A stretch of DNA of 64,000 nt from Jaapia argillacea MUCL 33604 (taxonomy: Eukaryota; Basidiomycota; Agaricomycetes; Jaapiales; Jaapiaceae): contig KL197735.1 in the NCBI GenBank assembly GCA_000697665.1, positions 167,499-231,498 on the forward strand, given 5' to 3'. A program made the position numbers and the translations under genes. The notes beneath the pieces are model-generated. The model was not told where the DNA came from. It saw only the letters and a list, made by a program, of their open reading frames with translations, and did not search any database. Below, piece after piece: positions 1-64,000 of this stretch (position 1 is its first letter; each line of letters starts with the position of its first letter).

Positions 1-180
1 CGGATAGCACGCCTCCCTAGCCCGGGAGTCAACCACGGAGAGGGCAAACAGGGACTTTCGACCATCATTGGGAGCTCGGCGTCGACTTGACGTCTCATTG
101 AGACCCGATCTGGAGGAAATGGCTGTCTCTTTACAGAGAGCCTCAAGAACATCGTACGGGATGTCATTCCATTGGACCAT
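1..180 (-). CDS. F-box-like protein, tandem copy A (5' end only, cut by window edge)
   Basis: Only the first ~60 codons lie in the window. The reading frame starts at the ATG complementary to 178-180 and runs off position 1. It begins M-V-Q-W-N-D-I-P-Y-D-V-L-E-A-L-C, the same start as the two complete copies at 777-2037 and 2536-3789, and ends at ..SREACYP-like sequence. The I-P-x-D-V-L-E-x-L segment followed by L-F-A-L-S-V-V-D matches the shape of a fungal F-box (IPxEILexI ... LxxLSLVSRxW), which in the family recruits Skp1. The flanking 180-350 is also similar to the DNA upstream of the other copies, so promoter and gene were duplicated together. Substrate unknown. Confidence 0.6.
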   Translation of the reverse strand, partial: MVQWNDIPYDVLEALCKETAISSRSGLNETSSRRRAPNDGRKSLFALSVVDSRAREACYP

Positions 181-776
181 TTGGTAGTCGTTGGGATGTT
201 GTGAGTAGAGTGAATGCAGCAGCCGTCGATAACGGAATCATATAAGCTCTGACTCGTGACAGAAGTACAGCATTGCGCAGCATCAAACTCGAGGTGGAAA
301 TTCTGGAGTGGAATATTGATGGACTGGATCAAGAGGGGCGCGAAGGCAGTTAGAGTTGTAGATGTGTATGTACCTAGTATCTGATAATCGTTTGACTATT
401 GTGCTGCCAGGCTGTGTCCGAAACATGCCGACGAAATATTGGTGCGATATCAAGTTGTCAAGCAATGAACCCGCCTATCAAAATCCAAAATACCACACAC
501 CCAGCTCGACGATGACGGACCACACAGTTCCGTTCGTTGCCAGTGGGGGAAATGAATGGGAAGCGAAGGCGGGACTAGCTTGATGACCATGACCGAAGCC
601 CTAATCGGAGTTCAAGTTGAATCGAACTTGGAAGCGATAACTTATCGACGGAGTACGAGTTGGATCCAAAGCAGTGTTTTGAAACTATGTATGCATTCAG
701 CCGACACAACATATACACGTGAGGGAGCAAAGCACAACAGCCGGGGAATTGAAACGATCAAGACCGAATCACCACG

Positions 777-2037
777 CTAACAATCCTGTCCTGTGTCGGG
801 GCAAACCATGATCCCTTTCTCATCACGCCTGAAACAAATGCGCCCAACCCATAACTCACTCACAACCGGACATAGGGTCTGCACTCCTTTAGCGACCCGT
901 TCGGAAGCCTCCCGACCTTCCCTCGCCACCTGCTCAACCAAACCAGGATTATTCATATATGCATTACCGCACCAAGGAGGGTTGAAACCGATGTCAAGAG
1001 AAGATGCATTGGGAAGTATAAGCTTGCGGAGGTTAGGAAAACGGGCGAAGGTCGGAAGGAATTTCTGAGGGGTTGAGTTAGTCTCTCAGTTGAGTCGATA
1101 AAGGGGAGGAGGAAAGCGCACCATGATGCCTTGCCCACTGGTTTCCTGATCTTCGGGGTCGTTGCACCAAGACCGTACGCCGCCTTCCAACTTCAATTCC
1201 TCGAGGTGAGGGATGTATGTCAACAGATCTGTGACATCCGCTGACGTTAGACTCTATGGGACGATAGTCACGTCAACATGATCCTTACCTCGGAGCGTCT
1301 TCGAGGTGATCGACTCCTTCGTGCTGATGTGTCGAAGTCGCTGACAACAAGTCCTCAACGACTCGGCCATGGTGACAAATTGCACGTCTTTATCTCTATA
1401 TAGCGAATCCTCCTCGAATTCGAGGATATTAGGACAGTGCTGGATGAGGAAGACGCAGCTGCGTGAGATGGTGAGGTTCTCGATCGTGAGGAAGGGTCCG
1501 TGAGTTTCGACGACACTGTCGAATGCGGTCTGGAAGCCGGGAACGAAGGCATCTTGGACTCGGAAATTAAGTGTTCGTAGTTGAGGGAAAGAGGCGAGAA
1601 ATGTTGGGAGGAGTGCGTATGTCGTTGGAGAAGGACAATTGCTTTCCACATCGCCAACCCAAGCATCGAGCTCGAAAGTTCTGGGTCCGATGGAAGATTG
1701 CGTGAGGGGTGGGATCCTTTCGAGACGGGAGAATAACGTACTTGACTGCACGACATAAGGCAGGGTTCTTGACCATAAGTTTCATCCTTTCGTCAAACCC
1801 CTCCCAAGATGGGCTATACCTCCGCTTCTTATCGAAAGTCACCTTGTGAAAGAGCCACGGATAGCACGCCTCCCTAGTCCTGGAGTCGACCACGGAGAGG
1901 GCAAACAGGGACTTTCGGGCGTCATTGGGAGCTCGACGTCGACTTGACGTCTCATTGTGACCCGAGTTGGAGAAGATGGCTGTCTCTTTGCAGAGAGCCT
2001 CAAGAACATCGTACGGGATGTCATTCCATTGGGTCAT
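777..2037 (-). CDS. F-box-like protein, tandem copy B
   Basis: Four exons by my splicing: 2037-1742, 1680-1289, 1228-1122, 1064-777; the lengths sum to 1083 nt (360 aa plus stop), so the frame is kept. The N-terminus has an F-box-like stretch (IPYDVLEALC, then LFALSVVDSRTREACYPWLF at about residues 45-65). The rest is a leucine-spaced region (LASFPQLRTLNF, IPHLEELKLE, FPNLRKLILP) that resembles the LRR-like half of fungal F-box proteins. Introns are 57-61 nt. It sits head-to-tail with copy C, about 75-80% alike by eye. The likely role is a substrate-binding subunit of an SCF ubiquitin ligase, inferred from the family only; nothing shows the target. Confidence 0.68.
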
Positions 2038-2535
2038 TTTATGGTGCCACTGATTGGGATGCTGTGAGTGAAGTGGATGCAGCCACCTGTCGATGTTGTA
2101 ACAGAATCATATCGACTCTGACTAGAGACTCGTGACAGAAGCTCAAGTACAGCATTGCACAGCATCAAACTCGAGGTGAATGTGCGGGATCAAGAGGGGC
2201 GAAGGCAGTTAGAACGATCTCAATGGAACCTGCTTATTGCAGTAAAATTTTAAATACTTACTTGAATGTGCCATTCTACACACTTCCGTTGGTCGGAAGA
2301 AATGAACTTGGAAGTGAAGGAGGCGTTGGCGACCAAGACCGAAGCCCTTATCTGAGCTCAAGCTTCAAGTTCGACAAATTGAAATCAGCGTTTAAGTTGA
2401 AACCATCATTCGACGGACACATTGTCACACAAACTGATGAGTAGCACATAAATATACACGCGGGGGAAGCAAAGCGCAATAGCCGTGGAATTAGAAGGCT
2501 TCTGAAGATCAAGACTGAGACGCCATACTACCAAG

Positions 2536-3789
2536 TCACTCCGTCCCAGGCCATGGGTCGGGGCAAACCATGACCCCTTTGTCATCACGCTTGAAGCAAG
2601 TGCCACCAACCCACAACTCACTCACAACTGGGCACAGAGTCTGCACTCCTTTAGCGACCAGCTCGGAAACCTCCCGATCTTCCCTCTCCACCAGCTCATC
2701 CAAATCAAGACTGTCCATGGATGCGTTACCCCACCAAGGTGGGTCGAAACCGATGTCAAGAGAAGATGCATCGGGAAGCGGAAGCATCAGCTTGCGGAGG
2801 TTAGGGAAGCCGGAAAAGGTTGGAAGGAATTTCTGAGGGATTGGGTTAGTCTCTCAGCTGAATCGATGAAGTAAGGGAGGGATGCCTACCATGATGCCTT
2901 GCCAACTTTCCCGATCTTCGGGATCGTTGCACCAAGACCGTATATCGCTATTCAACTTCAGTTCCTCGAGGTGAGGGATGTACGTTAACAGATCTGTGAC
3001 AAACACTGACGTTAGACCCTTGAGGACCATAGCCACGTCAATATGATACTTACCTCGAAGTGCCTTCGAAGTGTTCACCTCCGTTGTGCTGAGACGTCGA
3101 AGTGCACAATGCCTCGACCATAGCGATAAATTCCACGCCTTTGGCTCTATATAGCGAAACCTCCTCGAATTCGAGGATATTAGGACAGTGGCTGATGAGG
3201 AAGACACAATTGCGTGAGATGGTGAGTTTCTCGATTGCGAGGAGGGGTCCGTGAGTTTCGAGGACACTGTCGAATGCGGTCTGGAAGCCGGGGACAAAGA
3301 CATCTTGGATTCGGAAAGTAACTGTTCGTAAGTGAGGGAAAGAGGCGAGAAATTTTGGGACGAGTGCGTTTGTCGTTGAAGAAGGACAGTTGCCCTCTGT
3401 GTCTGCAACCGAAGCATCAAGCTCGAAAGTTCTGGATCAGGTGGAAGGTTGGTAAGGGGTGGGATCCTTTCGAGATGGGGAACACTGGCAACATACTTGA
3501 CTGCGCGACACAAGGCAGGGTTCTTGACCATAATTTTCATCCTTTCGTCATATACATCCCAAGATGGGCTGTTCGACCACTTCTTGTCGAAAGTCACCTT
3601 GTGAAAAAGCCACGGATAACATGCCTCCCTAGTCCGGGAGTCAACTACGGAGAGGGCAAACAGGGATTTTCGAGCATCATTGGGAGCTCGACGTCGACTT
3701 GGCATCTTATTGGGACCGGAGCTGAAGGTGGCTGTCGTTTGACAGAGCGCCTCAAGAACGTCGTACGGGATATCATTCCATCCGACCAT
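2536..3789 (-). CDS. F-box-like protein, tandem copy C
   Basis: Exons 3789-3497, 3431-3079, 2993-2890 and 2832-2536 sum to 1047 nt (348 aa plus stop). It has the same layout as copy B: F-box-like start (MVGWNDIPYDVLEALC), then leucine-spaced repeats ending near LWVGGTCFKRDDKG. Compared with B it has lost 14 nt near 3080-3110. With B's splice donor (before 3053) the frame would break. An upstream donor (intron 3078-2994, GTGAAC..CAG) restores it, so the gene may be intact with a shifted donor. The start at 3789 is the first ATG in frame and aligns with copies A and B. Function inferred only from the F-box-like N-terminus. Confidence 0.62.
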
Positions 3790-3950
3790 TCTGTAGTGGT
3801 TGGAATGTTGTGAGTTGAGTGGATATAGCAGTCTGTCGATAACGAAATCATATAGACTCTGACTCATGACAAGAGTACAGCATTGCGCAGCATCAAACTC
3901 GAGGTGGTTATGGAGTGGAATGACTGGATCAAGAGGGGCGCGAAGGCGGT

Positions 3951-5372
3951 TGGATATCACTTCCCACAGCTCGTGTATCTATCTATCGTACAGTATCGTT
4001 GCCAGCCAATCCTCTCTCCAGGCACCTGCGGTGGTTGATTTGTACCTTATCCTCGTCACTAAGTATTGTGCGACGACGAACCACGTCGTCACTCTCCCCA
4101 AGCCTGAGCCGTCCACTTCCGAAGAAGGTTAGAGATGTTGACTGAGGTTGATTGATGAATTCGAATGGGAGAGATTTGACGAGACGGAGGATGCTTCTGG
4201 ATTGCAGAAGCGTCGACCTTTGAATTAGCGGAACGTCAATTACGGCAGCCCCTTCTCGAGCGCTTGGTGTAGACTTGACTAGTACACCAGAAGCGAGATG
4301 TCCAATGGCCACTATTCCGCTGGTCTCACCAGACTCTCACCAGTCAAAGACAACATGTAAAAGATTGGTAACACTTGGCAAGCGATGTAAGAGGGGAGGT
4401 GTCTTGAACCGATGGTCGCGCAGGAAGCGAAGAGTTGAATTCCTAACGGGGATCAAAGGGGAGGCAAGGCAGACGATCCATGCAAACTCTTGTCGTCGAC
4501 GGTGGATCAGGCCCCATCAAAGCAACTGAGACGACAATTTGTACATGCCAAGGTCATTGTCATCGGTGTCACTGTTTGATGGCAAACTTGATATGGGATC
4601 CATCAGTGATTAGACTCGAGTTAGAGGACGTACAGGAAGGTCGAAAGGGGTAAATCCACCAACGAAAGTGATACCGTCAAGCCTCGAGGAGGTGTATTGG
4701 AGCCGTTACAAGGTCAATAGGACCTGTATAGGCGCTCAAACCACGATAGGGGTGAAGGTTGACAGATTGCGTGATAGCATTGGAGGGAGGCGGTAGCAGA
4801 GTAGCCCTTGACCGCAGAGTTACCCCGCAAATCGCTGGCAACGTGGACGAAAAGGGCAGGGGGGTGTCAGGTGTGCATTTGTCTCATCCAGTCGGAGGGT
4901 GTCCAGCAAATGTCAGGCCGTAAGAACCTTCGAAAGTCGCCTCTTATTTTTGCGGTGGATATGGAGAAAGGCAAATGAACAATCACGGTCCCGGTAATTC
5001 ACGACGCAGTACGTGACGAAGATCCGAACTATATTTCTCCTCCGCTTCATAATCCCTAAATGTCGGATACACACACACACGTTCTTCGGTGCTCCTCTCT
5101 CCGCAACGTCCATCATCGCCAACATTGTCGTCCAAATCCCTGTCCTAACCAGGACGAACGGCGACAACGACGAACGCACAGATCCTCGATAGTCGGGTTT
5201 GAGTCGGGCATCGAAGGAGGGATCGAGCGAGATAACGGAAACTCTGACTCTCCGCAGGAAGAAGACAGTCGAGTTAACCCGTTTTCGTAGCGAGATTACC
5301 CGAACGTTCCGTCGAAACCCAGACACAACGGCCTCAGCCCACAGCCAGTGATTTCGTTGATTGTCGTATGAT
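3951..5372. other. Gene-free stretch
   Basis: No reading frame here has a recognisable domain or a credible intron-exon structure. It contains a short (CA)n run near 5069 and a purine/CGA-rich stretch at 5150-5290, likely promoter and 5' leader of the gene starting at 5373. Confidence 0.5.
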
Positions 5373-8292
5373 ATGGCGCGCCCAGGACCTCCGTACTTGC
5401 TAATTCCCCAAACGACTCCTTTCGTACACGCCTCAAATCAACAGCGTAGAAGACCTAGCTTTCCGATAGGTCCTCACGCTTTCTCCGGGGGAACAGGGAC
5501 TGGATCTTCGCCTCCTGGCGCCGGACCGAGTCATTCAACCAACACAAGTCCTCACCTGGCGCACCAATCAATACCAGGTCAGAGCCATGGCTCTCCGACC
5601 CTGGGTCACATTCCACCCTCGTCGCCGACGTACCCACCCCAAACCCTTCCTTTCAAAGCACCAGCTCACAGACATGCTCATCATCTCCACTCCATTCCCC
5701 CTAGGGAGAAATCAACTCGTACGCTGATCATCGACCACATCCTATGGGTCCATGCTCGCACCCGATTCGCTGAAGCTCGTGCTGAGCTTGGGATGACCGA
5801 TCGCACTGGCGGTCCATCCCACCCTAATTATGTCTTCAGGGAGAGACCCGAGAACTATGATGAGGGGGAAGAGGCCGAGAGTGACGGGGAAGAGGTTGAT
5901 GTGTTGAAAGTCAGGGATGGGGATGGGAGTAGTATGGGGAACCTGGAGGAAATGATGAGGCTCAGGAAACAGAGACAGGATCTGGCGTTCGCCAAAAGTC
6001 TCAAGTTACGTTCGGAGGGGCTCGAGAAGACTGTGACTTCCATGCTCGACCAACCTCCTCCAGTCCATCCATTCCCTTCTACCTCTTCCTCATCGTCATC
6101 GCTCTTCCCACCGTCTGAGCCGAAACCTCGTACCCGAGCCAGCCATCCCCATACGTTACCGAACGGCGTGAGGCTGCGGTTGGCGTTGGCGACCCTCTAC
6201 AACGATCTATTCTCTCGTGGGCCCCCTCAGTCGAGTGGACCTTCGGCTATGTCGAATGGTTTACCCCTCGCCATCTTGCCATTGTCTCTCATATCGACTG
6301 GATCCATGGACCAAGGACAGGGAGGTGATATGTGGAATCTGGTGAGTTCCGATCACATACTACCAGATCCTTTGTGTTCTCATGTCTGGTGACCTCTGTT
6401 CATGTTGATCCGTAACTGATCAAACTCTACAGGGCAACTCGTACCCACCATCCCAGCCATCGCACCACACATTAACCCTTTACTCATCCGGCATATCCTT
6501 TTCTTCATCCCATCCGCAACATCAACAACATCACCATCAACACACCCACTCACATCCCCACTCCCAACATAGCAACTCTCATCACCCTCACCACGCCCAC
6601 TCCAATAGCTACCCTCAACAACACAATCAACCCCAACATCAGAGTAATCAGAACCAAGGCCAGAAACAACAGCTCTCGCCTTCCAGGCGGTGTGCTAGGC
6701 ATTTGTATCTGGATTGTTCAATATGTCATGAATTGCGCGATAGGTCGAACACTACTCGCTTCGGGTTTGCGCCGGGGTTATCATGCTCGTTCGTCCGAGC
6801 TGAATGGAAGGGTCGACATGTTTCTCCCAACGCTGCTTCCACATCCACCACCAGTCCCGTATCTTCGTCTTATCACAATGGGAGTAAGACCCGTGACGGT
6901 GTCGGTGGATCAGCAGACGGACATGGAGGGATCGACGCTCGAGATGAAGGACTTGCCGAATTTATCGTTCGATTTGTTCGACTTTCCGCTCTCGTCGCTT
7001 TGGAACTTGGAAGGGAAGTCGGACACATCGGCGTTGACGAGGATAGTGGCGATGAAGGCGATGGTGACGAAGGCCAAGCTCAGTCCCCTAAAGAAGGTGG
7101 TAACACCCCTCGGATCGGTGGTTACTCCCCCCCTCAAACTCGCTCTCCAAACCTAGGAACGACAGGGCTCTTCGCTCGACAAAACCAAAGTAATAATAAT
7201 AATCGGTTCTCATCGGCGAGTTCAACCACGAGTTCTTCGACGACTACACCTCCGAATCCATTGTTGCCGACCAGAGAATGGTATATGTTGTTGGCGGGAT
7301 TGTTGACTCGGGCTGTGTTGGAAGGATATCTGATGAGGGGATGGGTGGGTGTAAAGGGTGTCGAATGTTTGTTTGGAGTTGGGCTCGGTGCTGGTTCGCA
7401 ACAGCTGCACCAAATTCAGAATCAGACTCAAGCTCAGAGGAATGGCAAAGGGTATGCTGCTGATGATGAAGAGGAGGAGGATGGAGAGATGAGGTTCGAA
7501 CCGGATGATTTGCCGGAGTTGGAGCAGGCTGCTAGGATATTGTTCCCTTCCAATTTTAGAGTTGGGGGTGGCGGGGATGAGATTAAAACGGAGGCGGAGA
7601 TTGAGTATGAGAAGGAGATTCGGGATAGGATGAGGAGGGTGAGTGACTTCCTTCCTTCCTTCCATTCGCTGTTGATCTCATCTCGTGTTTATGGATGGTA
7701 GTTCCTCGATATCCCACAATCATGTCACGACCTCTCCGCACACCTGGAAGACTTAGCTAGTCGATACCCTTCTGAGCCTGTTGAGAGAGCCGCCTTGAGG
7801 TACTACGAGGCTGTTGCCAAGTGGAGAGGCAAACCTGAGTTAGAAGTCGTGCGTCACTCCTTTCCTTCGTCTGGTTGGTTTCGCAGTACTCATCATAACC
7901 CTTTCCTTCGCACCTCATCAACAACCCACTGCCCTTCTGCCTCGGGTTCCCCTTGGCCCTCGGTTCCGGTTCGACAACACCAGTCCAAAACCCGTCCTCC
8001 CAGAGCCCAACCAACCTCACCTTCATCGCTCGCCATGGAGTCCTACCTCCGTTCAAACCCGACTTCACCCGAAGCACCGTCAGCCTCAAATGACCCAAAC
8101 GCGACCTCACCTGCCAGTAGTAGTGGGAGGTCCAAGAGGCAGCCAATCGAAAAGTATTATACGCTGCCTATTACTGGCTTTGGGTACGGCGGCAGCGGTC
8201 GGCGGAAGAGGGGTAGGGAGGGCAGCCTTAGCGTTGGTAGTGGTGATGGTGGAGGGAAGAGAGGTCGAGGGGAGGGCGTTTACATGGGTTGA
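5373..8292 (+). CDS. Large conserved hypothetical protein with His-rich tract
   Basis: Exons 5373-6341, 6433-7638 and 7702-8292 join in phase 0 (introns 91 and 63 nt). The first in-frame ATG is 5373. The N-terminal third is Pro/Ser-rich. A well-conserved-looking block follows at about residues 110-165 (TLIIDHILWVHARTRFAEAR). Exon 2 opens with a His/Gln/Ser-rich run (~residues 340-400), then a Cys-containing block (YLDCSICHEL) and helical segments (EFIVRFVRLSALVALELG; WYMLLAGLLTRAVLEGYL). I do not recognise a named family. The 3' end is uncertain: GTGCGT at 7849 could be a donor, with acceptors at 7983 (in frame, shortens the protein) or 8003 (other frame, ends at 8092). Confidence 0.6.
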
Positions 8293-9445
8293 GTAAGTAA
8301 TACGAGGATGTGATTCATCTCTCCATCCGCCGTCGATGTGGCCACGACATAACATAGCCTTGGGGTTTAGTGTGTATGATTTGATGGGATAGGTTGTGGA
8401 TCGCGGACCACATTATACACTGGTAGGGGTTGATTGGGGGTATATCGATATCATTCACTCCAGGCTCGTGTATACCTCATTTATTGTGTTTTGGATGTCC
8501 TGACTACGCCTGTGACCCGCTGTATTTTTAGACTTTTTTGTTTGTTTTATATCGGCTTGTTCGTCTCATGGGTTTCGCTCCAGTAGGATTGTGTCGTTGT
8601 TGTTTACCTATTATTCTTTCCCTTTGCTAATTGCTATCCTATGCTTCCCCACTCCGATTGTACTCACGTCGCCGGAGAAACTTCAAGACCCCTATCAAGT
8701 AGCGGCGCAGTCAGCGTTAGTCTGCTCATTTCCAGGTGAGTCAGTGTCCTGGAAATTCTCGGGCTTGCTTTCGTGTTCCTCTCTGCTTTTGTAGGTTCTG
8801 GGCTTGTAGCACAGCCCGATAACGGAGACGGAGAACGCCAGCTTCGGACATGTCTCTTCGTCCATTCTGTGTGACGTGTCACATCCGGTCACACCCCGCG
8901 CCCGTGCTGAGAATCACTGTTCAATGATGGCGAGACCAGCCAGCGCCCCAAGAATACAAGAGTTATGGCCGCGCGTCCAGCTGTGCCAATTGTGCGGTGA
9001 TGCCATCCAACTGCTTTGTGTTCGCCACTCTTGTCACCCCCTGTGTGCGGAGTCACATTCTTCTCTTGGGTTATTCAGATGCGCCACCCGACTTTGCTCG
9101 CCGCTCTTGTCCCTAGCTGGATATTGATGTTTTCCAGTCATTTTGCTGTGCATCACGACGGAGAGCCTGCCTCATGTTTCTTTCTCGCGCGTCCCAGCAC
9201 GTCGTGCAATTTCTTTGACCCCACACAGCCTGCTTTGGTTTCCTTTCCCGTATTCATCGGTCTGCGACTGTCGTGCTCACATCTCTCTATGATTGAGCGT
9301 ATAAGAAGCTCTGGAGAAGCTGCTTGACCGGACATATTCCTTTTTGCCTTGCCACACGAGCCCATCCTCCCGCTACATAAGGCTCGCCACAGATACCCTC
9401 CCCTTCTCATATTTCATTGTCCTCGTGTGCTATTGACATCCGAAT
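8293..9445. other. Intergenic: 3' and 5' untranslated DNA
   Basis: Pyrimidine-rich DNA without a supported gene. The first part (8300-8600, T-rich) fits the 3' UTR of the upstream gene. 9000-9445 is C/T-rich, as is usual for fungal promoters, directly before the ATG at 9446. Confidence 0.45.
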
Positions 9446-10192
9446 ATGTCTTCCCGAGATTATGCGCTCCCTCGTTTCTCCACCTACAGCGCGGAAGACT
9501 CGAGTATCAACGAGAAAGACGGCGACCCTCGTATGTGATCTTCAACAATTTCATCGTGTCTCTTTCGTTGACCCGCGTTTATTCACCCAGCTATTTTAGC
9601 CGATATCCTCGTACACTGGAAGGATTGGATTAGATCATACATGAATCGAATCGTCCTCAAGTTATACTTCTCTTTCAAAGATCACGACATATCCCTTCTC
9701 TACATCCTCCTCCCATTCTTCGCTTTCTGCGGCGGTCTCGCTTTCGTCCTAGCGGTCGCCACGCTCGATACCGGACTCAGTCTTATGCTGGGTCAAGCCA
9801 TACTCAAAGCAGCCGGACATCCCGGTTACGCTGCATCGTCGAAATTCATATGGACGGCGAGTCTCGTTGGGGGTTCCCTCGTATACGTGCCTCTTCATCT
9901 CGTTGAGGGGGTGTTGAGGTCTCTCGCTTCTCAGACGGAGGACGATAGGAGACAATCGTCGGGGTTGCTAGCTGGGATATTGATGTCTGTGGGGTCTGCT
10001 GCTTTGAGCAGCTGCGCAGGCGCCGCTATACTCGCAGCTGATATGGAGGGGAGGCTTGACCCTACTCACGCGGCGAGAGCAGGCGCGTTAGGAGCTGTCA
10101 TCATCACTGTTAGTTTGCACGTTCTGGCGTTGCTCCTGTTTTTGTTCGTGGGTTTGGTGTTGTATTGCTGTGCTCTTTGTTGGGCGGAGTAA
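9446..10192 (+). CDS. Four-TM membrane protein, hypothetical
   Basis: Two exons, 9446-9530 and 9600-10192 (intron 69 nt, GTATGT..TTTTAG); 678 nt, 225 aa. The short first exon (MSSRDYALPRFSTYS...) joins in frame to a region with four hydrophobic helices, roughly residues 58-78, 103-125, 145-168 and 185-215, the last very hydrophobic. The region between helices 2 and 3 is hydrophilic (SQTEDDRRQS). No family recognised. The stop at 10190 is accepted, but GTTAGT at about 10109 could be a donor, in which case the C-terminus would differ. Convergent with the C2H2 gene at 10948. Confidence 0.6.
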
Positions 10193-10947
10193 CTTCGCGA
10201 GTCATGAGAAGTTGGCTACGATGGTGCGTATCTGCGAGTCACTCGTTATCGATATCTTTGACTGGTTCTGACTCGACTTCTTTTTGTGAGTCAGATTCGA
10301 CCAAACGGACCCGACTTTGGACTTTGACTTCGACTTTGGACATCGCACCTTCTTTCACTGGAAGAGAGTTCAATTTGAGATTCCAGCAGTATAGATAAGG
10401 CTACATTCAGAGATAAGTCGAAGGATAAGGTACAGATACAAGGGATAGCAGCACTCCAAGATGATAGCAGGTGACGGGGTAGTTGAGACCTAGGAGAGAC
10501 ATATAGTTTGGAGAACGCCTCATAGAGGCAAGAGATAGGATAGTGGTATCAAAAGCAGGATTAAATCGAAAGCTAAATGCGAAGAAATGCGAAAGGCGAT
10601 TGCAGCCAATAAAGTGTGATGTAAAATGACGACGATGAGGAGGATGAGAGGATGAAGAAGGGAAAGGCATAGGTCAAGATAAAGTCCGGACGTTATCGAG
10701 GAGATAACTCTATAGAAGAAATCAAAATGGAAAGGAAAACAGTAAGACGGAATCCAAAATCGTGGTGGGGGGTATAAGTTTTGTAGCCCCGTCTTGAGTT
10801 GTGGGTCGTTCAAACAACAACACCGGGTTGTGAATGCATTCCCCACATTCCTTCCCCTTTATGCTCCTTCCCTTCTCAAGGGTCCACGGTAGTAATCGAG
10901 AGCCCAACGATGTGGCTTTACGACGAGCAGGGGGTGGGGAGTGAGGC
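10193..10947. other. Convergent intergenic region
   Basis: Lies between two 3' ends. Overlapping reading frames on the minus strand run on past the stop of the C2H2 gene in the unspliced frame, but they are of low complexity and have no gene structure. Probably both 3' UTRs. Confidence 0.5.
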
Positions 10948-12391
10948 TCAGAGAGGCGAGCGTCCCCCCGAGCCAGAGCCCGAGGCAGCCCCTCGTTTCT
11001 CGTGGACGTTCTTCCTGTGCCTGTTGAGGTCGCTAGGACGGGCGAACGCCTTGTCGCATTTATCACATGCGTGTGGTTTCTCTCCCCTATGAGCCGTTTG
11101 GTGCCCTGAAGATCATACAACCATTTAGCCTCTTGGACCACACGAGAAAGCAAGGAAAGATACTCACCGATGAGGTTGTTCCTCCTGGTGAACGACGAAT
11201 TGCAAAATTCGCATTGCCAACGGGCAGGGTTCTGTCTCCTCGACATTGCAGCTTCCGTGATAGCTGGTGTGGACACCTGAGCTTTGACTATTGGTGGTGG
11301 GTTGAGGTCGGTAGTGTAGGGTAGTGAGAGACCATGACCGTTCGACGGGCCAGCACCGGGAGAGGAAGGAGTCAAGTTCTCCATGGCGAACATCACATCT
11401 TGAGGGAGATCGTCATAGTTATCGAGGTTGGGGCTCGACATTGGGCTAGTGTAGGGTGTGGACCTCCTAGAGCGATTGGAACAGACTGATGAGGAACGAG
11501 AGTGGGAACGGGAGGGACGGTAAGTTGGGCTTAGGAAGTTTGAGGCATCGTCAGGGCTCGTTGGGGATAGATGTGATGATCCGGTCTCGTGTAAGGAACG
11601 CCATCGACGATGACCTTGCATTCCACCCTCACGAACGGAAAGTGATTGGTGATTGGAACTGGGAGAGAAGCTGAACGAAGATGACAATTCGCCACTGCTG
11701 TGGGAGTTCCTGGATAAACCGCACTCGTCCATCGAAGACGCCACATGGATACTTGGTACCGAGTTACTACCAGATGAGTAGACATCGGACTCGGACCCAC
11801 TGCGCTTACGGGTGGGGACGTTGAGGTACCTGGTGTTGGTGTTGGTAGGTGGTGTGTAGGTGGGTTGGAAGGAGTCGGCGGAGCTGGGGGTATAGGGTGA
11901 TTCGGGGTCCGAAGCTGGGATGTTGTAGGAGTTGGTTTGGTTGTAGGTTGGGAAGGTCCAGTTCTGAGAAGAGGAAGGGTATGCAGAGTCGTATGCTACA
12001 TCGAATGGGTAAGGAAGGGTGGAAATTATAGTCGTGTGGTACTCACCTGACTCGAGTGTGGCGCTATGATCGGACCCATAATCGTACCCAACGGAAGCAG
12101 GCTCATCCGTGGTGAGGGTCAACACAGGCCTCCCATCACGTCCGTGTCCGTAGGTAGCCCTTGACGCGTCCTGGAACTGGTCGGTCTGGTAAGGGAAGTT
12201 CGCAAGTCCGAGAGTCGACAATGGCTCGGTCTTCAGCGCGTCGTATGAAGGGTTCTCGGAGTCACTGATAATGGATTCAAGCTCAGCACACAGGTTACAC
12301 TGTACATGATAAATGAAGCTAACACTTGATCGTCATACCGGATCCCATTGTCCAACAAAGTGGATTCGAGTTCGTTGAAGTATGAGTCCAT
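10948..12391 (-). CDS. C2H2 zinc-finger transcription factor (two C-terminal fingers)
   Basis: Exons 12391-12339, 12264-12047, 11995-11168 and 11105-10948 sum to 1257 nt (418 aa plus stop). Most of the protein is a Ser/Thr/Pro-rich activation-type region with repeated S-P and P-S-S. The last ~70 residues hold two fingers: C-x2-C-x12-H-x3-H ([19 protein letters not shown]) and C-x2-C-x12-H-x4-H ([20 protein letters not shown]), with the HRGEKPH-type linker between them. The fingers only appear after splicing the 62-nt intron 11106-11167; the unspliced frame misses the second one. Nuclear DNA-binding regulator by family. Target unknown; not close enough to a named factor for me to give a symbol. 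An alternative ATG 27 nt upstream (12418) is in frame. Confidence 0.78.
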
Positions 12392-15300
12392 TGCTTGACT
12401 TGCTGCGAGTCGAGTCAAGAAGCTAGGGCGATCGGTGGTGAATGTTAGGCAAAGCTGTGTGGAGTTGTGGGTGGTGGTGGGAGGGAGCAGATAAGTTGGG
12501 AGGCGGAGTCATGGCAGATACAGCACTTTATAGCTGCGCTGTCGGATGCGAAGAGGCTGTGTGCTCTGAAAAGCTCGGTAGACACCTCAACCCATGAATA
12601 GGCAACGACGTCCCAAAATGGTAACTTTTCGCACAACATAGGCGCTCGCATAGCCTGGGAGGCCCCAGGATGACACCCACAATTGTCCGGACCGTTAATG
12701 GGTTGCATTGGTATGGGCGCTACCTGACTCGCGTTCTTACAGGACAGGGGCCGTGTAGTTCTGTATTCTGATCAAGAAGAGGTCAAGAGGGACATGTGTT
12801 TGGGATCTGAGCCTGTCGTTTGGAACCTAGTAAACCGATTTGGAAGGAAAGGACGGATTGGGATACTTGGAAACGTGTTTGTCGTGAGTATGAGAAGGAC
12901 GATGCGGAGGTGGAGGTGATATCGATTCGTTGCCGGCCGGGTTGTTGTGTTCGTCTAGCGCGTTGATCGAGTTGAAATTGTGAGGGCGGAGAGCAAGAAA
13001 AGGGCATATGTCGCCGAGAGTGGGAGCACGAGTTGCTGTGGAGAAGAAGTCTACGTCACGGACGAGCAGAGCACAGGCTCGAGATCCCGACTTGTTCCCC
13101 CCTTCCTAGGCTCTTCATTCGTTGACGCGAAATAAAGACCCTCAATCTTATCGGACTAGTTCAGGGATGGGGTGAAGAACCCCAAGTGAAATCATCAAAA
13201 GGTGCAGTGTCCACGCATGCGACAGAGCATACTTGCAGAGCACGGATTGATCCACACTTTAGACCCAAGTCAGGCCCTTACATATCAAGATAATCTGCTC
13301 ACCGCCACTCCACTTCCACCACATGGCAACAAGCGCCCAAAGGCTCAACCAATGGCCATCGGAAGGAACACATTTGATAAGATTCCGTGCCATCTCCGAC
13401 GGCGAATGGTCGTGTTATCAAGCACCGCATTTGGTGACCTTCGGAAGTAGATAACCTTTCTGAACACGGGTTCTTTCAGATCTGAAATTCAAAAGGGGTG
13501 CATGACTTGTCAAAGACTGCGAGCAGGCCGCGAGTGTGCCGAACGAGAAGGGGGGTTGTGAAGATGTTGATTCTGTGGCGAGGGGACACCGAAACATGTT
13601 CTGGAACGGAACTGACTAGGCTCATGGGCCCATGAGTAGACGTGTCAGCCTGTCATATGGCCGACATTTCGTCAGCCCACAAGCCTTGGTCAGCCTCCAC
13701 ATTCCAACCCGCACAAAAAGTAGAAAACAAACTCGCCTTACACTTGTAATCCACCCGGAACGATCGACCAGGGGGGCAGTGAAAGCAGAGTGTTATCACC
13801 CAGAGCCAAGTCCGAGGAATCGGTTTCTCCATGGTCGGTAAGCAACCCGACTAGCGGGTCGAGGTTTCATCTCAAACCCAAAGGAAAGTTAGTGACCAAA
13901 GTCGGGCAACGATGTTCGTTATATCCCAAAAGCAGCGTAGCGCGGGAGGAGCGATGCTACAGTAGAGTCTCTGCGCATATGTATAGCAGCGTCGTCGAGC
14001 TCCGAGTACCCGCCACAACACCCGGCTCCGGCTGGAACCCCATTCCCCTTCCTCACTCTTGCTGGGCGGCTCGGTACTTCGGTCCCGCATGCAACAACAT
14101 TCGATCCGGGGTAAGTGAAATTTAAAACCGCTACTAAGCCTTAGCAGTTTTAGGCGAGAAAAACCCGGGTACAGAGTTATGAAAATGCGATGCAGCCGTT
14201 CGCCATAGTATTGGGTAAGTGGATGGCGGTGTAAGTGGCGATACAGCAAGTTACGAGGGGTTGTTCGACGTGGAACTTTCGCCTCGAGGCGGCGCTTGCG
14301 GGGGGTGCCGAGGTGATGACCTTGTGGACCTTGTGAACGTTGAGGGCTCGATGGGTGCATGACGTCCGTGGAATGAACAGGCATGGCAGCATTTTTCTTT
14401 CCAGAAAACAGAGGCGGTGTGGGGGAGGGGGACATGCAGAGCCTCAACGGAGCGCCTGTTGCCTGGAGGAGGTCGATGGATAAATCGGGTCATGTTTCAT
14501 CGCGTGGCTAGTTCACACGGTCTTCCGTCGCAAAACGTTTGGCGGTTTCCAGCGTCCCCGCCGAATACTCCTTGCAAACTGGACTTGTTTCACTTGTTAT
14601 CCGATTCCTCATCGTGTGTCACTTATGGCTAGGTTGCTGAAATTCCACGATGAATGTGCAAGAGGGGTATGCGCACTTCGTCGACGGTCTCCCCCGAATC
14701 ATATCGACAACCAGGGGTGTAACGAGCCTCGACGCAAGTGGCGATGTATCTCGATTGTCCAAGTTCATACCATGGCCAGACATCTTGACTCCCCCCCTCA
14801 TTCGTACGCTGTGCCAGACCCAACAGGACAGGGGAGAGGGAAGTTCGTCATCTCTAGGACAGCCCTGCGCGCACGTCAGTGGGCGATATTCACATTGTAT
14901 CTTCTGCTTCTGTGCTTTCTCCATGCCGGACGAGTCAGCTCCTTTCAACGTGTGTCCTTCGTTTCAGCTCCAAGCCAAAACTGGATGAATGGGTGAGACA
15001 ACTCAGCCTCTCTATCTCAGGGCTGACGGAGACCTCACGAGCTGAACTGGTCTAAACTAGTTTTTCAGGATGGACTCGCCGTCGTCGGCCATCTCCAGTT
15101 CATAGGCTATTTCTCCTCGACGATTTACGTGTAGAGGTACTTGTGCCGTTGTCTTGGCTTACGCGCTGAAACAGTTCCCCTATGTAGCGTATGTTCACCA
15201 AAAGTGGACATGCATACACCCTTGGCATCTGACAAAAAAAATCTAACCTCGAGTCAGGATGGAAATTTTTCAATCAGCCTCGGTGGAGCTCCAAAGGCAG

Positions 15301-15857
15301 TACTAGAGAATAAATTCATCATTGCGAACATCTCCGGCTCACTCCCTGGAGCCGGTATCTTCATCATCTTAACCGTTCATCCTCTCCCGTTGAGGACTGG
15401 GACTGACAGAGGATTTCTGTCACATTCCAGCCACGTCGCAGTGGGAGATCAGCGAGGCTTCTCCGGGGTGTTCGTTTCCTTTGGAACTTGGGGTGTGGTA
15501 TCATCATTAACTGGCTTTTGTTGCGTTTAGGCTGTGCAGCCTGAACTGACCTGGTTAGTCTTACCAACACACCAAACCAAGCGAGTAGATTGAATCCGAC
15601 GCGTGTTTTTGCTTTGAGGGTGTGTGAGAGGCAGCATTGACATTTGGTTGACGAGAAACATGTCAACTGCTTGGAGCTATCGACCAGGTTATAGTGTAAA
15701 CTTGTATCGGACTTGCCTAACTAGTGGCAGACGTTCACCTTGGGCAGGTCACCAACATGTCACAAGTTTTCCTTGTCACACTTGTACCCAACCCTTCATG
15801 CAAATATTTCGCACAAAAGTCCTGGCGTAAAAGCCTTGTAACCGCCAGCTGATTGCA
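12392..15857. other. Gene-poor 3.4-kb stretch
   Basis: Only short, overlapping frames occur (all under 200 codons, most under 130), none with a motif I trust or a splice structure that extends it. 12.4-13.1 kb is probably the promoter of the divergent C2H2 gene. A short segment at 15300-15345 resembles DNA at 33318-33352, which hints at decayed repeats. Confidence 0.45.
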
Positions 15858-17610
15858 ATGTCGGACCACGTTCCAGGTGGAATCTCATACCAAGGTGATT
15901 CTCTGATCAACCTTCAGAGGATCCCACACCAGTTTCTCACTTTATAAGTTTTTCGAATATGAATAACTGTGCGCTCTTCATCTAGGATGGGAACCCTCCA
16001 AACCCAACACCCCCTTGGACCGCATTCCCCCTTCAATCTCCCCGTCGGAATTCCTAAAAACCTATATCCTACCTCGCAAACCCTGTATATTTACCTCCCA
16101 CCTCACAGACCCCTCATTCCACGCCTCTCGCAAATGGACTGATTTCGCCTACCTCGAAGCAGTGGCTGGACACGAAAATGTCAAAGTTGAGAGCTTGGAC
16201 CCAAAGTCGAAGGCTTTTGGTAGTGCGTTGCCCAGGACGGAGATGACGTTTGGCGAGTTTCTGAAAAAGATGATGGAAGAGAAGGCGGATGTAGAGGAGA
16301 TGTATTTGACGACCCAATACGAAGAACAAAACGCGTCCGAAGACTCCTCCACTCTCGAACCACCATTCTTATGCTCCCCGCCCTGTAACTCCCTAACGGC
16401 CGACCTCCCACTCCGTCCCCGTCTTCTCCACTCCTTGGTCCCCCACCAAATCAACCTCTGGCTTGGCCGTACATTCCCTCCCCCAAAACGACCAGAATCC
16501 GAAAGTGCAACTAGTAGATCCAGTGGATTACATCATGACCACCACGACAATCTCTACATACTCCTCTCCGGCCACAAACGATTCATCATATTTCCTCCTT
16601 CAGCCCACCCACACCTCCATTTCCACGGCACGGAAGACCTCCAAAACATTCATCCAAACGGCGTGATCTCCTACGAAGGCATGGGCGACATGGGCGGTGA
16701 CGCGCTGTGTGAGCGGGATAGGTGGGGATGGGAAGTCAAACGACTGGAACGCAAAGTCCATGAGTTAAAAAGGGCGAAAAAGGATGTAGTGCAAAAGGCG
16801 AGGCTTAAGGGGAAGTGGAAGGGTAGAGCGAAGAATCAAGCTTCTAGGGATCTGCGAATCGCTGAGGACGAATTAGCAGAAGCTGAGGATCGGCTGTTGG
16901 ATGCTATTGGGGAGGAAGGAAGTTTGGGAGGCGAAGTGGATGATTTCGACGCCTTGGGTGATCTATTGGATGTCGATGATCCTGATTTGGATGACATGGA
17001 TGCGGGTAGTATCGATGACCATGGATCAATGGTATCTGCCTCTTCAAAAGCATCAACTTCTCGCGATCGTAAGAAACCCCGTTCGCAAGGCACGGAACCT
17101 CCTTCCTTCTCTCGTATCCCAGCCTCTTACCTCCACCATAAACTCGGCCTGCTCCCAAAGTTCCATCCTATTCCTACCCTCCCAGAAGACATATCAGAAG
17201 GCGACGTCGATATACCGTCTCTTAACCCTATCGTCGTTCATCTTGAACCAGGCGAAATGTTATACCTCCCAGCAAGCTGGATACACGAAGTCTCGTCTTC
17301 CTCGTCCTCTTTCTCATCAAAAACATCCAGTTCCGGTTCATCGTCTTCCGCACCCAAGTCAAAAAGGTCGAGGGGAACGAAACCGGATGTTCATATGGCG
17401 CTCAATTATTGGTTCTATCCTCCTGATCGTCTAACCCCCGAAGATGGTCAGGATGGGGATGAGGATGGAGGGGTATATCAAATGCAACCGTTATTTGATT
17501 TCCTTGGGAAGGAGGTTAAAAGGGTGTGGAAAGAATCTGCTGGGAGTGCCGATGCGCAAGGGGAGGGTGTGGGGTCGAGTGAGGAGAGCAAGTGTCGGAA
17601 GTTCAAGTAA
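15858..17610 (+). CDS. JmjC / cupin_8-type Fe(II)-2OG oxygenase
   Basis: Two exons, 15858-15894 and 15986-17610 (intron 91 nt); 1662 nt, 553 aa. The upstream ATG at 15858 is chosen because the main frame has no ATG near its start and the first exon joins in phase (VPGGISYQ/GWEPSKP). The family is non-haem iron dioxygenases acting on protein or RNA side chains. Visible hallmarks are the H-x-D iron pair (LHHDHHD, H about 195 and D about 197), a 2-oxoglutarate-binding Lys region (GHKRFIIFPP) and the distal His (PASWIHEVSS, about 446). Between them lies a ~200-residue insertion: a Lys/Arg/Glu-rich helix (residues 240-305), then an Asp-rich stretch (DALGDLLDVDDPDLDDMD). The substrate cannot be told from sequence; JMJD7/TYW5-like proteins are the nearest idea. 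Confidence 0.75.
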
Positions 17611-17974
17611 AAATGTACTTTCATTCGCTTCAAGCCAGCACGGTTTCTCGGCAAGTAAGTCGGCGCCTATCTCTGCCTGCAAGAGAGGATTGACCCGAGC
17701 ATAGTGATTACACTTGGACAAGAAAATTCAAGCGATACAAACGGCAGTACTATACTCCAGTGGCGGTAAGCCCTGTACCATTGGCTACACATTCTTTCTG
17801 GCCATCCCTATCGTTCTTGGCTATCTCTCCGTGTGATAGACCGACTCGCCACCATTTCATCCTGATCCCAACGTCCGTGCTGTCCATCCACAAAGGATGC
17901 TAGTCGTTGTGAAAGCACGTATAAATGATGTTGTGAATGCCGTGACGCCCGCTTCCCTTGGGTATCCTGACCTT

Positions 17975-20900
17975 TCACTGCTCGTACATCACCAGATAGA
18001 GTGGTAGGATGGCACGTTGGTCAAACACAACCAGACCGTCATATTCATTAGCAGGCCGACTATGCCTTTTAGGCTCCGTCGGTTGCCCACTTGATTGGCG
18101 GCCATTCCTCGGATAGGGTACGCCAGCCTGCAAGTTGTCGAAGCTGTTGCCAGAGGTTCGGCGCCATGATTGGGACCCCGATGCTGCTGACTTATCATGG
18201 GAGAATTCACATTCATCACTGTCAGACGCATTGAGTGGCAGGTCCCCTGAAATCAGACGAGAACAATGGCGAAAATCTTACCCATTATAACAGCCCTTTG
18301 GTGTATTATAGAAGGCGCATGGTCGTTTTGGCCTTCGACCCCCGTTGGCCGAATATGTGCGGACGGTCTCAGACAACCCCCTCGTGGAGCTGCTGATAGC
18401 GCGGGGGAAGGTGCCGTGATCACGGGGTGAGGACTGCTCACTTTGCGACGGCGCTCTGAGACGCGGTGTGACTTTAGGGCTCTCTACAGCAGACAGTTCT
18501 CCGACCTAGAAAATGAATTCATATCAGAGAAAATCAAGTCACCCGAATCCGCCGCACCGAGTCGTATCCTGGAGGGCTCTGTACAGCTGGCTCGTTTCTG
18601 TCAAGTGTGTAAACATTTCCTGCAGTCACTTCACATAATAGCAGGGGCTTCAATAAAATGGGATGAGACTGTTGTACAAGCCGATCGCAAAATCTTGGTG
18701 GAAGTCAGAGCTGGCGCTACCGTAAATGCGATCGGCCTACTTGGAAGCTGTTGAAGATGTATAGAAGCCTGACCCAAACCTGGAGTCCAAAGGTCATCTT
18801 TATTACTTTGGGTACATTCAAGAGGAGAGTACCTTCGCCAACTGGTGATTTCACCACTTGTATAGGCGGAAGATGTCATCATGCAGCAAATGCCGCACGT
18901 ATTTGAAGAGCAGATCCCGGTAGGTTGGGATTGTCCGAGTGTACATGCGCATCGAGGACCATACCAACGTCGATCCTGATTCCCGGAGGTTTGTCCCAGA
19001 GAGCGTGAAGAAATGATACCTTGACTGAGAATACAGTGAGCAGATATTACACACAGAGCACTCGCGGCTCACCGGAATGACTCATGCATATCTTGAACTT
19101 GCGATGAAGAGATGACCCGAAAGACTCTGGCTACAACTGGAGTTTTCGATTCACCTCCCCACGACTCTCCGAAAGATTCGGCCACTTAAAAGGGCCAGTT
19201 CAGTACCGGCAATAGAAATTCAAAGATAAATGCCCTCACCACGTGTAAACATTGGGTGGGTGTTGGGTACCTCCAATAGTATTGGAGCGGAGGCAACCGC
19301 AGCCCGAGCACATGGATCGGCACAGAAAGGGTCATCTAGAGTATCCCACATCCGACAATTTGTGCGGCAAAATAAACAAAAGTTGGCGCGAAACCTAGAG
19401 GGAACACCGTGAGCCACTAAAAGAAGACGAAATGAAGTCGACCAGCTCACATCTCATAGTGTTTGAAGCAGACCTCGAACGCTTGTGCGCCATCTCTTAT
19501 GACGGGTTGCTCACATCCTGATATTCCACACGTCCGATCCCATTCTGCGGCGCACGTGTCGCTACAAAAGTCGTACTTGATGTCCCCAAAAGAGTATTTC
19601 GGGCGAATGTGACAAATCTGTAGGGGAGTTCAGACAATCCGATAGATTAGTACAAAATTAACCCACCACACAGAACTCCTGCGCATGAGCTTGGATAGGA
19701 TTGGAAGATATGGGTGAAAGGTCCATTGTTCCGGGAGGCCAACGCTGCTCGGTGGAATTCTCCGTCGCAGGAAGTGCCGAAAGGTGTCGAGTAGGAGGGT
19801 ATGTGAGCAACCCAGAAGTTACTTCTGGTAGCGGGGGGCATTCATTTGTGGGAGTCGTTTCAGTTCTTTTGCAAATATCCTCCATTGCACGAAGAGCCAT
19901 GCCCGTGCTTGGCCTCTCTGCAGCGATCTCCGACCAGCAGTTCTCGATAAGGGACCACAAAGCATCAGATAGGGTTCGCTCCATACACTGAACAGGCGTT
20001 GGGCGTTTAGGCCTGAATCCTTCGTTGAGCTTTAGGATGAGTTGGCCCTCGCTGCAGCTCGGAAATGGCTGGTTGCGTGTATAAACCTGGAAATCGAATT
20101 ATTGAATCATCGGAAGCAGATGGGCTGTTTCGAAGGAAATGCTGACCTCCAAATATACACAACCTAAGGCATACACGTCACTCGCAAAGGTTCTTTTCAA
20201 AGGAAGGTTGAATTTATCTGGGAAATGGAGTTCGGGAGCCATCCACTGAGAGGAACCACCGTGGTTTGTGCTCGATGCCCCTTTGGTCACGTCAGCAATG
20301 GTTGCGAGGCCGAAGTCGGCGAGACGAGGGTGATGGTCATCATCGATGAGAATGTTGCTCTACGAGTGTTTCGTCAACACAAGTTTTGCAAATGTAGAGG
20401 GAGCACATACGCCTCGGAGATCACCATGTATCATGCCTGACTGGTGAAGATAATTCAGTCCCTCCGTAATCTCGAGCAGCTGTAATGGTTCCATCGAACT
20501 ATCGAAATGGATGAGGACCGAAAAGCATACCAGTTCGTCGATGTCAACTTGCATCGAAGCCGACGTTTCCAGAAACTTCAATATGTCACCATGTCGCATC
20601 CATGGCGATACCATACAATACATTGGAACGAAGGAGACAGCATCGATCCCAAGGAAAGGAAGGATATAACGATGTTTGAGTGTTTGCCACATCAGTGCTT
20701 CCTTGAACAGCATCTGGTTCCGAGTTCTTTCATCAGAATTCTTCTCAGCACGAAACGGAGACCCACTTTTTGGATGCTCAGCTGGTTCCTTCGGCTATCA
20801 TGGGAGACTCTCAGACGTTTGAGAGCGACTTCCGTTTCTCCGAGTCCCCCTTGAAAGACGTCCGCGAAAGAACCCCCTCGAGCAGAGTCCTTGCTCCGTA

Positions 20901-21967
20901 ACTGCACACCAAGCACGCATATAGAGGAGGGAAGCTGTTGACATCGCAACGACAAGTTGATCTGGAGTTTATGAACGTCTCGGCGAAATTTCTCGTTGAA
21001 GTTGAAGAAAAGATCAGATTTATCTGCGCCGCCGCCGGAGTGGCTGAGGCTCATTCGGTGCAACTTGCTCCAGTCGTCTAGAATCTATGACCAAGATAAT
21101 TAGAAAAATTTGCGGGTGGGAGAGTGTAACACGAGCCGTTTGTGCCAATATCATAAATGAATCCGCCTCATCGCCCTGCAGTGAGAACACTACCTCCTTT
21201 TGCTCGTCCGAGTCGAGAACCCTTCCGAATAAAGATACGATATCAGTTTCGTCCTTGACAATAGCCTCCCTTTCTTGCATCTTGTCACGGTGCGGGACAT
21301 CCTTTAAAACCTGGGGATATCTGAGGACTGGGTGGGCCATCTGCATGGTAATGGGCGCTTACGTGATATAAGGAGTCCCGAAACTTGGTGCTCTGGACTA
21401 AACTGTGAACAATGTCAAAGCCTGACATTTGACGCAAGCAATCTCCCAGTGTTGTCCAATGTCTGAACCACTCATGAGACGGGATAAGGATGATGAGGAA
21501 TGTAGCTTCTCTATACCCGTTCTTAGATAGATCATTATCGGGCAGAGATGTCTTCTGAATGGCTCGGATGATCAACGATGACAGATTCTAGAGGAAGGTC
21601 CCATGATGATAAGTAACCGAGGACGAAATAGCAATTAGACATACTTACCTTGTAGACTTGAGGCTCTGGCAAGTCAGACGGCCAGGAGGGAGAAATAAAG
21701 GGCATGGCGGTCAAGAGATCTCGGCGGAATCGGGCGAAACGTGTTATATCCAAGCGATCCCTTGGGTGAGAGAAGAGAACTGGATATAGCCCAAGATCCA
21801 CCGATGCCGAGCCCTCCGTTCGGTCGATGGACCCGTGGCCAAGGAATGAAACCTTAACGAAAGGCTTCTTGAGCGCCTAACTTTGGTACTATAATGGGGT
21901 CTTCTAGTGAACATATCAGCAGTGCGCTCGAAATAAAACCACTCCTCAAACACAAGATGCTCACCAT
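17975..21967 (-). CDS. Kinase - zinc module - PARP-like ART fusion with inserted CCCH finger
   Basis: My model has 17 exons: 21967-21965, 21876-21649, 21587-21363, 21310-21131, 21084-20767, 20713-20531, 20479-20411, 20359-20147, 20086-19667, 19617-19451, 19394-19240, 19184-19073, 19024-18833, 18779-18741, 18693-18558, 18505-18282, 18218-17975. They sum to 3108 nt, 1035 aa. Residues 1-212 have no known domain. Kinase ~280-545: G-loop GGSFADV, VALK Lys ~301, KEALMW Glu, HGDLRGSN (Asp ~399), DFG ~417, WMAPE, all key residues present. Cys-rich zinc modules ~610-720 (CVICHIRPKYS..FCSDTC; CLFCRTNC..FCADPC..ILLEVP). PARP-like ~730-1035: RRWYGP, RFGSGFYTSSTASK, PPGYDS, then a C-x8-C-x5-C-x3-H finger (942-964), then NEYDGLVVF. 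The exon 20086-19667 carries both kinase C-lobe and the first zinc Cys pair, so this is one gene. The ART triad is Y-Y-G, not H-Y-E. The 3-nt first exon is the weakest part. Confidence 0.8.
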
Positions 21968-22248
21968 CGCCACACAACTTCTCCGTCTCTTGCTGAGACA
22001 CTGGGGCTATGGTTACGCACCACGCAATGGAGCATGGAAGACGTTGACATTGAGGACCGAGAAGAAGATACCACTTTACGGTATCGTGCATAGCATGAAG
22101 TCACAGAGCCATGAAACGTGAATTTCAGTGAAATTCGGCGGGAATGGGTCTCGGACAAAGTGGCAGTCCAACAACCAACTCAACTGATATCGATCAGGTA
22201 CACGGGTTTGTCATATCGTACACGTCAACAGTTCGAAAGGCAGATACC

Positions 22249-23658
22249 TCAGTCGACAGTCAGAATGGGGGGAGTAGACCCAGCATTCCCGGGTGCCTCA
22301 GGTTGCACTGGCCCCGCTACAGCTTCTTGGAGGCTAGCCGGAATCTCGATTCTTCCAACTGGAGGTACAAACGGTCAGTCGTACACAAGGGCCAAAAGGA
22401 GGACACTGACCTCCATCCACGACGTTGATCCCTGGGCGCAGTTCATCCAAGTTGGACATAACTTTCAAGGGATTAGGTGCGTCCTAACCGACGAGTAAGA
22501 AACGAGATGGATGAGATACTCTTTGAAAAACAAGACCTCGCTGAACGGGAAAATATCTTGATCGTGCGCTATGGCAACTTCGAGGGAAGAATCCTAGGAT
22601 GAAACATCAAGACAGATCCCAAACAACCGATAATGCAGACTGACACGGAGTACGTATTCTAGGATTGGCGCGAGTAGGTTGATGCTCTGGGGAAAGTGTC
22701 GTAAGGCGATCGCAGGAGATCAGTGCTCCACTTACTTTGCAATCATCAGGAATCATCTCTATTATAACATCCTCGTCTCCGTATTCCTCAGGGAGAGATC
22801 GATCCATCATGCGGAATCCCCTGATAAAAAGACACTGGTTGTATACGGGTTCGATCGGCAATTCACCGGGAACTGGTGGCGAGATACGATACGGTCCACG
22901 GCGGCGATCGACAGAAGGGGTCCATGTCGTACTCGAGGTGATCACCGCTGTGCTGTTCTCATACCCAGTCATGTCAACCGTCCCATGAGACTCTTGATCC
23001 TCGCGAATGCTGGAGGAGGTTGTCACTTCCCATTCGACGGATTTATCGCACCCTGTCACAAAATAGAAGTCGGAGAGGTCGATGCCGAAACCGTTATCCT
23101 CGTTCGCCCATTCGAGCCATGACTTGTAGTGCTGAATCATGTACTGCTGGAATAGAGGGAGGAGGTTGGTGTCCTCTTGCAATACCTGGTTGGAAGTCGT
23201 CACTGAAGCAGTCTGTTGTCGAGTGACCGAGGTGGCGAGCTCATCAGGTCTTGGATGTGAGATCAGTAAAGAGGTGATGCCCTTCAAAAGCGGTCAACTC
23301 ACCTAATGTAAGAGTAAGATCCCGATGACTTTAGAACCCCTGGACCCAGGGAGGATTTGCTTGAAGTGACAAAGTCCAGGACTTGTTGTGGTGTAAGGCC
23401 ATCCGTTCCAGGAACCTCCAACTGCCGAAAGTCTGGGGGAGTGCCCCATCTCTGCGATGCGTGATCGGAGGGAAGCAACACGTTGAAAAGAGTATGAAAT
23501 CCTCCATATCTCAAATATCCAACATCACCAATCCGAACTGGGGGAGAAAGCGCGTCACCACCTGAGACTCGAGGAACATCTGGCTGCCAGAGCGCGTGCC
23601 CGTGGCGAAGGGTGGAGAGTTGGGAAGCATAAGTTTCTGAACTCGCAGTAGGATCCAT
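22249..23658 (-). CDS. Conserved agaricomycete hypothetical protein (383 aa)
   Basis: Six exons: 23658-23303, 23249-22736, 22686-22645, 22593-22537, 22483-22411, 22358-22249; total 1152 nt, in frame. The protein starts MDPTASSETYASQL, then G-H-A-L-W-x-P-D and VRIGDVGYLRYGGF, NVLLPSDHASQRWG, later SWLEWAN and DFYFVTGCDKSVEWEV. This order (GYALWEP, VGDVGF.., LVTGCDKT) is shared by a large family of agaricomycete proteins without known function, as I recall it. No catalytic motif is visible. A 42-nt exon (INLLAPILEYVLR) and the exon after it (EVAIAHDQD) only fit once four 49-53 nt introns are removed. The gene ends 281 bp upstream of the start of the kinase-ART gene, same strand. Confidence 0.7.
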
Positions 23659-23780
23659 AATGGTGATGGTAAAAGGTGACCAAGAATGTGCTACCAGACC
23701 AGGGATTTGCAGCTTTATAGTAATAATAATTTATACATAGTCAGCAAAGCAGAGCGGCACCGAAAGTGTACAGCTTCAAG

Positions 23781-23870
23781 TTTGTCCTTTCTAGCTCTTC
23801 TGCAGCCTTGATTGTCGTCGAGAAAATCCCTCGCCGGAGATTGATCATTTGGGTGGACAATTACAGAACG
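23781..23870 (+). repeat. Diverged ~85-bp repeat, left copy
   Basis: Similar to 33200-33290 in the same orientation. Shared words include TTGTCCTTT, CTGCAGCCTTGA, AATCCCTCGCCGGAGA, TGATCATTT and TTGACAAT-like. It ends about 10 bp before the transposon's left target repeat. Confidence 0.6.
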
Positions 23871-23888
23871 CGGCCTCCTGGCTTCAAG

Positions 23889-23914
23889 GGCTCTGGTGTC
23901 ATATCCTGAATTTG
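23889..23914 (+). repeat. Candidate left terminal inverted repeat
   Basis: GGCTCTGGTGTC then ATAT then CCTGAATTTG. It pairs imperfectly with the complement of 29308-29332 and abuts the 8-bp direct repeat at 23881-23888. Confidence 0.4.
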
Positions 23915-24232
23915 AAATTGGAAATCAAAAAGTCATGTGATACACCATATATACACTCTAAAGTGAGGAAAAATATCGCTAGCTTGGTGAAGTGGTTATA
24001 TTGCCTGGAATTTGGACCTGTTGGGAGACTTTGGTTCAAACCAGCCTGGGATCACTTTTTCAATTCTTGGTTTTGAATTTACATGATTTTTTTCTCCACA
24101 ACTAACAACAAATCAAGTACATATACTTTCATGCTATCTACAAAGTTCAATACATACTTCATGAAAGGGCAGCTTTTTCAAGGATTAGTCAGCTCTTCAA
24201 TTAATAAAAATCAAGAAAAACACTTACTCAAG

Positions 24233-27200
24233 TTATCGAAACATGCATAGTTGTCTGTTTCGATTTCCAGGACACTCAAATCCATCTCAACCAGCTTGAA
24301 CACATACTGCACATCTTCTTTGTCTCCCAGGTGGTCCATCTCTTATTGAAGTCTCACGTCGTCGATCCTGGACTATATTCTCCGGTTTCCACACAATAAA
24401 TGTTGGATCAAAAACCTGTGGTTGGAATTCTGATTCTATGACAGGAAAACTGGAGGCAACACTTGGCCCTGCTATTGGTTGCATAATAGAGAAAGTTTCT
24501 GATTGGTTTTCAGGGAGAGATGGGCCAAACATGTCAATTCTCATAGGTGATTGACTCAAAGATCTGTCCACTGGTAGCTCAATATCTGCTTGCATATCCA
24601 CATCAGCTTCAAGTATAGCAATAACAGCAGCTTCTGGATTTATTTCCTCAATTTCTATATCTTGACCAAGGGGAGTGGTAGGCATAGCATTTACAGGTGG
24701 TTTGGATGAGGGGATGGAAATGTACTGTGTTTCAGATTCTGTTGCAGAAATTCCTGGCTGAAGTCGATGAGCAGCATTTAATACAGTTGACTGGTGGTTC
24801 TTAGATCAGATTCATTTCTCATGTGGGGCTCGTTGCTCATGGCTAGCAACTAGAGTAACTTGGCGAGCCTGAGCCTCTTTATACTTCTTGTATTGTGCAG
24901 ATAGCTGCTCTTCTAACTTGTAGAATATAGTCTGGCCATTTGCCTTTCCTGACCACCATGCAGCCATTTCTGCAAAATTGGGACCTGAAGCAGATGATGC
25001 TGCCCATTCTCCACCAGGAGATACACTTTGATTAAAAAGCTCAAACTCTTGCTTTGTATGGACTGGAGTCACAGCATATCTTGTTTTCTGAGCAGCAGCC
25101 AGATATGCATAGAGACTACCATGAGTTGTCTTCAAGGCTGATAGATGAAGCTTCATAGGATAGACATGTGTAAATGGTAAGGACTGTTCTGATATAGCTG
25201 CTTCTGTAAGCACAGCAGGATTCTCAAAGTTACTATCATTACGGATTTGTTCTGAAATACTAGCAATACCAAAGGCCTCATGAGTTGTAGCAAAACTGAG
25301 GGGGTCAGTGTCCTGGCAAATCCGTCCCATTGGAGGATTAGTTGACCATGGAATATCAGCTCTAAGAACTTGAACTTTATGGTCAAGCCACTGATCATAA
25401 TGTCCTTGATATTCCTTTCCTGTTTTATGTCGCTGGCCAGCATCAAGATTATGTCGATGCCGAAAGTCTGCCATCCAACAATCTGCAAGTTCAACAGAGG
25501 CATTCAAAGAGGCAAAATTTCAACGAATTGGATTATGTACTGCACCCTCCACAGAGTTTGTTCCACGAATTGTGTGGTACAGAGTTAAACCATTTTCATC
25601 ATATCCAATAACAGTATACAAACTAATGCCAACAGGATCAGATACCCAACCTTTCTTGACATCATGAAGAACTGCTCTGCTTTTTTTCCAAGACTCCTCA
25701 TTAAAAAGTGGCTGTCCTGTGGCTGAACACTTTATATGTCCCCAACACTCAAAGAATTCATCTAGAATCTTATACAAGAGATCAGCAGCAGGAACATATC
25801 GACGGACCTGCTGCCAGAGCCAACGGGGAGAGGACTTGTGAACTGTATCCCATTTCTTGCCCTTTTTAGTTAGATAAGCCTCAACTTTTGCTCTGTCATT
25901 TTTATCTGGAACTAGCATTGTATCACTCAATGCAATACCAAATTCATGGTTCAGAGAATGTTTACGTGAGATGGTATGTATCACTTTATCCATCTCATGA
26001 AACATGTCCACTAATATTCCTGAAGGACGTGATGGGGAATCTTCTGTTAAAGATGGCTGGACATATCTATCTTCATTATCCAGTAATCCACTAGTTCCTT
26101 GTGTAGTTGGTGTTTTAGTCTTGCTATTCTCAGCAGCATTGTGCTCACTACTAACCACATGGCCATTATTATCATCATTACTACCTTCATCATAACTACT
26201 ACCTTCATCATCCTCACTCTCTGAGTTTGGATCAGGACCAGGTGTCTGCTTTTCCATACAATGACAGTCCTGTGGTGGTTGAATAAGGACCACATCAGAT
26301 ATCTCTGGTGGTAGCATAGAGGATGAAGCCACTGAAATGGCTTCTGGTTTCAATGGTGCTCGTGTTCGCAGAGTTGATAATGTTACCAAAGCCTGGAAGG
26401 ATGTTTTGCCCTCTTGAAGTGACTCTAATGTCTGTTTATGATAGGCTAGCATACATTTTGGAGCAAGAACCTCAGTAATTTCAACTACAGCTCTTGTACG
26501 GGTAGTTGATACATTAATATTGACAGAGATTTCTCTATCAGAAGTCTTTCGAGTTATATTGAATTGCTGTGGCTGCTCAACCAACCTTCCTCTTGCAACT
26601 TCTTGTCTCTGTAAATATAGGCTAACCTCCTGTCCAATAGGTCCTGCAGACTCTAATGGCTTTCCATAAGATGTCTCAGCTTTGAGAGCCTCCCAAACCT
26701 TCAGAGCAACCCAGGCATCAAGAGCTGCATAATGAATCTGCTCTGTAGAAAGTTGACGTGCTGCCCATTCACTTATTCTTGTATCCTTAGATAAATTTTG
26801 CTGAAGAGTTGCTGCAACTATTGCTGCAAGAGATGCAGTACCTTTTGGAATCACATTCTTTCGCCTAGCCAGTATACCTAACTCAATGATTCCCCGTGAC
26901 ATTTTTGGCTCCTTTGCAGGCAGTTTATATTCAGGAAAGTCACGTGAAAGCTTTGATAGATCTCCACCAACATTTCTGCCAATTTTCATAACTTGTGAAG
27001 TTGTCAAAAGTGTAATCAGAGATCTGGGAAGATGCCGCAAATTGCATACCCGAAGCAAGTAAACAGTATTTGGAAAGGCAAGTTGAATAAGTGCAGTTCG
27101 CCTTGGGCCTCCTGACGATGGATCAGTACTGAACTCCCACTCCATATCAAATCCCAAGTAGACTCTAGCAGTGTCATCATCTAGCTGCTGAAGGATAAAC

Positions 27201-29042
27201 CCACAAGCAGTCTGGATTTCTTCCTCATTGGAACAAACATGAACTATAACAGTGTCTGGAAGCAACAACTGAGGGAGCTCAGAAAACTCATCTATCTGTA
27301 CAGGTTTAACACCTTCTGCTAATGATGGGATGCATTGCATAAATGTTGCAGAATCACTAGCTACATTATCTGAAAATCCAATAACTGGCTGACAAAGTCC
27401 ATGATCATCAATACTCCTCACCATGGCCATAAGGCTTCCTTTTATATTGACTAAAGCCCTGGTTGAAAGGAGTAATTGAATACAAATTTGCTCAAATTCA
27501 TTTACAGCTGTAAATAGCACTGGAAAAGGTGTTGTGCCTTCAAGCATTGAGATATACTTTGGCACTTTGAAAGATGTATCCCATTTAAGCACATAAGCAC
27601 TTAGTGAAGACATATACTGGTCCAAGACTGGGCGGATATGCTCCATGTAGTCCATGTAGATACTATTTAAATACCATCAGGAAGGGTAAAATCCTGCATA
27701 TCCATCACTGTCATCAAAAGCTGAGAATGGAGCATATGACTTTCGCTCATCAACATTATCTCCTTGCTCTTCACGATGTTTAACAACATCCTGATCATAT
27801 TTGATAGCATACAAATAACTAAGCTCCCGTATATCATGCTCTCGAACATGTAATTCACGAAGGATCTGTGACCAAGCATTTGAGCTAACACGATGAGCCA
27901 TCCCAGCATGAACTAATGTCATCAGAGTCTTGTCAATTCCACTCCTATGGGTCAGAAAGGCAGGAAATTCTGAAGCTAGGCCCATATCAAGTTGTTGAAG
28001 TATTGATGGATCATATAGGTTTACTGATTTGCCACATCCTCCTTTTGAGGACTGGCAGTAAAATCGTTGAGTCATAACATAATAAACCCTATCAAGAGAT
28101 ACAACACGTCTAGCAACTGGATTGTTATTCCAGCCTTTACATGCAAGAGGATATTTCTTGTTGTTTTTGTTGCGACATTCTGGATTCTGACATGTGAGGG
28201 GTCTAGAATCCAAAAGATGTGGGAGCCACACAAAAATTGAGGGCCGATAGAGCAGGTTTGGGATGATACCATCAGGCAATGTAACTGCCTTCCTCATTGC
28301 AAAATAAGAATCAGGAGGATGGATCCAAAATGAGCCCTCCTGGTAGCATTTTGGCTTAGTATAACTCTGAATATCTCGAATCAATTGATCTTTGATGGTT
28401 GTGAGATATGTGCTCACATAACCCCTTAAGGGAGCATTATTCTCTTGCTGGGCATGTTGCTGACCAGAGAGGTGATTCTCATTGTTGTCATCAGGGACAA
28501 CATCATTCTCATCATCAAAATCACTTTCATCAGGATCATAACCTGTTTCTGCTAGGAAAAGGGCATTAGAAGAATCAAATGTGAATCAAAACTGCTTACC
28601 ATCATCATCCTCAACGTCTATAAATTGTTCAGAATTTTCACAGATTTTAACAAATTTTTACTCACCAGTGGTTGACTTTTGTTTTCCCATACTGCCAGAT
28701 GGCATAGGAGCCCCCAACACTTTAGGAACACAGTTTGCAGATTTCCGTGGGTCTACTCAAAAAATATAAGCATTTGTTACCCAGTTGATTTTCAAAATAC
28801 TCACAAAAGATTGGAAAAAGATCATGTTGTGGTCCTGAGAAAAGTGGGTCTCTTTCTGAACAGAAAACCTTCAATTCAAGTGGAAGAATATATAGAGACT
28901 TTAAACACATACCTCAAGCTGATGTGGAACTCTTCATATCCTTCTCTTCTTCCCTCTGTCTTTTTCGCCCTGCTCCCTCTCTGAAACCTCTAGCCTGATG
29001 ACCAGGCTGATTCTTAGACCCTGAGGGCCTACCTGTCTGCAT
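24233..29042 (-). pseudogene. Transposase with Zn module and RNase D/WRN-like exonuclease (stops inside)
   Basis: The reading frame starts at ATG 29042 (MQTGRPSGSK.., AT-hook-like), passes several short exons with 45-50 nt introns (28.6-28.9 kb), and is then continuous from about 28560 to the TAA at 24233 apart from in-frame TGA codons at 27677, 25520, 24812, 24806 and 24287 (a sixth at 28914). Parts in order: Cys-rich N-terminal module (C-x4-C..C, 28.4-27.7 kb; DUF6729-like in my memory); DDE-type core (LKWDTSFKVPKYI, later GFSDNVASD); 3'-5' exonuclease (VYLGFDMEWEF, ALIQLAFP, KIGRNVGGDLSKL, HYAALDAWVALKVW); a transposase C-terminal part (ADFRHRHNLDAG); a zinc-knuckle end (CAVCVQAG..CPGN). 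DNA transposition by cut-and-paste is inferred. As written it cannot make a full-length protein. Confidence 0.72.
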
Positions 29043-29138
29043 GATTGATGTAATTTGGGGGATTGTTGCTTCCTAATAGCTGTGGAATGAGGGGAAAAGC
29101 ACAGAGCTAGGGTCAGAGGCAATACTGGGGCAAAGGGT

Positions 29139-29180
29139 TGGAAGCTGTGTGGAAGCCATGTGGAAGCCATGTGGAAGCGC
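29139..29180 (+). repeat. 11-bp tandem repeat near transposon right end
   Basis: About four units of GTGGAAGCCAT-like sequence (GGAAGCTGT, GTGGAAGCCAT twice, GTGGAAGCGCG). Subterminal repeats of this type often bind transposase. Confidence 0.6.
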
Positions 29181-29307
29181 GGGAACATCAGCCAAACCTG
29201 GCTATTCTGACAGGTGGGATAGCTGACAAATCAGTTACCAAAATGAGAATAGCCATAGTTGGCTATTTTACAAAACGGGACACTATTTTACAAATGCGGC
29301 TATTTGG

Positions 29308-29332
29308 CAATTCAGGACACCATGCGGGAACC
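29308..29332 (-). repeat. Candidate right terminal inverted repeat
   Basis: Complement reads GGTTCCCGCATGGTGTC then CTGAATTG. It abuts GCTTCAAG at 29333-29340, the proposed target-site duplication. Confidence 0.4.
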
Positions 29333-29457
29333 GCTTCAAGTTCTGTCCTCTATTGTCGCTCAGGTCCAGACTCGGTGGGTCCTTTTGCGATCAACCTTGG
29401 CTCTTGAAACGTAGCTTAGTCTCTTCCTTCGAAACCTCTCCTTCAGGCCAAAAGAGC

Positions 29458-32400
29458 ATGAGCGGTTCATCTTCGCAACACGGGACACCCTCGATAGGCC
29501 CATACCCTATTGCCGAGCCTGTGTCGGTGTCATCCCTCGACAACTCGGTGTCTGCAAACACTTTGAAAGATGACCTAGAGTGTGTCGCCTCTCTGCAAGA
29601 TTATGCAGATTTCATCCCCTATCGATTATTGTTTCTGTGGGAGGTGGTGGAAGGTCTTCATACTGGACTCGATATTCGACGCAGAACAGAACTTTGGTTA
29701 TCCTTAATTGAAGGGGGTGAAGAAGACGATGTCTGGCTGTGGGTAGATGGGGACGAGGCGTGGGCACAGCAGAATTATCAGCCTGAATCTTCCGCTCTAC
29801 AAGGCCTGACGCCTCGCGCTTTGCAAGATGCTTTAACTGCCTTGCAGAGGCGTCTCACCCGTGGGTCACCTGTGGGTCAAGACACTTCCTCGGAGGCCTT
29901 GTCGTACGTTCAACGGGTGCGTTCTGTCGGTAACCCTAGCAGCCGCTTTTTGGCTATCGCGTGGCTCGTTTCCACATCACGGGATTCTAGCAATCTCAGC
30001 CTTTCGCAAGGATATGGACCTGCTCGAACTTTCAATCTTGTATTTCTTGTTACTGTTTGGGTTCGCAGAACTCGGGGACTCCCTGATGGGCTTCCTTCTT
30101 CATCGCACGATGTCTACGATTCGTTCGACAGGACCATCAGGGATTCAGGCCATCCATGCTACACGTTAATGCTTCGGAACGTTGCCTCGGAAGACTGCAG
30201 GCTGTGGCTACGCTTCTTGCTTTGGCTTTACGACAAGTCAGAGTTGGGAATTATATGCTTCTACCAAGCCGAATGTCCTGCTCGGTGAGAGAAACCATCC
30301 CCACGAATTAACTCAGTTGACTCTTGTGGCAGATTCCTACCAGCGACGTCTTGGCTTTTCTACCCAGAAGATCGCCGGCAACAACCACTTGTACTCATAA
30401 AGTCCCAGAGACCAAAGGATAATCTAGGAATGGAGCATCCCAAACTCCTTCACGCAATCGTATGGCTAACTGCGACTCGTCATGGATCGGTCGCCCTGTC
30501 TGATCAGAAATTAGAGGAAATCCATGCCTCGATTGCTAGGCTGTCGAGGCAGATGTGGGATAAGTCTGAAGCGGAGTTGAGTGAAAGGGTACAGGCCGGC
30601 AAGCCCAATCTTATCTTTCTCGCATGGATGAACGTATATCCACGAGAGTGGCGATTGCAATTGGGCGGCGGCCTCACGTCCTTGAACTGGCGGCAGTTTG
30701 AGGAGGTTCGAGTGGCAGCTGCCAACAATCCCCCTCATTATCCTCCCACAAATAGCATCATGGCTTTAGGTGCTATTTTGTGGCTTACCGTTCGGGCCGT
30801 TCAAAACGTGGGGAACTCAAAGTCTACTCTGAAAGATATTCAATCCGCATGGTTCGCGTGGTTTTCCGCCGTCCATCGATATATTCAGCCATTTACCAAC
30901 CTCCCAGACGTTCCAGAAAGTCCCTCCATCCTTCGCTTCCATGCTCAGTTGGCACGATCCTCCCACACGTGTTACCTACAGTTGAGTAGGTTCGAGCAAA
31001 GTTTATATGCCGCCGTGACGTCTTTCCTCGAGAAAGGCCAAGATATCATATTTGTCGGAGTGGGCGACCAGATTTCGTGGGGAGATCAGGAAGCTATTCG
31101 TGGTGAGGGTTGCGAAGAATGCAAGATGATGCGGTCGCGACTGAGGGACCCTTTATCCTCTATCACCGGAGTGCCAATGCCAATCTCATCAGTGACCAGT
31201 CTCGGTGTCGTGGCCTCTTCGATCTCTCCAACTCCTCGTCCCCCTCTCGATGTCAGCCCCAAGCCACCAGCGGTAAGACATCTTATTCGTCATTGTCCTA
31301 TTTATCAATGACTTTCGATGATTGAATCCTCCTGTTCCTCAATTCATCGGCATCACCTCGCAGGAGCCGGAGATACTTCCCTCCGCTCCGTCACACAACG
31401 ATCAACTTCATGATTTGACCGATTGTGTAAAAATATTCCCTGGTCCATTGTGTGGTGGGTCGACTTGCGATATTTAACATCGGCCAACTGGAGTGGAAGG
31501 GACGTGCAACGAAGACCGCGCTGAAACAGCTGAGGGTATTCATGAACTGGTCAGTCACAGAACGAGAGAAAGCAATGAATGTACGTGGGTTCCCCTGCCT
31601 CAACGTCTCATGTGTACAACCCCTTTGGTGCGCTAGTCATTTCGTAGGGAGATGAATATTTGGTCTCGGTTCAACCATCCCAACATTCTGCCCTTCTACG
31701 GCTTCGTCCTAATCGAGCAATCACGGCTCTTCTTGGTGTCTCCTTGGTGCAACAACGGCAACTCCATGGAATTTCTCGGACGAAATCCGCATTTCAGTCG
31801 ACACAAGCTAGTGAGTCCAATTTCGAGCAGAATCTGGAGGTATGCAGCATGGCGTTTTCAACTGTCGCCAGATTTCTCAGGTAGCAGATGCTCTTGACTA
31901 CCTGCATTCCGGCCGATCAGGAAAGTCCTACATCCACGGCGATATTAAAGGGGTGAATGGTTTTCTCCATGCAGAAGGCATGCAATCGCCGTTGACTTCT
32001 TGCATAGGATAATGTCCTCATTTCGGATGACGGCAAGGCCTTGCTGACTGATTTTGGGCTCACGAGGCACGTCGAGCAAGTAACCACCGTAGTAACTGCC
32101 ACACCCTCCCGTATGTCTGCACTTGGACATGTTCGCTTTTCCGCTCCGGAACTTTTCAGAAGTCAGCGACCCACAACCCCGAGCGACTGCTTTGCGTTCG
32201 GTTGCTTGGTTATCCAGGTTCGTGACAAACTTGATCCTCAGCGGACTACTTTCCGACATCGACCATCTCCAGGTATACACCGGACATCTGCCATATGATC
32301 ACCTTGATACCGATCCACTAGTCCTTGGAGCTGTACTCGCGGGCGAGAAGCCTCATCGTCCGACAAGCTCGAACGTTATTGCTGCCGGGTTGGATGACGA

Positions 32401-32667
32401 GTTGTGGCAGTTGGTGGACGAATGTCTTGACAATCAGGCAGCTATGAGGCCGGATATGAGCGAGATACTTTCCAGATTGAAACAACACCCACGTTTTCAA
32501 CCGTTTTCCGTCCGTGAGTACTAAGAGTACTTAACTCGACGTGTTATTACACCAATTACTGAACTCGCTGTCTACCTCAAGAATTATATGAACAACCTCA
32601 AGAACAATCTTCTCCCTCTTCTCCCCTACCGGGTGCCGACTCCGTGGCAGACCCCGACCTTGCTTGA
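29458..32667 (+). pseudogene. TKL-like protein kinase gene with frameshift in the glycine loop
   Basis: Eight exons: 29458-30284, 30333-31272, 31364-31580, 31637-31810, 31881-31952, 32008-32217, 32273-32513, 32582-32667. They sum to 2767 nt, exactly one base too many. The extra base falls at about 31471-31477: frame 1 reads CGGSTCDI then TAA, while the continuation NIGQLEWKGRATKTALKQL lies one base over. After that all kinase marks are present: TALK Lys, SFRREMNIW Glu, HGDIKGDN, DFGLTRH, FSAPEL, and a C-lobe with the WQLVDECLDNQAAMRPDM block. The ~600 aa N-terminus has no domain I know (helical; SLIEGGEEDDVWLWVDG). Either a recent pseudogene, a sequencing error, or an unseen splice. Same broad kinase class as the kinase-ART gene but with a different N-terminus. 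Confidence 0.72.
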
Positions 32668-35122
32668 AGGCCTCGTCGGGTCCGTTCAGAAGGTCCGTGG
32701 GTTGATGTCAATCCTATCAGATCTTTCTCTTGCTAGTCCTCGTAGCCTCACGTCCTTTTTGAATCTGCCAAGGTACGCCCGAGGGCCTGCTCGTACGAAA
32801 CCGTCCCTATTGATGACACTCCTTAGTACTTTGCTATTTATTTTGTTACTGTAAATTGTTTCTTGGCATTGAAAATGCCTGGAAGTGGGAAATTGGCAAT
32901 GTCAAAGGATATGTCTGTTATAGCGACTCTGCGACGATCAACGGGCGGTAGGAGTGTCACAGCGTGACATGTTCCACGTGATCAAGTCGGGTTGGTCACG
33001 TTATTCAAGATCTTGCATCGAACACCATCTCCACCCTGAAGGGGAGATCCGACGCCTACATCAAACATGGACCCTTCCCCACGAATCGTTCAAGTGTTTC
33101 ACCCTCGAACAGCAAGGATCGGGATCGAAAAGAAGAAGGCATGGTGGAAACCCCAGAACATGCTCAATATCGTGCGCGTGGCACCCGATAGTGCACGGCT
33201 TTGTCCTTTGTCTCCTGCAGCCTTGACTGTCGTCCAGAGAATCCCTCGCCGGAGAGTGATCATTTTGGTTGACAATAACAGATCTAGAGTCAACGGGGAG
33301 GGATGTTGCAATTGAACTGAAGGTAAATCTAGTCATTGCGCACAGCTCCGGTCACGGAAGCTCAAGTCAAAGTATAGTAGGTGGTCGCACTAGTATTGTG
33401 TTCCGTGATATCTCTCATTAATGTTCCACAGCTACTTTCGGTGAGCATATCTTACGCTATGCCACTCTGCTGGGCTTCAACAACTGGAGTGTGATTGGGC
33501 GTAGTGGCATTCGCCCACCGAAGTTTGGAGGGGAGGACCTCAGTGGTCCACACGACCACAACACCGTCCGGAGTGACCAGTTCAGAGAATATTATTGATA
33601 ATGAGTGAGCAGATTTCACCCGACGCCTTCATCCGCAACTGCGGGTCCTTGGATTCTGGGACGCAGAGGTTGTAGCTAGGAAGACTCCGTTACCTACGAT
33701 TCGCCAAGTCGTTCACTCTGCTACAATTATGGGCTATCCCTGGTTCCAGGGGCCCCTAAACTCGGGATATCAAACCATGGGCGTTTACAGGTACCGTGCG
33801 CGCTACAATGCCTCATTCTTGGACGTTGTCTCGTATCACATCCCCCAATTCGCAGCCAGGCAGGACCCGGATGGAACTCCCAGGATGCAATGGACATGCT
33901 TGAGTATTTTCCGGTCTTGTATTGTATTCGATTGAGTGAGTTGCGTAGATATTGAACTTACTACCATTGGCCTGACCATCGCCGCAGTGACAGCAATAGA
34001 CCGAACGCCAATCGAACCCCCAGCTCAGACCTGCATGGAAGGTTCAGGGAAAGGCCGAGGAGCTTTCCATACTTATAGTCAAGAGAACTGCTATCTCAGG
34101 CTGCCCACGATGACCGATCGTCGCCTTGAACACAATGGACAACAGTTAGCCTTGACACCGTCGGGCGCCGCAGCCCACAACCCACCCATTCACTTCCCTG
34201 ACAGAATGCCAACGAAGCTCCTTCATCGCGCTTATGCATTGTTCTCATGCCTCTACAGACACCGTGGCGACACGCTACCATGGTGAAGGATTACCATATG
34301 CATGCCAAGATTAATCATCCTTGTAGGGGGCCGCCCAAGAACCAAGAATTATGCACACTCTTCTCCCCGGGTTCCGATGACCTCGATGCTGAATCACATT
34401 TGTATTTCTTGCTCCCTTCTTGTGCCCGAGAAGTGCGGATTTACAAGGGCGTCTGGAGAGCTCGCCTCGATGTTCACGCGTTCGCGGATCTTCTTATCTT
34501 CTTTCTTCCCAAGACGACCGTGATATGCAAATCCTTGATTGATTCCATCTTTAGATAACATCATAACAGAGGACGAATGAGACTATCTAACTACTAAGCT
34601 ACAATTAACACAGGAGAGGAGATTCATCTTCAGGTATACATTTCAACCGTACACAAATTCACAACGAAGGGGGAGAGAAAGTCATGAGAAGGAACCCTTC
34701 TACAATGGAAGTGGAAACCAAAGTTCGTACGAGTCGTGGCCGAACGTCCGTTAAAATGGGAGGAAGAAATGCGTACATACAGTGATCGATGCAGCAATAA
34801 TAGACAAGACAGGTATATAGTCCGTGCTGCAATTACAGAGAAGCCATATTGCACAACGAGAATATGGGGGGTGGCGCGGACGAGGACGACAAGATCCCGG
34901 GAGTTTAATCATCTCTTCAATTTGAGGTTGGACGGGATAGATGGTGTGAGGTGCAGGGCGGACGGCTGGTCTGAGGGATGGAAGTGGGGGTGGACAACAC
35001 GACAAAAGTCTTGCAATCAGCCATCCAAGCTGACAGTCTCCCTCACTCCCGCCACTCGACGCCGAGACGCTCCCTCAACCCACTACGATCAATCCAATCC
35101 AGATAACACCAACGGCGCCTCA
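32668..35122. other. Gene-poor 2.4-kb stretch
   Basis: Several frames of 60-116 codons overlap on both strands, but none has a domain or extends by splicing. 34.6-35.1 kb is probably the 3' UTR of crz1. Confidence 0.45.
33200..33290 (+). repeat. Diverged ~85-bp repeat, right copy
   Basis: Partner of 23781-23870. The two copies flank gene-free DNA, the transposon and the broken kinase gene. Confidence 0.6.
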
Positions 35123-37619
35123 CTACATGATGATCCCATTCGTCCCATTTGGCCAATTACCCTCCCCTGGTTCGCTTTTGGGGAAGGGCATGGTGGCGTC
35201 GATCTCCCCACCGAGATGGGAGGAAGGGTCGGGAGTGTTCATGTTGTTGGCCAGCTTAGCTCGATGTTTTTCTTCTTGGAACTCCTGGTGCGCCTTCTGA
35301 CATTCAGCTCCACCTTCTGAGCGAACTGTGGATCACAAAACGATCAGTGGATCGCCCCGATGAAAAAGGCAAGTTGAGACGTACGATGTCTATTCAGCGC
35401 ATCCATCCTAGCAAACTCTTTCCCACATCCCCCACACTTGAACTCCCTCACACCCAAATGTAGCTGCTCATGTCGTTTACAATCATGTTGTCTCGCAAAA
35501 CTCTTCGAACATCCCGGCCACTTGCACTTGAACGGCCGATCATCAGTATGTGATCGTAAATGACCTGTCAATCAACGCAAATCATAGGTCAGATCAACGA
35601 TCCGCCACCATCAATGCCAAGACCGGAGACGTACCTTTCAAGTTGAAGCTCCTCGTAAATGTACTTCCACACCCAGCAACTGGGCACACGAACGCCGCGT
35701 CCGTCTTCCTCCTTCTCTCGCTAGCATCCTTAGTAGCATGCGTCGTCACATTTTGCTTCTGAACTGGGCCCTGCTGTCCCTGCTGTCCCTGACCACCCGC
35801 GGGCAAAAGAGGTAATCCTTGGCCTCCAACCAAGTTCATCCCATTCATCCCACCAGTTCCGAAATCAAACTGCTCATCATCCAACAACGGCACACCAGGT
35901 CCTCTCATCATACCCTTCGCAAACCCACTAACAACACCCACACTCCCATCATCATACTCGTACTCTCCCGGGTACAGGCCGTTGTTGGGTAACATCCGGG
36001 GGGAAGATCTAGGGCTGGGGGTGGGATAGGGACTCCGACTATGGGCGCTCCGACTCCCTGAACTGGCTCTCCGATGATGACCTCTCGCAGGGCCCATACC
36101 CATCCCGCCATCCAACGCAGATGATAGGGGTTGACCAAGACTACCCGCATGGGAAGGATGAAGGAATTGGCTCGAAGTCGACCCTTGACTCTGAGAATGG
36201 GCATGTCGGATGAAGTCTTGATGACTACTAGGAGGGTATGGTAATGATTGACCGCCAAGGGTTGGAGTGCTTAGGAGGGAGGCACTCCCACGTCCTCGAC
36301 CGAAATCATCACTGCGAGCCATACGAGTATGGCCCTGCCGGTTCGATCCGTCACTCTTGGCTCTCCTCAAAGGGCCAGTACCGGCAAGTAAGTCCGGAGA
36401 AAGGAAGCCATTCCCTCCAGATGACGACGATGGGGGACCAAAGGTGAAGTTGTGTGTGAGATGGGGAGGGTGAGGGTAGGGGGGCGACTGCTGGGGTGAC
36501 ATATTGTTCATATTGAGTCCACTATCGTCCAACTCCAAAGCCGACTGGTCGTGATAGTTATTGTGCGAGGGAGGAGGGAAAATAAAGTCAGGCCTCAATG
36601 AGGAAGTATCGGATTTACTTCTGCCTCTCGGTGACGAAGGGATCAAATAGTTGTTGGTATTGTTCATATTCGAACTGACGTTGGGAGTATTTAGGCCCAA
36701 GGAGGAGGGGGCGGTGTTGGGGTTGAACTGAGAGGGCTGTGCGGGGAACGTAAACGATGTCTGTGAGGTGGCTGTGTTGACTCGAGATGACGGGGCCGTG
36801 TCGTAGGCGTGTTGCTGAAAGGGTTGTGAAGCGTCGGGTTGCCATGCATCTGCTAAAGCTGTTAATGAAAATGCTGTGTACAGTTACTATTCAGAAGATC
36901 GACGTACCTTGAGTCACATAATTTGCGGGTCCGCCGACTGGTGTGGCGGGCTCGACATGCAGCTGGGGACCGAGCCCGCCTCTGCTTCCTCCGGTGCCTT
37001 CCGGTGCGTTTATTGTTGGCATGTTACTTCCATCATCTGGAATCAACAACTGCGGTGGCGATTGGGGTTTTTGTGGGGGAGAGTGCTGATCGAAAGAGAG
37101 TCGATTAAAGTTGGGAAGGGGTGATTGGCGCTGAGAGACGGATGATGCTCGGCTTCTCGAATCTTCACCGTAGGAAGATCCTGGTGAGGGATTATCAAAG
37201 GAGTGGGGGGAGTTTTCGTCCATCGGAGGGGTGACTGCGACAGATACTTCGCTATCGGCGAGGGTGTTCATAAAGTCTGAATTGAACATCAAAAGGCCTC
37301 CTGAGTTGGGGGCGTCGTAATCGTTGGGATCGTAGTCGTAACGATTGTCTGGCTCCTCGATAGTGATGCCGACCTCGCTATCAAAGAGACCTCGAGATGA
37401 TAGATGGGCGGAATGGGCACCGGCGCTTAAGTCGCTCGGGTCGAAGCTGAGCTCGGAGGGAGCGGAGTACGGGGAGTTTTGGTATGATCCGTTGTAGGAA
37501 GGAGTATGGGAGAAAGAGCTGCCCTGACCACCGAATTCAAAGGAATCGTACTGGGATTGGTTTGGGGAGTAATCGAAGGACTCGAGGTCGCCTAAATACG
37601 GGGAGACTACGACTTCCAT
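35123..37619 (-). CDS. crz1: Crz1-type calcineurin-responsive zinc-finger transcription factor
   Basis: Exons 37619-36908, 36852-35635, 35564-35385 and 35325-35123 sum to 2313 nt (770 aa plus stop). Start: first ATG in frame ([10 protein letters not shown]). A long Ser/Pro/Asn/Gln-rich N-terminal region is followed by three fingers near residues 622-705. The first is a C-x4-C type ([19 protein letters not shown]), the second C-x4-C ([19 protein letters not shown]), the third C-x2-C ([17 protein letters not shown]). [20 protein letters not shown] and the [14 protein letters not shown] tail are the Crz1 signature known from yeasts and Cryptococcus. In the family, calcineurin dephosphorylates it and it enters the nucleus to activate cell-wall and ion-stress genes. 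I see only degenerate PxIxIT-like docking segments (GITIEE; SVAVTPP). The tail after the fingers is about 60 aa. Confidence 0.85.
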
Positions 37620-40600
37620 AGTGGCTGATTGTGCTGTATAACAGGGAGTATACAGCGAAGGGGCTGTGCCTTTAACAAGGGGCTGTGTTTCAGAGGCAGC
37701 AGAGAGAGGGTTCGGAGAGGACAAGGCTTATTGCAGGCTTTACTAACTCGGTGCAAGATACATAGCGCCCATATTTAAACTCCGATGATCTGGCTCTGGT
37801 TCCATTGTTTCCGACTCTCCGTACTTTCAGGACAATCCAGCGGTGGGATACGATATGCGTCGCTTAGCATCCTCCACGCTCTCCAACGACAAACATCCTC
37901 TAATTCTACCACCCTCGGTCCTTCTCCAGCACCGCCCTTAGCATGGCGGTGTTTTCTACCCTCCGTCTTTTTGGAGCACACACTGCCAGGCACCAGCCAC
38001 GTTTTCAGTAAATGCAGATTGCCGATCCAGATCGAAGCTTGGGTCGCTTCCCCCGCCGGCTTCTCCAATCCTGCCAAACCGGGCACCGTCGACTTACATA
38101 ACCTGCGCGACCAACGAATTACCTGACAGCATGCTTGGATACGCTGGGAACGCCCAAAATACCGAGTCCAAGTTCAAAAAAACTCGGAGGGAGGAGCCGG
38201 GGATGCCTGAAATACCGTCGTAGATCCTGATTTATGCCAATCTGGGGAGGCGTATTAGCCTTGGGCACAGCCTGCATCGACGTACCCGAAATGATCGAAG
38301 GATGCGGGTGGCTGTGCTTACGTCAGAAGCGGTGCGGATGGACCGACCGGAGACGGCGGAACAAACGCGGCGTCATGATCCGGTCCTCTGGTCCATCCTC
38401 GACCTCGGGGCATACACGATGCATCGACCATTGACAATTACCCTGTCGAAGGTTCCACGATCCTTGCACCAGCCAATCATCCAGCCTGCCTTGTATTGAT
38501 AGCAAAATTCATCCGTGGCCTTGGTCGGTTTTATCCATCTCCGTCGTCCTTTCATCTCTCCTGGACCAGTTAGCACTTGCTCAGGGCCTCCAATGAGATC
38601 CGTATTTCAAGACTTTGTCAGCAACATCGTTTTGTGCTTTCTGTGTTGGATCATTCCAGGCGCCCGACAGATCGTCTCCAGTCGTCTCCACACCAACAAA
38701 ATGATCAGTTTCATAATGATAACAACATTTCAAACACCGATCCCTTCTCTCCCTCAATCTCACAATCTCGTATGATCGCCAGACCGGTCTCCGATGCCTC
38801 CAAGCCTTTCGCACAAAACCAGAGGTCTGGTTGGAACAGGTGGAAGGGGATCCGTAGATGTCGCCCCAATCTCTTCTCTCGCGATATGTTTATTCCTAGA
38901 TAAGGCACTCACTCGTCGCCTTTCTCACAAATCAAAGCTGCAATTTGATCGCAGACAACGGATTTTTATTTCGGATGATCTGCACGACTTGCCAAGCCTC
39001 CATCGTCAAGTTGGAGCGGATCCTTACCAAGATCCAACAGATCCCCACTGACCGAGCAACCCATTCACTGCATCCAATCAACAAGTCCTCCTCCCTCACC
39101 TCACGCTATTCGCTCCTTGTTCCCCTCCGACCCTCCCAACCCTTCATCCGGGACTTTGCCCAGTGCCAAACTTTCCTCCAGAAAGTCTAAAACAATATCC
39201 ATTTTCGTCATGTAGACCGAGAACCCGTGCCAGGGACATGCTCCGGGCAATCGGCGGCAGCTTCTTTGTTTCTTTCATGTATCCTTTCTTTCTCATGTAC
39301 GCCGTTCCTGCTTCGAAGAAGGTGACGACCATTTATGAGTGATATCGCTGTGGACAAAATCGAGTTCTGGATGGCACCTATGCATGGCAGCTTTGAACCT
39401 CCTTGCAAGAAATGTTTCGCCGACGAGATAGCTCGAGAAACCTTACTTCCTAGTTACATAGTACTGCAATCGCGAAACTTGATCCTGCAGATCATACACA
39501 TCGATGTACCATCCACACCACATCGCGCTGTCATATCGGAATGATAGACTTCAAGGTTGCCGAGCTGATGATGCCCTGACGTCAACCCAACCCTACATAC
39601 GCGCGACGGACGACGGAACGCCACCACTGCAAATCTACGTTGGCGAATGTCGGGTCGAAACACAAGATCGTCGTCGCCGAAAGTCGTACGTTCCCCGCTA
39701 CGACCGAGTTACCCGAAACTCCTCGCGGAGTGTGCAAGCGTGAACGGCCGGATAGACGCGGGGGCGCGGATACCTGTGCCGTTCGGTCGTAACATGCAGT
39801 GGCTGTGTTTTGGAGAAAAAAATCCGGGGGAAAAGATACCTGTGCTACAGAGGATCCTGGCTGTGAAGTGTGCCTTTCAGTCAAGTAACCGTGTCATACA
39901 TGCAGTGGCTGTGCTTTGGAGAAAAAAATCGAAGGGAAAAGATACCTGTGCTGCAGAGGATCCTGACGGTGAAGTTCGTAAGTGAGAGGGTGCCTTTCAG
40001 TCAAGTAACCGTGTCGTCGCCTAGAAAAATATGGTAAAGGTAACCTGTGCGAGGGTCCTGACGGTGGAGCTCGTAAGTGAAAGAGTGCCATTCAGTCAGG
40101 TAGCCGACAATCATCGCCTAGGGAATTATGGAAAAGAGAAGCGGAGGGAGGATCTTCTGAAAGGCCATCACCTAGCACAGATACCATGCGTTGGGAAGTG
40201 TGATTTTCGTAAAGATGCCCTGAGCTGTGTCGCCGATGACGGTAGTGGTCAAGCTTGGTTTGCTGGAAATTTACGAGTGAAAGGATGCCTTTCAGTCGAG
40301 TAGCCGTTCTATCATCGCTAAGAAATGATGGTAGAGAGAACGGCTATAGGGAGGGAAGCCAAAGCCAACGGCCATCAGTTCCTAAGATCAGACACCCCTG
40401 GATTCCGAACAGTAATTTCCGTAAAGGGTTCCTGAGCTGTGTCTCAAAAACGACAATAAGTAATAAGTATGCCAAAGTTGGTGTGGTGGAAGGTTTCGTA
40501 CCCTCGCCAGGATTCAGCATGGTGATTGGTGATTGATTGACGGAGGTATATATCCCGATAAAGTCGGGGAGAAGTAGACGGTCGGATGGAGGGGCATGTG

Positions 40601-41324
40601 AAAGTGTGGGGTAAGGGTGTGGTTAAAATGAGCGCATCATAGATGTTTATCAGTGAAACTGATATCCGAGTGGGTGCAAGATGCGGAGAGGGTATGGACA
40701 TGAGGTTGAGGATCCGTACCGGTATGTGTGGTCAGTGGGTGATCAACGGCACATATTTTGTAAACTTACAGAACGAGGAACATGTGGACCTGTCAACATC
40801 CGTCGGCGAACACTGTGAAATAATCCAGAATTGACGAGAGGTCAGGGAAGAACACCTCGAGTTTACAGCGGATTTCGTTCCAAGGGTCTAGTGGATCAAA
40901 TGACCAGGGAAATTACAGCCCCTGGTGATTGATAGAGGAAGCGAAATGAAATTCGTAAGTACTCAGGCTTTAAGTTGTCAGAGATTGAAATGGGACAAAT
41001 GATGTCGAGTGAAACATGAGGCACAAAGTTTGGCTGATCAGGCAAAGAGCAAACGGAGACCTGAGCATATATTCTTCAAGGAGGGGGGGATAAGGAGCAG
41101 GATAGACCTTTGCGGCTGATATGTTATGTGGAGCCGGTCATTCGAGTGTGACTGAGTTGAAGTTGCTCCGAAGTTTGCACTGGAGTACCGTGGGAACATC
41201 GAAACAAAGTCGCCCCATCTGCTGCTTCGCCACCTCTCAGGATCTCAAGGACCATGGGCGCTAAAAGGCTTGTACTAAGGTGTGGTTGCCACCGCGACCA
41301 AGACTGTGCCTCCCAGATACCGCC
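37620..41324. other. Gene-poor 3.7-kb stretch with decayed tandem repeats
   Basis: No supported gene. 37.6-38.1 kb is likely the crz1 promoter. 39.8-40.5 kb holds a degenerate tandem array (separate entry). Confidence 0.5.
39795..40322 (+). repeat. Degenerate tandem array, four units of ~95-200 bp
   Basis: Units start near 39795, 39899, 40025 and 40122. Shared words: ATGCAGTGGCTGTG, TTTGGAGAAAAAAATC, AAAGATACCTGTGCT, GAGGATCCTG, GTGCCTTTCAGTCAAGTA and CATCGCCTAG. The first two units are close; later units are progressively diverged and longer. Traces continue to about 40520. Confidence 0.7.
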
Positions 41325-43851
41325 ATGACCTCTGCGCCTGTCGATCCAAGCTCGCTCTCATTGACAGTACCAACCAAAGAAATATCAGCTCTAAATGACG
41401 AGTTGAAGTCTCTGGGGCTCGATGTCGATATCGATACCGCCAGTACTTCCACTGCGTCCGATTTGGACGGACCGGGACGTACGGTGGGGGGGGTGGATCT
41501 CCAGCGCCGGGAAGCGGTTCGAGCAATTGGTAAAGGGCCGCGTCGCAGATCCTTCACATATCGAACAAAACGACGATATTCATCACACTGCTGCCCCCTC
41601 CGCAGATGTCGGCCCAAGTCTGGGACGGTCATTTACAGTTCCAGCGAACGAAATACTCGACGCCGTGGAACATGCTGGTGATCTTGGGCTCGATCTCGAG
41701 GTCGGTAGCGCATCGGAAACGACAGCGTCTGATCTACCTGGCGCAGGTCGCACAGTTGGAGGCTGGATCTCCAAGGCGGGGACAAAGGTTGAGAGTGCGG
41801 TGACTAATGTTGCAGAGCGTTTTGGGTCGGGGCCGAACGCCATCATGGATCGTATCCTCACTAGAGCACAAAAGTTGGAGAAGCGGTATAGGCTGCAGCA
41901 AGGGGGACAGATATCCCCCTCTGCTGTGGTCCCATCTTCCTCTTTTCTGAAGTCCCCACGCTCTTTTCTATCACTGGTACAAGACCCATCAGTGTGTCAA
42001 AGATTCGAGTGTGAGCACATCATCAGCGACGCCCGCATACAAGCGGATTTTCGGCGTTTAGTGACGTTTCTCAAGTTCGCATCTATCCCTCGCGCACGTT
42101 AACGTTCATGCTTACGAAACTTCACCAGAGATAACAACAACCAAAGTCAATTCCTCGCAACTTACTACATCATGACTATCGTTTGCGCATTCCCCCAATC
42201 CCAGTATATCTTCCAGCGGGACGGAGCTTTGTCCCTCGTCCGCAAGAAATCTCTATATTTGGCTTCGCTCCCAAGGCACCATCGCGATCGGGACTTACTT
42301 CTCCACCCATCGCGAAAGGCTCTTGTCCTCTTGTCGGAAACCCAGGCCCTAACTATAATAAAGGAGTGTGCTGCTGACCCGCCAGATCCAGCTCCGCGGT
42401 CTCACCACGTAAAGCTCCTGCAGTATTCCATGTATGCATCATCCGCTCTTATCAGCCGTAGGCAAAAGATTAACTCCTCGTTGACCAGGTCCTCGAAAGA
42501 CAATGTCCTCGCGGCTCGATACATAGCAGATAATCTCAGCGGCTCTCGTATGCTGATCCTTAAGTGTTTGATGACTCCCGACGTAGTCCAGTCCTGGGCT
42601 CGGAATGCACAATGTGCAGACCCGCTCATCGGGAATATTTTTTCCACGTTGCTTCTCCGAATGATTGAGCTTCACCGAAAGTTGCTTCTCTTGCGGAGTA
42701 GTGGTCCCAGTGACTGGGAGTTATGGGTACTTCCTCTCTGCAGATCCCTCATCCATGGTCCAGGTTTGTTCAGTGTTCCTGACCGGGTTCGACACCTTTT
42801 GATGGTTGACGTGTAGGTCATACGCACCGTGTCGTTTGGACCGCTGGTTTGCGGGAGGTGTTTAATCTCTCAAGACTCGCTCTCCAAGGCACCGACACTC
42901 TTGCGTTCACGTTTACCAAAGATATCCAATCGCACCTATTCCAACTCTTTGTAGGAATACATATTGCGGGATCGGCCCCAAAAGATCTAGACCTCCACCA
43001 ATCCGTCCGTGTTTTCTTGCAGCCATTCTTTCTCCTCTACTCCGAGTTTCTTCGGGGATGGTCATTCCCCGGCCGTCGTCATGATCGCAACTTTGACATC
43101 GTGAGGTCAATCCCTCCTCGAAGGCGTAGGCACCTTTGTCGCCAACTTGTGGACCTTGCTTTGACGTGGGTTCTCAGTGTCGTCGAGCGTCGAGCGCTTC
43201 GTTCTGACGGTTTAAAATTAGGTCTAGATGTCTATTTGACGATGTCGTGAAGGTTGTCGAGCGGGACGTCGCTTGCTACGATGAGATTATTGGCATACTT
43301 GGGTCAAACCGAGACAATTCCACCTTGCAACAATCGAATCGCCTTCTGCAACACCTGCGGACTTGGAGAGCACAGTTTCCAAGAGAGCGTTATCAACTCC
43401 CCATCGGGATCATGAAAGGTGTTTGTGCGGACGATGGCCTTTATTCTGACTTTCAGGGACAGGTTAAGGCAAGGCCATTCTTCTTGTTATTGATTTTACG
43501 CACTGACAACTTCATTTGTAGGTCTTTACCAGATCTATACACAATCGCCGGTACATCGCCCCGCCTACTATGCTGTGGATTGACCTCTACCATTGTTTTT
43601 GGGTTGGTGCTGGACACCTACCCTCCCTAAGTGGGCCGTACAAGCCGTTCCCGCTACAGGGTGATGGACAACAAGGGAAACAATACATTTGTTGCATGCA
43701 GGACAAGGACGATATGCGGGAACTTAATGTGTTCTCGGCGGGTGCCAACCTGTTCGTGCCGGAATCGGTTAAATCTCTCTCGGGGGGTTTGCTGTACGTC
43801 TTGGCCACTAGGGATCGGGAGGATGGTTCTCGTTTGTTTTATTGGAAGTAA
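41325..43851 (+). pseudogene. Hypothetical gene with internal repeat, two frame disruptions
   Basis: Exons 41325-42074, 42129-42810, 42858-43462, 43522-43851 (introns 47-59 nt). Two disruptions are seen. An 8-G run at 41486-41493 holds one base too many: the frame ..PGRTVGG should continue W-I-S, as in a second in-protein copy (AGRTVGGWISKAGTKVES, ~41750). Near 43235 one base is missing (..LDVYL / DDVVKVVERD). The total is 2367 nt, a multiple of three, because the two cancel. The protein has two ~80-aa N-terminal repeats (TVP.NEI...ASDLPG.GRTVGGWIS) and a helical middle; the C-terminus ends GGLLYVLATRDREDGSRLFYWK. No family recognised. A copy of the last ~30 codons lies at 45157-45248. The second disruption could instead hide a short intron. 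Confidence 0.55.
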
Positions 43852-44041
43852 AATATAGCGAGGCTGAGCGTTCATATATTCATAAGGTAGACGAACTATG
43901 GAACGTGGTTTAATCAGGCAAGTAACTAGCATTGATTTGTGCTGCTGCCACCGCTTGCTACTGCACATGAGCTAACCCCCGTTCCTCTCCTATATTCACC
44001 ATCCTAACATTCAGTGCGAGAGTCGACTCCGATATCAATTA

Positions 44042-44754
44042 TCACGACATCAACCACTTGTACATGGCATGCGCGGTGGGATCATATCTATTGGCCCGTT
44101 CCCTACTTACCCGAATGTACTCGACATACACCATGGTCACAACAATCAGATCCACCATATGTAGGCCTGCAGGTTGTATCTCAAGGAATGCAGGATGCTT
44201 CTGGTTACGTACACCCTTGGAAGCTCCGTGGAGCGCTGCCACCTCAGTCTTTGATTCGTCATCGACGTAGAGCTGGGGAGCATCAATACTGGGTAAGTCG
44301 TCAATATGTTGGATACGCACCTCAAGGTGACCCCTTGACGGTATTTTCCATATGTAAGCAACTCCGTTTGGTCCAATGAACTGACGGTCACTGTTTGTCG
44401 TAAGTAGACAATGTCCGACGTATGGGTCAAGATGAACCCTCACCGATGCAAGAAACCAACGGATGCCATGACTTGCTTCAGTATGATCTTCTGCCCTTTG
44501 AATATTAACTCCGTGGGGTAGACCCTATGCCAATATATGCGAGCAATTTCCGAGAATCCTTCGACCTGCTCCTCCGAGTCCTCTTGTTGTGGTTGGGAGG
44601 AAGTTGTGGCTTCTGGAGCATTGTGGCGACGACTGATCGTAGTGGTGTCGCCCCGGGCGAACTTCTTGGGCGTGGTGATTTTGTAGACCTCGCGGCCTAC
44701 ATCATCAAGAAGCGTTGTGCGTTTCGGATCTTCTTTGGTGAGAGTGAGCTTCAT
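44042..44754 (-). CDS. DUF6593-family protein, array copy 1
   Basis: Exons 44754-44444 and 44390-44042 (intron 53 nt) sum to 660 nt, 219 aa. It opens MKLTLTKEDPKRTTLLDD, then REVYKITTP, a Ser/Gln/Glu-rich linker, IARIYWHRVYPTEL, and after the intron DRQFIGPNGVAYIWK, LYVDDE, a Cys-free core and a C-terminus LHMVDLIVVTMVYVEYIR. This order (x-x-TLTxDDPxxTTLVD, Y+I.TP, FxGPDGxxYxWK, DxIVxTFVYVE) is that of DUF6593, a basidiomycete family of unknown role. A TATATA box lies about 40 nt upstream of the ATG. Confidence 0.8.
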
Positions 44755-44792
44755 TTGTGTGTTAAGGGTTTCCCTTCAACCACGCTGGTGCC

Positions 44793-44798
44793 TATATA
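44793..44798 (-). promoter_or_regulatory. TATA box of DUF6593 copy 1
   Basis: CCTATATAAG lies 39-44 nt upstream of the ATG at 44754, inside a ~150-bp promoter block shared with copies 2 and 3 (GACTGCGGAGGCGTTTACTT and ATCTGGAATGTTCGCC upstream). Confidence 0.6.
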
Positions 44799-45034
44799 AG
44801 TGATTGAAGAAAACCTAGTTGAAGAAAACCTAGACTGCGGAGGCGTTTACTTCCAGACGGTCCTCAGTCCAATATTTCACAGCGTCGAAGTGGTGATACG
44901 ACGGTGTTTGTAGATCTGGAATGTTCGCCTCCTTAAACCTTGCCGTTTTGTCTCTTGGAAATGTGGAAAGCTCGCTCAGGCTATGGTGAGGGGTTTAAGA
45001 TTAAAGTAGGAGGTTTAATCGACTCGGCACTGAT

Positions 45035-45155
45035 TTATCACGCCAGCAGCCCTTGTGCATCCCATACGCGACGGGATTGTACATATTGGCCCGTTCCCTT
45101 TCTATCTGGATGTGTTCGACGTAGACGAAAGTTGCAACAATCAGATCCACCAATA
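45035..45155 (-). pseudogene. DUF6593 C-terminal fragment
   Basis: Complement reads LVDLIVATFVYVEHIQIERERANMYNP, i.e. the C-terminus of a fourth copy closest to copy 3. It lacks everything upstream and joins at about 45153-45156 to a fragment of the 41-44 kb gene. Confidence 0.75.
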
Positions 45156-45156
45156 A

Positions 45157-45248
45157 TGGAATCTGTTAAATCTGGCTCGAAGGGTTTGCTGCACGTCCTG
45201 GTCACCAGGGATCGGGAGGATGGTTCTCGTTTGTTTTATTGGAGGTAA
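45157..45248 (+). pseudogene. Duplicated 3' end of the 41.3-43.9-kb gene
   Basis: Reads ESVKSGSKGLLHVLVTRDRE then DGSRLFYWR and stop, against ESVKSLSGGLLYVLATRDRE then DGSRLFYWK at 43765-43851. The similarity continues patchily beyond the stop. Confidence 0.8.
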
Positions 45249-45518
45249 AATAGTCCATATACAGAACATTGCTCGTCTATGAATTCTGTGTATGAGAGAC
45301 GCCGTAACAAGTCTAGTAAAATAGACCCAAGGATTAGTACAAGATGTACGAGTTACAGGACATGGCACAAGTAGGTCAGTGAGGGGGGATTGATTTTCGC
45401 TGGCGCACCCCTGTTCTACTACTCATGAACTAACCACTCGTTCTTCTCGTGCATACCGCATCCAAAATTTAGTGTGGTACATGGTGAGGTGCAATCGAAA
45501 TCGACTCAAATACACTTA

Positions 45519-46246
45519 TCACGACATCAACCACTTGTACATTGCATGTGCGCCGAGATTGTATCGAGTGGCCCGTTCCCTTCGTACCCGAATGTACCCG
45601 ACATACACAAAGGTCACAACAATCATATCCACCATATGTAGGCCTGCAGGATGGATCTCAAGGAATGCAGGATGCTTCTGGTTACGTACGCCCTTGGAAG
45701 CTCGGTGGAGTGTTGCCACCTGAGTCTTTGATTCATCATCGACATAGAGCTGGGGAGCATCAATGTGACCGGGCAAATCTTCAATATTTGGTTTGCGCAC
45801 CTCAAGGTGGCCCTTGGAGGGCACTTTCCAAATGTAAGAAACTCCGTTTGGACCAATGAACTGACGGTCACTATTTATCGTAAGTAGGCGACATCCGACA
45901 CGTGAGTCAAGATGAACCCTCACCGATTCAAGAAACCAATGGATGCCATGACTTCCTTCAGAATGATCTTCTGCCCTTTGAATATCAACTCCGTGGGGTT
46001 GACCCTGCGCCAATATATACGAGCAATTTCCGAGAATTCTTCATCCTGCTCCTCCGAGTCCTCTTGTTGTGGTTGGGTGGAAGTTGCAGCTTCTGAGGGA
46101 AGTGGATGAGGAGCATTGCGACGACCGATCGTAGTGGCGTCGGGGCGGGCGAACTTCTTGAGTGTGGTGATTTTGTAGGCCTCACGGCCTTCATCATCAA
46201 GAAGCGTCGTGTGTTTGGGATCTCCTTTGGTGAGAATGAGCTTCAT
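45519..46246 (-). CDS. DUF6593-family protein, array copy 2
   Basis: Exons 46246-45924 and 45870-45519 sum to 675 nt (224 aa). It is closely alike to copy 1 through the whole length, including intron position and phase. The linker is a little longer (..NAPHPLPSEAATSTQPQQ). Key segments: MKLILTKGDPKHTTLLDDE, IARIYWRRVNPTEL, RQFIGPNGVSYIWKVPS, LYVDDES, HMVDMIVVTFVYVGYIR. The promoter has a matching TATATA at 46283. Reads intact. Confidence 0.82.
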
Positions 46247-46282
46247 TGCGTGTTAAACTTCCCCTTCAGCTACGCTGGTACC

Positions 46283-46288
46283 TATATA
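46283..46288 (-). promoter_or_regulatory. TATA box of DUF6593 copy 2
   Basis: CCTATATAAC, 37-42 nt upstream of the ATG at 46246, same spacing and context as copy 1. Confidence 0.6.
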
Positions 46289-46483
46289 ACTGACTGAAGG
46301 AAACCTAGACTGCGGAGGCGTTTACTTCCGGATGGTTCAGTCCAACATTCGCGGCCTCGTTGAAGTGGTTCGGGGATCTGGAATGTTCGCCTCCTTGAAC
46401 CTTGCCGCTTTGCCTCCTGGGAATGTGGAAAGCTCGCGGGGTTTAAAGCTGGAATTGCAATCGACTCGGTTACTACTGATTTA

Positions 46484-47207
46484 TCACGACAGCAACGACT
46501 TGTACAACCCATACGCGACTGGATTGTACATATTGGCCCGTTCCCTTTCTATCCGGATGTGTTCGACGTAGACGAAAGTTGCAACAATCAGATCCACCAT
46601 ATGCTCGCCTACAGGATGGATCTCGAGGATCGCGGGGTGTTTCTTGTTGAGTATGCCCATGGAGGCCCCGTGGAGTGTTGCCACCTGAGTCTTTGATTCG
46701 TCATCGACGTAGAGCTGGGGTGGGGCGTCAGTATCGCCACATCTTCCACGTCTTGAAACCGCACCTCAAGGTGACCTGTGGAGGGCATTTTCCATCTGTA
46801 AGAAATCCCATTTGGACCTTGGAACTGACGGTCACTGTTTATCGTAAGCAGGTAACGTCGGAAGTGTGGGCGACGAAGAACTCTCACCGATACAAGAAAC
46901 CTTTGGCTACCATGGCTTCCTTCAGAGCGGTCTTTTGCCCATTGAACATCAACTCCGTCGGGTTGATGGTATGCCAATATATACGAGCAAATTCCGTGAA
47001 GCCTTCGACATGCTCCTCCGAGTCCGCGTCCCCTTGCAGTGGTTCGGAGGTTGTAGTTGCAGAAAGTGGATGACCGGCGCTGCGATGGCTGATCGTAGTG
47101 GTTTCGCGGACGAACTTCCTAGGTGTGGCGATCTTGTAGACCTCACGGCCTTCTTCATCCACAAGCGTGGTGCGCTTCGGATCGTCTTTGGTGAGAGTGA
47201 ACTTCAT
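46484..47207 (-). pseudogene. DUF6593-family copy 3, frameshifted
   Basis: Exons 47207-46888 and 46834-46484 sum to 671 nt, not a multiple of three. The frame is good through GHLEVRFQDVEDVA (about 46745). The rest of the family sequence (PPQLYVDDESKTQVATLHGAS..HMVDLIVATFVYVEHIR) continues one base over. A one-base loss or two-base gain near 46735-46745 explains it. Ignoring it, the gene matches copies 1 and 2. Its promoter has CCCTTTAAG where the others have CCTATATAA, so the TATA box is gone too. Confidence 0.72.
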
Positions 47208-47459
47208 TGTATGGTGTAGTTTCCCGTTCCATGGCGTTGGTGCCCCTTTAAGTGTACGAAGGAGAGACCTAGACTACTGAGGGTGTCGACTTCCAGATGG
47301 CCCTCATTTCAGCGTTCATAGCCCCGAAGTGGTGATGAGACTGTGTTTGAGGATCTGGAATGTTCGCCCCCTTGAAGCTTGGCAGTCGGGCGCGTTATGT
47401 CCCTCGAGGAAGTGGAAAATTCGCTCACAGCATGATCAAAGAGATAAACTACTGTCGGA

Positions 47460-47830
47460 CTATTCGGGGAAGAGGCCATATCGCGATGGCTTGGCATTGT
47501 CAATTAAGCATGGCTGGAGGGTGTCGATCCCTTGCGGTGAAGCACGTGACTTGTGGACCATACGAATCGCACTGCCGGCGGTTTTCGGAATTGGGGAGGC
47601 GTTCTCTACGACTGAGGTAATTCAATGAGTTAAGTAGCGGTGATAGCGGAGATAGCTAATACAGACTCACGATCTTCTATACCACAAAGGTTATCCTTGA
47701 AAAGGCCAAGGAACGTATCAAGCACGCATATACCGCCGCCGGCCATCTGCTGAATTGCCTGCACTTCGACCAGCCAGGGGTGGAACTTAGGTTGGGATGG
47801 TGACAATTGGGTTGGTTGCACTTGTTATGA
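47460..47830 (-). CDS. Tentative 3' part of a multi-exon gene, unknown
   Basis: Two exons join well: one from about 47830 to 47671 (LSPSQPKFHPWLVEVQAIQQ, then MAGGGICVLDTFLGLFKDNL) and one 47611-47460 (VENASPIPKTAGSAIRMVHKS to the TAG at 47460), with intron 47612-47670 (59 nt, GTGAGT..CTCAG). The first segment has an even, non-repetitive composition, as in real coding DNA. Upstream frames on the same strand up to about 48236 are hydrophobic (VRFLAFLFVILAATAS), which could be a signal peptide or membrane exon, but I could not connect them in phase. No family recognised. It would be divergent from rai1. Confidence 0.35.
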
Positions 47831-48478
47831 TATGGAGAAGGCCAGTTCGCCGGGAGACGAGGGGATCTTGAAACTGATGGGGCGGGTCGGATGATGGGCG
47901 TGGGGAATATATCGGGGTACTCACATAACATGATGAAAGAAGTTGGGAATATAGCAAACGTAAAATGATAGTGGGCAGCCCGAATGGATCAGCTGCGGGG
48001 CGTTGAGGCTGGCACCGTCGCAAGAGTGCGTCTTATTCCATTGCGAAGGGTGAAAGCGGCAGTTGATTATCATCAAAGCCTAACAGAAGGGTAGCCAAAT
48101 ACTTCTCAAAGTAACTCGGCAAGCAGAGTAAACCCAAAATAACAGAGGACAAAGGTGGCAAAGCATGGAGACTTGTCTGGCTGGCCGTGGCCGCTAGGAT
48201 CACGAAAAGAAATGCCAAAAATCGGACGGAGATCACAGCACAGTCGAAGTATAGGGCAGAACCATGAGTGAATGCGCAACAAAGCAGAGAGTATCAACGA
48301 GACCAGATACACATTTACGCCCCCGAGTTTCGGGCGAAGCCCATGACCGACAAATAATGGTGAAACGGTGGGGTTGCCGTCGTGTGACCAGCGGTCAAAC
48401 ATTCGTGACTGCTTGACCAACATCTGTCACGCATCCAACTTGAACTTGGCTTGGTTTTGACTTGGTTTTCAAGTCCTA

Positions 48479-50091
48479 ATGGCTACCAAGCGTCCGTTAT
48501 CTGAAGTTCAGGGTACAGATGACTCAGATCGCCCCCTCACCAAACGTCGCTCCGAGGTCGACCCCGAGTCCCTAGCGCCCTCAGAAACCCTGCACAAACT
48601 CTCCTACCCACCAACCACGACCCCGACCGCTTCCAAACCCATCCCATTCCAGCAACCATCCACCCTCCTCACCTTTTCTTACACCCCAGACCGAGTTCTT
48701 GAGTTTAACAACTCCGCAATGAAACACTACGTTGACCCGCCTCAAGGCGCTGAGTTGTCATATGGATATGACCGTTGGATCAAGAGACCGGATGAGAAGG
48801 GCAGGATTGATCATTTGTTAAAAGCTTGGGTGAAAGTTCGGGGTGGAGGGAGTGGTGGCGGTATTGGAGTAGTGTTGTGGAGAGGTGTCATGACAAAGTA
48901 AGTTTGAGTTCTGTGTTTGTTTCGTACTGATCTTGCGGCCTTACCCTAACGCTTTTCGCTCTGGCGAGGGAGGATATTGATAGCCCCTTATGAAGATCGA
49001 GAAGGCTGGGATTTGAACGTCATGTGCATAAATGGCACTATGTTCTTCGAAGAACACTTGTGGGACGAACGGTTGAAGGAGAAGTACGTTTGTTTATTCA
49101 GTTCAGTGCTAAAGTCGGTACTCATACCATCTAGAAACGACATGGCTCCGCGCCAGCGCACTCAGACTTATTATGGGTACGCATTCGAGTCGTGGTGCAC
49201 CTCGTCGAACCCAAAGAGGCCAGAAGCACTACCTGGACATCGGAGAGGATGGGGAGGTGATGTCGATACCAACGTACAATGGTGTAATGTCATAAAGACG
49301 AAATTGGGCGACACGAGGATGGTGATTGGAGGTGAGGTTGACTGTGTCCGAGGTGAGTGATGTGGAGCCTTGAGCCTTCCTCGTTATTGAAGGCTAATAT
49401 AGCTGAATAGGCGATTATAATGGGAGAAATGATAACCTTGTTGAGCTCAAGACTTCAATGTCTATTCGAGGGCCTCAGGATGAGGCTCGGTTCGAAAAGT
49501 AAGTGATTTGGCTATGTCGTTCTTCCCGAAATTCACAAGTCTACAGAAAACTGCTTAAATTCTACTTCCAGTCGTTCCTCTTGGGTGTTCCAGTCAGTCA
49601 TCTTTCGATCCTCGGGTCATAATTCCCTGACCATCGTTTTATTTCACCAGGAAATCGTCGTTGGATTTCGCACGCCCAACGGTAAGCTCACCACCATCCA
49701 GTCGTTCAAAACCCTCCACCTCCCCCGTCTCGTCCGAGGCAAGCCAGGAGCATGGGACCCTTCAATATGTCTTGATTGGGGGGATCGTTTCCTCTCCTTC
49801 CTTAAGGGCCATGTTGGTCAAAAGGAGACAGCGGGCCCGGAGCCGAAGGTGTGGCGCGTGAGATTTGTTCCTGGCGTAGGCGTTAGTGCGTCACTATTGG
49901 ATGAGGAAGGTGTGAAGGAAGTGGAAGGTGGGGAGGATCGAGTGGGTTTCTTGCCCAAGTGGTATTGGGACGAGGAAGTTGGGAAGGAGGACAAGGTTCT
50001 TCCTGAGGTATCTGCCGCTTCGGAGACAAGTGGAGGTACGGGGGATGGGGAAGAGGCCTCCACCACCGTTCCATCTGGGTGGCAGATATGA
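48479..50091 (+). CDS. rai1: RAI1/DXO-family decapping nuclease
   Basis: Six exons: 48479-48897, 48973-49083, 49135-49352, 49411-49498, 49547-49592, 49651-50091; sum 1323 nt, 440 aa. In the family, Rai1 binds the nuclear exonuclease Rat1/Xrn2 and removes incomplete, unmethylated or NAD 5' caps. Visible: LSYGYDRWIKRPDEKGRIDHLL near the N-terminus, the cap/metal motifs GGEVDC (about residues 242-247) and VELKT (about 258), the WCNVIKTKLG stretch, and KLLKFYFQSFLLGVPEIVVGFRT before a basic-aromatic C-terminal half. The acidic residues needed for metal binding (E/D in GEVD, E in ELK) are present. Length is normal. The ~45-aa N-terminal extension is charged. Start at 48479 is the first ATG after a T-rich leader. 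Confidence 0.9.
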
Positions 50092-50868
50092 TGACGTTTG
50101 TTCCTTGCGAATGCGCAGTCACTTCGGTGAAAAGTGTGCTGTATTTTTTTGGTCGGCCGGAATTTTCTTCGGTCGCCGATGATGCAACATCTGACTATGA
50201 ATCTCCTAGTTTCCTCGTCGTTGCTTGGGCGTCTGCTCGACGCGTCGGCCGACCGGTTGGAGGATACGCCAATCAAAATTTGCGAACCGAGGCGCCTATG
50301 ACAAGCCTTGGCCAGACGAAAAACGAATCTCCGGACCCCCAGGCTCGGACGTTCTCCTCGGGCTGGAAGTCGCGACTTTCATTTAGAATTTGCCCAAGAT
50401 GGAAACTGAGTGTGTTGTGCGCTATCACCTGACCGTGTTGTGTAATGTGTTATCTCGACCGGATCTTTGGCCAGTTTTCACCGGGCTGTTCTCAGCTCTG
50501 TCAGGCTTGAGTTAGTAGTCTCTCCTCGCCCAGCACCCGAGGATGTGCGAGGGGGGTGAACTCCCTCGAGACCGGGCTGTCAGTAATAAATTTTGGGATG
50601 ATTTCCGAGGAGAATGGAGCGCCAGAACTTACTGTCGTTGTTTCCGCGTGGTGTTCGGCTGGGTTGCGGTTGTGGCGGGTGTGGCGCAGCCGGAAGATGC
50701 CGTGGCCGGAACGCGACGCGCTAAGGGGTCATCTTATTCACTCGCGTCAGTTGCGCTCACACATCCTCTACGCGCTTTCCTCCTCCCATCGTTCTTGCAT
50801 CGCCGGCGCCTGCCCCTCCAAATCACTCGCCCTTTAATCGACGCATACAGCCAGTTCGGCGCGTCTAT
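50092..50868. other. Intergenic, promoter of the Whi5-like gene
   Basis: No gene seen. 50720-50868 is C/T-rich leader before ATG 50869. Confidence 0.5.
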
Positions 50869-52827
50869 ATGGCGTCGCCATCATCGTCAGCGACGACCCC
50901 CTCGCCCCCTCTAGCATATATGCAGGCAAGCACCGTTGTTCCCATCTCGCATACCACCGCAGGGGACCAACCAGGTGAACAAGACGAACGAGAAGCAGCC
51001 GTACAGAAATTTCTGGCGAGGGCCGAGGTCTCAAAGGTGAGTTGTGAGGCTATCGCAGTTGCTGTGGATAGGCGTGTATGCGCGTCGTCAAGTCGCGACT
51101 AGGGGTACTTTATACTGCGGGGGATTCACTCCACGCGTTTTGCTCCTCTGCACCCTGCTGCCCGCCTCGATATTCCTTGTCGTGTTGCTCTTGTTCAATT
51201 TATCACGAAATATTCACGCTTTTTTTCACAGCTTACCTTGGATCTTCGTGCTCGATTAGCATATGCATCCTACAAGGCTGTACATAAAGTCCCCCATATT
51301 CCCATCAGAGAGTTGGAAGTGAAGACTCAAGCCGCCTCTTCCTCGCGGTCTGTTCCCACTAAGCGGAAAGCTGGCGGAGCAGCCAGTTACTATAATGCTC
51401 CTACCGTACATAGTGGTCTCTCCTCGTCATTCACGGCCTCCCCTTCCATTTCTCAAAGGCATGGCTCTATGGCACCTCCGCCTCCTGTTTCTCGGACCTC
51501 ATCGTCTGGGATGAATGGTGCTGAACCGAGTGGCGGCGCGAACGCCTCACAGAGCCTTTACGAGTCGCTCTTGGGTCCACCACCCACCAAACAAGCGAGA
51601 ACGATTCACAACCCAAATGCACCTCCCGTTGCTGCCCCTTCGAGGACGTCGACGATGGCTCCTTCTCGTCGTACCGCACAGCCCAATGACAACCCTCAAT
51701 CACCCCGTGCACGCACCCGCGCGCAAACCTACTCACAAGGAGAGGGCAACAGACAGCAGAGTGCTGCACGACGTGATGAACGTGCAAGGAGTAGTGACAG
51801 ACCTAGTCACAAGGGCAAAGAGCGGGAGCGGAGACTTTCGTCGCGTTCTCTGGAGGGAGCAGGTGCTGATGAAGTCGACATCAAAGCCGCAGCTACTCTA
51901 GCGTCTATCCTTCGGTCTTCCCGTCCATCAATCTCGGGCAGTACGCTTTCCCCTCGGTCCAGTATATCAGCCGGTTCGGACGCATCGTTTTCTCATTTTG
52001 CACAGAGTTCCGCAAGAACTACCAATGCCTTCCCAACCGCCGAATCCTCCTTTACCCTTCGCTCTACCACACCGCCCCCACTGTCGCAAAAGGGAATGAA
52101 CGGGACACCCAAAAACCCCGCCCCGACGGATACGGAGGCGGCCGATTTAATGCTTTACCTGGCCACTTCACCTTCCCCCGCTCGAGCGAGATCGAATAAG
52201 GACAAAGACGCCAGTGACATGGCCGCTTTTAGGGCTCTGAGTGGAGGTGGGGAGTTGAGAGCGAAAGGTCGAGTATTGTTCCCTGGAGCGGAGGGTGACT
52301 CGCTACCTGTCCAGGGAAAACCACTTGCGCGAGACGACACGGCGAGTTTCAACTCGATTAGTAGTGGGGGATTCGGCAGTCGTGATCATCTTCAACCGTC
52401 CGGGGTTGCTCCTGACACGCGGAGAACTACACCACCCAATAATTACCCGGGGCTTTCCGCGCAACCGACGCATCCTGTTATTTCTCCTACTTCGACGATA
52501 TCGACCGAATTGAACACGTCTCGTACGTCTTCGTTGTCGTCTTTGGACCCCAAGTCTCTTCAAGGTCCTCCCACACCTGGGAATGTCCCATTCAATCTCA
52601 ATGACTTCATCAATGTTTCTCCGTCCCCGGCGGCTCCTAGGAAGAATGCTGGTGGTCAGTTCAAGCCTGGAATATCAGGCTTGAGAGCTGATGTGGGCCG
52701 GAAGTTGTTTGATGACGAACAACATCATGTGAGAATCATTGGGCAGGGTGAGATGAAGGATGGAGGGACTATGTTGGTCGACCAGGTTGGGGGGTTAGGT
52801 GCCGGCATCGACCTGTTGAAGAGTTAG
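50869..52827 (+). CDS. Whi5/Nrm1-like G1/S transcriptional repressor
   Basis: Two exons, 50869-51036 and 51232-52827 (intron 195 nt, much longer than others here); 1764 nt, 587 aa. Known family role: bind SBF/MBF and block G1/S genes until phosphorylated by CDK. Hallmark: the short helical motif KFLARAEVSK/LTLDLRARLAYASYKA at about residues 47-72, which only appears after splicing. The rest is a long Ser/Pro-rich disordered region with many S-P/T-P sites (possible CDK targets), basic RRDERARSSDRPSHKGKE, and conserved-looking short blocks DTEAADLMLYLATSPSPA, GRVLFPG and FNLNDFINVSPSP near the C-terminus. Nuclear. I leave the symbol empty because Whi5 and Nrm1 are not separable here. Confidence 0.7.
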
Positions 52828-53988
52828 CTCGATTGACGGCACCATGGATGTTGGTGCCCCTCTGTCCATATTCCATCCGCACGAATTTTTAGAAGCATCC
52901 CGATCGCAACCCTGGCTGGACGACCCTTTCTCTTCTCCCCCCGGTTTTTCTACGCCTTCACGAAACGTCGTAATGATCTCGATCTCATGGACCCCCTCCA
53001 CTTGGCAAGATGCATCTCGTGTACTACGCAAAGCTCAACCCATTGTATCATCATCATCACCATCCATCATCATTGAACGCTCGGTCCAACGACACCTATC
53101 TATCCATTTAATCTATTTGGTTTTTGATTTCTCCCTTTCCATACGGACCAAAGTCACGCAGGAATGTCAATGTCAAGTTATCGTTGTACATCGTTGTTGT
53201 TTAACCATGTTCATGGGGTGCCCGTATGTCTGTATTTCTCTCCTTCTCTGTCTCACACACACATACTCCCATCACCGAATCGCGGATTTGTAGTTGGTTT
53301 ACTTATCCTTGTTTGTTTCCTCTCTTCCTCTTCATGCACTCAAAATATTGCCGTTTCAAACCTGCATCACCGTTCCCTTCCTGTCCATATCGATATCTCG
53401 CTTTCATTGCTTCGTTGTTGTCTCAAAGATGTTCCGACTTGCTTTTCTTCGTTGTTCATACTAATGATACTGTGGGTGACATATGGGCTCGCACATAGGT
53501 GGATTCGACTGTTCTTGTGTTCATCTGATTCCCCCTTTCTTTCTTGTTTATGATGTGTTTTTTGTGTTCGATGTTCTATAGTCGTTTGGTTTTTACCTTC
53601 CTTTGTATATTATTCCTCTCCCATCGTTCATGTAGCGACCTGGCAATTTATAGACTGGAAGTGTTTGACTTTGATGCTCTTCGCAAAGGACCCGGATGAC
53701 GGATGGATGTAAGACGCCCGCAAAGCCCTGGTCCCTGATCCTTGTCCAGGTGTCTGTCTTGCCTCTCTCGGGTTCTGTTCTCTACCTCGATGCCCGAAAT
53801 GAAGCCCATATACCATCCAGGCTGGCATATCCTTTCCTTATGGAAACCTCTCCGTTCATTCGATAACGAGAGATACCGTACTATTCCTAGGGCATCGCAG
53901 CAGAGCTGTTGCAATCTCGCAAAAGCAACGCATATATAAAGTCCTTTGGTTCATATCTGGGTCCCCTAGTCCGTAAGGTCTCCCAGAG
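52828..53988. other. Intergenic 1.2 kb
   Basis: T/C-rich DNA, probably a long 3' UTR and the promoter of the next gene. Frames here are low complexity and unsupported. Confidence 0.5.
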
Positions 53989-55037
53989 ATGTGTTTTCGC
54001 AATCCGGCTGTTAATGCCTTTTTGTTGAGTTTTTGTGCGACGATCTTGCTGTGAGTTTTCATTGCCCGCCAGTGTCTTTGGTCTTTCGGCTAACGCTTGA
54101 TCTCGACGCCAGGATCTTAACGACCTTCTCTACGCCATTCGTATCTCCATTTTACTTCTTACATTCTAGTGTCGATGGTGGCGTCAGGTTTGGAGGATGG
54201 GGTTGGTGCATGGATTCCGGAGCCTGTTCTAGTCGGGGGTACGTGCAGCTGGGCGGTCTCTCCTATTTCAAAGCGACGTGATCTGACAAGTAGCTCCTCC
54301 TAGGCTTGGATATCACTGGGAGTCACAGATTGACCACTCCCTCACCTATCCTCTTGTTTTCTACCCGATCGGTAGGTTTTCCCTCGTGTTCGACGCCACC
54401 TTCCCCCCTCATCTGTGGACTATAGCAGCGGGATTTGCGGTTCTAGCGACCCTTTCACTCCTCCCAATTCTCTGTTCGCGATCTGTTCGAATCTATCCCT
54501 TCCCTGCATTTTCACTGCTCTCGTTGCTTGCCGCAATCACATCCTTTCTCGCCTTCTTGTTCTCCATCATCTTGTTCGGCGTTGCGTCGACGCGATTTCA
54601 TCATGGTGGATACAAGGCATCGTTGGGTCCTGCGGTAGGTCATCTTACCTCTAATCTCTCATGCACCCGCCTACGATTTACATTGCTAGAATTGGATGTC
54701 GTTGGTTGCGATGTGCCTCTGGTTTATCCTGAGTCTGAATTCTGGTTGTGGGACTATGTGTCGAGGAGCTTTTGGCGGAGGTGGTCCGTATGTGACTTAT
54801 GTATACCCATACTATTGATGTATTATTTTGTAAGTGAGGCTTTGTATCGCATTGTATTTTGTTTTCCTACACCTCGAACTACTGAACATTTTCAACAGCA
54901 CACCTTGGAAGTTGATTGGGGTGTCCACTGGTGTTATTCTATTCTGGCTCGGGCTTAGTACATCTGGGCTCACTTCTCAGCACCGGAGATCGACGTTCCC
55001 CACATCTCAACCCCATCAGGTCCTTCCCCCACTTTGA
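53989..55037 (+). CDS. SUR7/PalI-family four-TM membrane protein
   Basis: Six exons: 53989-54050, 54113-54238, 54304-54371, 54429-54634, 54690-54787, 54899-55037; sum 699 nt, 232 aa. Starts MCFRNPAVNAFLLSFCATILL (TM1), then an extracellular loop with the family's Gly-rich GGVRFGGWGWC and a Cys (ACSSRG), LGYHW, followed by three more membrane helices (FAVLATLSLLPILC; SFLAFLFSIILFGVA; LIGVSTGVILFWLGL). This is the fold of Sur7 (eisosome) and Rim9/PalI (pH sensing) proteins; which of the two cannot be decided. The C-terminal tail is short, unlike long-tailed PalI. The long frame starting at 54386 begins inside an intron and is not the gene start. Confidence 0.78.
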
Positions 55038-55542
55038 TTGCTTTCCCGAGCAAGTCCTCGATGGATACTCACGGTTGAGGGCGGAGTTACGGAACGAAGC
55101 CATCGGGCCGCTATGCCGTGTACCATCCAGTGATGCGGAAGCTTGTACGTTCACCCCGTCATCGTCAGCTTCTGAGCCTCAGAAATATTCTCATAGCAGG
55201 AGCACCCATTCGTACCTTGAACAGAAAGAACCGATATTGTCCAACACCCATCTCTCCCCCGAAGAACGATCCAACAGCGACCGGGGAGCGAGCTCCCGTT
55301 ATTTCATGCTATCCTTTAGCCCTGGGAGTGGTGGAGTCGAGGGCTGACCCTCGGGTCTCCGTAAGGCCCCCCCAACATGCGTTAGGACGCATTTGGATGA
55401 CAGGTGACTTCAGAGTTTGGCTTCTCCCTGAACAATTTGCCTCCCCAGTCTGTTTAAAGAACGATGATAGATTTCACTGGCAGCAGCACATATCTCGGAC
55501 GTTTGTTTCCCTTTCCTCACCTTCTTCGGTGCCGTCGATATC

Positions 55543-57359
55543 ATGGGCTTCAAACAGGAACTCGCCGAGGTTGCTCGCTATCGACATGCGTACACTTTAG
55601 CTGCGTCGGCTTCGATGGGATCGATCTTTTATGGATGGGACATCGGGATCATCGGAGGTGTGATTAGCATGAGCAGTTTCCAAGAGTCTTTTGGCCTCAA
55701 CACTCAGTCGGCGGCCGCTCGCGCAAATCTCTCCGGAAACATTGTCGCTATCTTGCAGGCAGGATCCTTGTGAGTATTCCTTCCGATAGCAAAAGTTACT
55801 CAGATTCTCGACTGATCTTCATCTTTTGGTAGCTTCGGAGCACTATCAACTGGGTATTTTGCTGGAAAGTGGGGCCGCAAGCCTGTCCTGATTGCCTCTG
55901 GTATCATCTATATGATCGGATCTCTCATCCAAGCGTTGGTTGGGATTGGCATGACGCAAGCAGTTGGGTTACGAGTTTTATATTTCAGCAGATTCTTTGC
56001 TGGTATCGGAGTTGGCATGGTGTCCGCCATTATCCCTTCCTACACTTCGGAGTGTGTACCGAAGTCTATTCGTGGTCGCTGCACTGGAATGATCCAGCTT
56101 GCAAACAATATTGGAATCATGCTGAGCTGTGAGTATCGGCACACTAGGTTTCTATTCGAATAATAGATTGACTTTACGCTCAGTTTGGGTCAACTACGGC
56201 GCAAGCAAGAACATCGCGGTTGGCCCTTTGCAGTGGCGGATTCCATTCGCCGTCCAATTGGTTCCCGGCATTATTTTCGTGACATTGATGCTCTTCCAAC
56301 CCGAATCTCCTCGATGGCTCGTGGAACAGGGTCTTTACGATCGCGCCGCTGCGTCCCTCTCATTTGCAGCAGGAAAGGCTGTGGATGATCCCGCAGTGAT
56401 CCAGACCCTAGGCGAAATCAAAGCCGACTTTGAGGGGAAGGAAAGGACGTCTATCTGGAAGCAGTTCAAGATGATTGGCGAGTCACGGACGACTGCATTA
56501 CGGTGCTTCTACGCGTCTCTTGTCATGTTCTTCCAGCAATGGACCGGCACGAACGCGATCAATTATTTTAGTCCTCAGATCTTCGCAGGCCTTGGGATAT
56601 CGGGGCAGACGTCGGGTCTATTAGCCACCGGTGTTTACGGTGTCGTCAAAGTCATCTCTATCTCCCTTGTCCTCGCATTTGCCGTTGAAGGGATGGGTCG
56701 TAAGAGGTGTTTGATTATTGGCGGTTTGGGTCAGGGTGCAATGATGCTGTGGATCGGTGGCTATAGCGGCATTCACCCGCAAAGCACCGTTGTACCTGCT
56801 AGCTACGTATCCATCGTAGCAGTGTACATATACGCCGTTTTCTATTGCGTCGGTGAGCTCCTTCGATTGTCTCCGATGTGGATAACGGGGTACTTATGAT
56901 TCATTCTTAGGGTTTGCTGCTGTGGCATGGATCGTAGCCTCGGAATGCAGTCCAAATCACGTCCGATCCGCATCTCTCTCCATAGCCATCGGTGTCAACT
57001 GGTTATTCTCCTTCACCATCTCCAAACTCACACCTATCATGCTCAATACGATCACTTACGGCACATTCCTCCTCTTTGGACTTTGCTGTCTTATCATGGC
57101 CGCTTGGGCCTACTTCTTCCTACCCGAAACTACCGGTTATGCACTCGAGGATATCAAGTACCTGTTTGAGGAGGATATGGTGGTGAGGTCATTGCAGGAT
57201 GCTCCAGGTGGTAGGATATTCTTGGGGGGGAGAAGGGCGCGACGTATGGATGAGATGAAGGGGTCTGAGCCTGAGCCTGTCTCTAGGCGAAAGACGGATG
57301 GGTCAATATCTTCTGAGTTGAAGGGCTCGGATAGTATTGAGGAGGTGGAGGTCGCTTAG
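55543..57359 (+). CDS. MFS sugar/quinate-type transporter
   Basis: Four exons: 55543-55769, 55833-56128, 56184-56852, 56911-57359; sum 1641 nt, 546 aa. Twelve hydrophobic helices. Family motifs visible: GWDIGIIGG in TM1, GKWGRKP (loop 2-3), RFFAGIGVGM, ECVPKSIRGRCTGMIQL, PESPRWLVEQG after TM6, FFQQWTGTNAINYFSPQIF in TM7, and PETTGYALEDIKYLFEE at the end. The length and motif set are those of fungal hexose/quinate permeases (Sugar_tr). Substrate not decidable. The C-terminus has a cytosolic tail rich in Arg/Ser. The ATG at 55543 (MGFKQELAEVARYRHAYTLA) follows a short leader. Confidence 0.92.
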
Positions 57360-57643
57360 GAGACGTCAATTATCGTTTCATTGTCGTGTTAAAATCTCTA
57401 GAATATAGAGAGGAATGTATTTTATGTCGCCATCCTTTGCAAGTGCTCTTTTCTCTCCTCTCCTCAAGGACAGCTTGCGGAGGCCGACCTACTATCAGCA
57501 TTGAACGTTGAACGGTGGAAACCCTTACCGGACCGCTGAGCCGCTTGGAAGTTGCCTGCCATATTTGTTTGTGCCTTCGCACAGTCAGCACTCGCAGTTT
57601 CTCAGCTTGAACCTCATACATTCCCATACCCCCCTAGACATCC

Positions 57644-58477
57644 ATGGAATCGTTACGGAGTTGGCTCTGGTCAAGCCTTCCAGTCGCCACGACAGATACG
57701 AGCACTGCCGGACCAGATGGAAATGAGGCTTCCGAGCCAACTCCTTCTATAGACATAGTCGGACCAGATGACTCGGACGACGAGACTGTCAAAGATGACC
57801 ACTCAGACGACGATTCACCTCCTGCATTCCCCGCTTTGAACAGTGCCCAAAGAATGGCGTCCGTTCCACGCGTTCTCACAGATAGAGAGCTTATGCCTCC
57901 TCCCCCGAACCCATCGCTTGCGAGTCGCCGGCCTGGAGCTCCATCAACGACTCGCACTATACCAACACCCAGTCTTGGAGGATCGTCGACTCTTGCTCTT
58001 CCTCTGAGTACGATAAAGGCTCCGGCGAAGCCTGCAAAGAAGCGAGAAAAGGTGGCGCTTGCACCTGGATGTGGACCGTTGGATTGGGCCAAATTGAAAT
58101 CTTCGGGCCAAGATTTACGGGTACGCATTCACACTCTCCATTGCCACAGCGCACACTGAGGCTCCTGTCTCAGGGTGTCACCTCGCTGATGAGGATCCCC
58201 CTCTCCGAGTTGAAGAAGCACAATAAAAAGGAGGACGCTTGGACTGCGATATCCGGCAAAGTCTACAATATCACGGCGTATCTACGCTTCCACCCTGGTG
58301 GTGAGAAGGAGCTGATGAGGGTAGCTGGCCGCGATGGCACGAAACTATTTGGTGTGTATTCGTTTCTAGGCCTTCTCGTCGCACTCATATTTCGACCCAG
58401 CGCTTACTCACTCCTGGGTTAACGCGGATTTTATGCTCGATGGGTGCATGGTCGGATTCCTTGCGGCAGACTCTTAG
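57644..58477 (+). CDS. Cytochrome b5-domain protein (Irc21/NCB5OR-N type)
   Basis: Exons 57644-58120, 58174-58351 and 58401-58477 sum to 732 nt, 243 aa. The N-terminal 150 residues are acidic then Pro/Ser-rich. Then GPLDWAKLKSSGQDLR leads into a b5 haem-binding fold: PLSELKKHNKKEDAWTAISG, VYNITAYLRFHPGGEKELM (first haem His, about 198) and, after the last intron, THSWVNADFMLDGCMVGFL (second haem His, about 222). The lead-in and both His are typical of the b5 half of NCB5OR and of yeast Irc21. No reductase domain follows, so it would need a partner for electrons. Confidence 0.85.
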
Positions 58478-58818
58478 ATCAGCCATCACAGTTCCTGTCC
58501 CGAATTTGATGATGTACGCTGATGCCCGATTTGCCTCAAACTGCTCTCTAGAATCTCGTCGATGTCTATCATACCCTACCATCATACCCGCACAACTGTT
58601 ATTATTGTAGCATTCACTTAGGACTGTTCGTCTTGTATCAGTACAATTTCGTGTTGTCTGCCAGCTTTTCCTCGCTTGCGGCGTGTGATTTGCGCTGTTC
58701 CGGAGTCGGAGCGCGAGACCAGGACATTCAATATCCCGATGCAAATGCCGGACAGTCGACAGCCAGGAAACCAACACGCTACACCTACTGCGAACTGCGA
58801 ACTGCTAGTCCTGTAGCT

Positions 58819-61124
58819 ATGTCTCTGCAGCTAGACTCGTCCGTGAACAGCACACAGTTCGCTGACGCCACATCAGCGCCCAAGGCTATTCATCACGGCA
58901 CCTGGTTCACGTCTTCTCCACTGGCAGGCAAAACTTCACAGCTCCCAAATAACCGCAACAGGAAACGGAAATCCTCTGACAGCCATATGCGCCTAGATCC
59001 TTCAGCAAGTCTCCGAAAACGACTGGCTGTGTCCCTGGCAGAGAGGATTAGCAGTGCCAGGGCTACCAATGACTCTGATTCCGGATCGTTCGTGCTAGAG
59101 GACAGCACGGACACGAAGAGATGGTCAGGTGAGAGAAGGAAGACTTCTCGCGATTGGATTGTGAGTGTATGCGCGCCTATTGACCCTCCGGACCCTGTGA
59201 TTTTAATTTTACGGCTAGGAGCAAACTGGGTCATCGGAGCGAGTCGATTCTCCTCTACCCATGGACATTGACGTGGTGTCGACGTCGGGAACCGCATCTG
59301 AAGCGGCCGTGGATGCTTTTTTGAACACCATAGACCTCTCAAGGTCGGAATCGAGTCCGACGCAGTCGGGAGATGTCCCCATGTTCCTGCATCCCGATCC
59401 TTCAGATGCTCCTTCGTCACATCCCGAAGGAGCTACTGCTTCGATGTCGGTGACCTCTACGGTATCGGTATACGATGAATGCAGGTCCCGTTTAGTTCCG
59501 CTTGTCGTCCAAAACGCCAAACAGAGAAACCCTGAAGCACAAATAGAAGCAGGGATGGAACAGAATCTCAAGTCTATCCTGACGGATGAGCACTGTGCTG
59601 ATTTCCTAAAGAAATCCCAAGAATTTAAGGAACAGGTCCTCGCTCTCGGGCCACCTCCCGTTCGTGTCAAGGAGGAACCCATGGAATCATCGGTAAGCGA
59701 GGCGTCGAGCTTGGGCGGTACAAAGGGGGCGTGGGAAGTACACAATGGGGTGGACGGTGGTGAGAGACCACGGGCGCGGAGGCGCTTTGACCCTGTGGTT
59801 GAAAAACCGGTTGGCCCTCGAGATGACAGCGAAATAACGCTGATTGATCCTCCGCCTCACATTCCCCTGAAGCCGATTCCCAAGGCTCCCAGAGCGATGC
59901 TGCCTGTCAAAACGCCAAAGATCGAACCAGAGGATCATGACCTGCCTCCACCTGTCCTGGATCACCCACAGAATGGGTGGATTAATGAGCAGATTGGACG
60001 CGACGACTACTACGACCCTAATCTACCGTCTCCGAATTTAGATGGACGGAATCCTCGTTCGCGGTATCGCAATCGTCGAGCCAGCTACCGCGACGACTCT
60101 CCGCCACCATATTCCTCTCCTGCATCTTCTACAAAGTCTCGCGATTATGCAGCATATCGTTCTTTTCGCCCAAGAACCGATTATTACCAGAGCCGCCGTT
60201 ATAGCTCTCCTTCGAGATCAGAAGCTTATTCCTCCCATTCCCATCACGCTGATCGTATACCACTGCACACACCAACGCACACTCCAACCACCGACTCGTA
60301 TCCTCTGCCTTACCCACCCTCTGAGCCAGCGCACCGTCCTTGTCGTGTGCCGGGTCTTTGGGGCGTCAAGGTTGGATTATCCTTGCCGCAAATCGTCGTG
60401 CTCGAATTTGCCGTTTCCTTCGAGATTGCCGCTGCTGCTCGACGGTGGTGTTGCAGGGATGAATATTTCGAGTGGGTGTTTGGTCTCTCCTTTGCTAATC
60501 GTCCTTCGCATCTGTGCTAATGCATTTCCCGGTCATGTAGTCCGAACGCGAGGCACGTCGTTGTGAAACTTGTGTGCCTCTCCAAGGAACTTGTTGAATC
60601 TGCGATGCAACAGCTAGGGGACGATGCGTCTCCAGCTTCCATCGCCCACGAAATGTTACAAATACCCATCGAGTGGCCCGAGAGGGGTAGCCTCGTCATT
60701 GATCTTAATCTGGGAGGCCAAGGGGAAGAGATTTGGCTCCCAGATCGGCTGGTGAGTATGCTATCTATCCATTCCACTTACGTTTTTATGCTAACGGGCT
60801 CTTGTTTTTGAATAGGATCCGACAGATCCCCCATTAGATATCACACCTTTCATTCAGGCCGGAATAAATGAGATGCGCATCATCCAGCTTGATGACATGT
60901 CACGGCGCGTCTTTATTCTCGTAGCCTCGGAACCGTCACCCGAAGAACTGCAAGCAGCTCAGGTCCGTGATGATCAGAGGCGACTTTGGGAAGTTTATTC
61001 GAAATCGCTGAAGAGTCGTGCGCCCCTTGCACCACTCGAAGAGAATGGTCAGATTAGTGATCTCCCTACTAGTACACCTGGCGTCTTGCGATGGGACAGA
61101 GCGGAAGGGTCGTTTGTGGAGTAA
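58819..61124 (+). CDS. Conserved hypothetical protein, 704 aa
   Basis: Exons 58819-59160, 59219-60471, 60541-60751, 60816-61124 sum to 2115 nt (704 aa). N-terminal half: basic stretch NRNRKRKSSD (possible nuclear signal), acidic/Ser-rich linkers. Middle: YDECRSRLVPLVVQNAKQRN..CADFLKKSQEFKEQVL helices and a RYRNRRASYRDD-type RS/Tyr-rich segment (residues ~375-450). C-terminal ~240 residues are globular: VPGLWGVKVGL..VVLEFAVS, then HVVVKLVCLSKELV, GSLVIDLNLGG, DITPFIQAGINEMRIIQLDD, RRVFILVASEPS. The DITPxIQxGxN-IxIxQ pattern is reminiscent of PINIT/SUMO-ligase cores, but no RING follows, so I do not call it. Donor at 60472 (GTGGGT) decides the frame. Confidence 0.7.
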
Positions 61125-61362
61125 TGCGTTGTAGACATCCTATCATTATTCTTTGCATGTTTCTGTCGTTGCTATCCCACGTTGTATCCCATGTCTGTCT
61201 AGTTCGCAATGCATCATCTGTATATCTTCGAAGTTCGAACCTCGAAACGATTGCAAATTAGTTCACTACTCCGACTCTCTGCTTCCACCTTCGTCGTGAC
61301 GGGTTCCTCCTTCGACGCCGGGGGATTAGCGCCGTTGTCAACCATTTAGGCTTACAAGAGTC

Positions 61363-62589
61363 ATGCGATTTCCCAACGGCCCACTCTCTTTCCTCATTTC
61401 CTCTCCGAAACGATTTCTCTCTACTCGCACGACACTGAACCCTCTACCTGCGACATTCCTTCGCGGAGGAACGTCGAAAGGCATATACATCAATCGTGAA
61501 CACTTGCCTGCAGATCGCTCGCAATGGGACCCCATTTTCCTCGGGATTATGGGTTCTCCAGACCCAGAATACGGACGTCAATTGAATGGAATGGGTGGGG
61601 GAGTTTCGAGCTTATCGAAGATATGCGTCGTGGGGAAGCCTTCTGATTCACAAGTGAAGGACGGAATCGACGCAGAGTACACCTTCGTGCAAGTCGGCAT
61701 TCGTGATTCCAGTATCGACTACTCTGGGAATTGCGGAAACTTGTCGAGCATGATAGGCGTCTTTGCGATGGACGAGGGAATCTGCCAGCCTCAGGTTGTT
61801 ACCGGGCAGACTGCAACCATTCGATCTTTCAATACAAATACGAATAAGAGAATCGATACCACCTTCCCCATTTCTCGCACTGGTGCCGGTGCGAATGCAG
61901 CTCTCGACCTTCCGCAGGTCACAGTTGCAGGCGTGTCCGGGAAGGCCTCGCAGATCACTCTTGATTTTGTATCTCCAGGGGGTGCAAGAACTGGGAAGCT
62001 CCTCCCCTCTGGAAACCCCGTGGACACAATCGACATTGGTGATTGCGAGGGAGTATCTCCGTCGACGACCCACGTGCGGGCATCCCTCGTAGATGCCACG
62101 AACCCCACTGTATTCATATCATCCACCGACTTACAGGGCGCATTGGACCTGACACCTTCATCACCTATTGACTATGCGGACACTCAAGTTGGTCGTATCT
62201 TGGAGTTCATTCGGCGGAGAGGCGCTGAACGGATGGGTTTAGACCCATCTGCTCAAGCTCAACCCAAGATTGCCATCCTCAGTCATCCATCACCAGAAGA
62301 CGTCGGTGTCCACGTCGTCATTCACGCTTTGTCAATGGGCGTTCTTCACAAGGCCGTCCCCATGACCGTTGGCCTTTGCCTAGGTGTTGCTGCTCGTGTC
62401 GAGGATACTCTGGCCTGGGACATCCTTGCTACCCGACAAAATGGAGAGGCTCAAAGAGATTTATTGACGATGAAGCATCCTGGGGGAACTGTTGATGTCG
62501 GGGCAGGATTTGATGAGCAAGGGGGAGTCACCAGTGCAAAGGTTGTGAGAACAGGCAGACGATTGATGAAAGGTGTGGTTTGGTGGTGA
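61363..62589 (+). CDS. PrpF-family (methylaconitate isomerase-like) protein
   Basis: A single exon, 408 aa. MRFPNGPLSFLISSPKRFLSTRT is a good mitochondrial presequence (basic, no acids). The mature part starts PATFLRGGTSKGIYINREHLP, the PrpF/DUF453 signature, then GMGGGVSSLSKICVVG, DYSGNCGNLSSMIGVFA, and PGGARTGKLLPSGNPVDTID near residue 210. The family has two diaminopimelate-epimerase-like halves and isomerises 2-methylaconitate in the methylcitrate route of propionate use, or related acids. Substrate here is inferred. Length is normal. No intron, unlike its neighbours. Confidence 0.88.
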   Translation: MRFPNGPLSFLISSPKRFLSTRTTLNPLPATFLRGGTSKGIYINREHLPADRSQWDPIFLGIMGSPDPEYGRQLNGMGGGVSSLSKICVVGKPSDSQVKDGIDAEYTFVQVGIRDSSIDYSGNCGNLSSMIGVFAMDEGICQPQVVTGQTATIRSFNTNTNKRIDTTFPISRTGAGANAALDLPQVTVAGVSGKASQITLDFVSPGGARTGKLLPSGNPVDTIDIGDCEGVSPSTTHVRASLVDATNPTVFISSTDLQGALDLTPSSPIDYADTQVGRILEFIRRRGAERMGLDPSAQAQPKIAILSHPSPEDVGVHVVIHALSMGVLHKAVPMTVGLCLGVAARVEDTLAWDILATRQNGEAQRDLLTMKHPGGTVDVGAGFDEQGGVTSAKVVRTGRRLMKGVVWW

Positions 62590-63323
62590 TGGTTGTTGAC
62601 GTCCCTCGAAGACTTCGTGCCTTGAGTTACGACCATGGCCCTGGAATAATAGGACGGAATTCCTAACTTCCCTTCCGGATTCTGACTTTGTGAAGTAGAT
62701 ACCGTAATATCCGAAAGAAGAATGGGGGAAACTGGGCGATGCTTCACAATTCATCCCCAACCGACCGACCCTCGGTCTGAGTACTTGGACTGGAGGGAGT
62801 AGGGGTAGCCCCTCGTCGTCGTCGGCAATGTCGGGCATCCCCTCGGATCGAAGGTCTAGAAAAATAATAAGAGGGTTGAGACGATCATTCCTCACGACTA
62901 TTGTTGATGCCAACGTAGTTGCGGGACGGGAGGGGGACAAGTGTGAAAATGGCTTGCCGTGGTTGAATAGACCCTCCAAGCGTACATGTACACCTCGTAT
63001 TGTTTCTCTGATGAGTTTCGGCGAGTGGAAGGTGATTCACGGAAAGACATTTCGTGACATTCCTCGTCACAAATTGTCACCCTCGACGAAACCGACCACA
63101 TCACACCGCGTACGGTCGGGGTCTCGGTCGGTGCCCGACGCTCGCTATTGCCAACGATAAAATCGGGAAAAATCGGATTGTGATAGAAGAGATGCTCTTC
63201 CAAGTGAGTGAAATGTGGCAGAGGGAGGGGAAATTTTGCTATGGCTCTACGCGCCGATTGGTGCAATGTTGTTCGCAAGGGGATGAGAAGACCCTAGATT
63301 GAGAGGGGGGATGGATAGAAGCT
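62590..63323. other. Intergenic 0.7 kb
   Basis: No gene seen; 3' UTR of the PrpF gene and spacer before the tRNA. Confidence 0.5.
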
Positions 63324-63329
63324 AAAAAA
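63324..63329 (-). terminator. Pol III terminator of tRNA-Val
   Basis: Six-T run (on the minus strand) 9 nt past the tRNA 3' end. Confidence 0.75.
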
Positions 63330-63338
63330 GACAAAAGA

Positions 63339-63437
63339 TGTCTCGACCCGGGATCGAACCGGGAACCTTGAGTGCACGACCCGGTTCAATCCCGGGTGGA
63401 TGTGAGACGCACGTCATAACCATTAGACCATCGAGAC
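63339..63437 (-). tRNA. tRNA-Val(CAC) with a 26-nt intron
   Basis: Complement folds as a tRNA. Acceptor GTCTCGA (63437-63431) pairs with TCGAGAC next to discriminator A at 63339. D-arm GTCT..TGAC; T-arm CCCGG-TTCGATC-CCGGG; variable loop AGGTT. The anticodon loop CTCACA-(intron)-C gives CAC at 63404-63402, i.e. Val. The intron 63400-63375 sits one base 3' of the anticodon, the canonical place, leaving a 73-nt mature tRNA. The anticodon stem has one mismatch (C29-U41). Confidence 0.85.
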
Positions 63438-63703
63438 ATGTTTGGGAAAAGAAATATACCAATATGTGGCATTGCGAACCACTGGCACCTCATCCAGACC
63501 TGTCATCCTCTGGTCAACACACCGTCAAATCACCTCCCAGCAGGACGATGTACATATGAGAAGCTGGAGTAAACGGGATGGGTAGACGGACCTCGGGAGG
63601 CGGTGGCCGTGGAGAACCTTCCTGAACCAGCAGTTCAAGTGACATGTGTTCATTGTTGCATGTTGTAGATGTGAACCAGGCTGATGGCCAACAGTGCTAG
63701 TGT

Positions 63704-63845
63704 TGTGCAGGCTCAGGCTTGGCTCAAAAGCCCGGGCTTAGGCTTGGCTTCGGAGGGTCAAGGCCTATGGAAAAGTGAGGCTGAGCCCCGCATTCAGGCT
63801 TGGGCTTGGTCGGGTCAGGCTCGGGCTTGAGCCTGGGCCCAGTGC
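63704..63845. repeat. GGGCTTGGCT-type simple repeat
   Basis: Imperfect reiterations of GGCTTGGCTC / CAGGCTTGGGCTT and the matching CCCGGGCTT words over ~140 bp. Frames through it give only Pro-Lys-Pro-Glu periodic peptide. 63845-64000 and 63440-63700 hold nothing I can support. Confidence 0.65.
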
Positions 63846-64000
63846 AACAGGTTAGTCTCAAGCAAGCATACACACGAACAAGAGACCCTTCATTCCTTTT
63901 GATACCTATGTACACTACCCCTCCTCCTCAGCATCTGAATCAAGCTCTAACTCAATTGATACCACTGTGTCCTTCTCGCTTACACTTCCTTCAACACCCT

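Follow-up and report, generated by a model that had tools for sequence, protein, structure and literature searches.

On the minus strand of contig KL197735.1 of Jaapia argillacea MUCL 33604, within the 64,000-nucleotide stretch analysed here (the window), lies a spliced gene, KP1, which raises the question of whether a protein kinase and a PARP-like ART fold are encoded in one chain and, if so, what such a protein may do. The original prediction placed both in a gene of 17 exons and 1036 codons starting at position 21967. Re-splicing from that start gave 17 exons, no internal stop and the motifs quoted, with the length corrected to 1033 codons including the stop. The start itself was not upheld: alignment with the paralogue KP2, on contig C56, spans MSFVASPWPSDLPEP to MPFISPSWPSDLPEP of KP1, i.e. 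from the ATG at 21705, and since there is only slight similarity upstream, KP1 probably begins at this ATG, 262 bases further along the gene (Table 1). The least certain intron of the model is 21132-21078. An automatic splice prediction made without homology over-split the gene into 36 exons and was replaced by manual and then by paralogue-guided models.

The spliced model confirmed a single predicted chain that carries a kinase, two Cys-rich modules, a PARP-like ART fold and a C-x8-C-x5-C-x3-H finger. Two adjacent genes are ruled out by exon 20086-19667, which is open, by the matching KP2 exon, which is also open, and by a linker that can be aligned in both copies. This exon had been described as reaching from the kinase C-lobe to the first zinc Cys pair; it does run from the C-lobe to the first Cys of CVIC, but the second Cys lies in the next exon, so no pair is enclosed. 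A decaying pseudogene is likewise ruled out, as neither the KP1 nor the KP2 model has internal stops and dN/dS is well below 1.

KP2, in which the domain order is the same and 592 of 961 aligned residues are identical, is the strongest support for the KP1 gene model and architecture predicted here. Intron place and phase are shared at 13 of 15 positions, the remaining two being offset by no more than two codons, an agreement that is not fully independent because the splicing of KP2 was guided by KP1. The 15 intron pairs scored 0.08 on average, compared with -0.09 (SD 0.08) for 210 mismatched pairs; the scores of nine pairs were reached by 5% or fewer of the mismatched pairs, and those of the other six by 7-66%. 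A segmental duplication finds no support in the neighbours seen: that of KP1 is a Cupin_8 gene, and that of KP2 is a kinase fragment which appears to resemble VPS15.

Table 1. Features of KP1 in the window (aa, residues counted from the ATG at 21705)
Feature	Positions	Strand	Description
KP1 gene	17975..21705	-	16 coding exons, 974 aa; from splice model and paralogue KP2
Exons 1-8	21705-21649, 21587-21363, 21310-21133, 21077-20767, 20713-20531, 20479-20411, 20359-20147, 20086-19667	-	
Exons 9-16	19617-19451, 19394-19240, 19184-19073, 19024-18833, 18779-18741, 18693-18558, 18505-18282, 18218-17975	-	
5' extension of the original prediction	21706..21967	-	3-base exon 21967-21965 plus 21876-21706 in the re-splicing; probably 5' UTR
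N-terminal module, aa 1-211	20905..21705	-	Parts common to other kinases of the same genome
Protein kinase domain, ~aa 221-477	19892..20874	-	Pfam PF07714, E 8e-36
Linker, aa 478-548	19679..19891	-	One open exon joins kinase to zinc modules
Two Cys-rich zinc-type modules, aa 549-660	19183..19678	-	Most Cys kept in KP2
Pseudo-ART core, aa 661-823	18494..19182	-	Pfam PARP, alignment A1 and family-profile matches
Insert, aa 824-950	18050..18493	-	ART loop ahead of the catalytic-Glu strand
CCCH finger, C-x8-C-x5-C-x3-H, aa 882-901	18197..18319	-	Split by intron 18281-18219
Last ART strands, aa 951-974	17978..18049	-	YDGLVVF (bases 18043-18023); Gly replaces catalytic Glu

The kinase was found with its catalytic residues, as had been claimed: the Lys, the Glu, the HGD Asp, DFG and APE are present in both copies, with HGD where HRD is usual, and KP1 carries GGSFADV at aa 221, VALK at 237, EALMW at 262, HGDLRGSN at 336, DFG at 356 and APE at 382. 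The Pfam model PF07714 (PK_Tyr_Ser-Thr) matches KP2 (E 9e-38) as well as KP1. The same genome holds a large kinase family with KP1-like motifs, one close member of which has no ART end, and from domain type and family size the best reading of KP1 is a kinase of TKL/FslK type, drawn from a large family expanded in mushroom fungi. KP1 shares with the FslK/TKL kinases of Agaricomycetes the large family, the motifs and part of the N-terminal module, which, KP1 and KP2 themselves apart, has six matches at E <= 0.001 (four at C27:325-367 kb, one each on C12 and C10) and further similarity on C91. The FslK expansion in Agaricomycetes is described in PMC3937382, which counts another domain in 16 of 241 members.

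The two Cys-rich zinc modules that had been proposed were present in the re-spliced model, and lead into an ART core whose PARP-like fold is suggested by a PF00644 match (E 5e-6 with the start of the original prediction), although at 26.5 bits this lies 0.2 bits under the cut-off of 26.7. No Pfam PARP match was obtained for the KP2 ART core, so its fold may be degraded; two free-standing ART relatives scored 50.5 and 54.1 bits. An exon-by-exon search of the genome with PF00644 found three other places and neither KP1 nor KP2, and an ART family profile that includes both copies matches PARP4, PARP3 and tankyrase.

Comparison with these free-standing genes (RRWHGT..GIYTSS..YDELVVY) showed where KP1 and KP2 depart from their family. 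They share a homologous ART core and Cys-rich stretches, the free-standing genes with similar upstream Cys-rich stretches being grouped on C30 and C16, and all eight sequences of the family alignment A1 have four invariant Cys in the interval from the His motif to the Tyr motif. The H-Y-E triad, by contrast, is intact in all seven free-standing ART genes modelled from this genome, a count that covers genes of the main type, alongside which there are weaker ART matches on C30 (427.5-427.8 kb), C8 (1243.5 kb) and C16 (84.6 kb) and PARP loci on C2 and C19, whereas the triad positions read Y-Y-G in KP1 and Y-S-S in KP2, the His column being placed by alignment A1 and lying in sub-threshold stretches against tankyrase. 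In KP1, Tyr replaces the His in RRWYG (aa 715, bases 18972-18958) and the triad Tyr is retained in GFYTSS (aa 765, bases 18769-18752). The changed residues suggest that the ART of both copies is probably catalytically dead. The coupling of a kinase to ADP-ribosylation that had been put forward is thus not expected, because His and Glu are lost in both copies and Tyr also in KP2. No kinase was matched beside the free-standing ARTs in the three stretches holding them (for the model C30d, ~0.7 kb of upstream sequence was covered).

Transfer of ADP-ribose with shifted residues, so that kinase and ADP-ribosylation would act on shared targets, is accordingly very improbable in our estimate. The fold motifs GFYTSS and PPGYDS (aa 814) are present in KP1, and mono-ARTs that lack the Glu exist among human PARPs. 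Set against this are the substitutions at the His and Glu positions of each copy, with the Tyr changed in one as well, and the departure of ZAP from H-Y-E, which accompanies loss of activity in the account given in PMC8568172. The same account has human PARPs except ZAP and PARP9 able to transfer ADP-ribose.

The second departure is an insertion. The distance from GYDS to YDG is 133 residues in KP1 and 230 in KP2, and in all seven free-standing models the loop is 10-14 residues long and without CCCH. Re-splicing confirmed the claim that a CCCH pattern inside the PARP-like fold arises across intron 18281-18219, and KP2 carries two fingers in the same loop, also with full C-x8-C-x5-C-x3-H spacing and both interrupted by an intron that follows an identical GG dinucleotide. 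Shuffling the 133 residues between PPGYDS and YDGLVVF 20,000 times never produced the pattern; the stretch has only three Cys and three His. Of the Pfam families expected on the model, PK_Tyr_Ser-Thr was found, PARP and the finger matches of KP1 (zf-CCCH_9, E 1e-4; zf-CCCH_4, E 8e-4) stayed under their cut-offs, and the main CCCH family PF00642 was not listed for KP1 up to E 1. In the finger region of KP2, zf-CCCH_9 (27.3 bits) and zf-CCCH (26.6 bits) are over their cut-offs. The fingers resemble the KIAA1064 CCCH type, and their best matches outside KP1 and KP2 in the same search are on C2 (E 0.004) and C11 (E 0.05). Visual inspection of what follows the C11 match downstream suggests an SF1 helicase that has NFX1-type Cys repeats; when five pieces of this lead were run against Pfam, three of the four downstream ones were unmatched and the fourth matched ZNFX1 below the cut-off. 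The gene also illustrates how an ART loop can accommodate an insertion exceeding 100 residues that bears another zinc module.

These fingers bear on the idea that the C-terminal half is purely a scaffold, which localises the kinase or dimerises through the zinc modules, the CCCH motif making a protein contact and binding no RNA. In its favour, KP1 has a single finger below Pfam cut-offs, and the C-terminal strands and zinc modules are the most conserved parts of the protein. The idea is nonetheless doubtful, given that KP2 has a second fully spaced finger, which hints that the number of fingers is under selection, and that the best finger match on C11 lies in a helicase-like gene.

Selective constraint was estimated from KP1 and KP2, for which dS is near 1 and dN/dS values are hence rough. 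The NG86 ratio is 0.25 overall, with 0.20 for the kinase, 0.14 for the zinc modules, 0.33 for the ART core and 0.25 for the insert, and a ratio of 1 was reached in none of 500 bootstraps for each of these four. The linker gave 0.46 (bootstrap 0.28-0.75). The last ART strands gave 0.08 and, at 92% over 26 codons, are the most conserved of the parts compared. With YN00 the N-terminus came out at 0.49, and the linker, insert and finger yielded no value. Every module thus appears constrained, and the C-terminal half is so judged because of the overall ratio and that of the ART core.

The same ratios can be read in another way. Integrated decoys have been proposed for some plant immune receptors, and the pseudo-ART with its fingers could be a bait, a dead copy of a free-standing ART or CCCH target, with the kinase firing once the bait is contacted by a parasite or foreign factor and RNA binding being secondary. 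The triad changed in both copies while modelled free-standing relatives keep theirs, an ART core among the less constrained modules, and the large kinase family with a close member lacking the ART end all agree with such a bait, as do the wheat kinase fusion proteins that are reported to confer disease resistance (PMC10260399, PMC10260397). We nevertheless place it on the unlikely side, since neither the zinc modules nor the last ART strands are fast-evolving, both being strongly conserved.

The reading we favour, tentatively and by analogy, is that of a TKL/FslK-type kinase joined to a zinc-rich pseudo-ART scaffold that presents one or more putative RNA-binding fingers, ZAP-like with a kinase output. 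The ART would have lost catalysis and the loop before its former catalytic Glu would have been enlarged into a CCCH carrier; the finger or fingers would bind an RNA, the zinc-rich pseudo-ART would position or oligomerise the protein or gate the finger, and the output would be phosphorylation by the fused kinase, comparable to that of PKR; the protein may then have a role in RNA sensing or defence, as had been suggested. PKR and other RNA-regulated kinases likewise combine a kinase and a nucleic-acid-binding module in one chain, with another RNA module and another kinase family. Against the favoured reading, the single finger of KP1 is under all Pfam cut-offs, and a solitary CCCH finger may be a poor RNA binder or take part in protein contacts instead; the ART core of KP2 may be degraded; and the kinase could act regardless of the C-terminus.

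The likeness to ZAP/PARP13 (ZC3HAV1) is one of analogy, drawn from domain and triad descriptions, and KP1 and KP2 appear to be members neither of ZAP nor of the active PARPs. ZAP also combines CCCH fingers with a PARP domain of non-canonical triad and has Tyr at the His position; the description in PMC8568172 gives the triad positions as Y787/Y819/V876 (Y-Y-V) and has the inactive PARP domain required for CpG-specific restriction. As described there, ZAP differs in its four N-terminal fingers, a fifth finger, two WWE domains and no kinase, whereas the KP1 finger lies inside an ART from a Cys-rich fungal family, and Pfam scans of KP1 and KP2 up to E 1 gave no WWE domain. In PARP7 and PARP12 the finger is outside the ART, a WWE domain is present and there is no kinase; their pairing of a CCCH-type finger with a PARP domain is described in PMC4245714.

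Titles and abstract openings in the open-licence PMC literature named no kinase-PARP-CCCH protein; a kinase-ART fusion among the 16 of 241 FslK members is possible. The ART family was confirmed in 0 of 13 pattern stretches from viral contigs and 0 of 62 from prokaryote-type genome contigs, collections not meant for fungi and hence uninformative on how far the family has spread among mushrooms, and phage records gave one weak ART match (44% of the query, 37% identity). The architecture had been noted as unfamiliar; Cys-rich modules with an ART are already present in free-standing genes of this genome, and the unusual features are the fusion to a kinase, the apparently dead triad and the loop insertion.

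A wider proposal, which we consider unlikely, is that a ZAP-like RNA sensor with an integral kinase arose separately in mushroom fungi: CCCH would have taken over the ART loop ahead of the catalytic Glu, catalysis would then have been lost, and RNA capture would activate the kinase in antiviral or anti-transposon signalling. To our knowledge, there is little understanding of innate RNA sensing in these fungi. A pseudo-PARP kinase with an inserted CCCH, retained as two copies that differ in their number of fingers, would be a directly testable candidate for it. It also appears to be an independent instance of the ZAP-type pairing of CCCH with a dead PARP, the same His-to-Tyr change included.

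Splicing KP1, the kinase–ART gene of the window (C27:167499-231498 in a genome of 43.7 Mb and 95 contigs), by hand from 22.0 to 17.9 kb on the minus strand gave an intact gene model. The 17 exons of the original prediction and all family motifs it named were recovered, and its count of 1036 codons was corrected to 1033 with one terminal stop when the predicted start was used. That start (21967) is probably wrong: alignment of KP1 with its paralogue KP2 begins at MPFISPSWPSDLPEP in KP1 and MSFVASPWPSDLPEP in KP2, and ATG 21705 is therefore taken as the natural start, giving a gene of 16 exons and a protein of 974 aa. Nothing in KP2 clearly corresponds to the 58 residues with which the longer model begins. 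The 228-aa frame upstream of KP1 matched no Pfam family at an E limit of 0.01 and may be a piece of another spliced gene. The DUF6729 part of the neighbouring exonuclease ORFs has relatives on contigs C72 (50%), C13 (85% over 53 aa), C1 and C4, and hence these ORFs close to KP1 may represent a mobile element.

Locations of KP1, its neighbours, its paralogue and other loci discussed in the text
Feature	Location	Strand	Remarks
KP1	window 17975-21705	-	
Cupin_8 / JmjC-like gene	window 15967-17607	+	convergent with KP1, stop-to-stop ~365 bases
Open frame, 228 aa	window 22610-23293	-	upstream of KP1, same strand
ORFs with 3'-5' exonuclease domain (PF01612) and DUF6729 (PF20499)	window 25523-28585	-	neighbouring ORFs
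KP2	L026 6393-2335 (C56)		17 exons, 1071 aa; hand-spliced with KP1 as guide
Paired-CCCH protein	C2:42350 (L021)		
Paired-CCCH protein	C11:695438-702400 (L024, L071)		helicase-like stretch downstream
Other PARP-domain locus	C2:1806.0 kb (L001, L030)		PF00644, 54 bits
Other PARP-domain locus	C19:504.2 kb (L002, L031)		PF00644, 54 bits

A genome-wide search with the C-terminal half of KP1 found KP2, a conserved sister copy that can be aligned with KP1 from end to end, with 592 of 961 aligned residues identical. Thirteen of the 15 KP1 introns lie at the identical alignment column and phase in KP2, whose splicing was guided by KP1; matched introns score higher than mismatched ones on average, and clearly so in 9 of 15. 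Intron 4 is shifted by one codon next to an alignment gap, and intron 3 by two columns with a different phase, so that its exact site is uncertain in one of the two genes. KP2 has one intron more because its 42-aa CCCH-finger unit (VRTYSANGG..; L026 about 2870-2530) occurs twice, each with an in-finger intron, and the doubled unit is preceded by a tract of short repeats of the GGSFKAI type.

The Pfam matches expected for KP1 were obtained in part: the kinase was clear (E 8e-36), PARP (E 5e-6) reached 26.5 bits against a cut-off of 26.7, and every CCCH type (1e-4 and weaker) was below cut-off. In KP2 the kinase matched at 9e-38, and zf-CCCH and zf-CCCH_9, each matching in two stretches, were above their cut-offs; there was no PARP match. 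A whole-genome PF00644 search matched three places, neither KP1 nor KP2 among them, and tblastn with the KP1 and KP2 ARTs gave no match to the C2 and C19 PARP loci. Both scanned relatives from the free-standing ART genes, which are Cys-rich, matched PARP (50.5 and 54.1 bits), and a profile of eight ART sequences including KP1 and KP2 matched PARP4 (1.3e-11), PARP3 and tankyrases in the PDB. A free-standing relative aligned with tankyrase-1 GAGIY on GAGIY and YAEYVIY on YDELVVY; the tankyrase HG aligned with RRWHG in sub-threshold stretches only.

In the eight-sequence alignment, the six free-standing genes carry the His-Tyr-Glu triad as RRWHG, GxY and DE ahead of a final VVY or IVY, compared with RRWYG, GFY and DG in KP1 and RRWYG, GFS and DS in KP2. 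The ADP-ribosylation originally proposed for KP1 is thus at odds with its lost His and Glu; residual ART activity is an unlikely rival explanation. All three residues are kept in 7/7 spliced free-standing main-type genes on C30 and C16, a count that leaves out two divergent plus-strand models, as well as three or more ART matches of lower strength, and includes one model assigned by eye (C30e: LLFHG, GIY, YEETVVY); many of these motifs are also visible in raw frames. No kinase match at E 0.01 was present in the three extracted stretches holding these genes, and His and Glu loss therefore accompanies kinase fusion in 2/2 copies, a pattern that would also suit an integrated decoy, another rival reading. 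The intact genes are grouped at C30:410.5-427.8 kb and C16:680.6-684.6 kb (L027, L028, L029), and two divergent ART-like models (TFHSSQ..GIYSYQ) lie beside the groups on the opposite strand. According to PMC8568172, the ZAP triad positions are Y787, Y819 and V876, and its PARP domain is catalytically inactive yet needed for CpG-specific restriction.

The predicted CCCH finger of KP1 was located within an enlarged loop, the acceptor-side loop of ARTs. The distance from GYDS to the Glu-bearing strand is 10 to 14 residues in seven free-standing models, 133 in KP1 and 230 in KP2, the insert holding one finger in KP1 and two in KP2; shuffling the 133 KP1 residues recreated a CCCH pattern in 0/20,000 trials. 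In the search that found KP2, the best matches of the KP1 finger outside the two copies (E 0.004 and 0.05) were to proteins on C2 and C11 with paired CCCH fingers, in each case to the first finger of the pair. By eye, the region downstream of the C11 gene resembles an SF1 helicase that carries Cys repeats of the NFX1 type; of four pieces scanned with Pfam, one matched ZNFX1 below cut-off (E 0.002) and three had no match. Vertebrate ZNFX1 is described as a dsRNA sensor, and the C11 resemblance is a lead, not proof, pointing the KP1 finger toward RNA. Dense clusters of CCCH finger matches also occur at C26:366-374 kb and C7:459-473 kb.

NG86 dN/dS between KP1 and KP2 (961 aligned codons, gapped columns excluded) was 0.25 overall, 0.25 for the N-terminus, 0.20 for the kinase, 0.46 for the linker, 0.14 for the zinc modules, 0.33 for the ART core, 0.25 for the insert and 0.08 for the last strands, values that are rough due to a dS of ~1. 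Codon bootstraps reached 1 in 1/500 for the linker and 0/500 for every other part. YN00, which gave no value for the linker, insert and finger, agreed overall (0.25) and for the kinase (0.24), zinc modules (0.23) and ART core (0.30), and was higher for the N-terminus (0.49). Judged from these sequence comparisons, the pseudo-ART looks maintained, not decaying.

The kinase catalytic residues are intact in KP1 and KP2. A further rival reading is that the C-terminal half acts purely as a scaffold. At least 170 KP1-related kinase matches are present in the genome (137 of 510 candidates scored), and parts of the N-terminal module were matched at six places outside the two copies (E 0.001 or better). 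A kinase on C91 is alignable with KP1 across the N-terminus and kinase, and none of the searched ART/CCCH motifs was found on its own strand within 4.6 kb. The large family fits the FslK kinase expansion in Agaricomycetes, for which PMC3937382 gives 16 of 241 members with further domains. Together with the short introns and the ART family, it is in keeping with an agaricomycete source. The parts of KP1 are individually of known kinds; the combination of kinase, PARP-like ART and CCCH was not found in a literature search of partial coverage. The simplest history, with order and age inferred, is that an ART cassette was fused to a kinase, followed by duplication and finger gain or loss. In the resulting protein the CCCH finger would bind RNA, the pseudo-ART would serve as a scaffold and the kinase would come under control, giving KP1 a possible role in RNA surveillance or defence.
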